This document shows, piece after piece, positions 1-64,000 of a stretch of 64,000 bases of DNA. The notes beneath the pieces were generated by a model. It had not been told where the DNA came from, did no database searches, and saw nothing but the letters and a program-made list of their open reading frames with translations. This DNA is from Citrus sinensis. Lineage: Eukaryota; Streptophyta; Magnoliopsida; Sapindales; Rutaceae. The stretch spans positions 10,317,001 through 10,381,000 of the forward strand of contig NC_068561.1 in the NCBI RefSeq assembly GCF_022201045.2. The letters are read 5' to 3'. Made by a program: the position numbers and the translations under genes. Within the stretch, counting starts at the first letter, position 1, and each line of letters starts with the position of its first letter.

Positions 1-1660
1 TTCTTCTCTTTCAAATGTTTGGTCAATGATGATTGACAAAATGTGTCGAATTGCTTATCGAAAGCACGTCAACTGTCGATGAATTTTGGTGTAACGTCAA
101 AATGTGAAATTTCATTTTCTTAATTGTCATAATTTACATCACGTTATAATTTGAAGGCTACTCAGACTCCAATTAACAGAATCGGAGACTCTAGATATGT
201 TTTTAAAATAATAATCATAATAATAATAATGTTACCAACCCCGGGGCCGATGGGTCCTATGCTCTTACCATCAATTAATATGTAGATTATTTGAATTGGA
301 CTATTGGCACTCCTGTAAAATTCTTTTAAAACTCCTTTTCAGTTATACTAAACTTATTACCAAAATTACCCTTATTTCTAAATGAATACATTTAATTTGT
401 GAATCTTTTAGTTTTTTATTTTGTTTCGCTCCTCACAAATAATTTTTATTGGTGATAAATTTCTTGACAAAAATCAATGAATTAAATAAATTATCTCTAA
501 GATTATGATGTAAAAAAAAGTTAGATAATTTTATCAAAATGTTTTTTTGTTTATTATCAATAGATTGTCTTATTAATTGAAGAAAAATTTATAGAGAATT
601 CGAGAAAAAAATTACATGTGTGAGTGTGATAGCAGAGAAAATACAAGAGTTTTTTTTTTTTTAAGAGAGAAAATATAAAAATTTGAAGTGAGATAAAATA
701 TATGTGAGATATATTAAAGTGTTTGTCCTGAAATGTAATTGTAATAAAAGAGGGGTTTGAAAAAAATTATGGAGGGGCGCCAATAGTCCAACTCAGATTG
801 TTTTATTGTTGATGAGTTGTTGAATCAGACTTGGGCTTTAGCCTCATTAACGTCTTCTACTAGTAGTCATTAGGCTTAACTGGGCTTTCGATTTTGAGTT
901 TTCCTCTTCATGTTACATTTTTCTTTCTTTATATCAACGAACCCTGCGCACAACAAATAAATCAAATATCTTCAAGAATTAAGATACCATAATTTTACAT
1001 CAGAGGTAGTGTTTTTTCTTGCAATATCTAATGCCCTTCCCAAATTATTTAATATCAAACCCTAATCAACATTCATTTTTTTTTTCACGTTCAATATTAG
1101 TCCCGAGAATCCATATTTAAGCAATCTCCGATAATCCTCTCCACACAATGTACGTAGAACTAGAAACACACAGATTTACTAACAAGTAACAAGCACACCA
1201 TAAAATTTCCTTCACGAAAAATATGAGAGTAATATTAAGACTTAATGTTGAGAATGTCAAATAAAACAACATTGAATAAAAGTTGTCAAAGACACAATCC
1301 GCACCGAACAACAATGACACGATTGGTGAATATCCTTCTGTAATATGCGAATCTAATTTTTAAAAAATTGTAACATCTGTATTTATAAATATGCTCAATA
1401 TATAATATTTTACTTAATAAATAAAAAACGCTCGTTTCTTCACTTAATACCAATAATGAGATTCAAATTGAATTACTGAACTCGTAGTCTTGAAGGAGGG
1501 CGAAACAACTTAAAATTTACAATGAGCCCAACTCAACTTACATAAAAAACATTTTATCCAAGTTGCTGTTTCTAAGAAAAGATCAAATGTACCAAACACC
1601 AAACCATCCTCCGTAAAGCCTTTTTTTTTATTGGATTATGTACAGGTTGTAATTAAGCTT
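1..1660. other. Gene-free AT-rich stretch with one MITE-like element
   Basis: I see no convincing coding sequence here; the longest open frame (minus strand, 67 codons near 1117-1320) has no recognisable domain. The only structure I can support is an inverted-repeat element at about 292-797, listed separately. The rest is AT-rich spacer downstream of the small minus-strand gene that ends at 1674. Confidence 0.6.
292..797. mobile_element. MITE-like inverted-repeat element
   Basis: The left end (from about 296) reads TTGGACTATTGGCACTCCT and the right end (to about 792), read on the other strand, gives TTGGACTATTGGCGCCCCT, so two short terminal inverted repeats face each other about 500 bp apart. 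The interior is AT-rich with no coding potential. I could not find a clean target-site duplication, so the family is unassigned; it may be a non-autonomous MULE or another MITE. Confidence 0.45.
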
Positions 1661-1673
1661 TTGATTCTGATTC

Positions 1674-1847
1674 CTAGGGCTTCTGATCCTGAGGCTGGAC
1701 AGGATATGGAGGTGCAGGAGGCCCATAATACTGTGGCATTCTTGCTGCTTGACTTCGGCCTCTATACCTACCAAGTAGATAAAATGCCAAAGCTACGATC
1801 AAGATGAACAGTATGAACGGCAGCGATACCTCAACAATATAAACCAT
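1674..1847 (-). CDS. Small single-pass membrane protein, 57 residues
   Basis: An uninterrupted 57-codon frame runs from ATG at 1847 to TAG at 1674. The protein starts MVYIVEVSLPF; residues 4-25 form a strongly hydrophobic segment that should cross a membrane once. A short basic stretch follows (GRYRGRSQAAR, about 27-36), then a proline/tyrosine-rich tail (QYYGPPAPPYPVQPQDQKP). Positive charges right after the helix suggest that the tail faces the cytosol. The codon pattern and ordered composition look like a real gene rather than a chance frame. A 5'UTR exon further upstream is possible: the region near 3481-3540 offers a plausible donor on this strand, but this is speculative. I do not recognise the family and assign no function. 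Confidence 0.6.
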   Translation of the reverse strand: MVYIVEVSLPFILFILIVALAFYLLGRYRGRSQAARMPQYYGPPAPPYPVQPQDQKP

Positions 1848-2719
1848 TTTCAACTCTATTAATCAACCAACCGACCAATCAATCACTGCTCTTCCTCCTC
1901 CAGCTACTTCTGCATCGTCACAACACAGCATATGATTATCATGATTCCATAAATTCCATGGAATATAATACATCTACTGCCTTACGTGTATCATATACAA
2001 CAAATTAATGAAACAAAATTTGCCTTGTGTACCATACATTTCAATATTAGTTCTAATGATAATGAAAAGAAAATACATATGAGAGGACGGATAGTGTAAT
2101 ATTATTACTATTCTACGGAGTTCTTGAAGAAGCACATGTTCAGCTTTATAATATGTTTACCCGATATAAGCTATTTTATTTTTGAGACGTAATGGGGCAG
2201 CGGAAGTAGAAAAAATAATAAAGAGAATGAAATATTTTGTCGAAAATTAAAACACTGTTGTAAATGGTGGATTGCGGATGCAAATTCCATCTAATGGAAG
2301 TGCTCCTCCCATTTATGTTCTTATATTATTAACAAATGGAAGTGTTATTCCCATTAATGTTTTTATATTATCAACAAATATGAATATTCCTCCTACTAAT
2401 ATCTAAATATTGCTCTTTCTCGCCCATTGGTGTGCTCATGCCCTCAACAACCTTAAGGGTATGGGATCAAGTCTCAATCTTGAGGGTATGGGTTTAAGTT
2501 CCAGCGCAGGGTCATCGCTGAGACTTGTCTCCCGGTATAATGAGAGTTAACTGACTTCCCACATTAGGATATGATCGATTTCCCTCCAATAATAGTAAGG
2601 ACAAATCTCCCTCCAATTTAGTGAGGATTGATATTCGGATTGTGTTGTAATAGAATTACTCAAACAAATCTCAATGAATTTCTGATTGTAAATATCAGAA
2701 TTGTAATATATAAGTGTAT

Positions 2720-2723
<4 letters not shown>

Positions 2724-2781
<58 letters not shown>
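2724..2781. repeat. (TA)n microsatellite, about 29 units
   Basis: An uninterrupted run of alternating T and A of roughly 58 bp. It creates a spurious open frame rich in Tyr-Ile on the minus strand, which is not a gene. Confidence 0.95.
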
Positions 2782-2783
<2 letters not shown>

Positions 2784-3630
2784 CCCCTTCTCTGCTAATA
2801 ACATTACAATTCATTTCCCTTCTGAAAACAACTTATCAACTGCCTCATGCATACTTTTGCTGAAATTTTATTGTTTTAATTTATTAGTGATTTCACGTGT
2901 ATCAAGGGGTGTACCAATTTAAAAAGATTTTGCATTCAAATTTATAAGAGACGCATTTAATATTGACAGTGTCATACTAGATAACACTCTACTATACATT
3001 GACCAAAAATGACTGCTAAACACGGGCTAGGTTGAGATCAATAAATCCCACAAGAAATAAAGAGACATCTTATTATTCAAAAACTAAAGAAAAATTATTA
3101 AGGTTACGATCCTAACTAAGAATATGAGAGCAAGGAAAATAAACTCTACCATAATTAGACTAAAATACTCAAATATAAAGACACAAAACAAAATAAAAGA
3201 ATTCCTAACCATGCCCCGCAACATTTTAACATTTTTTTTTCCTTCTTCTTATATATCCTAATCTTAAATTGAAATAAAAACTAGCTAAAAGTGCCCACCA
3301 GTTTATCCTTTAAGCATTAGGTTTCACTAGATTTGTTTGTTTCCATAGAAATCCAAACCCACATCAATAAAAGAACAGTACTGTGACTACTATTAATAAA
3401 CAATTTAACAAGGTGAATATTATTGTTACCATAATCTTAGATTAGAAATAGCTAAATATTACAATCAGAGAAACCACAAACCTCAGCTTGCGGTGTGATC
3501 AAAATTAATCTCCTTCCTGCTCATTTGTTTTTCCAATGAAGCGATGATAATTAATCATGAACAGGAAAAATGATATAAAAAATGAGAGGAATACGTTGTG
3601 TTGCCGGCTCTGGTGGGCAATGGCATCCAT

Positions 3631-3646
3631 TGAGACACGTGTCTCA
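3631..3646. promoter_or_regulatory. Perfect 16-bp palindrome centred on a G-box
   Basis: TGAGACACGTGTCTCA is its own reverse complement and contains the CACGTG G-box core bound by plant bZIP and bHLH factors; a second ACGT core (GACACGTT) follows at about 3652-3659. It lies about 1.8 kb upstream of the minus-strand small gene's ATG, so it could belong to that promoter if the gene has a distant 5'UTR exon. Function is inferred from the motif only. Confidence 0.35.
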
Positions 3647-3894
3647 ACTTTTGACACGTTGTTGTCTCATATTTATGTGTTCATCAACTACTCCCCATGG
3701 GATGATGATGACTTTAACCTTTGAAAGAGTCAAAACTTAACCAGAGTTATACTCCACCTGAGCTCGCTTTATCCATTCTATTTTATATTTTTAAAATTGA
3801 ACACTGCAAATCTTTTTTATGATAAATTAATTTGGATATAATTATCTAAAAAAGAGTTCATATAACTATTTATTATTTATGAAAAAGGAGTGTG

Positions 3895-3980
3895 TGTCAT
3901 TTAGTTAGTTAAGATGGTACAATCTCTTATGTGAAAATAAGAGATTTAAGGTTTGAACCTCACTCACATAAGTGAGAAAA
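3895..3980 (+). mobile_element. Possible tRNA-derived SINE remnant
   Basis: The segment has a tRNA-like layout: an A-box-like stretch (TTAGTTAGTTAAGATGG) followed about 45 bp later by GGTTTGAACCT, close to the pol III B-box consensus GGTTCGANNCC. A short hairpin of CTCACT and AGTGAG follows. It is too divergent to be a working tRNA, since no cloverleaf with an acceptor stem is visible. A decayed plant SINE is the likeliest reading. Confidence 0.3.
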
Positions 3981-4182
3981 AAAATTAAATTATCATTAGA
4001 CTAAATAATTGAAAAAAAATAAAAATAATAAGATTCCTGTAACCATTTCGACATATTACAGATATGTGTCTGTCATTTTCCTTATTATAAAAATAAAAAA
4101 TATAATTTATTCAATTGTATGTAAACTTTGTCAATGGTCACATCCTAATATATCTATAGATAATAACTATTAAAAATTATAT

Positions 4183-4200
4183 AACACACACACACACACA
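4183..4200. repeat. (AC)n microsatellite
   Basis: Nine AC units in a row inside AT-rich spacer. Confidence 0.9.
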
Positions 4201-5502
4201 GAGAATAACAAATTTCAAAGCATTATTCATACAAGGTGATGTTCCTTAACTTCAAATTTTGATTAAAAATATGATTTTTTTTTATCCATTGAATCTACTC
4301 AATCTAATGTAGATGGATGAAGATTCATAATTTTGCTTTTGAATTTTAAATTGTCACTGTTGGATCCAATGGATAAAAAGTTTAGTAACTTTTTAAAGTC
4401 AAAATTTGAAATTAATAGAACTCTCTCTTTATCACATTTCTATTTTTTCGATTACATGATTATTAAATAGATCTTATCTGAATCAATATAATCTCTTCCG
4501 TGTCAAATTAGGGCTTAATTTCTTGACCCATTTACTCAATTAATGATACAATTATTAAACTATCAACAAAATTAATTTATATTTACATTAAAATTCACAA
4601 TTTATGTTTTTTGTTCTAAATTAATTTGTTAGTTCCTATCATTAAAACGCAAATATTAAACATGATTTTTCCTTTTTTGTGAAGGATGAACGTTTATATA
4701 GCATTCAGTTTTGTAAAATTTTAAATCAACTTAAAACTTTAATTATATAAACATGTAATTTTTTAATAGACATATATATTTTTTAATATCAATACATAAT
4801 AGTATCTATGCATATGAGTGCAAACTATTTATAAGATAATTTTATGCCGGCTACACTGATACACAATAGGCACTCTGACAGCTAATACTTTGATGGGTGA
4901 AGGTTATGATCGCATCAATGATGAAATAACAAAGAACAGATCAATAACTAACAATTATTCTATTACACCTTTGTTATGATCAAGTAATATGAAGTACAAA
5001 CATAAATTAAAATCCCCCTTAATTAACTAGGATTTGGGTCTCAAACACAGTAGAAACCAGCAAAGGAGACCTCAATGACACAAGGCAAATGCTTGCAACA
5101 CATTTATGATTATGAACCACAAACGCTGTTACAGGAAAAGCATCAGCCCAAACAATTACCTCAGAATTTCAATCATGAGGCCTGAAAGCTAGCAAAATGA
5201 AGGAAACGGACACTCAAAATCTATCTGGGGACAAAAGTAACCAAAAAACTAAAACTGGAATTGATCAATTTCCACCTTTCTAACCATTTTCGTTAACTCT
5301 TGCCGCAATTACATATCCAGTAACTTGTATCCTATGTATATATAACATACATGGCACTAATATTTGCAGCATCAACATTTAATACACGAGAATGCAAGCG
5401 TGTCCTGTAACCGATCAACCCTCATATACAGTTTGAGCTGCTTTTTAAAATCAAGAAGCCCAAAGACCATTGACCAAGCTGGAGGCAATTTGTAAACAAA
5501 GG

Positions 5503-8500
5503 TTATGAGCCATAAGCAGATGCCGTCAGTACCTTCCGTGGCCCAGAAACCTCGTGAGTGCCAGCTGGCTTGTTGGATAATCGACGTCTGTACCGTTTGA
5601 GAACAGATGCCAAATTCTCTTTCCCTTTCGGAAAGGCCACATCCCCAGCAGCAGTGCCTGTTCGACCCTTCCGACAAGATATTGCATTTTCCACGTCCTT
5701 GATAAGGTCTAGGAGCATTGCTGCAGTTGTGCATTTCCCTTTTGCTGGTTTCACAGCAGGAGGCAACATGCCATTTGAAAGAGGAGGGCTTGACTTCTGA
5801 TGCACCGCAGGGATTTGAAGGCAAAAGCATGCCGACATTGGAGAACGAGGTCTTGAAAATGCCAAATCTATGACACCCTGTAAAATGTTATCGAAAAAGC
5901 AATACCGTCAAACTCCTCAAACCAGAAGACATAAGTAATGATAAATGATTCCAGTGTTCATGCTTCGTAGTTTGTACAAATCAAATAAGGGTACAAATTA
6001 GTTTTCCTAATAAAACCCAAAACACAAATCTCAAGAAGTCTTAATCATAATTTGGCTATAATATTCCTAAAATGATAATGACTCAAATGAAATTTCCCTG
6101 AGTGCAAACTTCATCATGTAAAATCCTCCTATGTGGAGCCATGAATGATAGATAATCCTATTCAACAAAATAACAGAATATAACCTGTCATATTTAGTCA
6201 ACCAGTAACCAAAACAATCATCTTACCACAGAAGCAATGGGCACTTGAAGCATATACTAGTCAGTTAAATAGATAAGCAGCTTTAAAAATTTACCTGAAG
6301 ACGATTCAATACGTAAGTATATTTTCCCCACAGTTCAGGCCGGCTCTCCATGAGGGAAAGATTAAGAATCCGGTGAATGCACCATACTCCGAAGCTTAAT
6401 ATCAAGTCCACTTTCCATATACAGCCATCTCCACAGTGAGGAACCGAGGAGACCATGAAGTTGGTAAAACTTGCCTCATCATTCTTCAGTGTGGAACCAA
6501 GCTTCCTTTCATAAGTCAAATAGTGAGATTCACCCATATGAACCACCTGGTTTTTCTCTCTAGTTTCAGCTTCATAAAGAAACTTCTCCCTAGCAGCCAC
6601 TCGATCAATTAAATCTTCATCAGCTCCATCATTATGTCTAAACAACCACTCAGATCCTTCTAATTGCAAAATCTTTACAATACAAACTCTAAAAGATTGG
6701 AGAAGTTTTGCTTCTGCATCAGCAATTGAAGTAGCTTCTTGAGAAATGGCATTTGACTTACTTTTATCAACTACACCAAACTGCTCAAAAGGCTGTCTAG
6801 ACCAAAGCGATCCAGCATCTAAGCCTGAACTTAACTGCATGGGGAAAGTATCTCTATAGATTTTTGATGGAGAGAGCTCATCAAACGCCAAAGTTGTTCC
6901 CGCCCTAGATCCAGGCTTCGAATACAGGGATGGTTCGTAACTTGGCCTCCCGATAGATGGCTTATATGCAATGGAACCATCCACACGAGCACCCTTATCG
7001 GACATAAATTGTTCCCTTAGGGGAACAGAAAGTCCCGATATGTCAGGCAAGCTATGGTATTTCTTTGCACTGGATGATGGTATAGAAACAGAATCAGCAG
7101 GTCCAGAAGAGGAAACATCAAAATATGATCTTTCAGATTGCAATTGAGTATTCCTAGATACTGCAAGGTTCTGCTGAAACCCAGAGGCTTGTACAGTGCT
7201 TCTTCCATTCTGCAGTTTCTGCCCCAAAGCAAAAGCAACTGAGTCCATGTAATTGGTAGGGCCCAAAGAGGGGGACTTGGGAGCTGGTGACTCCCGCTGA
7301 CCATTCAAGAAATCAGAATTTCTGTCCCTAGCCATTCGACTCAGATGTGCCAAGTCACAACCATGCACCGTTGCTGGCTGATAATTCCAGGAATCAGAAG
7401 ATGGTGCAGTGCGCAGACTAGAGTACCGCCTCTCACCGGAGTCTTCTGAAGGAATGCCCAGACCAGAGTACCGCCTTTCACTGGAGTCTTCAGATGAAAT
7501 GTGCAGACTAGAGTACCGCCTTTCACTGGAGTCTTCAGATGGAATGTGCAGACTAGAGTACCGCCTCTCACCAGAGTCTTCTAATGGAAAACGCAAACTA
7601 GAGTACCTCCTCTCACCAGAGTCTTCTGATGGAATTCGCAGACTAGAGTACCGCCTCTCACCAGAGGCTTCAGAAGGAATGCGTAAACTAGAGTACCGTC
7701 TCTCACCAGAGTCATGAACACTATGGTTGGCATTCTGCGCATATGCATCCAACAGCTGCATTTGATTGGACCACAATGACGAAGATCCCCTTTGAACTCC
7801 ATATGATGAGTCCATACTATTTTGCACTCTGTGCTTGGGAGAATCATATAAACTGGAATTCAACAGAGAATCAGGCACTCTGCCTACAGTTGGGATGTAT
7901 CCACTAAATTCCTTTGCCGAAGTATCGATTTTCAGAGAAGCGGGCTTTGAATCAACTCCTAGCACTAAATCCAGTTTCTTAGCCCTGGCTTCTTGAGTAA
8001 TTTGCCCGTGGTAGTCATACAACTGTCCCCAAAACTCGTCCAGAACCCCAGCTAATTGGCGTCGCGCGGCACGCCCCAACCCAACTAATCTTGAAAGGCT
8101 TCCAACACTACTCCCACCATCATCACTTTTCCCACTGAGACTCCTCAATGAAGCCGGACCATCAGACATCAAGGCTGAGGTACTCTCGGGTGCATCTTTG
8201 GATGATTCTTCAGTCTCAAGCTCAGTCTCAGGCTCCCAGGAATCTGCTTCATCATCATCCTTTTCAGTGCGTAAATCTCCTTCAACAGGAACTGTTTTCA
8301 CCATTGGATCTGCCGATTTGATCTTCAAGGATTTGCCATCCAACAAATCATCGCCAGTGACATCCTTCGCCCCAGTGGTTGAGGCAGACATTGAACCTAC
8401 AGCAGATGCTGATTCCTCTTGAAAACATATTGCGGGACTAGGAAATGCAATATTAGGATGGTTTTCCTCAATAGCAGCCAAACGAATTTCCTGATCAGAC

Positions 8501-11387
8501 TCCATGATTGTCTCAGGCAAATCAAGGTCAAAATTTGTAACAGATGCATCTGGTTGACTTTCCGCAGACTTTCCCGCTGATGCAACTGATTCCCGCTTCT
8601 CTAAGGGTTCCTCGACAAGATACCTAGCTTCCTTTGAATTATCTTCCTCCCTCTCTGTAAAGGTTTCAGCTCGTTGAAATTCCCAGCTCCAGTCTGGAGC
8701 ATTGTTTCTAGAACTTGCAGATCTTAAAGGGGTAGTAGCTAGCCAAAGCATCAAACAAAGTGATGTAAAAGTAGTGATGAGAAAAACAGCAAAGGGTAAT
8801 GCCACAGTACCTCCCGAGTTCCATCTCAAATTACCCACCCAATCACTATTTCCAAATATCATTTCTACCATAAATATAAGCTTTAAACCTAGCATCCCCA
8901 TGAATGTAATCAGTACCAAGAACTCGTGATACTGAGAAATTTTATGGACACCCATTATTTGTCTTGATGAGGCAACCCGAAAAAGTGGTATCACAGAAGA
9001 TGGAAGCATTATGGCTACCATTACCTGTGTGAATATAAGCAACTGATATACCCCCTCAGCTCCTGATGTCCACACACAATAAAGAGCAGGGACTATACTA
9101 ATAATTCTAATTGTAGCATGGTGGAGCCAACCAGGTATGTCCAGTCTGAGAAAATCTTGTAAGACTACTTGTCCACTGAGATTCCAATTTACCGCTATGA
9201 TTTGGTTAGAAAAAAACAGAACCAATACAAAGGCAAATGGCACTACCGGGCTCCTGAACACCTGCATTTCAACAATTTGGATAGAGATCATTGGATGAGT
9301 ATGTAGCAAATGATAATTGTTATTGCTGCAGAAACTATATGCAAATAGCTATTTGCAAGATTGTTGAAAAGTATTAAGTAGAACTTTCTCATGAAAACGA
9401 AAAATTAAAAAATTAAAAATTAAAAAAAGAAGAATAAAGAAAACACCTGTTCCATTAGAGACATTGCATCCTGAAAAGTAAGCAGAACAAGACCGGTACT
9501 GTAGAACAGGTTTGCCGCTGAGTTCATCAGCACATAATTCACCATATAGATGCCACTGAAGATGCATAAGATGGCAAAAAAATGGTCATGACACAAGGCA
9601 CCCTTGGATATGTTCACCTGTCCCTGATGCCGCTGCAAGAATAAAGAGAGCAGAAACTTTTAGAAACTTAACAAACAAACTATATTGACTTTGAGAATCA
9701 AATAAGAATGAAACTTGATGTAGACTAGCTCCCATGTGAAGAGTATACAAAGCAGATTGATCCAAGTGTGAGCTACAGTTCAAGTGTAGTGTCAAAAAAG
9801 AAGAGAAGTCCAGAAAACCCAAGATCCAGTAAAATACCAGTAAATGGGTTACAAAGGGCACCAATCAAGGTCATTCTTAACAGCACAAAGAGTATAAATT
9901 GTGAAATATATCAGAATGCTCAATATCACAAGTTTTGAACATTTAAAGCTCTAATAGACACGACATAGTCAAATACACAATAGTGATTTCAGGATTTGAA
10001 TATTTGAGTCAACAAAAGTCCAGAGAAAGAAAATAAGAAAAGTGTCCTCTCATACATGGGATCATAAATCGATTCTATCACCAAGTCTGATCAAAACATG
10101 ACAAAAATGCACAGATGGGCACATAAAAATGATGTATGAAATATGAAAAGAATGAAGGGGCATGTGCAAAAGAGAGAGCGAAGTACCCGAACAATAGAAG
10201 AATGGAGGTAAAAATTGTGAGGCATCATGCTTGCTCCAAGAAGACTCATTATAGAGAATGCACTGTCTCCACTAAACTTAGTTAGCATCCCATTGACAGA
10301 GAGTGGAATTTCTGGTTGACTTATGAGTACCCCAAGAACATAAGAAAGCAATATGATTCCTGCTGTGCATATCCACAGGAATTTTGCCTTGTAGTTCTCC
10401 TGAAAATTCAACATGATTAGCTCATCAATAAACTGCCACGAAAAGATTATAAAAGAACACAAGTGATCAGCCTACCAGTTGACCAGCAAAAAATGGAAAT
10501 AGAATAGCATCAGCAGCTGCTAAAAAAACACATGTGGACAACTCCACACCCATCAAAAGATTAAGTCCATGGGCAATCCCCAGAACCTGGAGGCAAAATT
10601 AGCAAGATCAGATTTTAGTAACAATACAAGGAGAAACCATGAAAGATAAAAGTCACAAATCATGGTAAATACCCAAGTTCCTTCAGCATCTGGAAAAGAA
10701 GACAAACATAATATCAGTGCGTTAAACATGAGAAGACACCTACCATGGTAAGATCCAGCAAAATGACGGAAAGCTCTGTTTGAACTCCTATGAATACGCA
10801 TGTCCACTTGTCATACTCTTCTCCACAAATCTACAGTCATTATTAAGAAAAAGAAATTAAGTTTGTTAAACTTCATGGGGAGTAGAATATGCAAAACAGA
10901 AGAGAAGAGAAGAGGGGAGAATGAGAGTATCAATAATCGACAATCCCATCAAATAACCAGATACAAGGGAAGAGATGATAATACTTAGTTTACTTTTACT
11001 CCAGTTTACCATGTGCAACACTTAGTTTACTTTTACTCCAGTTTACCATGTGCAAACTGATGTATCAAAATTATAAAAATAATAATAACAGTTACTAGTA
11101 TTACTATAGGGAGAATTGCAGAGGGGAAAATGTGATACCTGAGCAAGATCCTTTCCAGTGACAACAGCAATACGAGCTGACAGGTATTGGCAAAAAATGG
11201 CAGCAAAATTGAAAACTAGCATAAGTGCTACCAAATCAAACCCAAAGTGAGCACCTCCCTCAATGATTACAGCCCACTTTCCAGGGTCAACATATCCAAT
11301 TGATATCAGAAGCACAGGTAGGACAGCAGGAACTAGCCGATAAAGAACACCTGACTGATAGTTGGAATTTGCCAACTCAGCATCCAT
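5503..11387 (-). CDS. EIN2: EIN2, ethylene-insensitive 2 (NRAMP-like ER protein)
   Basis: Seven coding exons on the minus strand: 11387-11139, 10830-10744, 10586-10476, 10399-10187, 9632-9447, 9261-6295 and 5877-5503. All joins are GT-AG and in phase 0, giving 1395 residues; Arabidopsis EIN2 has 1294. Residues 1-470 are a multi-pass NRAMP-like membrane domain with the DPGKW motif near residue 34. The long cytosolic part has a conserved block around LGRAARRQL and [12 protein letters not shown]. An SLRSLSG segment near 653-659 sits where Arabidopsis Ser645, a CTR1 phosphorylation and cleavage site, is expected. The C-terminal domain ends with a basic nuclear-localisation stretch ([10 protein letters not shown], about 1365-1374). 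In the family, EIN2 sits in the ER membrane; ethylene releases its C-terminal part, which represses EBF1/2 mRNA translation and enters the nucleus to activate EIN3. Start: the ATG at 11387 gives the usual MDAE-type N-terminus; an ATG five codons upstream in genomic DNA lies across a splice acceptor. No stop or frameshift was found; the oddity is the 15-residue repeat array. Confidence 0.95.
7407..7720 (-). repeat. EIN2: Seven tandem copies of a 45-bp unit inside EIN2
   Basis: The sixth coding exon of EIN2 contains seven consecutive in-frame copies of a 15-residue unit with consensus [15 protein letters not shown], covering about residues 797-901. Units differ by a few substitutions (for example [18 protein letters not shown]), so the array is not brand new. 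In other EIN2 proteins that I recall, this position has a single ERRYSS-type segment just before the conserved [15 protein letters not shown] block, here [11 protein letters not shown]. Each unit is rich in serine, arginine and tyrosine, offering repeated possible phosphorylation sites. The array also creates open frames on both strands that are shadows, not genes. Confidence 0.9.
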
Positions 11388-11396
11388 GTTAGTACT

Positions 11397-12574
11397 CTGC
11401 ATTTAAAGAACCGAATACCAGTGTAGTATGATACTTATATTGCACTTCCAACCGCAGAACCACCAAATGTGTGGCAAGTTAAATAGATTACATGGCTCTG
11501 CATCGCCACCATATCAACCGACGAAGGGTAGCAGCTAACATCAGTTTTTCACCAGATCATCAATTTCTTCTATTAAAACTAGATACTTAATGTAAAGCTA
11601 ATGTGAAATCCTCCATCTTTTACACACATTAATTGTGAGGAGTACATCTGCGAACGAGATCCCGAAAAATCAGGACGTATGAGCACTTGTACAGGTCAGC
11701 CTTCCTCTCATGACACGACTACTGCTGCGGTGGCCGCAAGCATTAAAAAATCAGCACTAGCTGTGGTCGTCCAATGCCAATCTAAAGTGGCCACAACTAT
11801 AAAGTAATCTTGACACCCAAATAAACTTTCTTTTCATCTCCTGGTCATGACATGCACATTCATCCAAATCATAGGAAACTTTAGACAATAAATTAGAGTA
11901 CAATAACAAATAGCTGCAACAGCAATCCAGCAAAAGTATATCTCCAAGTAATTTGATCCACTTTCTCCTTGAACAGCAAACTTGACAGGTAATCTGATTC
12001 AATGAGTAATATGAATTCACCGTTAACATAAAAGCATCAGAAATTTAAGAATTTAACAAATAGCCAATAATATTGCACATAGTTTACCAGACGAAGAAAT
12101 TGGTACTACGGGCTCAACATTTAAACAAAGCTACAAGTAAAACATCAGTTGACACACGGATTGAAAGAAACATATACAATCAGGTTTTGCTAAGCACTAA
12201 GATGTTTCCACTGAATCAAACAACATAAAGTCCGCAAAAGTGAAACCACCACCAAAAGACATTCCACTAAACCAAGGTCAAACTCCAGTGTCTAAAGCCA
12301 TATAGTAGTATGCCAACGTGCTTACAAACAATAAAGGACTTGCTGAAAGTCATTCAACATATAAAAAGAAGCCATTATATACACTTTGAGAACTTAAAGT
12401 AGTAACAACGATGACAACAACATCTACAAGAATCTAATAAAAACCCATCAAAATTCCAAAGCCTGAAACCAACAAATATGAAAACCCAATTCAGCGCTCG
12501 CCTGAGATCTTCCCATAACATTAGAAAACGTAAAACAGAAAAGACCCCATAAAAATGATAATGATAATAATATT

Positions 12575-12610
<36 letters not shown>

Positions 12611-12782
12611 CCCAAAACAAAACCCATATAAAAATCACCGCCATGGATCTGAGTCAACAAAAACTCCACAAACCCAGATACCATTTAGCACAAATCTCGA
12701 GATAAATTACAAAAACTAAGAATCAAAAAACAAAAACCCCAAAAAAAAAATATTAGGGTTTTGATAAATGTTGAATCATTAC
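11397..12782 (-). other. EIN2: Probable EIN2 5'UTR intron
   Basis: A good acceptor, TGCAG followed by AGTACTAAC, ends at 11397, nine bases before the EIN2 ATG. A good donor, CTCAGAAG followed by GTAATG, starts at 12782. The intervening 1386 bp has no coding signal and contains a TAA microsatellite. A leader intron is common in plant EIN2 genes. The noncoding first exon would lie at 12783 and above, with its start probably between about 12900 and 13200. The join is predicted by eye and not confirmed by transcripts. Confidence 0.6.
12560..12610. repeat. (TAA)n microsatellite in the EIN2 leader intron
   Basis: About 15 TAA/ATA units with one small interruption near 12570. Confidence 0.9.
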
Positions 12783-13204
12783 CTTCTGAGCTCTTATCAC
12801 TTCCACTTATCGTCTCAAAAACTATATCCCTATCTGGTAGTTTGAAGTGTACAAGTAGATCTTTAACAGGATCTGCTTTAATGAGTAACAGCAGGAGCTA
12901 AACCTAGAATTTATTACAGATATATGAAAGAGAGAGGAAAAGCTGTCTCAGTTTGTTGAGAAAGAAAGAAAGAAAGAAAGTAAAAGTGGAAAGAAACAAT
13001 AATAATAAAAATACAAATTATAATAATTAAAATATCTGTATAAATTTTGTTTACAAGGAAAAGTAAAGGGAGGAGTGAAAGTGGGCTTTTGAAAAGTTTT
13101 CACATCAAACTGAAGAGTTAAAAAAAGCAAAAGCTAGAAAGATCTAAAAGACAGTTTAGCGTTTTCCATACTTTAACATTTATAGCAGATGAGAGAGAAA
13201 ACTC

Positions 13205-13206
<2 letters not shown>

Positions 13207-13262
<56 letters not shown>
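13207..13262. repeat. (CT)n tract upstream of EIN2
   Basis: About 28 CT units, read as GA on the EIN2 strand. It lies roughly 430 bp beyond the predicted 5'UTR donor, in the likely core promoter or leader region of EIN2. CT/GA tracts near start sites are common in plants and can bind BPC-type GAGA-binding factors; that role is inferred from position. Confidence 0.9.
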
Positions 13263-13265
<3 letters not shown>

Positions 13266-15845
13266 TTATTTTATTTTCTTTTCAATTTTTTTTTCTCAAA
13301 GTTTTTTTCCTTTCTCATTCTCTTTCCTTGTTTGAGTCTTTGGTCATAGACTACCCTCTCTTGGAGTCTTGGGTTTTTATCTTTTCCTTGTCTTTGCCTT
13401 ATATCACAGACAGACTCACTTATCAAAGTCATCAGTCACTTATTTACAACTATGCTTTCTCTTCGAATGATTACATACCATACAGTGTCATCTTCCCTTC
13501 ACTGTTTCTTACTTTCACACTTATTTACAGCTCACTAACCAGTTTCGCAAAATTTTATTTAAAAGCACTTTTTGTCCTTTACAGTGGCAAATGGGTGCAA
13601 GAAATTTTGTTATTGTGCAATGCACGTTGTCAATGCACCGTACTAAAAAACGACAAATCGTTTATAAACAGTAAATTTAGGTCAAGTACCACTATGCATA
13701 TCGATTGTTGCAAGTTATCCGAGAGTCACAAAAATATTCTAAACCTTTTTTTCTGGATTTACTCCGAAATTTTTTCATTAATATTGTAATATAAGTCAAT
13801 TGATATCATAATTCGAAGTCTGTCCAGACTTATTTGAACATAGTTAATTATTCAGCGATGTCCTAACTAAAAATATGATCCCATGAAGAATGGAAAGTTT
13901 TATTACTTTATTCACCTCAAGTGAAGATATCAACCGTTAAACTAAAAAGAATTAAATTTTTGAAAAATTACTTTGTACATGTTAAATTTATGTAAAAATC
14001 ATGGAAAAGTAAAATCAAAACAGGTAGTATGGATAATATACTACAATGAAATAAAATAGTGTTAATAGTTATATTTTTTTTTTGTGTATTAAATCATCTT
14101 ATATTTAAAAATTTTATTGGACTCTAATTAATTCATATTCGAATCGGGTAGAACTATTAAAACGACAAAACTAAGGATCAAGGTTAACTAGTGCAGTTAA
14201 GATAATAGTAGATGCTCTAATACCTACAGACTGTGGTTTGTACGCATCTTTTTATGATGGATTTAGATAAATTAATACTGTACTCTCCATGATGGAGCTG
14301 GCTAAGTTACAGATTCTGTAACATACAGATCCAACTTAGCCAGCTCCTGATTGGTTAGCTAGCTACCAAACAAAAACAATTGAATGCTTTTTCTCCATAT
14401 GCAGGACAGGTGTGGTGCATGCATTGGGTGCGTATGTTACAGAATCTGTAAGGTAGACAGGTCCCTCTATGATAAATGGGTTATATTATATTATAAATTT
14501 AGAAATATATAAAATAAAAAAGGGGAAAATTGAGAAAGGATAACATTCAACCCCCTTGTACCGAAATGTTGAAGTTGGATATTGGCCATTCGTTTTCACA
14601 AAACTTAGGTTATTTTGTCAACTAGCCAAAATGCAAGAAGCTTGTTAGAATTTTATTGGTGTAGTGGGCAAAAAAACTTGATTCCACAAAATGGGAGAGC
14701 AAAGACCAATCGCATAATTATTAATTAATTTAGAAATCAACTACCGGCCAAAATTAATCAGCATTGAAGTTAGAATTGTATTTTGTCATAACCTCAGTGT
14801 TACTTGATAACAAGCGAAGTCCCAACTCAGGCAATCTTGGAATTTTGTTCGGTTGGGGGATGTTTAAAATATATTATAATTTTGAAAAACATAATATCAA
14901 ATAGCACAACAACTATAATATTTCTACTCTTCAACGAGTTTTCTTGTTTTATAAAACATCTTTCTTTTTAATTTATTTTATGCATGTGAGTTATTACTTA
15001 TTAGCATGGGTAATACAAAATAAGATCTTCTCTTGATCTGAGCTCTAATGAGCTTTTAAAGATCTTCTGTCACATGTCTTTTAATAGTAGTGTATGAGTA
15101 AGATTTAACTTCTTTTATTTTTTTTATTTATTAACAACCCATCAATAATTGAGTTATTTACTCGGGGTATAATCAGATCAGGAGAGAATCCTGACCCGAG
15201 TAATACATATTTTGTAAAATCAAAATAACTAAATAAATTTTAAATAACTAGGCTTTTAGATGTGGAGCATGTTGAAACTTTTCAAAATCAGCTGGTGCAT
15301 TTTTATAGTTTCAAAACTCAAATGGGACTCTTTTACAAAATTCAAAGAAAATGACGCCTTCTTTAAAAAAAAAAAAGATCGTACTTTGAAAATTTTCAAA
15401 AGCCTAATAGGGCTATCCCCCCTTTGTCCTATGCTGGACTGCCCATTGTCCAAATAATTTGGAAAATTAAATTATTGTTAAAGAAATTTATTGGTACTTG
15501 AAAAAAATATCTATAGCCAAGATTAATTTATTTATGTCTTATTTTATTTACATTTGCAGAGATAAAAAGCTTATTTCATTGGTGAATTTTTAATCCTCAA
15601 TAATAAGTGTTACTACTTAAAAATTATAAACCCAAGCTAGTGATCGGTACAACTTATTTTGAGTTATAATTTAGAAGAAATGAATAGGGTAAATTCTTAT
15701 TTAGTTTTTATATTATGAGGTTAGTGTCTATTTAATCCTTATATTTTAAAATTACCTCAAAACATTATTGCCATTAAATTAGGTAAATCCTTATTAACAA
15801 TGGCATAAATTCATTGTCATCTACTTCTATATTCAGAGATCAAAG
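13263..15845. other. Intergenic, EIN2 upstream side
   Basis: AT-rich sequence beyond the EIN2 promoter. One open frame (13328-13789, plus, 153 codons) has hydrophobic stretches but no recognisable domain and lies in simple-sequence-like DNA, so I do not call it a gene. The only structured part is the hairpin pair near 14294-14451. Confidence 0.5.
14294..14451. repeat. Hairpin-forming inverted repeats, MITE-like remnant
   Basis: GGAGCTGGCTAAGTT at 14294-14308 is perfectly complementary to 14333-14347, giving a 15-bp stem with a 24-base loop. Inside the loop starts TTACAGATTCTGTAACATAC (14307-14326), itself partly palindromic, whose perfect reverse complement recurs at 14432-14451. Two nested perfect inverted repeats within 160 bp indicate a foldback structure or a degraded MITE. 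No coding potential. Confidence 0.5.
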
Positions 15846-17332
15846 GCTATGTTTAGAAGTTAGGACTGAGTGTGGGATTAGACTAATTTTCGGATTAAAT
15901 ATTTATCCCATATTTAGCAACTTTCCTTGGATTGGATTAGGAGGACTAATTAAATTCAAATTTAGTCCTTAAATCATGAGATTAGCAATTCAAATTTATA
16001 AGTGGGTTTAGATAGGATTAGATTAAGAGAAAAAAAATTGTCCATTTATAACATTTCTTTCATATATAACACCATTTTTTATTTATTGCTTAAAATTTAA
16101 TTATTTATTTATTTCATTCATTATTTACTTTTTTATAGTCTAATTAAGTTGGTACTTTTACTTCAATAAAATAAATTTTTTAATAATTTATTACAACAAC
16201 TAATTGTATTAAATTTAATAATCACTTATTTAATATTAAAAATAATCATGAAAATTCATAATACTAGTAATTAATTGATTATATATATATATTATTTCTA
16301 ACTTTTTGATAAAACAAAATATGTCTAAAATATTTGATAAAAAATTAATTAAATAATTAAATAGTTTTATTAATTTATATTTGTTTATTATAATTATAAC
16401 TACATAATAACTAATTTACTATATCTTTAATTTTCTTATTAATTAACTTTAAATTAATGTTAATTATCACTATTAAGTATTCATAAATTTATTTAAATAT
16501 AATTTAATATTGTCCAATCCGATATTTACCAAACATAAGATAATATTGTACAATCAAACCTAATCTAATCTAATATAATTAAGGCCCCATTTGGAATTGA
16601 GGTTGAAACTTAATAAGCTGCTTATTTCATAATTTCTAACAAAAGTAATGGTTGATAAATTTTGTAAAAACTGTTTATTTCATAATTTTCTTTATTTTGT
16701 CAATAACTTTTAAAAGTAGGTGGGGGTTGCTTTTCAAAAGAAGCTTATTAAATAAGTTACCATATCTTTTTAAGTTTCCTATTATAACCTTAATATTTAA
16801 AAAAATTATATCTTATTTTTCATACACCCTAATTATGTCCTACTTTCCATACACTCTAAATATATAAGCAATTAGATATCATATTATCACTACAATCAAA
16901 TTACTATCAAAACTACTGTAAATTATCTCCAAAATCAAAATTTTGACCTAGTAAGTTCATTAGATTTTATTTAATTAATTTTATTTTTCACTTTTTGTAA
17001 TTTTATGTGTTTTAAAAAGAAAAAAGTATGTCTAAACATTATTAAAAATACTCCAAAAAAATATAAGATAATTTAAATATATATCTATTTTGATTATTAT
17101 TATGTAATAAAACAATACATTTGTAACTAAATTTACCAAACATATCTATATTACTTTTAAACTCATAACAACCACGATAATATAGTTTATCAAACACTAA
17201 ATAACTTTTTTAATAAAAAATTTATTACATCTGTAAAGTAAAAACAACCTATTTAATCAGCAACTGTAATCTCAAATTGACCTAAATCCGATCTTAATAT
17301 TTAATTCATTCTAATTCCGTATGCCAAAGACA
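15846..17332. mobile_element. Possible outer MITE-like element interrupted by another element
   Basis: The left end (GGCTATGTTTAGAAG, 15846) and the reverse complement of the right end (GGCTGTCTTTGGCAT, near 17332) are loosely similar, and both are followed by related AT-rich motifs containing GGATTAGATTA. The better supported element at 16583-17282 lies inside, so this may be a nested arrangement. Boundaries are tentative. Confidence 0.3.
16583..17282. mobile_element. 700-bp Harbinger-like MITE with TAA duplication
   Basis: The left end reads GGCCCCATTTGGAATTGAGG; the right end on the opposite strand starts GGTCAATTTGAGATTACAG, giving imperfect terminal inverted repeats. A TAA triplet directly abuts both ends (16580-16582 and 17283-17285), matching the three-base TWA duplication of PIF/Harbinger elements. 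The interior is very AT-rich with no transposase, hence non-autonomous. Confidence 0.45.
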
Positions 17333-17828
17333 GCCAAAAGGTACGTAAGATTTTGGATCTCCTACAATTACGATTAATTATATGTTGGATAATATCAACC
17401 CTTGGAATAATAGTAATTATGAAAACTGTCGAGCTTAAATTTAAATGGATATTTTATGATAATTGTTTTACTTTACGTTCCATTCAAGAAAGGGTATTTC
17501 GGTACGGATAAAGATGAAAGTCTGGCAACGACAGCACGTTTGGCTTCGTCCGTCATCGTATCAATCCTATTAGAAGCCAGTCAAGCTAAAACAGTAGCTA
17601 CGCATGCAAAAGACAAAATAGCTGAAGTGTACTTGTTTGACTTATTAACATAATTCCAAGATTAATTTTAGAAATTTCAGAATTATAAAACGTGGAGTAG
17701 TTAATACAACCAGGTCCCATAATCCCAGCATAGTACTTGGCTTGACTCCTAACAGACCATATCTTTTGTTGTTTTTCATTTATTAGATCAAGAATAGAAA
17801 AATTACTATGAGATAGTCTAGTTATGAG

Positions 17829-18070
17829 TGCGTTTAGAATTAAAGTTAGATTGTTATATTTTTTAAATTACAGTATTAAAATATTTGATAAATATTAATT
17901 ACTGTAAATTAGAAATTATATTAATTTAATTTTTTCTTATATGATGAAAAATATATTATATCTTTAAATCAAAATTATTATTTAAAATTTATATTTACTA
18001 CATATTATTAACTTTTATTTTATAGTTATAAGTTTTTTCACAACAATTGTATCTTAAAAGTTATAACATA
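17829..18070. repeat. Partial copy related to the neighbouring MITEs
   Basis: GTGCGTTTAGAATTAAAGTT resembles the terminal GTGCGTTTGGAATTGAGGTT of the element ending at 18641, followed by similar AT-rich interior. No opposite end was found, so this is at most a fragment. Confidence 0.25.
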
Positions 18071-18255
18071 TCAATCCCAAGAAGAACTTATCTCAGCATA
18101 TGTAGAGTATTAGATCTTTCTACTGACCTCGCTTTAAAATCCACTACTCTGTCATGTGGCAGAACATTAGTGGATTATCTTATATATGTTTTCTTTCATA
18201 AAATACATGTAATTTTTAATCAATGGTACTAAGGAGAAGAAACCACTTTCTGATT

Positions 18256-18302
18256 GAGCAACCCCATCCTTGAGCTTAAGCTCAAGGGTTCAATTCCCAT
18301 CC
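18256..18302 (+). mobile_element. Possible SINE fragment with B-box-like motif
   Basis: The segment includes GAGCTTAAGCTC and then GGGTTCAATTCCC, close to a pol III B-box. No complete tRNA structure can be folded. Likely a remnant of a tRNA-derived retroposon. Confidence 0.25.
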
Positions 18303-18352
18303 GTTGAGCATACTTTTTTCTTTTTTTTTTCACATTGGTTTATTGGATAAAT

Positions 18353-18641
18353 GGTGTGTTTGAGATTGAGGTATTGTAACTTTTAAGCTATAACTGTTGT
18401 GGAAAAAAGCTGTAATTATGAAACAAAAGTTAGTAATATATAATAAATTTACATTTTAAATAATAATTTTGACAAAATTATTAAAGATATAATAGATTTT
18501 TCATGATACAAGTGAAAAATCATATAAACATAACTTTTAAGATATAACAGTTAGTGTTTACCAAACACTTTAATATTTACCAAACATTTTAATGTTGTAC
18601 CTTAAAAAATACAGAAACACAACCTCAATTCCAAACGCACC
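18353..18641. mobile_element. 289-bp MITE
   Basis: The left end GGTGTGTTTGAGATTGAGGT and the right end, read on the minus strand as GGTGCGTTTGGAATTGAGGT, form 20-bp inverted repeats with three differences. The interior is AT-rich and noncoding. The terminal motif TTTGGAATTGAGGTTG is shared with the left end of the element at 16583, so both probably belong to one family. I see no clear target duplication. Confidence 0.5.
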
Positions 18642-18662
18642 TAAAAATTCATAAACACATTG

Positions 18663-18846
18663 TGTCATGACTCAACCCAGACCTGGCAAGATATTGTCCG
18701 CTTTGGGCCTTAACAAGGCCCGCACGGATTTGTTGGGGCGCCCATACACCCCAAAACGCGTCTTGCCAATTAAGGTGTGGATCACCCCTTATAAACCCAG
18801 CATCTCTCCCGTGCTTTGCCGATGTGGGATTCGCCTAGGTGTTACA
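18663..18846 (-). mobile_element. Solo LTR of a TRIM retrotransposon
   Basis: This 184-bp unit is a reverse-oriented relative of the two 188-bp repeats of the complete TRIM at 62361-62820. On the minus strand it runs from TGTAACACCTAGGCG to CATGACA. Perfect 5-bp duplications CATTG flank it (18658-18662 and 18847-18851). A lone LTR with its own target duplication is the usual product of recombination between the two LTRs of a full element. The long open frame across it is a by-product. Confidence 0.85.
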
Positions 18847-19235
18847 CATTGACATTGATATATCAAAGTAGGTCTCGACAAGCATTGGTAATTGATTGAA
18901 GTCCTTACATGACTGAGAAATTTACGAAAATAACCATTAATATTTTATTATTTTCGCAATTAATCCTCTCAACTTTTTTCTATTAACATTAGCCAAATAC
19001 AAGCCTTTCTTCCCAAATTACCCTTTTTTACATAACAAAACCAACGTTGTTTCTCCCATATCGCCAAACCAAAAGCAGCTTTTCACTCTTAAATCATCAG
19101 CCAACGGCGACCGCAAAAGATAACGGTAAAAGTGATATCCGATCATAATCTATCCGGATCCAACACAAATCGACTTCACTTAGTGGTATGAATTATTTTC
19201 TGAACTTAGTGACTGAGTCGGGTGAATCTGAATCT

Positions 19236-19320
19236 GGCGACAGGTTGCCTGTCGCAGCAAAACTTGGTGCGACAGGCAACCTGTCGCACCAAGCAAGGTG
19301 CGACAGGCACCTGTCGCACC
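19236..19320. repeat. Three consecutive palindromes in the MULE transposase leader
   Basis: Three near-perfect palindromes built on GTGCGACAGG and CCTGTCGCAC lie back to back: about 19237-19255, 19264-19292 and 19296-19320. The middle one is a perfect 29-bp palindrome apart from its centre. The same motif recurs near the other end of the element at about 21884-21920. They sit just upstream of the transposase start, so they could be transposase-binding sites or hairpins in the leader; both ideas are inference. Confidence 0.7.
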
Positions 19321-19394
19321 CACCCTGGAGATTCATTAAAATTGTATTATTTTAATAGGACTCAAATAATTTTTTTTTTATAATTTCAGGCTTA

Positions 19395-21343
19395 ATGGAT
19401 TCAGTTGTACTTGAATTGTGTTACGATGGTTGGTGGGAGACATTAGAGAATGGCTGTATGAAGTACGTGAATGGTAAAAATCGAGTTTTTTTTGTTGGAA
19501 AAAATTATCTGTTTGATCAGTTATTGGCAAGAGTATACGAGGTGTTACAAATAAACCCTAATGACTATAGTATCACAATGAAGACAACTTTGAGGTCTAG
19601 TAACACATTATATCGTATATGTGCAATGCCCATGGATATATGTGATGATGAAATGGTGATGGTTGTGTTGCATATGGCATCTGACGTAGCTAATTTTGGA
19701 TGCATTCCTATATTTGTGACCACATCACCTCGAGTTCCGAACGAATGTATTGAGCCACATGTCGATACAGAAACTTCGTTTAGAGCAAATATGTCTGGCC
19801 CCGATAATGATGAAGAGGTGTTGCCAAGGACAATATCGCTGCAGCAATATTACTCTCCAATCCACGACAATTATGACAACATTGATGATAATAGCGTTAC
19901 GTTACAGGATGTTAGAGCAACAATATTTCCAATAGGGTGAGAGAAGTTATGCAACAGAAATACGGTGTTCAGTTAACATACCAGCAGGCATATAGGGCGA
20001 GAGAAGTTGGTCTTGAAATAGTTCGCGGCAACCCTGCAGAGTCATACAACTTGCTCCCTAAATACTCTCACGTACTAACTACAGCGAATGAGAGTACAGT
20101 CACTCACCTCGAGCAGGATGGAGATGGTAATTTCTTGTACTATTTTGTAGCACTCGGATCTTCCATCAAGGGGTTTATGCAGTACATTCGGCCTGTCATT
20201 ACTGTAGATGGTACTCATCTGAAGTGACTATATCATGGAAGCATGTTCGTGGCAACATGTCTTAATGGTAACAATCAATTGTATCCGTTAGCCATTGGGA
20301 TCATGGATTCAGAAAACAATGATGCTTGGGAATGGTTTATGATGAAGTTACACGGAGTGATTGGTGATAGACCTGAGTTGGTAATTATCTCTGATCAATG
20401 CACTGCCATAAAGAGAGCCGTTCTTAAAGTATTTCACAATGCAACTCATGGCGTTTGTTTTTACCACGTCAAAGGTAACATTAAGTCACAATTTAAAATG
20501 TCCAAAGCTCTTTGGGATGAATTTGAGCCCGCCTTTATTAATGCAGCAAAAGCATATGGCCACGAGGAATTTAAGAGACAACTTGAAGGGTTGTGGATGA
20601 TCCACTCGGGTGCGGCTGATTACTTAGAAAATAATGTCAGTATGTGTAATTTGGCAAGGTCTCAGTTTGAAGGTAGGAGGTACATCATTCTTACCACCAA
20701 CATCGCGGAGAGTGTTAATGCTTTCATGAGGGAACCTCGAAAATTTCCTGTTACTCATCTTGTTGATCACTTTAGGAAAACATTGCAGCAATGGTTTTAT
20801 GATAGAAAAATTGTGGCTGAATCAATGACTACTCGGCTAACAACATGGGCGGATGAAATAGTCACTGAGAGGAGAACTATAGCTGAAAGAATGATAGTTC
20901 GGCCGGTGTCTCCGCATCGCTTTCAAGTTATAGGCGGTGGGCTTAAGAAAGGGTTGGTTGACTTGCAAAAGAGAACTTGCTCCTGCAGAGTGTTTCAGCT
21001 TGATCAGCTTGTGTGTGCTCATGCAATTGCGGCGTGTCTAACACACCGGGTGGATTTTATTAACCTTTGCTCGGACTTTTACACTACAGAATCGTTGGCG
21101 ATGGCTTATGCACAACCAGTGGAGCCAGTTGGTGATGTGACTGATTGGGAAGTTCCAGATGAAATTCAGGAGATGCAAGTATACCCACCAGTTGAGGCAC
21201 CACTACCTGCCCGTCGTAAAAAGCTCAGAATACCCTCGGCTGGTGAGGACGTTGACCGGCGGACTGTAAGATGCGGCCGGTGTCATGAACTAGGCCATAA
21301 TCGTAAGCGATGTAAGAATCCTATTGCGTCGACTCGAAGTTAG
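19395..21343 (+). pseudogene. MuDR-type MULE transposase, disrupted
   Basis: Three open segments cover most of a MULE transposase: 19395-19940 (N-terminal part, 181 residues), 19937-20227, and 20243-21343. The core has the first acidic residue in TVDGTHLK, the second in IISDQ, and a late glutamate in NIAESVNAF. A SWIM zinc finger (CSCRVF with CAHAIAAC) and a CCHC knuckle (CGRCHELGHNRKRC) follow. Lesions: the reading frame shifts where the first and second segments meet, and the WRKY/GCM1-like DNA-binding region normally found between them is absent, suggesting a deletion. A TGA at 20226-20228 interrupts the core just after the first catalytic aspartate. The SWIM finger and knuckle remain intact, so decay is moderate. 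Confidence 0.88.
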
Positions 21344-21352
21344 TTGTATTTT

Positions 21353-21460
21353 GTGTGTTATTCGTTGGTTAAAACTATTATTGTTTTTGTGTTTCGTTGG
21401 TTAAAACTGTTATTGTTTTTTGTATTTCGTTGGTTAAAATTGTTATTGTTTTTTGTGTAT
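21353..21460. repeat. Three tandem copies of a unit of about 37 bp after the transposase
   Basis: The phrase TTCGTTGGTTAAAACTNTTA followed by TTGTTTTTTGT occurs three times in a row, starting ten bases after the transposase stop. It is probably a minisatellite in the transposase 3'UTR, sitting between the two convergent frames of the element. Confidence 0.85.
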
Positions 21461-21590
21461 TGTACACTTATATTTCATAAAACTTTATTTTATTTTAAAG
21501 TTCAAAATGTGAGGCATTAAAATTATATAAACTTAAGTGCGCAAATTAAAAAAAAAATTCAAATTTCAACATTAAAATTACTACATAGGT

Positions 21591-21890
21591 CTACAATATA
21601 ATATCGTCATTAAATATATCAACTGCAATCTTCTTTTTAAAGTACTCGACATGACTAGCGTTAAACTCCAATCTAAGCCCGAACATTAAATACATCGTAA
21701 CCATCAATACGAAAACACCGCAATCGCCAGTTCCGGGCTCTTGTTGCGGCGCACTCTTAACTGCGATAACTTTCCACGGGTCTTCACTCCGCAACTCAGA
21801 TAAGATATTGTAGAAGCCAACATATTCCAACCATCGAGGGAATATAACTTCAAGTGGCTTGAATTTCAACTTGTACCTTTTGTACGACAG
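21591..21890 (-). pseudogene. Ulp1/C48 SUMO-protease C-terminal fragment
   Basis: The minus-strand frame ending at 21591 contains PQQEPGTGDCGVFVLMV, the signature around the nucleophilic cysteine and oxyanion-hole glutamine of Ulp1-type cysteine peptidases, followed by a typical helical tail ending DIFNDDIIL. The upstream half with the catalytic His and Asp is missing: above about 21885 the frame runs into palindromic and GC-rich terminal sequence that merely stays open. Family members remove SUMO from proteins, but this fragment lacks two of three catalytic residues. It faces the transposase tail to tail, as in ULP-bearing MULEs. The open frame continues to 22037, but I do not regard that extension as coding. 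Confidence 0.8.
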
Positions 21891-23783
21891 GGCCTGTCGC
21901 ACCAAAAAACTAGTGCGACAGCGTGCCGCGCATGGGCGCGCGCGCGCGCCTTGCCCCCCTCCCTCTCCACCCCCAAAATTAAGCGCAATCACTCCAAAAT
22001 CGAAAACAATACTCCCAAACACCACCAACCACCACAAACATCACCACCACCACTATTATTCTCAAGCTATAACTATTATTATTCTAAAATCTCATTTTAA
22101 ATTAATGAAAATAAGAAAAATGACTAACCTAGGTTTTGTTGAAGGTTGTAGATCGTAGATCGGATGCCGGTGAGAGATGGAGCCGCCGCCGACGAGGGTT
22201 GATGTCACCGCCGATGATGGGAGTTGGATCGGTTTGGGAGAGATGAGTGAAAGGGAGTGTTGGGGGAGAGATGAAGGAGGAGTATTTTGGTCTTAAATGT
22301 TGTTTTATGGCTAATATTAATAGAAATATTTTTGGGGGATTAAGATGAAAAAAAGCAAATTTTTTTTGATTATTACTGTAAATTTCCCTACATGACTTCT
22401 GATGCACTTATTGTTATCCACATTATGCCATCTGACGAAATATTCAAATAAATAAATAAATGTGCAATGGGAAATGAATAGTGTCCTCATCTTTTAAACC
22501 TTATATCTTCTTTAGAACATATACTGTTGTCGGGATGTTACTCTCCACGTTACTTTTGCAGACACTCCCAAAAAATAGATATAAAAAATTCATATTATTC
22601 TTTAAATAGTTAAAAATTAATCAATTAAATCATTTTTAATACACACACATAACCGTTCTATTATCTTTCACTACTAAAGTTATTTATACACAATTTTTTT
22701 TTCTTGAAAGGGCTTTTACATAAATTTAATTCGACTTTGTACCATTATAAAGTAGATGTACCAAACACCCAAAGAATAATTTAAGTTAACCTATTTTTTT
22801 TCCTCATACAAAATTAAATGTTTCCAAATGATCTATTGTTATTGCTTTTTATTACTACGATTGTTAATCTTTAGAGTATTACAAGTATAAACCCGTGAGG
22901 GGTGTCACGTTTTGAATAGGTTTGTATTAATTTTGAAACTACATTTGAAATACCTCTCAACTTTCGGTGTCTCTAATCAATGGCTCAACAAAAAGAATGA
23001 CGCTCAGCTCCACGATGCTCCACCGGCATGCCATCTGCCTTTGCCGCATGACATCTAGCTCCACCACCACCCCACCTCGTAACACCGTTGCCGTGCCTAC
23101 CCTTCACCACCTGAATGATCAAGTTTCAGGTTTAGTTTTTGAATTCGGGTTTGATTTCTGATTTTTTTTATAATATAAAATCAATGTTAGTAGTAATTGA
23201 ATTGGCCGCTAAGTGATGTTTCTGTTCAAGAATTTTTGTAGAATCAGTGTTATATTTGCTGCAATTTTATCATCAAGCTGAAACTCTGCAATCTTGACCA
23301 CGTTGTTTGGAGTGGATGAAGCACCAGAATGTAATGGTAGATGTTATAAAAAGAGTGGACTTGACAAGAGCATTTTCTATGATATTAGACGCAATCAAGA
23401 TATTTAATTTAGCATACCAATTATTGGTGGATTCTTTGATTCTTTTCTTTAGTTATAGTATCCAATGCTCATAGTTTTTTTTAATAGGAAATGCGACTGT
23501 CAAGTTAATTTGTCTCATGTTCAATTTGCTTAGAATTTCCGTACTTTGGGATCTTAATTTTGTATATCTAGTTGTCTATGATCTTTGCCAATTTTTCTTT
23601 TCTCTTTCTATGTTATTTTTCATTTTCATTTAAGCTTGAAACCTTTGCAAAAGACTACCTGGTTCTACTTCCCTTAGGGACTTGAGATGGTGAGTTTAGG
23701 CAAGCCACCTCATCTTGTGGATTGAGGGGACTTTATAGTAACTTTTTCTTTGACGTATTTGCATCAAACGAATGCCAATGCTC

Positions 23784-23839
<56 letters not shown>

Positions 23840-23848
23840 CATAATAAT
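23784..23848. repeat. (TAA)n microsatellite
   Basis: About 19 consecutive TAA units followed by one CATAATAA interruption. It produces a poly-isoleucine open frame that is not a gene. Confidence 0.95.
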
Positions 23849-24929
23849 TTTCTATTGCTTCCTAATCTTACAAATGATTGCTCCATTTTCCAGTTTGGTG
23901 GGTAGAAGCATCTATTTGTGGGGTTCAATAGCACAATGTCCATTGGTTTACGAGGCCAAACTAATCCTTTTGGACATCTAGCTGATCAATTGTCGATTCA
24001 AATTGACTCAGAACTCTCGCAGTCGAATTTTCAATCAACAAAATACTCCTTGTTAGCTTATTCATGTGGACATCTCCATACAAGATTTGGAAAGAATTTG
24101 AAGCGACATCGTTGCATGGATGATAATTTTCTATCAAAAATGTTTTTCAATCTTATGTAACTATTACATACTGTAGTATGTATGAACTTTTGTAATGTCA
24201 TCTTAAGGTGACTGTTGAATGAATATTGTATATATGCTTTTAACTATTTATTTATGTTGTAATATTTTTTAGAGGTTGTTTCAATTAAATTTTTGCTTCG
24301 ATATTTATTTCACAAGGTATATACTTAGGAAATATTGAAAAATAAATATTATTCTTCAAAAGATTGTAGACTTTATTAGTTTTACTTTTACATGTGTTTC
24401 ATGAAGAATTATGATAGTTTTTTAATATTTATACTAAAAAAATTGATGCTAAAATTTTTAAATTCAAGACTTCTATAATTAATATTTTTCTAAGCACTTA
24501 AAATATTGTGTTTTAAATATATAATTTAAATTAATCACCAAAAAACATTAACACATTACAGTGCATCAACAAACATAATATTAATAAAAGTTAATAAAGT
24601 ACATTGCATCACCAAATGCTGTAGAATATTATATTATAATATATTACTAATACAATACAACATAATACATAGCCAAACGCATCCTGATGTCATTAATTAG
24701 TCCAAAGAATTTGTATAATTAAATAAATTTTTGCAATGCCTCCTGTAGGATATGTTTCCCATCTTTGTAATTAAAAAATATAAAAAAGAATATAACGACT
24801 TTCAAACACTACAACCATATTTATTTTTGTTGTTGTTATTATATTATTATTCTTTTTGGAGACGATTATCATTTTTATTTATTTATTGTTGTTGTTGTTA
24901 TTATTATTATTATTCCACATATTCATCAT

Positions 24930-24954
24930 TTAATAATAATAATAATAATAATAT

Positions 24955-25023
<69 letters not shown>
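24930..25023. repeat. Compound (TAA)n-(ATC)n microsatellite
   Basis: About seven TAA units are followed by roughly 22 ATC units. The resulting open frame encodes poly-Asn then poly-Ser and is a by-product of the repeat. Confidence 0.95.
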
Positions 25024-25024
<1 letters not shown>

Positions 25025-27118
25025 CTTCTCCACCTCCTTCTCTAATCTCTACACATGGTTGATCTTAGACCTTAGTGGTCGGCAGTTCAATGCATCAAAC
25101 TAGCGACAATTCTCTTTGCATGCTTAAGATAACGTTTTAATACTTAAATTTTCCATGCAATTCAACAATTAATTAATTAAATACAAAAATCGAAGCAAAA
25201 TCGGTTTCTTTCTTATTTTAATTAAGTAGCTAAGTTGAAGTACCTAGATGTGCAATGAACTTGGATCATATAATAACAAGCCCCATCGAATTCTTTATCG
25301 TTTTTCTTTAATGAATTTAATTATTAATCGTGTTAATAATGCAATTGGTTACCATAAAACTTTCATAAAAAAAAAATGGAAATTAAAACTATTAAACTAC
25401 CATTCATTCATCTATTTGACAGTTAAAGTAACAGTTGAAGGAGACAAATCCCCGAAGAGGCAACGTGTGGCTCCAGATCACTAAGTTGCCAAGAATCTTG
25501 TTTGTCTAATTTTGTTTACTAGATTGATATTTTTGGGGGTTTGTATCTGTGGCACATTCAATTTTTCTTAGAAATTTTGGTTCATTGTATCTTGATTACT
25601 TTAATTACAAAGTTTGATTTCACATGTTTAATTATATTCGTTAGTATTTATAAGGAGGAATATGAAAATTATATTTTAATTGATGTGACATAAGATGTGT
25701 CGTTCATTGACACGTGATAACAATTATCATATTAATATTAGAATAAAATTATTTTTTACTTAATATGTGATACGCCGCATGTGAATGTCATATTTCAACT
25801 AAAAAAATTATTGATTAAAAAAATATATTAAATAAGTGAGTTTGACGAAGATTACTAGAGACTAAATTATCTTTTATAAACTCGATCAAGTAGTTTTCAA
25901 ATGACTTCTGCCATTCATATTTGGATTCTAATAGAGGTAGGGGCTAAAAAGAATTAATTTAAACTTTACGCACCTATTTATTTTTAAATAAGACCGAGTC
26001 TATTTTATTTGTAATTATTTTATTTATGAAAAAGAGTAAAGTCATCATGGTACAACAAAAGAAAAATATATTTACGCATTGAGGGCAAGTTGATCTGCTA
26101 AACTAGATTGAATTTTGACCTGAATGGTATTTAATATAATTTACCATTAGATTGAAATATAAATTTAATTTTCATTATATGATAGTAAACGGAATAATTA
26201 ATTTTTATAATTAACAATAATAGACATTTTACAAATTATTGAAATCTTATAATAATAACAAATATCGTTGAATGATACATCAGATGTCAGCGCTTCCATT
26301 AGTCGGGCTGTCCTTGCTATCAATGTTTACGATGTTTATAATTTGCAACTTATTTTATTCCTTTGAAATTAGTGGTAAAATTATTATAACATTATTTTTT
26401 TTTTACTTAATTTTCTAGATTAGTTCTTGTGAAATGACATGACATGAAACGCCGTACATAAGAGAAAGACTTAAAAAGTCTACATCAATTTGATTACGGC
26501 TAATATCCGTTTTAGTGCTTAAAGAAAAATTGTTAGTGATAATGATGGCGCATGATACCTTCACAGGAAATAATTCAAGTGCCACTACTGAAATTAATAT
26601 ATCTATATAAAAGAATCAAATGAAAAAATTATTATTAATTTTTTTTCATAATTATTGGGAAGATTTTAAGAGATTTAAAATCATTTATAAGCGTTAACTT
26701 TTTCACCAGGAGAAGTTGATGATTCCCATTTAAATTCATTAACCTCAGAAGTTGAATGCAGAATATTTGGTTACTACTTGCTTAGCATGGACGCGTGTAC
26801 AAAATCCCAGTTGCCACGTCACAACACAGCCGATGTACGGAACAAATTTCCCAGCATAGATTCGATTCAGTCTTATGTTATATCCGACGTGTCTGTTCGG
26901 ACGAGGGCAGTAGAGTAATTTCCTATCATAATGGACTTCATGTTGTCCAACGTGGATTGGGCAATGATACTCCGTTGCGGCGGTTTCCTTCACGTTTCTG
27001 ATTTTCATTTTTCAGTTAAATTTTTATTAATCAATTTGATAATTTTTCCATTTTTACAGCCTATGGATTTTTATTTTTTTTTCATTTGAAAAAACATATA
27101 TTAAAATTTATAAGATAA

Positions 27119-30100
27119 ATGGGGTTGTTGAGTTTTTTACTGGGAATCTTTGGTTTCGGAATTGGAATTCCAATTGGTTTTTTAATTGCTTTTTTCATAT
27201 TCGTACACTCTGATGCCACAGAGATTAAGGAAAATATTTTTTCCACTTTATCTTTTACCCCCTCTTTTTTTTTTACAATCTTCTATGCTTCATTGTTTTA
27301 TCATTTTGCGGTCACATGAATGTTAATATTCTCAATGATCATTTATTTGATATTTATGTTTTTGTTTAGTGGTTATAAATATGAGTATCGATCTTGTCTA
27401 GAGATCTTAAATTTTAGTCGAAAAAATTATTAAATTATATGACTTAATAGTTTTTACGGACTTTAACAAGTCTAAGATCTTAGATTAGAACATTTTTTTG
27501 TAGATCATTATGATACATTGTTTGATCACAGTTGTTAGATGGATGCTAAGTGCCTTTGTTAATGGTTAGTTAATAATAGGGACAATTTAATATATATATG
27601 AATACTTAGTGACTTGATATTTAGAAGTAAAATTTAAAATCCTATATTTTGCAGGATCCAATAATTCGACCAAATGATCATGAGTTTGATACAAGCTCTG
27701 TGCTTGATGTTTTTCCCGAAATACCATTGTGGGTGAAGCACCCAGATTATGACCGGGTGAGTAATTAATCAGATTGTACTTGGTTGCACTCCATCGTAAT
27801 ATAATAGCTAGTCTTGAAGTCTCTCAATGCAAATGATATTACTTATGTGCTTGTGCAGATCGATTGGCTCAACAAGTTTGTATCCGATTTGTGGCCTTAC
27901 CTTGATAAGGTAATCAGAAGTTTATGCACTTAGCTGTACATATGACTATAGAGCTAGATTGGTTAAGGCTTGAGTTTTATTGTTGTTTCAGGCAATATGT
28001 AGTACTGCAAGAAGCAATCTGGAGCCTATATTTGCAGAGTACATTGGCAAGTATTGCATAAGATCAATAGATTTTAAGACTCTGACTCTTGGAACTCTGC
28101 CTCCTATAATTCATGGTAATTAAAGTATATTTCCTAATTACATTTGTCCAGTGTCGTATAAGTTGTGTTTTCTCGGAATCAACATTTAAGCAGACTTATT
28201 GTCACCATGACTCACAAAATATATTCGGTTTTGAGATTGGATTCATGAAAATGACAGGTATTAAGGTATGCGAAACCAATGAAAATGAACTGATACTTGA
28301 GCCTGCGGTTAGATGGGCAGGAAATCCTAACATAACCTTGGCGTTGAAATTCTTCTCTCTGCAAATCACAGTACAGGTGAGCTTCTAAACAAATATCCTT
28401 AAGTCATCGCAACATTTTTAATAGGGTTTTCAGAGGACTTATTTTAAAAAATGGAAGTTCTTTCATCATGGTTTTAATGGCTTTGACACAACTTCTTTTC
28501 TTTATTGGCATTATATGTAAGTCAACTTGTCTTTGCTGATTCAACTCTTAGTTTTATTTTTCCTCTTCTTCTTTTTATATATCATGACATCAACTTAGGT
28601 CAAGTAATCAACTGGGATTCACTAGTGTCACTTTCTTATGCTTATAAGTATTAAGGATCGGATAAGGCTTCTCTCTTTAAAAAGTTTGTCATGCTTGCTT
28701 CCAGCTGTTGGATGTACAAATCCGTGCAGCGCCTCGGATAGTTTTGAAACCTCTTGTGCCTGCATTCCCTTGTTTTGCTGGCATAGCCGTATCTCTGATG
28801 GAGAAGGTAAGTAAGTGTTGGTGCAAAACATTAACAAACACAACAGATGCTCTTTTATCTTATGCACACATTGGATGAATATTTGTTAATTTATATATTT
28901 ATGCAGCCAGAAGTTGACTTTGGATTGAAGTTAGTTGGAGGTGATATGATGGCAATTCCAGGCTGATACCAATTTATTCAGGTGATATTTGTTCCTCTGT
29001 CTGTTTATGGCTTTGGTTAGAGCACCTGTTGTTACAATATTTGGAATGATTTGCCTTCATTTTATCTATTTGTTTGGTGAGATCACAAACTTTTGGCACA
29101 CTAATGAATTCACTAATGACAACACAACGACTGTATAAGTTAAGACTTTAATTTCTAAGTAATCTATTGGGAATTGTTTAATGTATATTGAGCTTTTGGT
29201 TGACCTTTGGCAAACCAGCTAATGTGAATGCAACACAATTATATAATAGAGAGCACGTTTTTAACTACTAATTCAATCTTAACTAGAAAATAATGAGGAA
29301 TCCCACCTACTCGTCTACTTTGTTTAATTTTCAGTTGACTTTTTCTGAATGACCTCCAAATTTCTAGTCAAATTATTTAATACTTATCATTGCTTCACAA
29401 GATAAGCCAGGTTCAATATACGGTTCTTCACTTAATCATGAGAAGATATCAAGAAAATGCTTGAATGAATTGAGGGTAACATCTGAATTTTAATCACTAT
29501 TTACAAACTAAATTTGGAACTCAATACGAATATACCTAAACATTCAGTAGTTTCAGTCAGACCTCTGCCATTTTCAGGAAAAAGCTTCCGAATGTCCAAG
29601 ATGGCATTTGGTGCAAACTGCTACTGAGTTTTTTTTCAAAGTATTAATTATCACAATGCCAGATGGAAAACAAGATATTGTATCTTCAAAACTCTTGGCT
29701 GTAGCAAACTGCTTTTGCTTTGTTTATTAAATTCTTGCATCCTGCAAGTTTGCATCAATATGAATGCTTGCACTATTTTTGCATTTATTCTGAAGAACCT
29801 CTTGTCATATTTAATTGAACCTGGAAAAATCAGTTACTCTTACCTGAGGCATTTAGAATCTTTCCTGGGCTACCTTAATCTAATTATTAGTCGGTTGCAC
29901 TGCAGGAAACTATAAGAAATCAAATTTCTGCCCTCTATCTCTGGCCTCAAACTCTTGAAATTCCAATTCTTGATGGTTCATTGTAAGTTTATATTCATAT
30001 GAATGCAACTAAGGATGAATGATTCAAGTATCAAATATTAATGTGTACTCGAAGTCTTAATCCCTACCTTAATATAATTTTACCTGCAGTAGGAGTTATT

Positions 30101-31370
30101 ACATTTTTCGTTAATTCTTTCTCATGTCCGCAGAGGGGCCATTAAGAAGCCTGTAGGCATACTTCATGTAAAGGTTATTCGGGCAATAAGACTATTAAAG
30201 ATGGATATATTTGGAGCTTCGGATCCCTATGTTCAACTCAGCTTAAGTGGGGAAAGGATTCCAGCAAAGAAGACTTCTGTTAAGATGAAGACTTTGAACC
30301 CTGAATGGAAAAGGTTTTGTATTTCTTTTGGTAATCGAGTCGTTTCCTGAATTTCTGAATCATAAGATCTCCTCATAGCTACTACTTAAAAGGAAATTAT
30401 TATTTCCATTCAAGGTGGTTTAAAGAGAAGAATATTTGAATTAGAAATTTGGCAGCATCGCCATTGACTCTGTGGATTTTGCCGTCTTATCCAGGATGGT
30501 TTTTGTTAATAACTTGTAATGCAAGTTAAGATTTTTAAGTTTATGGTTTCACAGGTTGGAACACATGACAAATTGGGAATGCAAGTTGTTCCACTGAGAT
30601 CACTTACTCCAAATGAGACTAAAGAATTAACTCTTGATTTGGTCAAGAACACAAATCCTAACGATCCTCAGGACAAGAAGTGTAGAGGGCAACTTGTGGT
30701 AGAGTTGACATGTAGTCTTTTCAGAGAAGAGAGTAAAAGACTTAGTGGTCCTTTAGACAGATTTGAGAGGAAAGAAAGTGAAGTTGGAAAGGCAACTGAG
30801 TATGTTTACTTAGGTTCCGGATTGTTATTGGTGACAGTTGAGGGAGCTAAGGATCTTGAGGGGAAGCATCACAACAATCCTTATGCTGTGGTCATATGTA
30901 GAGGAGAACAGAAGAAAACCAAGGTGCCCTTCAAGATTATGAGTGTCTAACTTGGTGTAGATCGCGTTGTTGATATATTAATTCTCAAGTTTTAATGTGT
31001 TTTTGTCCAGATGATCAAGAAATGCCGGGATCCAATTTGGAACGAAGAATTCCAGTTTGATTTCGAAGAGGCTCCTTTAAAGGAGAAGATCCACATTGAA
31101 GTCAAAAGCAAACGGAGAGGTTTAAGACTCCGATCAAAGGTTGGTATAAACTCGTGATTTTGTTTCTCTTCAGGTTAACAATGCCTGCTTGTATTAGTTC
31201 ATAATGAATCTGCATTCTGTGAATTTTTCCGGTGTATTTAGGAGTCACTAGGATACGTGGATATAAACCTGCACGATGTACTCCACAATGGACGATTAAA
31301 AGAGAAGTACCATTTGATTAATTCAAAAAATGGAGCTGTTCAAGTTGAGATTAAATGGAAGGCCATTTGA
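27119..31370 (+). pseudogene. SYT3: SYT3-like plant synaptotagmin, probably inactivated
   Basis: Traceable exons: 27119-27229, 27655-27756, 27859-27909, 27992-28115, 28258-28376, 28705-28806, 28907-28981, 29906-29982, 30134-30313, 30555-30923, 31011-31139, 31242-31370. They encode an N-terminal membrane anchor (FLLGIFGFGIGIPIGFLIAF), the SMP lipid-transfer domain (from about PLWVKHPDYDR to the segment ending MMAIPG), a C2A domain and a C2B domain. Wording is closest to Arabidopsis SYT3. Plant SYTs tether ER to plasma membrane and move glycerolipids. Lesions: the first donor reads GA instead of GT at 27230-27231; TGA at 28964-28966 interrupts the exon ending the SMP domain where relatives have leucine; no exon for the second half of C2A (normally around FKLIVKDP to VFDWDK) is found between 30314 and 30554. 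The remaining junctions and frames are intact, so inactivation looks recent. A truncated SMP-only product cannot be excluded. Confidence 0.8.
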
Positions 31371-31799
31371 GAAGTATCAAGTGCCAAGCTTCATTGTTGT
31401 GTGCTGTTAAATTAATCAGTTCTTGATCATCAAGGAGATTTGCTTTTCTAAGGAATCAAAATTTACAGTTTAGGATGTGTTTCCCCAAAGAAGGTTGTTT
31501 GGGAGTGATATATATAATAAAGCTGTTGTTAGTAGCTTCGTACCGGAAGCAAATAATATGAATTCTAGTATAAGAATCGATAGTATATATGACAAAACTT
31601 GAATCTACAGAGAAGCATAGAACGAAAAGTATCAAGTGAGACTCACAACTAATACTCTTTTTGGTGCCCCCAGCTCCACTGTATTGTATTCTCGGATTTT
31701 TTTTTTGAAATTAGTTATTAAAAGGGTTGATAATGATTAACAATACTTCACCACAAGAGGTGTAAAATATAAGGCCACATACGACTCAAAAGTACACAA
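31371..31799. other. 3' flank of the SYT3-like gene
   Basis: About 430 bp of noncoding sequence: the presumed 3'UTR of the synaptotagmin-like gene, then spacer up to the T-rich block that marks the 3' end of the minus-strand LINE. Nothing else is recognisable. Confidence 0.5.
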
Positions 31800-32023
31800 T
31801 TTTTTTTTAATAGAAAGTAAACCTTTTATTCCAACTGAACAACATTATCAAATACATTATGCACATCTGCTGGAATTGTTCCAATCCAGACAGCAGCTGA
31901 AACATTCCTTAAAGCAAATTTAGTTAAGGTATGGGTATAAGCATTACAGATTCTAGGGACAAAATAGAATTGGATATTTTGAAACTTTTTTTTTTTTTTT
32001 TTACTTTGGATATCTGAAATTAT

Positions 32024-32497
32024 CTAGTAGATCTCTGTTCCGCTACCCTTAGTGTTGTTAATTTGCTCAGCCACTTCTTTGCAATTAGTTTCCACAATCA
32101 AACTAGATATGGCTGTGTTTTTTGCCACTTGCAAACCCCATTGGATGGCTTCTGCTTTTGCAAAACTAACACTTTCCCTTAATTGAGCTTGCTTAATTCT
32201 TACAGTTATTACCTTTCCATCTGAACCTCTGATAACTGCTCCCAAAACTATCTTTTGGTGTTTGCTGTTTATAGCTGCATCTACATTAAGCTTTAAAACA
32301 TTTTCTTGGGGAGGTTTCCATCTTTGTTGATTTCCTCTTCTACCATTGTTTACATAAGTTGTTCCTGATTTCCTCACTCTTTGATAAGCCTCCAAGACCA
32401 ATTCTGCTTTAGCTATTGAAACCCTTGGATCTACCTTCTTCCCTTGAAAGATGAATTTATTTCTTGCAGACCATATCACCCAACAGTAAACCACCAT
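32024..32497 (-). pseudogene. LINE RNase H-like (RVT_3) domain
   Basis: A 157-residue open frame with the plant LINE RNase H-like fold: LKLNVDAAI near the first acidic residue, GAVIRGSDG, and AKAEAIQWGLQVAK around the glutamate, followed by IVETNC at the third acidic position, where the usual Asp has become Asn-Cys context. It is the C-terminal end of ORF2; the upstream parts are in different frames or damaged, so it is a fragment, not a host RNase H gene. Confidence 0.8.
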
Positions 32498-32685
32498 AAG
32501 CTATGCTTCCACTCTCCTTGACTTGGAGCACATTTCTTGGACAATATTGGAAATATCTTGATTTGATCATTATAGAGCTGAAGTGTGAAAAGAGCTAGAT
32601 CCCAAATCTTCTTTACTGCTTTGCATTTTAATAGAACGTGGCTTATAGTTTCCGCTTCCTTCTTGCATCTTTGATTGATTGGTTA

Positions 32686-32907
32686 TTATAGCCTCTTCAT
32701 TCTCCAAAGATTTTCAGCAATCGCCAGAATGTTTTTTGTAACCCTCCACATGAAAATCTTAATCTTCTCAGGTAAATCAAGCATCCAAAAGAATTTCCAT
32801 TGTCTAGAACTGCTGTCTGAGCTACTAGGCTCATTAGGGAATTTGAGGTTAAGTGTTAGTTGATAGCCACTTTTCATAGAATACTTCCCTCTCTTATCAA
32901 AGTGCAC
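32686..32907 (-). pseudogene. LINE zf-RVT fragment
   Basis: The frame contains YSMKSGYQL and then WKFFWMLDLPEKIKIFMWRV, characteristic of the zf-RVT region that follows the reverse transcriptase in plant LINEs. The CxxC-type zinc residues normally found after it are not preserved in this frame. Confidence 0.75.
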
Positions 32908-33399
32908 AACACTTTATCTTCTTGACTTCTTGACTTCTTGGTAGAGGAATTTGAAAACTTGCTTCAACATTTTCATTCATAAAATGTTGCTCCAGCTTAT
33001 CTGCTCTCCACTTGTTTTCAGCATCAATCAGTTTAGCCACAACAGTCTCAACTGATAAATTTTGAGGTGATATTGGCTTGAAAGTAACTGGTCTTAGGAT
33101 CCAATTGTCTTTGTATACAAGAACCTTCCTCCCATCTCCGATTCTCTATCTCACCCCTTTCTTGATTACTTATCTTCCCCATAAGATGCTTTTCCATATA
33201 AAAGAAGGATTAGAGACTGCCTTTGCATTCCAAAAGGTGGAACTTTTGTAGTATCTAGCTTACATCACTCTTGCCCTTGAGGGATTGGGAAACCGAAGTA
33301 ATCTCCACCCTTGCTCCTTAAGGCTCAGTTGAAACTAGTGAGATTCCTAAAACCTAGCCCTCATATACTTTTTTATTTGCTTAGGCTATCTCACCTTGA

Positions 33400-34200
33400 C
33401 CAATGAATCCCATGTCTATCTTTCTTAGATCCCCACCAAAACTTTGCAATTGCCTTTTGGATGTCTTCACATAAACCCTTAGGGAGCTTGAACACACTCA
33501 CGACGTAAGTTGGCACTACTTGTGCTATTACTTTGATGAGAATCTCTTTCCTACCATTAGAGAATAACTTGTGATGCCAACTTAAATTCTATCATAAGCT
33601 TTGCTAATGTCTAGTTTTAAAGCCACTAAGCCATTTCTTTTTCCTTTGCGGTGTCTAATCATATAGAGGATTCATAGCCAATAATAAAATTGTCTGTAAT
33701 AAGCCTATTGATATGAATACACTCTAGTTTGGGGAAATAATATGAGTCAAGATCGGTTTCAGCCTATTGGCTATTGCCTTAACTATAATTTTATACATCA
33801 CATTGCAAAGACTAATAGGTCTAAATTCAGTGACTTTCCTAGACTTCTCGATCTTAGAAATAAGAGCAATAAAAGTATGATTGAGGGAGTCTAAGATACC
33901 TTGCTGATTTAAGATGTGTTGACAAGTTTTAATAACCCCACTGCCAACTGTTTGCCAATGCTTCTAGAAAAAAAAGCAGGTAGACCATCTGGCCCCAGAG
34001 CTTTTGTAGGACACATTTATGATAAAACGTTTGTTATGTCTTCAGAAGTGAATGATTCCTCCAAGTAAGCGTTCATCTGTGGAGTAACCTTTGGCAGCAT
34101 CCCTTTTAGAGCTTCTTTAATCTGATTCTGACTTGGCCTAGATGAAGTGAAAAGCTGCTGAAAATATTTGCAAAACTTCATTTCTATTCCTTATTGATCA
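33400..34200 (-). pseudogene. LINE reverse transcriptase remnant lacking its catalytic core
   Basis: Pieces of the reverse transcriptase are readable in changing frames on the minus strand: ALGPDGLPAFF at about 34010-33970, FRPISLCNVMYKI near 33830-33785, LDISKAYDR near 33620, then HHKLFSNGRKEILIKV at about 33575-33530 and FWWGSKKDRHGIHW near 33440. The stretch between LDISKAYDR and the thumb segment is far too short, so the palm region with the YADD motif is deleted. Several stops interrupt the rest. Confidence 0.75.
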
Positions 34201-35375
34201 TCAATTTATTGCCCTTGTTTCCCAAATTTTGTTCTTTCTCTTCCTAGCGAATGCTTTGGAGTGAAAGAACTTAGTATTTTTATCCTTTTCTTTTAGCTAA
34301 TCTGCTCTCGATTTCTGCTTCAAATACATTTCTTCATTGATCAGCATGTTGCTTATTTAATTTTCTAGCTTCTTGATTTCTTCTTTTTCCACTGCTTGAG
34401 TTGGTTTCTGTTTTTCCTTTTTCAATTGCTCTATTAATTCATCTTGCTCCATTTTTTTGCTTTCAAATTCCTTTTTGCTCTAAATCTTGAGCTGAGCTAA
34501 GGATCTTTTTGCAACCCTTTGAAACTGTTGCACTGGACTCTCATACATTCTTTCACTAAAATTTTCCCATTCACCCCTCACAATATTGCTACAGGCCTTA
34601 TACGAGCTCCATATATCCTCATAGTGGTCTCTGGGGAAGATCTTTTCTTATAATTCAAATTTTTACATATTTCTTTAACTTAAAAAATGATTGGGAAGTG
34701 ATTTACGGCCTAGCTCACCAAATTTGTTGCTGGGAGATTTTGAAAACTTTTGCTCAAATCTTTGCTGTATAAGAATCTGTCTAGTCTTTCCTCGATATGG
34801 TTAACTCCAAATCTCCTATTTGACCACGTGTATTTGTGCCATTTATAACCCATATCCATCAAATTACAAGCTTGGATGGTCTCCCTAAATTCAGTCACCA
34901 TGTTAATACTTTAGTCGTTTCCCTCCAATTTCTCATGTAAATAAAGTATTTTACTGAAGTCACCAAAACAACACCAAGTATGTGAGTAGAGCTCTGCTAA
35001 CCTTTTCAGCAATGACCATGTATGATGTTGTAGATTTTATAGAGGAAGGAGGAAAAATTCTCTTATTCAATTCCTTAAAAAATAGAGAAAACAAACTACT
35101 TAAATAGGGAAAAACAAATTATTAATCCTGTACTTAGGAACTAACTTATCTCATCCCTAAATCTTAGGATTTTATCCAAATCTCTAACAAACAGATCCTA
35201 ATCAATTACTTCTAATTTATCGACACCCGCCTCAAGTTGGTGCAAATATATTTGTCATGCCCAACTTGCTAACTTGAACTTCAAATGGCTGTCTCAGCAA
35301 GCCTTTAGTTAAAACATCTGCAACTTGCTATGTGGTAGGTACAAATGGAGTACAAATTATTCCTTCTTCAAGCTT

Positions 35376-36491
35376 TTATGTTATAAAGTGTTTGTCAAAC
35401 TCAACATGTTTCGTCCTGTCGTATAGAACATGATTATGAACAACGCTGATAGCTGCCTTGTTATCACAATACAACTTTATAGGCAAACTCACTGGCCTCT
35501 TAAGCTCTTCTAGAACCCTTTTTAGCCAAAGAATCTCACATACTCCTTGCGCCATTGATATGAATTCAGACTCAGCACTACTTCTAGGAATAATATTCTG
35601 CTTCTTGCTTCTCCAAGTGATTAAATTGCCCCATAGAAATGTACAATACCTCGAAGTTGACCTTCTATCAGTGATTGAACCTGCCCAATTAGCATCAGTA
35701 TACACCTCAATTCCCCTATTCTCATTTTTCTTGAAGAAGAGTCATTTTCCTGGTGTACTTTTCAGATAACGAAGGATTTGGTATACAGCTTCAAGATGTT
35801 CTTTATATGGAGAATGCATAAATTGGCTTACCATGCTTACAACGAAAGCAATGTATGGACGAGTATGTGACAAGTAAATTAGTCTCCCAACTAGTATTTA
35901 ATATCTCCCCTTGTCTACTGGAACACCATTTTTTACTTCCTCAAGCTTAGAGTTGGCTTCTATTGGAGTGTTAGAAGGTTTGCAACCACTTATCTCAATT
36001 TCTTTCAAGAGATCAAGAATATACTTCCGTTGTGAGACAACAATGCCATTCTTTGACCTTGTCACTTCCATTTCAGGAAAGTATTTTAGTTGGCCTAAAT
36101 CTTTAATCTCAAACTCCTTGGCTAGGTTTTGTTTTAATCTGCTCATTTCTATTATATCATCTCCAGTTAAAATTACATAGACAATAAGAACATAAATTTT
36201 ATCTTTAATATATCTCTTTGTGAAAAGAGTATGATTAGATTGTCCTTGATCATATCCTTAGCTTTTAACAAAATTTGTGAACCTCTTAAACCAAGCTCTA
36301 GGAGACTGTTTAAGGCTGTATAAAGACCTTTTTAGCTTATATACCTTGGTTCCAAATTTCTCATTAAAACTAGGTGGAGGCTCCATATAGACTTCCTCCT
36401 TTAAGTCCCCATTCAAAAAAGTATTCTTCATATCTAACTGATTCACAGCACAAGATATATAAGAGGAAAAAAGCTGCGAATTACTGGTCAT
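35376..36491 (-). pseudogene. Copia A reverse transcriptase and RNase H fragments
   Basis: Three frames: 36491-36258 carries a protease-proximal segment fused to the RT fingers (QLDMKNTFLNGDLKEEVYM and KLKRSLYSLKQSPRAWFKRF); 36146-35898 carries a later RT part (KDLGQLKYFPEMEV, SQRKYILDLL); 35705-35376 carries copia RNase H (YTDANWAGSITDRRSTS, SSAESEFISM, CDNKAAISV, RTKHVEFDKHFI). The YVDD segment lies in the gap between the first two frames and is not open. The frame at 36491 jumps from protease-like sequence directly to RT, which shows that integrase was deleted. Confidence 0.8.
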
Positions 36492-36512
36492 ATGATCAGT
36501 AGCATCTGAATC

Positions 36513-37630
36513 TTATATCCAGTAGCCATGAGACTTTGTATAAGATAGGGTTGCAATGAAAGAATTACCTGACTGTGTTAGAGAACAAGATGGGTTAGAT
36601 TTTCCTAAAAATTGGGACTGAAACATTTTATATAGATGCTCTATCTGTTCCTTGGTAAAAGGAAGAGACTTTGAGGATGATTGTTGCCCTAGATATGTGC
36701 TGCTAGCTTGAAATACGTGGACATCTCCCCCTAACTTGGTGTCGCTGCCTTTTTTCTTTGGTTTCCCGTGCAACTTCTAGCAACTTTCTCGAGTATGCCA
36801 CGACTTTTGACAATGGTCACACCAGGGCTTCTGCTTTCCCCCTGAGTCTGTACCTCGGGCCACAAGAGCATATTATTCACTATCTATTTTTGGTTCATCG
36901 TTATTCTTTAACATCACTTGTCGTCGTGCTTCTTCTCTGCGCATTTCTGAGAAAACCTCTCTTATAGTTGGCAAAGGTTTTTTCCCTAGCATATATCCTT
37001 GAACCTCATTAAGTTCTTTGTTCAAACCATCCAAGAAAACAAATACCGAACCTCTTTCAACTTTCTTTTTGTATCGAGCACTGTCATTAGGATTTTCTCA
37101 TTATTCATCTTCAAACAAGTCTAATTCCTGCCAAAAAGCCATCATATCATTATAATAAGCTGTTATCTCACGATTACCTAGCTGCATCTTCCATATACAG
37201 GTATTTAATTCATACAATTGTGATTGATTTTCCAAATCTGAGTAGGTTTCCCGAATTGCTTCCCAGACATCACGAGCAGTCTTAAAGTACATGAAGGTTT
37301 TTCCAATAATAGAATCCATTGAGTTGATCAGCCAGGTAGTAACCATTGAATTCTCTGAACGCCACTACCTATATTTTGGATCATTAGTGGCTGATGGTGT
37401 TACCTTGCCATTCAAGTACCCTAGTTTCCCTTTTCCATCAATCACCAAACGCACAAACTAAGACCATTCAAAATAATTATTTCCATTCAATTAATGGTTA
37501 TTTGAAGAGAATTTTCAGAAAGAGAAACAGCCGGAAGTGGCTGAGAAACTTCCTCCGATGAAGCCCCACTACTGCTTCCATCCAAAAAGGTTGAATCAGA
37601 GCCAACTATGGCGGCCTTAAAATTCATGAT
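36513..37630 (-). pseudogene. Copia A gag remnant
   Basis: The frame 37346-37101 matches the copia gag (UBN2) region with the usual TWLINSM, ETYSDLENQSQLYEL and MMAFWQELDLFE patterns; the likely gag start is the ATG at about 37629. The frame 36773-36513 is the gag C-terminal region and ends next to a degenerate protease motif in which the expected aspartate-containing triad is separated by a stop. Several frameshifts lie between. Confidence 0.75.
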
Positions 37631-39068
37631 CAAGCCCTAGGCTCTAATACCATCTAGATTTTACAGAGGAAGAATGAGGAAGAATTCTCTTATTCAATTC
37701 CTTAAAAAATAGAGAAAACAAACAACTTAAATAGGGAAAAACATATGATTAATCCTATAATTAGGAACTAACTCATCTCATTCCTAAATCTTAGGATTTT
37801 ATCCAAATCTCTAACAAACAGATCCTAATCAATTATTTCTAATTTATCAACATATATTTCTGGGTTGTTTCTGCATGACTATAAATCCTTATGCATGTCC
37901 ACATCTTGCACTCTAGTTTTGCACAATTGCGTCTATGTGGTAAAAACTGTAGGATTTTATGGTGACTTCAACATCCAAGTTTCAAAATAATGTTAAATCG
38001 CCTCCTACTCCATTTTTATCAACTACAAATTGATTCTCAAAATTAAAATATCTACATGTTGTGAAAACCTGCTGAGCTATCATCTTTATTTCACAACAAA
38101 AGAAAAGTTGAGGCTGATGCAGGTGGAGAATTTTCTTTATAACTAGACGCGTTCGAGGCTTCCCTAGACATCGAACGTTCGAGCTTATGACCCTCATGGC
38201 TGCTGACGGAGCTGGTTACTAGCTCTCATTAATATGTCTTCCACCTTTACTACTACATCTTCTACTTTGACTTACCCTGCATCAACTAACTTTAACTAGT
38301 GTTTTGTTTGAGAGGGGCTAAAATGATTGCGAGCATTTAATTGTTTAAAAGGGCTCAACAATCTTTTCTTTTTGTTATTAGGTCTGGGCCACAAAAGTTC
38401 GCTGCTGGGCCTATGCTCCATTTCTCCGTTTTTTGAATTCTTGCTTGCAATTTCCATTTCCTTGTTTTGGGCTTCTCTGAAATTCATTAGGCCTATTATC
38501 CACTTCTTCCTCGTCTGTTTTTGCATAACCTTTGTCTGATGCTTTTGCATTGGCCTCTTCAATTTCAATTTCCCTCTAATTTTCACTTCATGCTCGTATG
38601 TTTTCGTTTCTAGAGAAGTTGTCATTGTCAGCTAGCTTATTCTGCTGCTGATTGATTTCTCTACCCATACTCTTGCCACTTTGACAACATATATCAGAGC
38701 ATAAATTATGTATCATAGCTGTATATATATTGTAATTATGAGTATCAGTAATTTCCTTATTTAGATAGATCTAATTACTAGAAATTAGCCTAGATTTAAT
38801 TGATGTAATAGCTGAAAATCAGCCTTGTAAATCTATACAATTTCTATATAATGAGAGGAACTCTCACAATGAGGGACATTTAATCCAATTGATATGGTAT
38901 CAGAGCCATAATTCAAAATTTTAGAAAATCATCTTGTGAGTCTAAGATCTTGGTTTTGGGTAGATTTATGGTATTCTTGTTGAGTGTTATTTCTGGTATT
39001 TTTTTTATGAAATCTTAGGTTAGTTGATTTGCTTTACTTCTTGTTGCATTTGGTGAGTTGCATGTAAC

Positions 39069-39898
39069 ATGTTAACTAGCAACATGAAAAATTTTGGTGT
39101 GCGTTTCACGGGTAAGAATTATTCTACTTGGGAATTTCAGTTTCGATTATTTGTCATAGGAAAGAAACTTTGGGGTCACATCGATGGTAGTGATCCAACT
39201 CTTCCTGACCCTCCTAAATTAGCTCAGTGGCAAGTCAAAGATGCTAGAGTCATGACGTGGATTATGAGATCAGTTCATCAGTCACTCGTTCCCAATCTGA
39301 AGCCACATAAGACAATTAAAGACATGTGGGAGTATTTGAAAAAGATTTATAATCAGGACAATACAACCAAACGTTTTCAGTTAGAATACGAGATTGTTAG
39401 GTACTCTCAGGGTGATCTCTCTATTTAAGATTATTTCTCTAGATTTCAGAACTTATGGACAAAATATGTTTGACATGATTTATGTCCAAGTACCAATTGA
39501 ATCTCTGGCTGATGTTCAAGAAGTGCATGAACAGAGCAAGCGAGATCAGTTTTTGATGAAACTATGTCCTGAATATGAGGCAGCCTGCTCCAATTTGATG
39601 AATCATGATCATTCTCCTTCTTTGGATGTGTGCTTTAAAGAATTACTTCGTGAAGAGCAATGTCTTGCAACACAACCTATTTTCCAGTAAAATAAAATGC
39701 ATTGATAATGCAATTGCTTATGTTACAGCTCATGGGAGAAGCAATGAGAGTGACATGCGACAAGTTCAATGCTTTAACTACAAGGAATACGAACATATTG
39801 CTGTTAACTGTGCAAAAAAATTTTGCACCTATTGTAAGAAGCATGGGCATATTATCAAAGAATGTCCTACTCGTCCCCAAAATTGTCAAGCTAGTTAG
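39069..39898 (+). pseudogene. Copia B gag
   Basis: The frame from ATG 39069 encodes the copia gag domain (GVRFTGKNYSTWEFQFRLF, then DMWEYLKKIYNQDN) up to a stop at 39426. The gag continues in other frames (39394-39690 and 39605-39898). The last ends with a CCHC zinc knuckle, CTYCKKHGHIIKEC, for binding of element RNA. The first knuckle upstream appears degraded (CFNYKEYEHIAVNC). Stops between the frames abolish a full gag. Confidence 0.8.
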
Positions 39899-39976
39899 GT
39901 CACTGTTGCTAATCAGGCTGTTGATGGTTTAACAACTGTTGATAAATCAGCTCTTACTCTAGAAATGGTTTAGTAG

Positions 39977-42000
39977 ATGATTATTACAATCTTTTCAGCC
40001 TTAGGGCTTCAAGGTAAACGCACTCTACCATCTTTCTCTTGGCTTTTCAATTCTGGTGCATCCAATCATATGACCAATTCCAGCGATACTCTTAACAATG
40101 TTCAAAAATATTATGGAAACATTCAGATTGCTCATGGTAGTAAGTTACCTATTCATGCTATTGGGGACATTAATTCTTCAATTAAAGATGTTCTTGTATC
40201 TCCTCAGCTTTCTACTAATCTTATTTCAGTAGGATAATTGGTTGATAATAACTGTGATGTTCGATTTTCCCGTGATGGTTGTATTGTGCAGGATCAGGTG
40301 TCAAGGAAGATACTAGCAAAGGGGCTTAAAGTTGGACACTTGTTTCCTTTGCACTTTTTTGTTTCTAATTTCATTTCTTTGGCTAGTATTGCTGTAAACC
40401 AAAAGAGTGAAGTATGACACAAACGTATAGGCCATCCTAATTCTGTTGTCCTATCTCATTTAATAAATTCAGGTTTATTGGGAAATAAAGATAAATTTTC
40501 CTCTCAATTGTCTATTGATTGCTCTGCTTGTAAATTAGGTAAAAGCAAGTCTCTTTCTTTTCCTTCTCATGGTAGTCGTGCAGAAAATTGTTTTGATATA
40601 ATTCATAGTGACGTGTGGGGCATTAGTCCTGTTATATCTCATGCCAATTATAAATACTTTGTCACATTCATTGATGGTTACAATAAGTATACTTGGATTT
40701 ATTTTCTTCGTTCGAAATCTGAGGTATTTTCTATCTTTAAAACACTTGTAGCCTATATTAAGACTCAATTTTCTTCAAATATTAAAGTGCTCAGATCATA
40801 TTCTGGTGGAGAATATATGTTCCATGAATTTCATGATTTTCTTCAGTAAAGGGGAATTGTTTCCTAACACTCTTGTCCTTATACGCCTCAACAAAATGGT
40901 GTTGCTGAATGTAAGAACCGTCATTTATTAGATGTTGTTCGAACTTTATTACTTGAATCTTTTGTTCCATCTAAATTCTGGGTTGAAGCCTTGAGTACAA
41001 CAATTTATTTAATTAATCGCTTGCCTTCAAGCGTCTTGAACTTTGAATCTCCTTATTATCGTCTTTATCATAAGCATCCCAACTATCTTGCATGCATACT
41101 TTTGGCTGTTTGTTTTGTTTATTTGCCACCTCATGCACATCATAAGCTTTTTGCTTAATCTGTTAAATGTGTTTTTATGGGATATAGTGCTTCACACAAA
41201 GGTTATGTTTGTTGCAATTGATGTTCTAACAGATTTCGTATTTCTCGTTATGTTATTTTCTTTGAAAATTAATTCTTCTTTTCTACATAAGTTGAGTCTT
41301 CATTAGAGTTATTCGTTCTTCCTAGTTTTGATGAGGTAAATACTACTATTGAAATATTCAAGCCTGGATTTGTTTATACACGACAACCTCCAACTTTGCA
41401 GCCTCATGAGCTTGATTCGACATATGAGCCTGTTCAAACTGTTTCTTCCACGGACAATCAGCCCTCAAGCACTACTGTTCGCCGCTCTTCCAGAATCATC
41501 CAATCACCTAATCGGTATGTATTTCACATATCTCTTCATACTACTTTGACCAGTGTTTCTATTCCTTTATGTTATTCAGAAGCTGCTAAATATGATTGTT
41601 GGCGTAAAACTATGAACTTCAAGCTTTTGAGGACAATCACACATGGGATATTGTTCATTGTCCGACTAATGTTAAATCTATTGGTTGTAAATGGGTCAAC
41701 TCAATCAAGCATAGTTCAGATGGTACTCTAGAGCGCTATAAGACACGACTAGTTACCCTTGGTAACAAACAAGAGTATGGAGCCAATTATAAAGAGACTT
41801 TTGCTCCGGTTGCGAAAATGACTACAGTCCGTACGGTTATTTCGATTGCTACCTCACAAGGCTGGCCACTTCATCAAATGGATGTTAAAAACTTTTTCTT
41901 CATAGTGATTTCAAAGAGGCGATTTACATGGTTTTACCATATGGCTTGTGTTCCTCCTCTTTTTTATATGTCTGTAAGTTGAAGCGATCGCTCTATAGGT
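39977..42000 (+). pseudogene. Copia B protease and integrase remnants
   Basis: Protease: WLFNSGASNHMT near 40040, where the catalytic Asp of the usual DSGAS motif is Asn. Integrase: a degenerate HHCC segment before 40520 (CSACKLGKSKSLSF), then the core with IIHSDVWGISPV (first Asp) and FVTFIDGYNKYTWIYFL (the second Asp lies in FID), followed by a stop near 40848 and a readable PQQNGVAECKNRHLL with the third acidic residue (E). The frames are shifted and interrupted. Confidence 0.75.
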
Positions 42001-43046
42001 TAAAGCAAGCTACCTGGGATTGGTTTGATAAATTCTTATCCACCTTGCTTCAATTCTCGTTTAAGCAAAGCCAATATGACTCATCATTGTTTCTTTGCAA
42101 GACATCTAATAATATTGTTCTTCTCTTACTTTATGTTGATGATATTGTTATTATTGGGACATATTCTGCCTTAATTGCTCAATTGCAACAACATCTTCAA
42201 GCCTCATTTCATATGAAGGATCTTGGTCCTCTTACTTATTTCTTCAGGGATTTCTTTAAATCAACATAAATACACACAAGATTTGCTTAAATTAGATGGT
42301 CTTCATGATGCCTCTCCCGTGGATACTCCACTAGAAGTCAACACAAAGTATCGTAGTGAGGAAGGTAAACTCATTTATGATCTTATTATCTATCGACAGT
42401 TGGTGGGAAGCTTGAATTATTTGACTATTACGAGGCCGGATATTCCTTTGTTGTCCAGCAAGTAAGCCAATTCATGCAACATCCCTGTCATTTACATTTA
42501 GCTGCTGTTCGTCATATCCTTCGATACCTTCGCGGGACTCCTAGCCGTGGATTGTTATTTTTTGCTGGTTTTTCTCCTCATCTTGTTGTCTATAATGACG
42601 CTGATTGGGCTAGATGTCCAGACACTCAACGATCTGTCATGGGTTGGTGCATGTTTTTTGGGAATTTCTTGATTTCTTGGACCAGTAAGAAGCAAGACCG
42701 TGTTTCTAAATCTTCAGCTGAATCTGAATACCGTGCTATGTCTGCTGCTTGTTCAAAGATTGTTTGGCTTCATGGACTTCTAGCCGATCTTGGTTTCTCT
42801 CAATCTAATCCTACTCCACTCCATGCTGATAACACTAGTGCTATTTATATTGCTTCAAACTCGGTTTTCCATGAGCGCACTAAGCATATTGAGGTGGATT
42901 ATCATTATATTTGCGAAGCTTTGGACACTCGTATTATTTCTCTTCCTCATATTTCCACAGCTCTTCAGAGAGCTGATGTATTTACCAAGGCTATGACACG
43001 AAATCGTCATCAATTTCTTGTGAGCAAACTGATGCTTCTTGATTGA
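41690..43046 (+). pseudogene. Copia B reverse transcriptase and RNase H
   Basis: RT motifs in order: [15 protein letters not shown] and [13 protein letters not shown] (about 41745-41835), [16 protein letters not shown] (about 41980-42030), LLLLYVDDIVIIG with an intact YVDD (about 42122-42155). The last frame, 42474-43046, is a complete copia RNase H: YNDADWARCPDTQRSV, SSAESEYRAMS, HADNTSAIYIA and RTKHIEVDYHYI, ending near the polypurine tract. Stops near 41880-41930 and frameshifts near 42230-42470 break the polyprotein. Confidence 0.8.
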
Positions 43047-45010
43047 CCAACATCAATTTGAGGGGGGATGACATCATATATCAAGGCATAAATTATGTAT
43101 CATAGCTGTATATATATTGTAATTAGAAGTATTTGTAATTTCCTTGTTTAGATAGATCTAATTACTAGAAATTAGCCTAAATTTGGTTGATGTAATAGCT
43201 AAAAATCAGCCTTGTAAATCTCTATAGTTTCTATATAATGGAGGAACTCTCACAATGAGGGACATTCAATCCAATTGATACACCTGATTGTGAATTTTTC
43301 GATGTTTCAGTACATTGAATTAATGAATTATCACTAGCTACTAGCTCACGATTTGTACTCATTGATCCAACTCTGTCTCCCACCTCATTGCCCGTTTTGT
43401 TTTGGGATGACCTGTTCAGGCCTATTAGGCATTGTTGGGTCTGGTATGACTTTGGTGTATTGACTCCTTTATCTTCTGCTTTTGATTGAAAATGTTCCCA
43501 ATTTCTCTTCTCCTTAGTTTGGTTCAGTTTCACCTTTTTTGCTTATGGTGGCTCTCATCTAAACTCCATATGATAGCTCCTCTTTTGGTTGTCCTTTGTA
43601 TTTTAAACACTCTCTAAACTGATGACCGATATATGTGGAGCAGAAATAGAAATCAGGTAACCTTTTACATAAGACTGGCGTTGGTATTTTCCCCCCTCTT
43701 GTTGTAAGAACACTACATTTTTCAAAGATTGTGTTATATTGATGGATATTCTAACTCGGGCAAATTGACCTATGTATTCACTTGCTTCGTCTTTTTGCCA
43801 ATCTTTTCTCTCAATTTTTGGATGATCTCTCGCCATACACATTATAGGTATATTGTGAATTGGTACCCAGAAAGAAGTATGCGTGAAGGACTATTTTTTA
43901 ATGTCTCCTATGCCGATTAGTTCAGCCAATACCAGAAAAGCTTTGTCAAAGTTCCATGGACCCCCTATAAACACTCCTTTATTTTCCCCTTCAGTGGCGA
44001 ACTTGAACAAGAACACATTATCCCCCATACTCTCAATCTTTACAATTCCTCTCCAACCCCCCCCCTGCCGTTTTCTTCATTCTTCCCATTAGTGTTACCG
44101 TATCTTCCCATTCTTCTTTTAAAACAATGGTTTGACACTTTCTAATTAATTCATTTGTATCTATATCTCCTTGAATATAGTACTTCGACAGTAAACTTCC
44201 ACCAACCCGACTGAACTGTAATTCAATCAACTTTTGAAAGCCTTTATCCAAAAGCTATTATGGAAATAAAAGAAAGTTTAAGGAAAAGAATAGACAAAAG
44301 ATGAAAAAACACCCAACTCGTGAGTGACTAAAAGCAAGCCATAGCGGCTTCAGTATACTTTCATTCTTGTATTTCTTTCAGAGAAAAAAGTACTGTAGAA
44401 GAAAAACAAAAAAAGACTCGAGCGTAGTTAGAACAACAATTAATAAAAATAAAGCAAATAATTAGTCACTACAATTTTCTAATAATCGAAAGAAAAACGG
44501 CTCCATAGAGTAAGGTCTAATTTATAAGTCTGGCCTAGTGAAATCATCTCAGCTTTCGTAGGTGAAGAGCTCATTTCAATTGATAAAAGTAAAGTAACAT
44601 ATTGTTTGGTACGATACACAACACAACAGAGTCACCGAATCTGAGTAGATAAATCTAAATCCAAATCTCAAATATTGAGATAAATGGTAATTAAGGGTAG
44701 GGATATTATTATTTTCCCACCAAAGATATTCCGACACATCATGTCAGTACCATGATTTGGTAAAACCATCAGTTTACCACTAAACGTTTAAACTATTAGC
44801 ATTTTCCCACCATTCCGTTAAAACTTAGTTAATATGTAACGGAAAATTCATAAAAGGTCAATTTTACCCCTGGAGCGTAAAAGATAATTTTACTCTTTAA
44901 GAAGGAAGAACAACAAATGATGATTTAATTACAAAATTCATAAAAGATTAATTACATGGTCTTTTAAAAGGTCAATTTTATAAAATTCATAAAGGGCAAA
45001 ACAAAAAGGG

Positions 45011-45070
45011 CAGTCAACTCCATTTGTTAGAACAGCTTCCATTGAGTCTCTGCACCTATCCCCCTTTTTC
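45011..45070 (-). pseudogene. trnL-UAA: Plastid trnL(UAA) intron fragment
   Basis: On the minus strand this reads AAAAAGGGGGATAGGTGCAG and continues AGACTCAATGGAAGCTGTTC, then TAACAAATGGAGTTGACTGC, which I recognise as the highly conserved segment of the chloroplast trnL(UAA) group I intron. Only about 55-60 bp are present, without the tRNA exons, so it cannot make a tRNA. Recognition is from memory of a much-sequenced barcode region. Confidence 0.8.
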
Positions 45071-45166
45071 GCGATCTTCAACCAATTCTGCGCTTGAATA
45101 TAATTACCAGGAGTAAGCGCAATAGCTTGTTTCCAATACTCGGCAGCTTGATTGAACCAAGCCTCC
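45071..45166 (-). pseudogene. ycf3: Plastid ycf3 3' fragment
   Basis: The minus-strand translation contains [20 protein letters not shown] and then [11 protein letters not shown], which is the last TPR-like part of Ycf3, a chloroplast protein needed for photosystem I assembly. The final codons of ycf3 are replaced by trnL-intron sequence, and the 5' side stops at the direct repeat, so only about 31 codons remain. The frame runs open from ycf3 through the trnL part, but there is no start and no sign of a gene. ycf3 and trnL are both in the large single-copy region of the plastid genome. Confidence 0.88.
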
Positions 45167-45537
45167 TTTAAGAAGGAAGAACAACAAATGATGATTTAAT
45201 TACAAAATTCATAAAAAATTAATTACATGGTCTTTTAAAAGGTCAATTTTACAAAATTCATAAAGGGTAATTTTTGTCCTTTAAGAAGGAAGAACAACAA
45301 ATGATGATTTAATTACAAAATTCATAAAAGGTTAATTACATGGTTTTTTACGCTCCAGGGGTAAAATTGACCTTTTATGAATTTTCCGTTACATATTAAT
45401 TGAGTTTTAACGGAATGGTGGGAAAATGCTAACAGTTTAAACGTTTGGTGGTAAACTGATGGTTTTACCAAACCGTGGTACTGACATGATGTGTCAGAAT
45501 AACTTTGGTGGGAAAATGATAATATCCCTTAAGGGTA

Positions 45538-45760
45538 AGGGATATTATCGTCCTGATATATGTTCTATACATATAAGATAATTGTACAAATAGCTAATTG
45601 TTCATATTTAGATTAACATTCATGTTTACAACTCTTCAATTTATTCAAAGAAACAGCATGCATCAAGATTACGTTTGCCGAAAAAGCAAATCATAAAACA
45701 GAGTGGTATATAAATTGAGTAAAAGTTCAATATATATACGCGTGTGTGTATATATATCTA

Positions 45761-45793
<33 letters not shown>

Positions 45794-46208
45794 ATATGCA
45801 TATATGATGTCCTATTGAGACTTGATATTCTAATTTCTCAAATCCACATCTAATTTGTTTTAAATAATTCGAGGTATATTTATTATTTCCGTATAAAATT
45901 CATGATTCATTCAAATTTTATGATTTTATACCATAATTTTCACTTGTTATTAACATAAATTGGATTTTTGAAATTAAAGAGCCTAGTGTATACTACGTAC
46001 TTGTACCCTATGGTACAACGCAATTGAAGCACGAATGGGGTTTTTCCTTTTCCCATGACTAAACCCTAGCTCTGCAATTGTTTACTCTCTCTCCCTTCCT
46101 CTCGTGTGGGTCTCTGTTAGTCTTTGTTTGCATGTAACTTCTTATAAACAAAAAATAAAAAACCCTCAAATTTCAGAATCACAAATACCCACTTTGCGAA
46201 TTCAAGGA
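45538..46208. other. Upstream region of the PPR gene
   Basis: Spacer containing TA/TG-rich simple sequence at about 45735-45810 and, further right, the presumed promoter and leader of the PPR gene. A pyrimidine-rich stretch (CTCTCTCTCCCTTCCTCTC) at about 46085-46103 is a likely leader or initiator feature. No coding sequence. Confidence 0.5.
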
Positions 46209-48464
46209 ATGGCCTTGATCTCCCTCTCTAAACCCCACCAATTAAAGCCTAGGGTTCATCCAATCATATCCAGAATCGAAGCTCCGTATTCTCTCATTCT
46301 CCCCCATTTCTTCTGCTCAATCAATGACCAGCAGCAGACCCAAGACAGCCCCGCTCCGAACCCGGATCCGTTTCAAGCAGATGAAGAACCGAGCCAGAGG
46401 CAGAGGATCCCAAGAGGTAACCACCGATCCCCAGTAAAGTTAGAGGATACAATATGTAAACTGATGGCTGAGCGGGCATGGACGACCCGGTTACAGAACA
46501 AGATTCGGGCTTTAGTGCCCCAATTTGATCACAACCTTGTTTACAATGTACTTCACGGAGCAAAGAATTCGGAGCATGCGCTCCAGTTCTTCCGGTGGGT
46601 TGAGCGTGCCGGGTTGTTTAACCATGACCGAGAAACCCATTTGAAAATGATTGAAATCTTAGGCCGTGTTGGCAAGTTAAATCATGCTAGGTGTATTTTG
46701 TTGGATATGCCGAAAAAGGGTGTTCAATGGGATGAAGATATGTTTGAAGTCTTGATTGAAAGTTACGGTAAAAAGGGAATTGTTCAAGAGTCTGTCAAAA
46801 TTTTTGATATAATGAAGCAATTGGGTGTTGAGAGGAGTGTTAAATCTTATGATGCTTTGTTTAAGTTGATCCTTAGGCGTGGTCGCTATATGATGGCCAA
46901 GAGGTACTTTAACAAGATGCTGAGTGAAGGGATTGAGCCTACTCGGCATACTTATAATGTTATGCTTTGGGGGTTCTTTTTGAGTTTGAAGCTTGAGACT
47001 GCCATAAGGTTTTTTGAGGATATGAAGAGTAGGGGGATCTCCCCGGATGTTGTTACATATAATACCATGATTAATGGATATAATCGGTTTAAGAAAATGG
47101 ATGAGGCAGAGAAGTTGTTTGCGGAGATGAAGGAGAAGAATATTGAGCCTACCGTTATTAGTTATACTACTATGATAAAAGGGTATGTTGCTGTTGAGCG
47201 AGCTGATGATGCACTTAGGATATTTGATGAAATGAAGTCGTTTGATGTTAAGCCAAATGCAGTTACTTATACTGCTCTGTTGCCGGGGTTGTGTGATGCA
47301 GGAAAGATGGTTGAAGTGCAGAAGGTTTTGAGGGAGATGGTAGAGAGGTATATTCCTCCCAAGGATAATTCAGTATTTATGAAGCTCTTGGGTGTTCAGT
47401 GTAAGTCTGGGCACTTAAATGCTGCTGCGGATGTGCTTAAGGCAATGATTCGATTGAGCATTCCAACAGAGGCTGGACATTATGGTATCTTAATTGAGAA
47501 CTTCTGCAAGGCTGAGATGTATGATCGGGCAATTAAGTTGTTGGATAAGCTTGTTGAGAAGGAGATTATTTTGAGGCCACAGAGTACTTTGGATATGGAG
47601 GCTAGTTCTTATAACCCGATGATACAGCATCTGTGCCACAATGGTCAGACAGGAAAAGCTGAAATCTTTTTTAGGCAATTAATGAAAAAGGGTGTTTTAG
47701 ATCCTGTTGCCTTCAATAATTTGATCCGTGGCCATTCAAAAGAAGGGAATCCAGACTCTGCTTTTGAAATTGTTAAGATTATGGGTCGGAGAGGAGTGCC
47801 TAGAGATGCTGATGCTTACATATGTCTGATTGAGAGCTATTTGAGGAAAGGTGAGCCAGCCGATGCTAAAACTGCTTTAGATAGTATGATTGAAGATGGA
47901 CATTCTCCAGCGTCCTCACTATTTAGGTCAGTGATGGAGAGCCTGTTTGAAGATGGGAGGGTTCAGACTGCAAGCAGAGTTATGAAGAGCATGGTGGAGA
48001 AGGGCGTGAAGGAGAACTTGGATTTGGTTGCCAAGATTTTGGAAGCTCTTCTCATGAGAGGCCATGTTGAGGAAGCCCTTGGACGTATTGATCTAATGAT
48101 GCAAAGTGGGTCCGTACCCAATTTCGATAGTCTTCTATCTGTTCTCTCTGAGAAAGGGAAGACTATTGCTGCTGTTAAGTTGTTGGATTTCTGTTTGGGA
48201 AGAGACTGCATCATAGACTTGGCGAGTTATGAGAAGGTGTTGGATGCTCTCTTGGCAGCTGGGAAGACCCTCAATGCCTATTCAATATTATTTAAAATAA
48301 TGGAGAAAGGAGGGGTCACTGATTGGAAGAGCAGTGACAAGTTGATTGCTGGCCTTAATCAAGAAGGGAACACGAAGCAAGCAGATATACTCTCCAGAAT
48401 GATTAGAGGGGAGATGTCCCGCGGGAGCCAAAAAGAGAAGAAACAAAGTGCTGTTGCCAGCTAA
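46209..48464 (+). CDS. P-class pentatricopeptide repeat protein, At2g37230-like
   Basis: A single uninterrupted exon encodes 751 residues from ATG 46209 (MALISLSKPHQ) to TAA 48464. The frame stays open upstream to 46104, but there is only GTG there, so 46209 is the natural start. The N-terminus is basic and serine-rich with few acids, consistent with an organelle-targeting peptide, probably mitochondrial. A conserved lead segment (ERAWTTRLQNKIRALVPQFD) precedes a long array of 35-residue PPR motifs, for example EDMFEVLIESYGKKGIVQES and VVTYNTMINGYNRFKKMDEA. No E or DYW domain is present, so it is a P-class PPR, of the sort that stabilises or processes specific organelle transcripts. The wording, including LNQEGNTKQADILSRMI near the end, closely follows Arabidopsis At2g37230 as I recall it. 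The RNA target is unknown. Confidence 0.93.
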   Translation: MALISLSKPHQLKPRVHPIISRIEAPYSLILPHFFCSINDQQQTQDSPAPNPDPFQADEEPSQRQRIPRGNHRSPVKLEDTICKLMAERAWTTRLQNKIRALVPQFDHNLVYNVLHGAKNSEHALQFFRWVERAGLFNHDRETHLKMIEILGRVGKLNHARCILLDMPKKGVQWDEDMFEVLIESYGKKGIVQESVKIFDIMKQLGVERSVKSYDALFKLILRRGRYMMAKRYFNKMLSEGIEPTRHTYNVMLWGFFLSLKLETAIRFFEDMKSRGISPDVVTYNTMINGYNRFKKMDEAEKLFAEMKEKNIEPTVISYTTMIKGYVAVERADDALRIFDEMKSFDVKPNAVTYTALLPGLCDAGKMVEVQKVLREMVERYIPPKDNSVFMKLLGVQCKSGHLNAAADVLKAMIRLSIPTEAGHYGILIENFCKAEMYDRAIKLLDKLVEKEIILRPQSTLDMEASSYNPMIQHLCHNGQTGKAEIFFRQLMKKGVLDPVAFNNLIRGHSKEGNPDSAFEIVKIMGRRGVPRDADAYICLIESYLRKGEPADAKTALDSMIEDGHSPASSLFRSVMESLFEDGRVQTASRVMKSMVEKGVKENLDLVAKILEALLMRGHVEEALGRIDLMMQSGSVPNFDSLLSVLSEKGKTIAAVKLLDFCLGRDCIIDLASYEKVLDALLAAGKTLNAYSILFKIMEKGGVTDWKSSDKLIAGLNQEGNTKQADILSRMIRGEMSRGSQKEKKQSAVAS

Positions 48465-50984
48465 TGTTTCTTTTTCTTTTTTTTGTTTATTTTCCCCAAA
48501 TGTAGTTTCAAGTTGAGACTTGATGCTTTATTTGTTTTTAGTTTCAGACCCATTTTGAAGAATACTACTACCTTTTGCAGAATAATTTGCAAATTCATTT
48601 TAGTGGAATGTCACAAGTTCTAAAGTTCATTGCATGATCAGCTGATGGGGATGGATTCAATCAAATCAAAATGTACCAGCAAAATCTTAATTTTCAATAT
48701 AAACTCTCATTTTTTTTTTTCAAATTATTTACCTCATTATAGTCATTGCTTGCTGTTGACAAGTTCATTTCAGCTGCATTATTTATAGGCTTGAGAATTA
48801 TAGATAAACATTGTCTTTTCCTGAGTAGCTGCCATCATTTTTGCTGGATTGGAGTTCATCTTTTACTTGCACTAGAGCTTGTAACTTGTCTCTTCCCTGG
48901 TTCCGCATTTTTATTTTTATTTTTTTCCTCATTCTCTCATTGCTGAATTTTGTAATATACTATATGCATTTCATGGTTGATTGGCCTAGTAAGCCACCGA
49001 TCGGTATGTCAATTTGGTTTTCTTTATGTTAGTTTATCTAATACGTGTGTTTTTTGGACAGGGCATTGCAGGCATTCTATGATCTTGAATTACATCTAAT
49101 CTACACAACACATATGAAGGAAGTTATGGTATTAACACTTTGGTAACTGGAAAAAACTCAAAACTCCTAAGGTCGTGGAAGATGAAAGCAGTTGTGTATA
49201 GAGAACATGACAAATGAAGACAAAAAAGGGGACTCATCTCCCTTATCGGCCTTTCATCCCTGTGAATCCCTTAAGCGGCTTCACCCCTTTCAAATTACGT
49301 GTTTGGTATTACACAGCTACCCAGATTAATCCGGCTGTAGGTGCATCATTTTTTTTGTTGTTGATTGCATTATTTTTGTTGTTCTATCAATGTGTCTGGA
49401 GTTAAAAGTTGGATCGTTTTGGAGGTGTTAATAATGTTCTTCACTATGGGCAAGCACTCAAAGTAGGGTATTTGTTCGTAAATATTTTGTTTTGCCTTTT
49501 AAATTTTAGAAGTACGGGTTTTTAACCTGGCAGTTAATATATATCAATCATTATACTTATAATAAGTGAATTTACAGCAACTATGTCTCTTTTGGAGCAT
49601 TCCACTACAAAATTTCTATCATAATCACAAGATTCAATTTGGATAGTGAGTGAAGTTGCAGGGTAGAAGTATTTTTTTTAGGTATAATTACAACAAATGG
49701 ATTACAATAAGATTTTCACTAATATTTATAATTAAATAATTATTCGACGTTTACTCAATTTATATTTAAAAAAGAAAAGACTGTCTTACATTAAGTGTTT
49801 AAATTATAATATGGAGACTTGAAGCATGGGCTACTACTACTCGTCCAAAGATCAATTGGTACTATGCAGAGTAGAAGTTAAAGAATGCAGAGTAAAGTGA
49901 AGAAGGGCACGATGATGTTTGTGACAAAGCTAGCATATAGCACATATGAAGCTCACATTCTCTACCGCAAAGATATTTTTTTATTTTCGCCGTTACCCAT
50001 TTGCCAGCGAAAATATCTTCCAGTTCCACCATTTTTGGTCATTATATCTCCTTTGCCAGTCCGCATCTCATCGCTCATTTTTGTTTTGTGGCCTCGCTTT
50101 GCCTCAACGTGCCTACTTGAATGTCCTCTCAAATTGGACGGCCCTGATCTCCCCCAATCTTTTGGTCCACCGCTCCAAGCCTCCGAGTTGGTTTTACATT
50201 TTGTGCAACTTGCTTCCGCTGCAGATCGACTTCCGTGAGCAGCACCACAGCAGATATTTTAACCAATTATTTGTACCCTTAAATTCCCCTTTTATCCTCT
50301 AAATATTTTAATATAATTGTTTACATATTCACAATATCCACACTAATTGACAGACTCAGATTTTTAACAGCATTTATTTAGAGAGAAAAAAAAGAAAAGA
50401 AAACAAACAATAATCGAACATTAAAGTCGGCATCTTGTCATCCCTCATTTGGCTTTGTTATTGTAAAATGTTTTTTTCTTTTTGGATAGATACAATACTA
50501 TTGATATATACAAGCAAACCCAAACTAACTCTTATAAATTATCATATAGCTTATAATACAATTTAAAATTAATTTTTATAAATTATTCATAAATTTCTTA
50601 AATTTTTTTAAAAAATATTAATTTCATTCACAAATTAATAAAAAAAAATTAACTCTACACACAAATTAATGCAAGAAAAAATAACTCATTTTAATACATT
50701 TAGGAGGAGAATAGAGTGGGCCGAAAGCTTGGGGATCAGCCCACTGGCTAATGAATTAAATTAAATAAAAAAATGTAAAAAGAATTCAAGTAAATGAGAT
50801 TATACTTTGTTTTATTCGTGGAGGATATTTTAGACTTTTGGATAAACCTAAAAAATATCTCATCACTTGACAAGTTCCATATCTATCCATCTCTACTGAG
50901 CCTCTTCTGGGAGCGCACACAAAACTTTATCTTCTTCATTTTCGAAGCTTTCAAAGAAACTCAAAAACCCTTGAGCCAGTAGCC
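48465..50984. other. Intergenic region between the PPR and CP29 genes
   Basis: The first few hundred bases should be the PPR 3'UTR. A small hydrophobic open frame at 49214-49405 is listed separately. Two overlapping frames at 49885-50302 are less AT-rich than their surroundings but match nothing that I know. The last 700 bp before 50985 would hold the CP29 promoter and leader. Confidence 0.5.
49214..49405 (+). CDS. Hypothetical small membrane protein, 63 residues
   Basis: ATG-initiated frame with a hydrophilic first half (THLPYRPFIPVNPLSGFTPF) and a hydrophobic second half (about residues 43-60, ASFFLLLIALFLLFYQC) that could span a membrane. Base composition across it is more balanced than in the neighbouring spacer, and an acceptor-like AG precedes it at about 49061. 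I recognise no family, and a chance frame is quite possible. Confidence 0.3.
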   Translation: MKTKKGTHLPYRPFIPVNPLSGFTPFKLRVWYYTATQINPAVGASFFLLLIALFLLFYQCVWS

Positions 50985-52862
50985 ATGTCTACGACGTCAG
51001 CTTCTTCGCTGGTGCTCCCATCTCTCAGTCCCAAAACCCTAGCCTTCTACAACTCAAAACCCACTTCATTTTCTCTCTTATCTTCCTCCTCTTCTCACAA
51101 ACTTCTAGCGAAGCCCATCTCGATATCCTCTTCTTTCATCCATTCTTTTCAACCCTTGCCCTCTTCCCCCTCTCGTTTCGTCAGAAACGTAGCCGTTTCG
51201 TCCGAGTTTGACCAGGAAGAGGACCTTTTGAGCGATGAAGACGGTTCGAATTTCTCCCCCGACTTGAAACTTTTTGTGGGTAACCTTCCTTTTAGCGTTG
51301 ACAGTGCTCAGCTTGCTGGCTTGTTTGAAACCGCTGGAAATGTTGAGATGGTTGAGGTACATTTTTCGTGAGCCTGTTGATAGCCTTGTAGAAAGATTTA
51401 GCTTTTTCTGTTTGTTTGCTTGTTTGTTTATTGAGAAAATGTTTTCAAATTAAGTATTTGTTAGTGATTAGAATTTTGAAAGAATTTGATGCGACGAGGT
51501 TTATTATTTGTGGCAGGTAATATATGACAAGGTCACTGGGAGAAGCAGAGGATTTGGTTTTGTGACCATGTCAAGTGTTGAGGAAGTTGAAGCAGCTGCT
51601 CAGCAGTTCAATGGCTATGTAAGCAATAAACTCTCGCCTAAAAAAAAAAATCAGTTTTTTAATGTGTGAATGGCTTACTGCTTTTCAGAGATGAAAGAAA
51701 TGATTGAATGGATTATTGACATTTGAAAGTGGATTGGTTTAGAATTTATCAAAATCCACTTTCGAACTTACCTTGTGCCGTGCTTTTTCCTATTTAAATT
51801 TTCACTCTTATTGATGCTTGATTTCACGAGAACTTTACGTCTGACAGGGCGATTTCATATCTATTAGCAATGTGATTGTTATGCCTAAGCAAGAGTCTTG
51901 TTCAAATTTCAGGAACTCGAGGGCCGACCCCTGAGGGTGAACTCTGGACCTCCTCCTCCTAGGAGGGAAGAATTCTCTCCCAGAGGGCCCAGAGGAGGTG
52001 GTGCTGGTGCGCCTTCTAGTGGTGGCAACCGTGTTTATGTTGGTAACCTTTCATGGGGTGTTGATGATTTAGCTCTTGAGACTTTGTTTCGTGAGCAAGG
52101 GAAGGTTTTGGAAGCCAAAGTGGTATATGACAGGGAGAGTGGTAGATCGCGGGGTTTCGGGTTTGTGACTTACAGTTCTGCTGAAGAGGTTGACAATGCA
52201 ATTGATTCCTTGAATGGTGTAGTAAGTTCATTATTTTCCTTTTCGTCCTCAATGTTATATGCATTTTTATTTTCAAATGTGTCACTTTTGTTTGCGTCAT
52301 TATTAACTGGACCTTCAGCTTTATCTTTGTGACTGGAGTTTCTACATTTATTTTGGAGATAATCATGCTTTTGAAATTGATGCTTTGTAATTTGGTGTGT
52401 ATAATGGTTTTAGATAATCTTCAGCACATAAAGCATTGACATTCGCTTCATACAAAAAGAATCATGTGGCTATATCATCTTTCTAAGATCTTCTATGTTA
52501 TAGTTGACTGACTTGTTGAATCATATTTTCAATTAGTTATATGATTGGATATTGTTAAAATTGAGAAAAATGTTGATTTCACAATCTGCTTCTGCTAGGC
52601 ATGTTATACGTTCGTTGCTCATGTCATTTCTTCAATCAACTCTATCTTATGCATGCTGAATCGAGATCCAATACTAGAGGATTTTGTTTTTATGCCTTCA
52701 TTTATGTAGTTTTACAAATATTCTGTTAAATTCTCTTCTCTTTTGAGGACCTAAAAGTCTACTAGAGATGTTTATGCTAAAATTTGTTTTGTGCAGGATT
52801 TGGCCGGTAGAGCAATTCGAGTCTCGGTGGCTGAAGCAAGGCCACAAAGGCGTCAATTTTGA
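50985..52862 (+). CDS. CP29B: CP29-type chloroplast ribonucleoprotein, two RRMs
   Basis: Four exons, 50985-51356, 51517-51618, 51913-52221 and 52797-52862, all GT-AG and in phase 0, give 282 residues. Residues 1 to about 66 are serine-rich and act as a chloroplast transit peptide, followed by an acidic stretch (about 74-88). RRM1 has RNP2 LFVGNL (96-101) and RNP1 RGFGFVTM (135-142); RRM2 has VYVGNL (199-204) and RGFGFVTY (238-245). The linker between them (about 169-197) is short and moderately glycine-rich, unlike the long Gly-Ser repeats of Arabidopsis CP29A, so CP29B is the closer match. CP29 proteins are abundant stromal RNA-binding proteins that stabilise and help edit or splice many chloroplast mRNAs. 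No defect seen. The C-terminus ARPQRRQF is typical. Confidence 0.93.
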
Positions 52863-54665
52863 GCTGTGGCAGAAACTAGTTTTCAGTTGTTTTGATTTTA
52901 TCGTTAGTTATTTGTGTTGTTATAAGGCTGCTTATCAGTGCTATCAAATCATCGGCTTCAAAGACAGATTCATGATTATTTGTTTTTGCATATGCGAAAT
53001 GCATGTTGCCTTGTTATAATTTCTAACTATCATCATGAGCCACAGAAATTTTGGAGCTGCATTATTCAGAACAGGATCCTTGCATCTGGCATTTTGATAA
53101 TTCCATCTCTGTGACGCTTGCCAGATGAAGGGTAGCTTGAGTTGTCTGTCACTAAGTTTTCATCCATGTTCTGAAAACTATAATTGAGACAAGAAATGAA
53201 TATGTAGCCTGAAATTTGACTTGATTTTACATATGAAATGTGCCTTATTTGGCTTGTCCACATGTTTTGCTAGGATCTTAAAAATGCCAGCTAGAAGACT
53301 TCAAAATCTCAATTGCACGTCATTCGTTGACAGCCCAGAAATATACAAGAAATTTCATCTTGTAATTAGGGATGCGACCTGGTACTTAAAAAAGAGTATT
53401 GGGTATGATCGGATGGTTAGATTTTGTTGATTGTCGACTTTTTGATTAGGTTGAGGCTGCGGGGTACAAAGTGCCTTAGTTGGGACTCTCTTATTAGTCG
53501 TGCTTAAAAAAGGAGTGAAAGCTGCGTCTGGTGTCTTTAGTTTTACGGACTGAAGTATCCTAGGCTTAAAGATTATCATCAGTAATCAACTTTTTGAGTC
53601 TTTAAAATCCATTTAAATGAAGGAGGGAATACGATCTCAATAAGTTTATAGGAGAATTTTTTTTTTTTTAGTGTACATTCTCGATCATTCTTGATGGGGT
53701 CTGTTAGTAGAATTAGAATTCTCTATTGATCTAATTATGTCCTAAGTAAATAATTTAATTACTGATTAGTTGTAAATAAATATAAAAATAAATAAAAAAA
53801 TTAATTAAATTTTACTCATACACTATTAATAAAAGATACATGGTAGAAGATTTTTAAGAATTTAGTAAAGCTCAGATCAAGAGAGGATTTTATTTCATGT
53901 TAACAAGTTTCTAATACTAGCATCGCGGCAAACCTAAAAGTGAAGTGTACTCAAAATAGTCTCTCTCTCTCTATGTATGTATGTGTATCATTCACAAGCT
54001 GTGTATTGAGGGCTTTAGTTCTCATAAACTCTATTTTCTTCTAAAAACTACAAATTATGGATGGATTTATCTATAGTTGTTAATGAGAGTAGATTTTTTT
54101 GAGTTATAGTAAGATGTATAGTAAATATGTGGTATATTGTAAGATGTATTGGAAATGTATGCATACTTACATATATTTTTAATTTCCTTATAGATCTGCT
54201 TATACACTAACATTTTTACGACTACAATTTAGTATAAGAAAAAAAATTATTGATATAAGATTTATTCGTTCGTGATACAGAATTGTCCCTTTTTTGTTTT
54301 CTATTTATTGTTGGTGAATATGTTTATATTTTTTAAGAAGATTAAATAATTTAGAGAGGGATAAGGAGGGGATAATAAAAATTGGCAAATAGAATCGAAA
54401 GAGTTATTAATATGCATTTGGTCGTGCTCAGTTTTTAATTGTTTTTCTTTAGAAAAGAAATTCATATCAACAGTAATCTTAATTAAGGGAATGATTATGA
54501 AATTTTATATAAAAATTCTTGTTAAAAGAGAGGGGCTTTCAATTCTAGCCCTAAACAAACACACACACACATGTCAATCTTCCTAACTCTATTGAAAAAT
54601 GAACATCTTTTGAAATTTTACTCTCAACTCTCAATTTATGATATGTAAAGTAGAATTTTTAATAA

Positions 54666-55390
54666 GGAATAATTATCTCTACATTATCTTTATTTTTGTT
54701 ATATGTATATTTAACCACCACAAAATTTGCACCATTTTTTATTTCTAAACTTATATCAATTAGCCACTTTGACACTAAAAATAATCATTTTAGTCCTAAA
54801 TGAATTAAAAAATTATTTTATTCTATGAAATTTTGAAAAAAAAAATTAATTACAATAATGCCTCTAAATTTAATAAAACAAATAAATCTCAAAATTTAAG
54901 ATGACACTTTTTAAATAAATTATAATTATAAAAATTTACATCTTGTAATTATAATCTCATTTAATTTTTGTAATTGAATTAAGTATAGAAAAATTTACAC
55001 AAATTAACATGAAGAGCAAAGCTACCTATAATTGTTGTAAACTTCCCAATATCAATATAAAGAAACTTCCCTATATAAATCAAATGAAATTATAATTACA
55101 AAAAATTAACATGATAATTTTTAAATGAAATTATAATTACAAGAAATTAACATATTGGGTTTGAGATTTATTTATTTTATTCAATTTAAGATATTCTTAT
55201 AATTATAATTTTTTATTTTTCAAAATTTTGTAGAGGAAAATGATTTTTTAATTTATTGAGGGATAAAATAGTTATTTTTATTATTAAAGTGATTTATTGA
55301 TACAAACTTAAAAATAAAAATAGTACAAAAAGCATGTTAAAATATATATATATAAAAAATAAAAATGATGCAGAAATAACTTTCCTTTAA
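54666..55390. mobile_element. Foldback element with inverted repeats of about 230 bp
   Basis: The left arm (about 54666-54900) and right arm (about 55152-55390) are inverted copies with many substitutions. Paired blocks include TTATCTCTACATTATC versus TTATTTCTGCATCATT at the outer edge, and AAACAAATAAATCTCAAA versus AAATAAATAAATCTCAAA at the inner edge. The centre is AT-rich and partly inverted too. No coding sequence and no clear target duplication; long arms suggest an old MULE-type MITE. Confidence 0.5.
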
Positions 55391-56091
55391 ACAAAGTAAA
55401 ATGGAAAAAAGTCAAAAGACCATTACTTTCGGTAAGATATTCAAAATGCAAATAAGCGTTTCATGTTAAGACTTCAATTGCAACCAAGACATGCTGTAGA
55501 TAGACAATTTTCTGTCGCCTAAATTTGATTTCTTGATTAGGCAATAAATGCTCATAAAGCAGCTAAACTGGAAGCCACAAAAGCAAACCCCCTCCCCCGT
55601 GTTAATATGTTATTAGGCTTCGGTGTTGAGGAGATACTCAGTTTGTCCTAAACTATTTTGGGGGTGATTATTCAGTTAGCTTATGTATTCTTTAAATTTG
55701 TTTTTTAAGGTAAAATAGTAATGTTATTTGATATAACTTAAAATTTAAACAAATCTAACATGTAATTGGTAAAAAAAAGATGATAATTAAATATACTATA
55801 ACGGAAATCCAACAAAGGTTTTTAAGTTTTTTTTTTTAATAATACAAGAACTAACGGGTTAATAGGCTTAAATTATATCAACTAAATAGTAAGTAACATT
55901 TAACATTGGTAGAATTTTCTGAATTCCGATTGAGATTTGGGAATCAGTCCGTTTGGAGTGGGATTCGGTGCAAGATTTGGGTTGGGATTTAAAATTAAAA
56001 TTTGTCCTAATTCATTGTTCGAACGATGTTCGAGACATTTGAAAATACCAATTGGGATCCATAATGCAACAAAATCTGGATTTTTAGAAAT

Positions 56092-56263
56092 ATATGACAT
56101 GTTATATCGGTAATGTGAATGACATGTTGTTTTAATAATAAAATATATATGGCATGTCACTTATAATAGTATGAAATGTTGATCATAAGAGTCTGACATG
56201 TTGGTTATATGATTATGACATATCGATTATAATAGAATGACATGTTGTTTATGATAGAATCTG
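56092..56263. repeat. Degenerate tandem repeat built on TGACATGTT
   Basis: Seven loosely similar units of about 20-30 bp follow one another, each with a variant of TGACATGTTG followed by TTATNATA. Examples start near 56096, 56121, 56152, 56201, 56217, 56239. It resembles an eroded minisatellite. Confidence 0.5.
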
Positions 56264-57212
56264 CAGTGTATGATAAAAAACAAATGTCACCCGAGACAGT
56301 TTGGAATCCTCAATTGGGTTGGGATCAAGACACATTTTTATCCCAATTTACTATTGGTAACGAGATTCATAATATGATCAAATTCAACAAATCCCAACCA
56401 GTCCCGTGCAGCCCTACATTTACCTACTTGATGTCTCAATACTCAAGCTGGGCTGACCCCTATCTTTGTCCTCATCTTAGAAAATTAAGAAGGTTCTTTC
56501 ATCAAATTTCCCATAGATTTCTGGGAATTTATAGATATTACCAATTACCTAAACATTCGGACTTTTGTCTTACAATTTTCGCTTTAATTTTTGACTTGGA
56601 CATTAACGTATTTACTTCAATTCTGACATTGTGATGATTGGTTGATCATTGATGACTCAAAATGGAATACTTTAGATAAAATGAAACAAAATTAAGAGGG
56701 TTCTTTCATGAAATTTTGTCTTTGTTTGAATGTTTGATCCCATATTCCTTGTTCTGTTTAGTTTTTGAAGTATTTCCTCAAGACAGTTTTATAAGTTTCA
56801 TGAGGTCAGTACCTGTCATAAAGTACAAGCAGAGTAGCAAAAATAAAGGGAAAGATTTTAGCAAGCGGTGATTGTAAGTTCTCTTTATATCATAAATTTT
56901 CTGTCACGAGTTTCTTTGAATTTTCTGACAAATTTATCTAAGAAATAGACTATTTGCAGAACTCATTAGCTGTTGCAAAGTTCACAGTTTTAACTAGAAC
57001 TTACTACCTAGAAAATGTGGCTGTGCTTTAAGCTTCTTCAAAAGTTGTTATTTCTTCATTTACCCGTGATTTTCAACAAATTGTGTACGAAAAAGTTATT
57101 TAATTATGTGGTTTGAATCCACTGTTTCATTGAATAAATGCCCTGTAAATTTTTTAATGCCAAGATCATATCCATTGATTGAAGTTGAAATAATTTTTTA
57201 TCGTCTCGCGCC

Positions 57213-60200
57213 ATGGCTGATGCTAGACACAAATTCATAAGGTCTGTCTAAGTATCCCTTTATGCTTTAACTTGTTTCATGAATCTGCAATTAGAAAACT
57301 GTCTATGCGATTTTGCTACTTGTTACTCTTTTGTTCTTGCTAAAAAAGGTGGTCTAATGAGAAAAAGGCACGCGGCCAAATGTTGTTTGATTCTTAATTC
57401 TTGGCTGAATGCTGCACTGAATTGATGTTACATGAATTTCAGATTTCAAGAGGATCCTGAGATGACCAAATACACATCGCCCAAAAGGGGTTATATTTCA
57501 AAGTTTACCAATAAATTTGTTGCAGTATCAGGGCGTGAGCTCTGCTCAAATAAGTTTGGGAATGATGCAAAGGGCAAGACCTTCCATAAAAGGGGACTTT
57601 CAAGAGTCTTCTCTGAGGATTATGAGCTTGTGGAGAAGGTGATATTGGATCCTAGAGGACCTATCATTAACAGATGGAACAAAATTTTCTTAGTAGCGTG
57701 CTTGGTTTCTCTTTTTGTTGACCCTCTATTCTTTTACTTGCCGGAGGCTAAGAAAAATGCCTGCATTAATGTTTCTGTACCCCTTGAAATCATTCTCACT
57801 GTCATTCGATCATTAGCCGATGCATTTTACTTTGTTAGAATTTTTATCAGATTTCGGACAGCTTATGTTGCTCCATCCTCTCGGGTATTGGGGAGAGGCG
57901 ATCTGGTTATAGACCCATCGAAAATTTCCTCGAGGTACCTTCGGAAAGATTTTTGGCTCGATATAATGGCTGCCCAACCCATTCCACAGGTATGCAACTC
58001 ACTGTTACGACTGCTTTTGTGCAGCGCTGTCCGTATAATATCTGTCTTTAGGTTTGAGTGTGGACTAGAAGTTCCGTAACTAGTACATTAGTTCCAAATG
58101 CTTATTCTGTGTCTAGGTCATTAATTTTTATGTTTCTTTGCAACCAAATGGAGCATTAGGCCTCACTGATGAAAGGGAAATGAAATGCTTCATGAGGACT
58201 TGATGTTGTCCGTAGACAATGCCATTTTTTGTTTACTTTTGTTTTGGTTTGCTCACACGATACTGTATTTGCAGTCGATTTTTCGTTCAGTTATAATACA
58301 GCATTTAGAGGCATCTTTAAGATTTTCTTTGAACTAACTGAATTTGTTTTGACATATTTCAGCTGTTGCTTTGGGCTGTAATCCCTTATTTAAAGGGTTC
58401 ATCGATGGTCAGCACAAAAAATGTTATCCGCTTGATCATCATATTTCAGTATCTCCTGAGGCTATACCTTACATTTCCTCTTTCTTATCAAATTATCAAG
58501 GCCTCTGGGGTTCTGTTGGAAACGTCATGGGCCGGGGCGGCTTACAATCTGATGCTCTACATGTTGGCTAGCCATGTAATTTATGAGTCTTATGATTGTA
58601 AATCATTTATGTGAAAGAAACTGTACTTCTAAATATCTGTTACTTGGGTTTCCTTCAACATAAATACAATGATTAGCAACTTATTAAGTTACTCTGTTTG
58701 TTGGTTCTAGTCGTTTAATTGCCACTCTTTTGATAGGTTTTAGGAGCCTGTTGGTACCTCTTATCAGTAGAGCGGCAAGAAGAGTGTTGGAGGAAAGTTT
58801 GTAGATCCCATCATCTTGAGTGCAACATTGGATTTTTTGACTGCCATCTTGTGAAAGATTCATCTAGAGTCAATTTGTTTCAAATGAGCAATATTTCAAG
58901 CCTATGTGATCCAAAAAGCAACTATTATCAGTTTGGCATTTTTGCTGATGCTGTGATTTTGGGAGTGACCGCTTCTAGGTTCTTGGACAAGTACTTTTAC
59001 TGTCTTTGGTGGGGCTTGAGAAATCTAAGGTGAAGTCTGTTTTTAGTCTTGTTACTTGAAGGCCCGTTAATTCTCTTGATTCCTTTGCCGCTCTCATTAA
59101 ATTTAAGTTATCATGTAGTCACATATATGGTTGCATATTAACCAATTTCTGTAACATTTTGCAGCTCTCTCGGACAGAATCTCTTCACAAGCACTTTTGT
59201 ATGGGAGATAAATTTTGCCATCGCCATCGCCATTCTTGGACTAACACTTTTTGGACTGCTCATTGGGAACATGCAGGTAAGTTTAGCCATTAAATAACAC
59301 TCCCTCAAAGAGTGAAATTCTATATATAATAACACATATGCAGTTTCTGTTTAGTAAATCTGTCTTTTGCACCTTTTCTGCAATCAACAGACATATCTGC
59401 AATCTACTACTGTACGACTTGAAGAGTGGAGGATTAGGAGGACAGATACAGAAAAATGGATGCATCACAGGCAGCTCCCGCATGGATTAAAGCAGAGTGT
59501 GCGAAAGTATGATCAGTATAGATGGGTTGCAACTCGAGGAGTTGATGAGGAATCGATACTAGATGGCCTCCCCACGGATCTTCGAAGAGACATCAAACGC
59601 CACCTCTGCCTTGATCTAGTTCGACAAGTAAGAATGATTATTGTTATATTATAAATTAAGGAACACAGACTCCAGAAACTAATTAATTCATCATTATCTA
59701 ATCAGCAACTTATTGTCATAAATGTGGAAACAGGTACCACTCTTTGATTTGATGGATGATAGGATGCTAGTAGCAGTATGTGAAAGACTGAAGCCTCGTT
59801 TGTGTACACCAGGCACCTGCCCAGTTCGGGAGGAAGATCCTGTCAATGAGATGCTTTTTATTGTCAGAGGCCACTTAGATTCTTACACAACGGGTGGTGG
59901 CCGCACAGGATTCTTCAATTCATGCCGCATTGGTCCAGGTGACTTCTGCGGTGAAGAGCTCCTGACCTGGGCTCTTGATCCTCGCCCAAGCGTCATCCTC
60001 CCCTCATCCACACGCACAGTTAAGGCCATCACCGAAGTTGAAGCATTTGCTTTCGTAGATGAGGACTTGAAGTTTGTTGCATCACAATACCGAAAGCTGC
60101 ACTGCAAACAACTCAGGCATGTTTTTAGATGTCACTCACCTCAGTGGAGAACGTGGGCCGCATGCTTTATACAAGCAGCTTGGTTTCGTTATAAAAGAAG

Positions 60201-60435
60201 GAAGGAAGCAGCTGAGCTGAAGAAAAGAGAGGGCATGATCTCAATGTCTGACCAAGCAACCGACCAAAAAGAAGCATCTTCTCCATCAACGGGCTCAGGC
60301 CAGTTTACTTCATATGCTGCAAAACTTGCGGCAAGCACTAGAAGAGGAGGAAGCAAGCGGTGTGGAACTGAATTCGACATACTTTCATCGTTGCAAAAGC
60401 CAAATGAACCAGATTTTACAGTTGTAGACAGATGA
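57213..60435 (+). CDS. CNGC15: Cyclic-nucleotide-gated channel, CNGC15-like
   Basis: Seven exons, 57213-57241, 57443-57989, 58363-58575, 58737-59029, 59165-59276, 59391-59627 and 59734-60435, all GT-AG, give 710 residues. The first exon is tiny (MADARHKFI plus two bases) and joins in frame to FQEDPEM. Membrane helices begin near residue 85 (KIFLVACLVSLFVDPLFFYL). The pore segment FYCLWWGLRNL continues into SLGQNL (about residues 352-366). The C-terminal half has the cyclic-nucleotide-binding signature GPGDFCGEELLTWALDP (544-560) and an IQ-type calmodulin site, FIQAAWFRYKRRK (about 622-634). Plant CNGCs are calcium-permeable channels gated by cyclic nucleotides and calmodulin; CNGC15 members act at the nuclear envelope in nuclear calcium signalling. 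Wording (FVDPLFFYL, VLGACWYLLSVERQEECWR, SSLQKPNEPDF) favours CNGC15 over CNGC14 or CNGC17. No lesion seen. Confidence 0.93.
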
Positions 60436-62360
60436 AGACATTGTTTGCAAGGTGCTTAACATCATCACTACACTACAGTATGCTTATGCTTATGGTATAT
60501 GAATTCAATTAATTGTTCTTTAAGTTTAGATATCAAAGTGTAGGAAACATGCCCAGTTAGGCAAATTAGATTATTACGTATTTTTGCGGTTTTCTGTGGT
60601 TAGTCTATACGCATATTTTCATTTTACTTAGAGTAGCTAGTTTGGTGATAACTTTGAGAAATGTCATGTATATATAAGTAATGGAATGAATAATTTCCTC
60701 GATTCCTAAATTTTACAGCTACTACAAGAAGATTACAAGTATAAACTGTAGGTTCCACTTAAACACTCAAATGAAATGGACTGCATCAGTTTGGGCTAAT
60801 TGTCTTTACCTTTCTCTATATACAGAACACCCATCTCTAAGTTACCGCCATCAGAAAGGGATGGCTTACTGACAACGCTCAAAATTTCGTATAGAACTCT
60901 TTTGTAATTGAAATTTCTTAAATAACCAAAGATAAATAATTTATTTTTTAATTTCGAATAGAATTCAATTAAACAATTAAATAGATTCTTCTTTTAAAAT
61001 TTTTTTACATCCACCATATTTCATAATTTATGTTTTTATATTTTAAATGTTAGTCAATATTTTTCTAAGAAAAATAAAAGAGTTTGAAGTTATGGAGATA
61101 GAAATTATATGATAAGAATAAAATAATTTAAGATTTTAGGATCTGTATGTACTTTTTCAATAAAAACTTAAAAAGAAATATTTTTTGGGTTTGCATTTTA
61201 TAAACTAAAATAGGGATATTTTAGGAAATAATAATTTAAAGGTGTTAATAAGGATTTTAATGGGTATTAAAAGCTCTACTCCAACGGAAAATGTCCATAT
61301 TTTGAGGAATGTGCATGTGGGTGTGGGTGTGCGTGCTCTTTATCTTCCATGAGTTTCTATTGATGTCAAAACATATGGAATAAGCCCAGCCTGAGCAAGA
61401 CAAACCCACGTGGGCCTCGACTTAGTGGGAAATTCTATCATCTCTAGTTCAAAAATAATACTAAGAATCCTACCATTTGAGTCTAACTTAAGTGCCAATT
61501 GATATAGCATTTTATTACTGGATGATAGAATATTAATTTTACCAATTATGAAATTCATTATCTAATATATGAATGACACATAACAGTTGAGATTTAAATT
61601 GAGACTTAACTATTGAGATTCTTCATATTATTACAAGTTAAAATTATAATGTGCTTTGTGCAATCTCATAAGTATATATATATATATAGTAACCAATGCA
61701 ACCTTGCACAATTTGGGCGGGTAGGGTTAGGTTAAAAAAAAAAAAATACTTAACCTAACAAGTTATATGAAGTTCAACTAACAATATTAGTAGGTTGGTA
61801 TTTTCTAATCCAGCCCAATCTAATCCACAGACCAACAATCATTTTAATAAATATTGTTTGGGAATAAATTTCGAGTGATATTCTTGAACTAAAAAATGAA
61901 TGACACGTGAACAATTACACGGGTAAAATTGGCAAAGTACTTAGAGCAATAAGCAATATAAAGATGCCATTTGAAAGAATTTATTACAAGAATATTAATG
62001 GCCAAAGTTTAACGTTTTAAGATATAAAAGAATAAATATAGTACAAAAGGAATATTCTTATTTTTTCCCCTAAATATGAGACATAGCCTTAAAAACATCC
62101 TCTCCTTTTAACTTAAGGATGACAACTAGCTCTATTTTTTATGCACTCTCCTTACAAATAGTCTCCACTATGTAAATGTCTTATTCACCCACATTGGGGG
62201 TGCTCCTCTTCTCTTCTTTTTTTTCCTCCCAATTTTAGATCATCAACCACCTCTCAATTTCTAGGAGACTATTTCTATTCTTTACTTTCATCATTTTCTC
62301 TACCATATTATCACTCTCCATATCTTAATTCACCATCTTCATCTCCACCAACACCAAATA
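60436..62360. other. 3' flank of the channel gene and AT-rich spacer
   Basis: About the first 300 bp are the probable 3'UTR of the CNGC15-like gene. The rest is AT-rich with no supported gene. Sequence from about 62100 to 62360 may belong to a larger LTR-like repeat that resumes at 62821 after the inserted TRIM. Confidence 0.5.
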
Positions 62361-62820
62361 TGTAACACCCTGGACGAATCCCACATTGGCAAAGCACGAG
62401 AGAGATGCTGGGTTTATAAGGGGTGATCCACACCTTAATTGGTAAGATGCGTTTTGGGGTGTGTGGGAGCCCTAGGAACAAAACCGTGTGGGCTTTATTA
62501 AGGCCCAAAACGGACAATATCTTGCCAGGTCTGGGTTGGGTCATGACATTATGTTATCAGAGCTCCACGTGTCCTCTTGAGCGATGGTGGGGCAAACCTC
62601 AGCGAGGATATTGAGTCCCCAGGGGGGGTGTATGTAACACCCTAGGCGAATCCCACATCGACAAAGTATAGGAGAGATGCTGTATTTATAAGGTGTGATC
62701 CACACCTTAATTGGCAAGACACGTTTTAGGGTGTATGGGCTCCTCAGGAATAAAACCGTGCGGGCCTTGTTAAGGTCTAAAGTGGACAATATCTTGCCAG
62801 GTCTAGCTTGGGTCATGACA
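62361..62820 (+). mobile_element. Complete TRIM retrotransposon
   Basis: Two 188-bp direct repeats, 62361-62548 and 62633-62820, both start TGTAACACCCT and end TCATGACA. They flank an 84-bp interior. The interior starts with TTATGTTATCAGAGC, a degenerate initiator-tRNA-Met primer site, and ends in a purine-rich tract (about 62618-62630, AGGGGGGGTG). Perfect 5-bp duplications AAATA flank the whole (62356-62360 and 62821-62825). Total 460 bp with no coding capacity: a terminal-repeat retrotransposon in miniature that must use proteins from other elements. The LTRs differ at roughly a tenth or more of positions, so insertion is not recent. Confidence 0.93.
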
Positions 62821-64000
62821 AAATATCTCTATATAGCTATCTACCTTGTGTTATTCATCTTAGATAATGTAAAATCATATATAGCCTCTCGTTTATATAG
62901 TGGATTGATGATGGCTTATTCCTGTGGACATACCCGTGGACATAGCCCAAAGGTCGAACCAAATAAACGTTATGTGTTCTTTATATTTATGTTTATCTTG
63001 TTATATTTTCAATTTAATGTTGTATATTTTCAATTTACTGTCGAGATTGTGTTTCACGTACGAGCTTTTATGAGCTACTCCTATTATACAAAGTATTCTA
63101 TGAAACCACTTGAGTTATCCCTCGAGTACATCGAAGCTACACCTGAACACATATTAGCCACCTATATCAACTCTCTAAATTAACTTTTATGGGCCTATAG
63201 ATGCCATATTTCAAAAGCACCATGTTACGCCAAGTGTCCACTCTTCTGCATAAAAGAATCATTTTGGGGGGAAGAGGGGGGGGGGGGGATAAAACTGACA
63301 TGTCCACTCCTCTAGATAAAAGAATCATTCCAGGGGAAATAACACTCAAGATAAAATTCTCTCGAATCTCATAAAATGGCAAGAAAAGGAATTAGTTCCA
63401 CAATCTGTTAGTTTAGAGAAATCACACCCAAAAGTCACAATGACAGAGAAATACACACATGCGAAATCATTCCCTACGATCAAAATAACCTTCACGTGTA
63501 TAGAAATTACAAGTGACATATGTCTTTAAGAAGAAGACTCACACCAAATCCCTAAATTCATATCACCCATCATTTATGAAAAGTGTCATCTCTGTGAAAA
63601 TGGGAACTTTGGCATCCAAAAATCACTTTTTATACTTAAAGAGAGAAACTCATTTTCTCAATCTTTCTTCTTTCTTTGATTTTCATCAAATACGAACTTG
63701 GTGATGGAATGTTAGTTTCAATTACTCACCTTATTGGATTTGAGGCCAGCGATTGTGATAAGTTCTCCATAAACTACAAATACATGTGAAAGTAAAAATC
63801 TAGCACCTTTATTGGTGTCGTCTGTGGGGAACTTGCTATAAATTTTTTCTGTGACGAAAACCTATACAACCATTACTTTATCATCATTTTTTAAATTAGA
63901 TTTGGCTCTGTATTGATTAACACTAGAAAGTGTACATTTAATAAAGAATTTAAATTATCATTTTTTCACTTACAGTGTTCATTAATGCACTTATAACTTA
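62821..64000. other. Probable LTR-type repeat sequence running to the window edge
   Basis: The segment 62890-63010 (TGGATTGATGATGGCTTATT, then CCTGTGGACATA and GAACCAAATAAACGTTATGT) resembles the transcribed 3' part of plant retrotransposon LTRs. ATTGGTGTCGTCTGTGGGGA at 63811-63830 resembles the conserved TTGGCGCCGTCTGTGGGAA found just inside many Ty3/gypsy LTRs. An LTR ending near 63808 would put the internal region beyond the window. Also present is a duplicated phrase (TGTCCACTC with TAAAAGAATCATT at 63235-63262 and 63301-63330) and a G-run at 63277-63288. No open frame is convincing. Confidence 0.35.

Follow-up and report, generated by a model that had tools for sequence, protein, structure and literature searches.

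A two-piece plastid patch inside a Mutator-type transposon of Citrus sinensis is most likely a repair scar

Complex NUPTs, in which several fragments are joined, form an established class (PMC6215612), and organelle DNA has been described as filler at breaks, with 1 to 7 bp of microhomology (PMC7037861). Plant break repair may also involve short filler copied from nearby sequence, and the inserts at induced breaks in that plant study were of nuclear origin, so that a plastid filler would not be the norm (PMC3289645). In animals, single-copy Pack-TIRs have been reported to form mostly without transposition, by gap filling, with internal breakpoints and a median of 2 bp of microhomology (PMC8277862). 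The interior of maize Mu4 is reported to consist of two fused chromosome fragments (PMC3276141). No report of a plastid-carrying Pack-MULE was found in a literature search on MULEs or Pack-MULEs with plastid DNA and on NUPTs with MITEs or transposons, papers beyond that range not being covered; the words plastid and chloroplast are absent from the main text of PMC8903248 and PMC13317346.

The locus described here lies in a window of 64,000 nucleotides (C6:10317001-10381000 of the host genome), the whole stretch of DNA that was analysed. It is a non-autonomous Mutator-type element of 829 bp (window 44700-45528) with a plastid-derived block between units of its internal tandem array (Table 1). 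Like Pack-MULEs, it has TIR-MULE ends and a TSD that enclose foreign coding fragments; unlike them, it shows no sign of having multiplied with its cargo, the cargo is plastid, and the interior typical of the family is still there, interrupted by the block. No host nuclear gene fragment, the mark of a Pack-MULE, was found between the TIRs, where the foreign fragments are plastid-like. The block shares with complex NUPTs two plastid fragments, short or no overlap and possibly filler-type junctions (PMC6215612; PMC7037861), but it is very short (~165 bp) and sits within a transposon's internal array. With the animal single-copy Pack-TIRs it has in common a foreign filler inside a TIR element, a single copy and short overlaps, whereas the host here is a plant, the filler is organellar and there are two pieces; by analogy, the block looks like a plant, plastid-filled counterpart of those elements (PMC8277862). 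Among Citrus transposons, the element resembles the Mutator-type MITEs of the DTM series, which are non-autonomous, have TIRs and a 9- to 10-bp TSD and insert near genes, although most full-length MITEs in that report are shorter than 800 bp (PMC6466647). CitMule, a citrus MULE described as being without long TIRs (PMC4334395), is therefore a different kind.

Table 1. Positions (in the window) of the parts of the element and of the plastid-derived block.
Feature	Position	Strand	Evidence
5' TSD TTAAGGGTA	44691..44699	.	letters read; 9-bp flank control across the family
5' TIR	44700..44882	+	inverted-repeat alignment
Internal unit 1 of the family's 113-bp tandem array, 3' end truncated by the block	44895..44996	+	
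CAAAA, possible 5-bp filler; ambiguous alignment, part may be array unit	44997..45001	.	
trnL(UAA) group I intron piece	45002..45070	-, sense strand	62/69 to L074 inside RF00028; L075 too
Junction bases trnL/ycf3	45071-45072		
ycf3 exon 3 piece	45073..45166	-, sense strand	94/94 to C11 and C10
Internal unit 2; first 2-3 bases common to the end of the ycf3 piece	45166..45277	+	
Internal unit 3, partial, 73-bp	45278..45350	+	
3' TIR	45346..45528	-	inverted-repeat alignment
3' TSD TTAAGGGTA	45529..45537	.	

The two TIR arms are 95.1% identical over 183 bp, where TIR-MULEs have TIRs of ~100 to 200 bp or more, and the TSD is perfect (9 of 9 bases), where 9 to 11 bp are usual. The internal units that border the block are 97% alike over 105 bp. 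Local duplication during the same repair event as the block is one possible origin of units 1 and 2; unit 1 differs at 4 positions over 106 from a unit of a family member (L057) and likewise at 4 from unit 2 of the same element.

The host genome searched comprises 299.7 Mb in 11 contigs (C1 to C9, 25 to 52 Mb; C10, 632.5 kb; C11, 132.5 kb). A 23-base terminus pattern (≤3 mismatches) gave 352 matches in this genome, 175 forward and 177 reverse, and the reversed-pattern control gave 0; if all are paired, these termini would be the ends of ~176 elements. After identical sequences were merged, 59 loci (L001-L030 and L039-L067) yielded 39 distinct two-ended elements, with L004, L025, L028 and L030 left out because the second end was absent within their flanks. 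Two of the genome searches scored subsets of their candidates (40 of 372 and 40 of 92). The 9-bp flank duplication was exact in 29 of the 39 paired copies and had at most one mismatch in 35, while mispaired flanks, which served as the control, were exact in 0 of 1,482 and had at most one mismatch in 14 of 1,482.

Several length forms were present in the family. The form of ~557 to 560 bp has one 113-bp unit plus the 73-bp partial unit, and that of 669 to 672 bp has two units plus the partial unit in L012 and L040; L021, also within this length, has a different left interior. Further forms measured 740 bp, 817 to 847 bp (another interior) and 1,012 to 1,020 bp (a third interior), along with a few odd lengths between them. 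Among the longer relatives, a 0.6-kb interior is common to L018 and L022 and recurs in shortened version in L021, so it looks like a subfamily rather than private cargo.

A larger relative (L078, G000:C2:11968389-11973639) has ~5.25 kb between family-type ends, its end stretches being 89 to 94% identical to those of the element, and encodes MuDR (PF03108, 30.2 bits) and MULE (PF10551, 59.9 bits) transposase domains on two separate reading-frame pieces. As L078 carries both domains, the family is Mutator-type on grounds beyond the TSD alone; L078 may serve, or once have served, as a helper element. A second pair of family termini lies 5.2 kb apart at C2:20321384-20326614. The initial annotation had called the element MULE-like, with 183-bp TIRs and a perfect 9-bp TSD, and all of this was confirmed by the arms, by the family-wide 9-bp duplications with their control and by the transposase-encoding relative.

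The element lies ~0.6 to 0.7 kb upstream of a PPR gene (ORF 46104-48464; PF13041, 283 bits). It is also 1.5 kb downstream of a pair of 172-bp repeats (38682-38853 and 43069-43240, 91% identity), which enclose reading-frame pieces that by eye resemble a Copia-like retrotransposon (38682-43240). One base past the 3' TSD, GGGATATTATC (45538-45549) consists of an 11-base copy of the family terminus followed by unrelated sequence. Among the 60-bp flanks of the 39 elements, an exact terminus copy was found here only, and a one-mismatch copy in L053; GGGATATTATC may have been left behind, as a remnant or excision scar, by a family member that previously occupied this site. Elsewhere in the window, a tandem repeat with a 45-bp period occupies 7360-7719 (six registers, 64 to 86% identical to the reference copy), and a dispersed repeat occurs as a direct pair (62359-62548 and 62631-62820) with inverted matches at 18651-18839 (84 to 92%).

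In BLAST comparisons, 45070-45166 matched ycf3 exon 3 at 96 of 97 bases, both in C11 and in C10. The sole mismatch falls at 45072, beside the inner junction, and the 94 bases from 45073 to 45166 are identical throughout, which bears out the plastid derivation proposed for the ycf3 part. The C11 stretch adjoins Rfam matches to group II and Plastid-ycf3 introns and reads as an in-frame protein, which we take to be the C terminus of ycf3. C11 is plastome-like because of its size and the plastid genes in the stretches examined, and C10, from its size and the plastid genes in its examined stretches, appears mitochondrion-like. As the ycf3 match is the same in C11 and in the plastid tract of C10, the immediate source is indistinguishable. 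The C10 tract (L073, C10:321000-330999) contains ycf3 introns, tRNA-Ser(GGA) and tRNA-Thr(UGU), and it is identical to C11 over ~160 bases around the ycf3 end.

The other piece matched a nuclear relic (L074, C7:27924856) at 62 of 69 bases. This match lies within a hit to Rfam Intron_gpI (RF00028, 109.7 bits), which follows a trnL 5' exon motif that deviates at one base. The piece also matched a further relic (L075, C2:12815926), ~0.6 kb upstream of a tRNA-Phe gene. Both relics are older nuclear plastid relics with trnL intron sequence, and their aligned parts are 90% (L074) and 83% (L075) identical to the block. The trnL identity is drawn from the two relics and Rfam, with C11 reading partly as N and holding no readable counterpart. 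A non-plastid identity of the block was rejected on the ycf3 identity to C11 and the trnL-intron and Rfam matches. The trnL-intron/ycf3 chimera described in the initial annotation thus stands in that both pieces are plastid-like, but the plastid-like sequence starts at ~45002 and not at 45011.

Between array units 1 and 2, the block reads as CAAAA, 69 bases of trnL, 2 junction bases and 94 bases of ycf3, the plastid-derived patch amounting to ~165 bases in total. The two pieces point in the same direction. The minus strand of C11 carries ycf3, and in angiosperm plastomes trnL lies on the plus strand. As the pieces have the same direction in the block and lie on opposite plastome strands, a simple deletion would not join them. 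The block holds two non-adjacent plastid stretches, as a complex NUPT does, with ycf3 assigned directly to C11 and trnL assigned through the two relics and Rfam.

Two family members, L012 (672 bp) and L040 (669 bp), share the three-unit interior but lack the block, the array being continuous across the insertion point; these are the block-free copies for which the initial annotation had advised a search. Compared with these relatives, from which the pre-event sequence is inferred, ~10 bp of an array unit are absent at the block, and the element minus its block would be ~670 bp long. The left junction has a possible 5-bp filler, the inner junction an overlap of 0 to 1 bp and the right junction an overlap of CC or TCC. 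With ~10 bp lost, possible filler and overlaps of 0 to 3 bp, which are also expected by chance, the junctions look like products of end joining.

Searched with a 161-base query, the block had 7 candidate places in the genome, all of which were scored: this element; ycf3 in C11 and C10; ycf3 relics in C3 and C7; and trnL relics in C7 and C2. The junction is spanned with high identity in this element alone. The alignment to the C2 relic, at 83% overall, extends beyond the trnL part by up to 15 bases; it was discounted as a second junction, as the overrun also resembles ordinary trnL-intron context. In the readable genome, a second full copy of the block was found neither with a 75-base query (3 places) nor with a 30-base pattern allowing 3 mismatches (2 places), the count covering readable sequence, with organelle stretches that read N outside it. 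The block search matched none of the other 38 paired family copies. Multiplication of the element with its plastid cargo, raised in the initial annotation together with a search for further copies of the trnL-ycf3 junction, is not supported, as 1 of the 7 places spans both pieces and no second junction was found in the readable genome. Likewise, spread of the block by transposition was not supported, as it occupies one place only in the searchable genome.

A decay test compared the element, without unit 1 and the block, with the majority of 14 relatives shorter than 600 bp. The element had C>T or G>A at 13 of 180 C/G sites, compared with 0 of 41 in the ycf3 part (Fisher P = 0.064) and 0 of 62 in the ycf3 part plus the trnL sites on which both relics agree (Fisher P = 0.019). 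All substitutions together gave a Fisher P of 0.091 against the ycf3 part. The trnL sites use an inferred ancestor, with 12 of 69 dropped because L074 and L075 disagree, and at 1 of the 57 agreed sites a C in the block corresponds to T in both relics. As the total C>T/G>A counts are lower in the block, they point to a block younger than the element. However, no more than 2 of the 13 changes are unique to this copy, and on these the shortage in the block is absent (probabilities of 0.63 and 0.50), so the patch may have preceded or followed the landing. The evidence on timing from C>T decay is weak and conflicting. No empty paralogous site was found: the left flank had no second match in the genome, and, among the 40 of 195 candidates that were scored, the right flank matched elsewhere only through a TA-rich repeat at query positions 182-277.

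As the block has a single copy in the searchable genome, block-free siblings share the array and the junctions are end-joining-like, we favour, at a probability of roughly 0.7, a two-fragment plastid filler (a complex NUPT) patched into the internal array of the landed element by break repair. A non-autonomous TIR-MULE of this MITE-like family, presumably mobilised by the MuDR/MULE transposase of larger relatives, would have inserted upstream of the PPR gene. A double-strand break would then have arisen within the 113-bp tandem array, and end joining would have sealed it, using as filler two separate plastid scraps that derive from the trnL intron and from ycf3 exon 3. The break probably occurred after landing, the repair would be of the NHEJ or polymerase-theta type, and the filler may have come directly from plastids rather than from the matching mitochondrial copy.

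The scraps could instead have been acquired elsewhere, when a gap was repaired in the course of the element's transposition cycle at a previous site, with one subsequent move producing a single-copy plastid-carrying Pack-MULE. Enclosure of the block by intact ends and a perfect TSD agrees with such a history, as do the private changes, which give no age gap between element and block, and the fused captured fragments of maize Mu4 (PMC3276141). However, no second or donor copy of the block was found in the searchable genome, the block looks younger on the total C>T/G>A counts, and the family interior is interrupted by the block rather than replaced, and we consider this course unlikely. The broader proposition that a plant MULE family takes up organelle DNA through gap repair in the transposition cycle, with this copy a mobile plastid-carrying Pack-MULE before its multiplication, is distinctly doubtful. 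The interpretation in the initial annotation holds for element type, TIRs, TSD and chimera; spread is not supported, and capture in the Pack-MULE sense would be the less likely course, as the block interrupts the element's own array with end-joining-like junctions, the pattern expected from filler repair of a break within a resident element.

It is also conceivable, though very improbable, that the element received as one piece a trnL-ycf3 join already present elsewhere, either in an organelle molecule that had been rearranged or in another nuclear plastid insertion. One filler piece would then suffice, and N stretches in C10 and C11 could conceal the junction; yet the other 6 matched places hold ycf3 alone or trnL alone, and where ycf3 can be read in C10 and C11, normal plastid DNA follows. 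The joining of two loci, which the initial annotation had found unusual, is not so in itself, complex NUPTs being a known class (PMC6215612) and the interior of maize Mu4 being reported as fused fragments (PMC3276141). An assembly error, in which the near-identical internal units (97% over 105 bp) flank a false join with organelle reads, seems extremely improbable. Organelle reads are abundant in plant libraries, but the block is short, with differences at its junctions and complete array parts on either side, and a false organelle join would be expected to bring longer organelle sequence.

Overall, the patch most likely records break repair within a transposon rather than the spread of chloroplast DNA by one; transposon-mediated spread of plastid DNA is not supported. 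It is an ordinary kind of event and an instructive case, as the sequence that probably filled a break within the element can be identified almost base by base. Repair scars formed in place can mimic gene capture by a Pack-MULE, and block-free siblings, copy number and position within the internal array help to separate scar from capture. If the patch were dated by allelic or species data, the transfer of organelle DNA to the nucleus could be ordered relative to the landing of the transposon.
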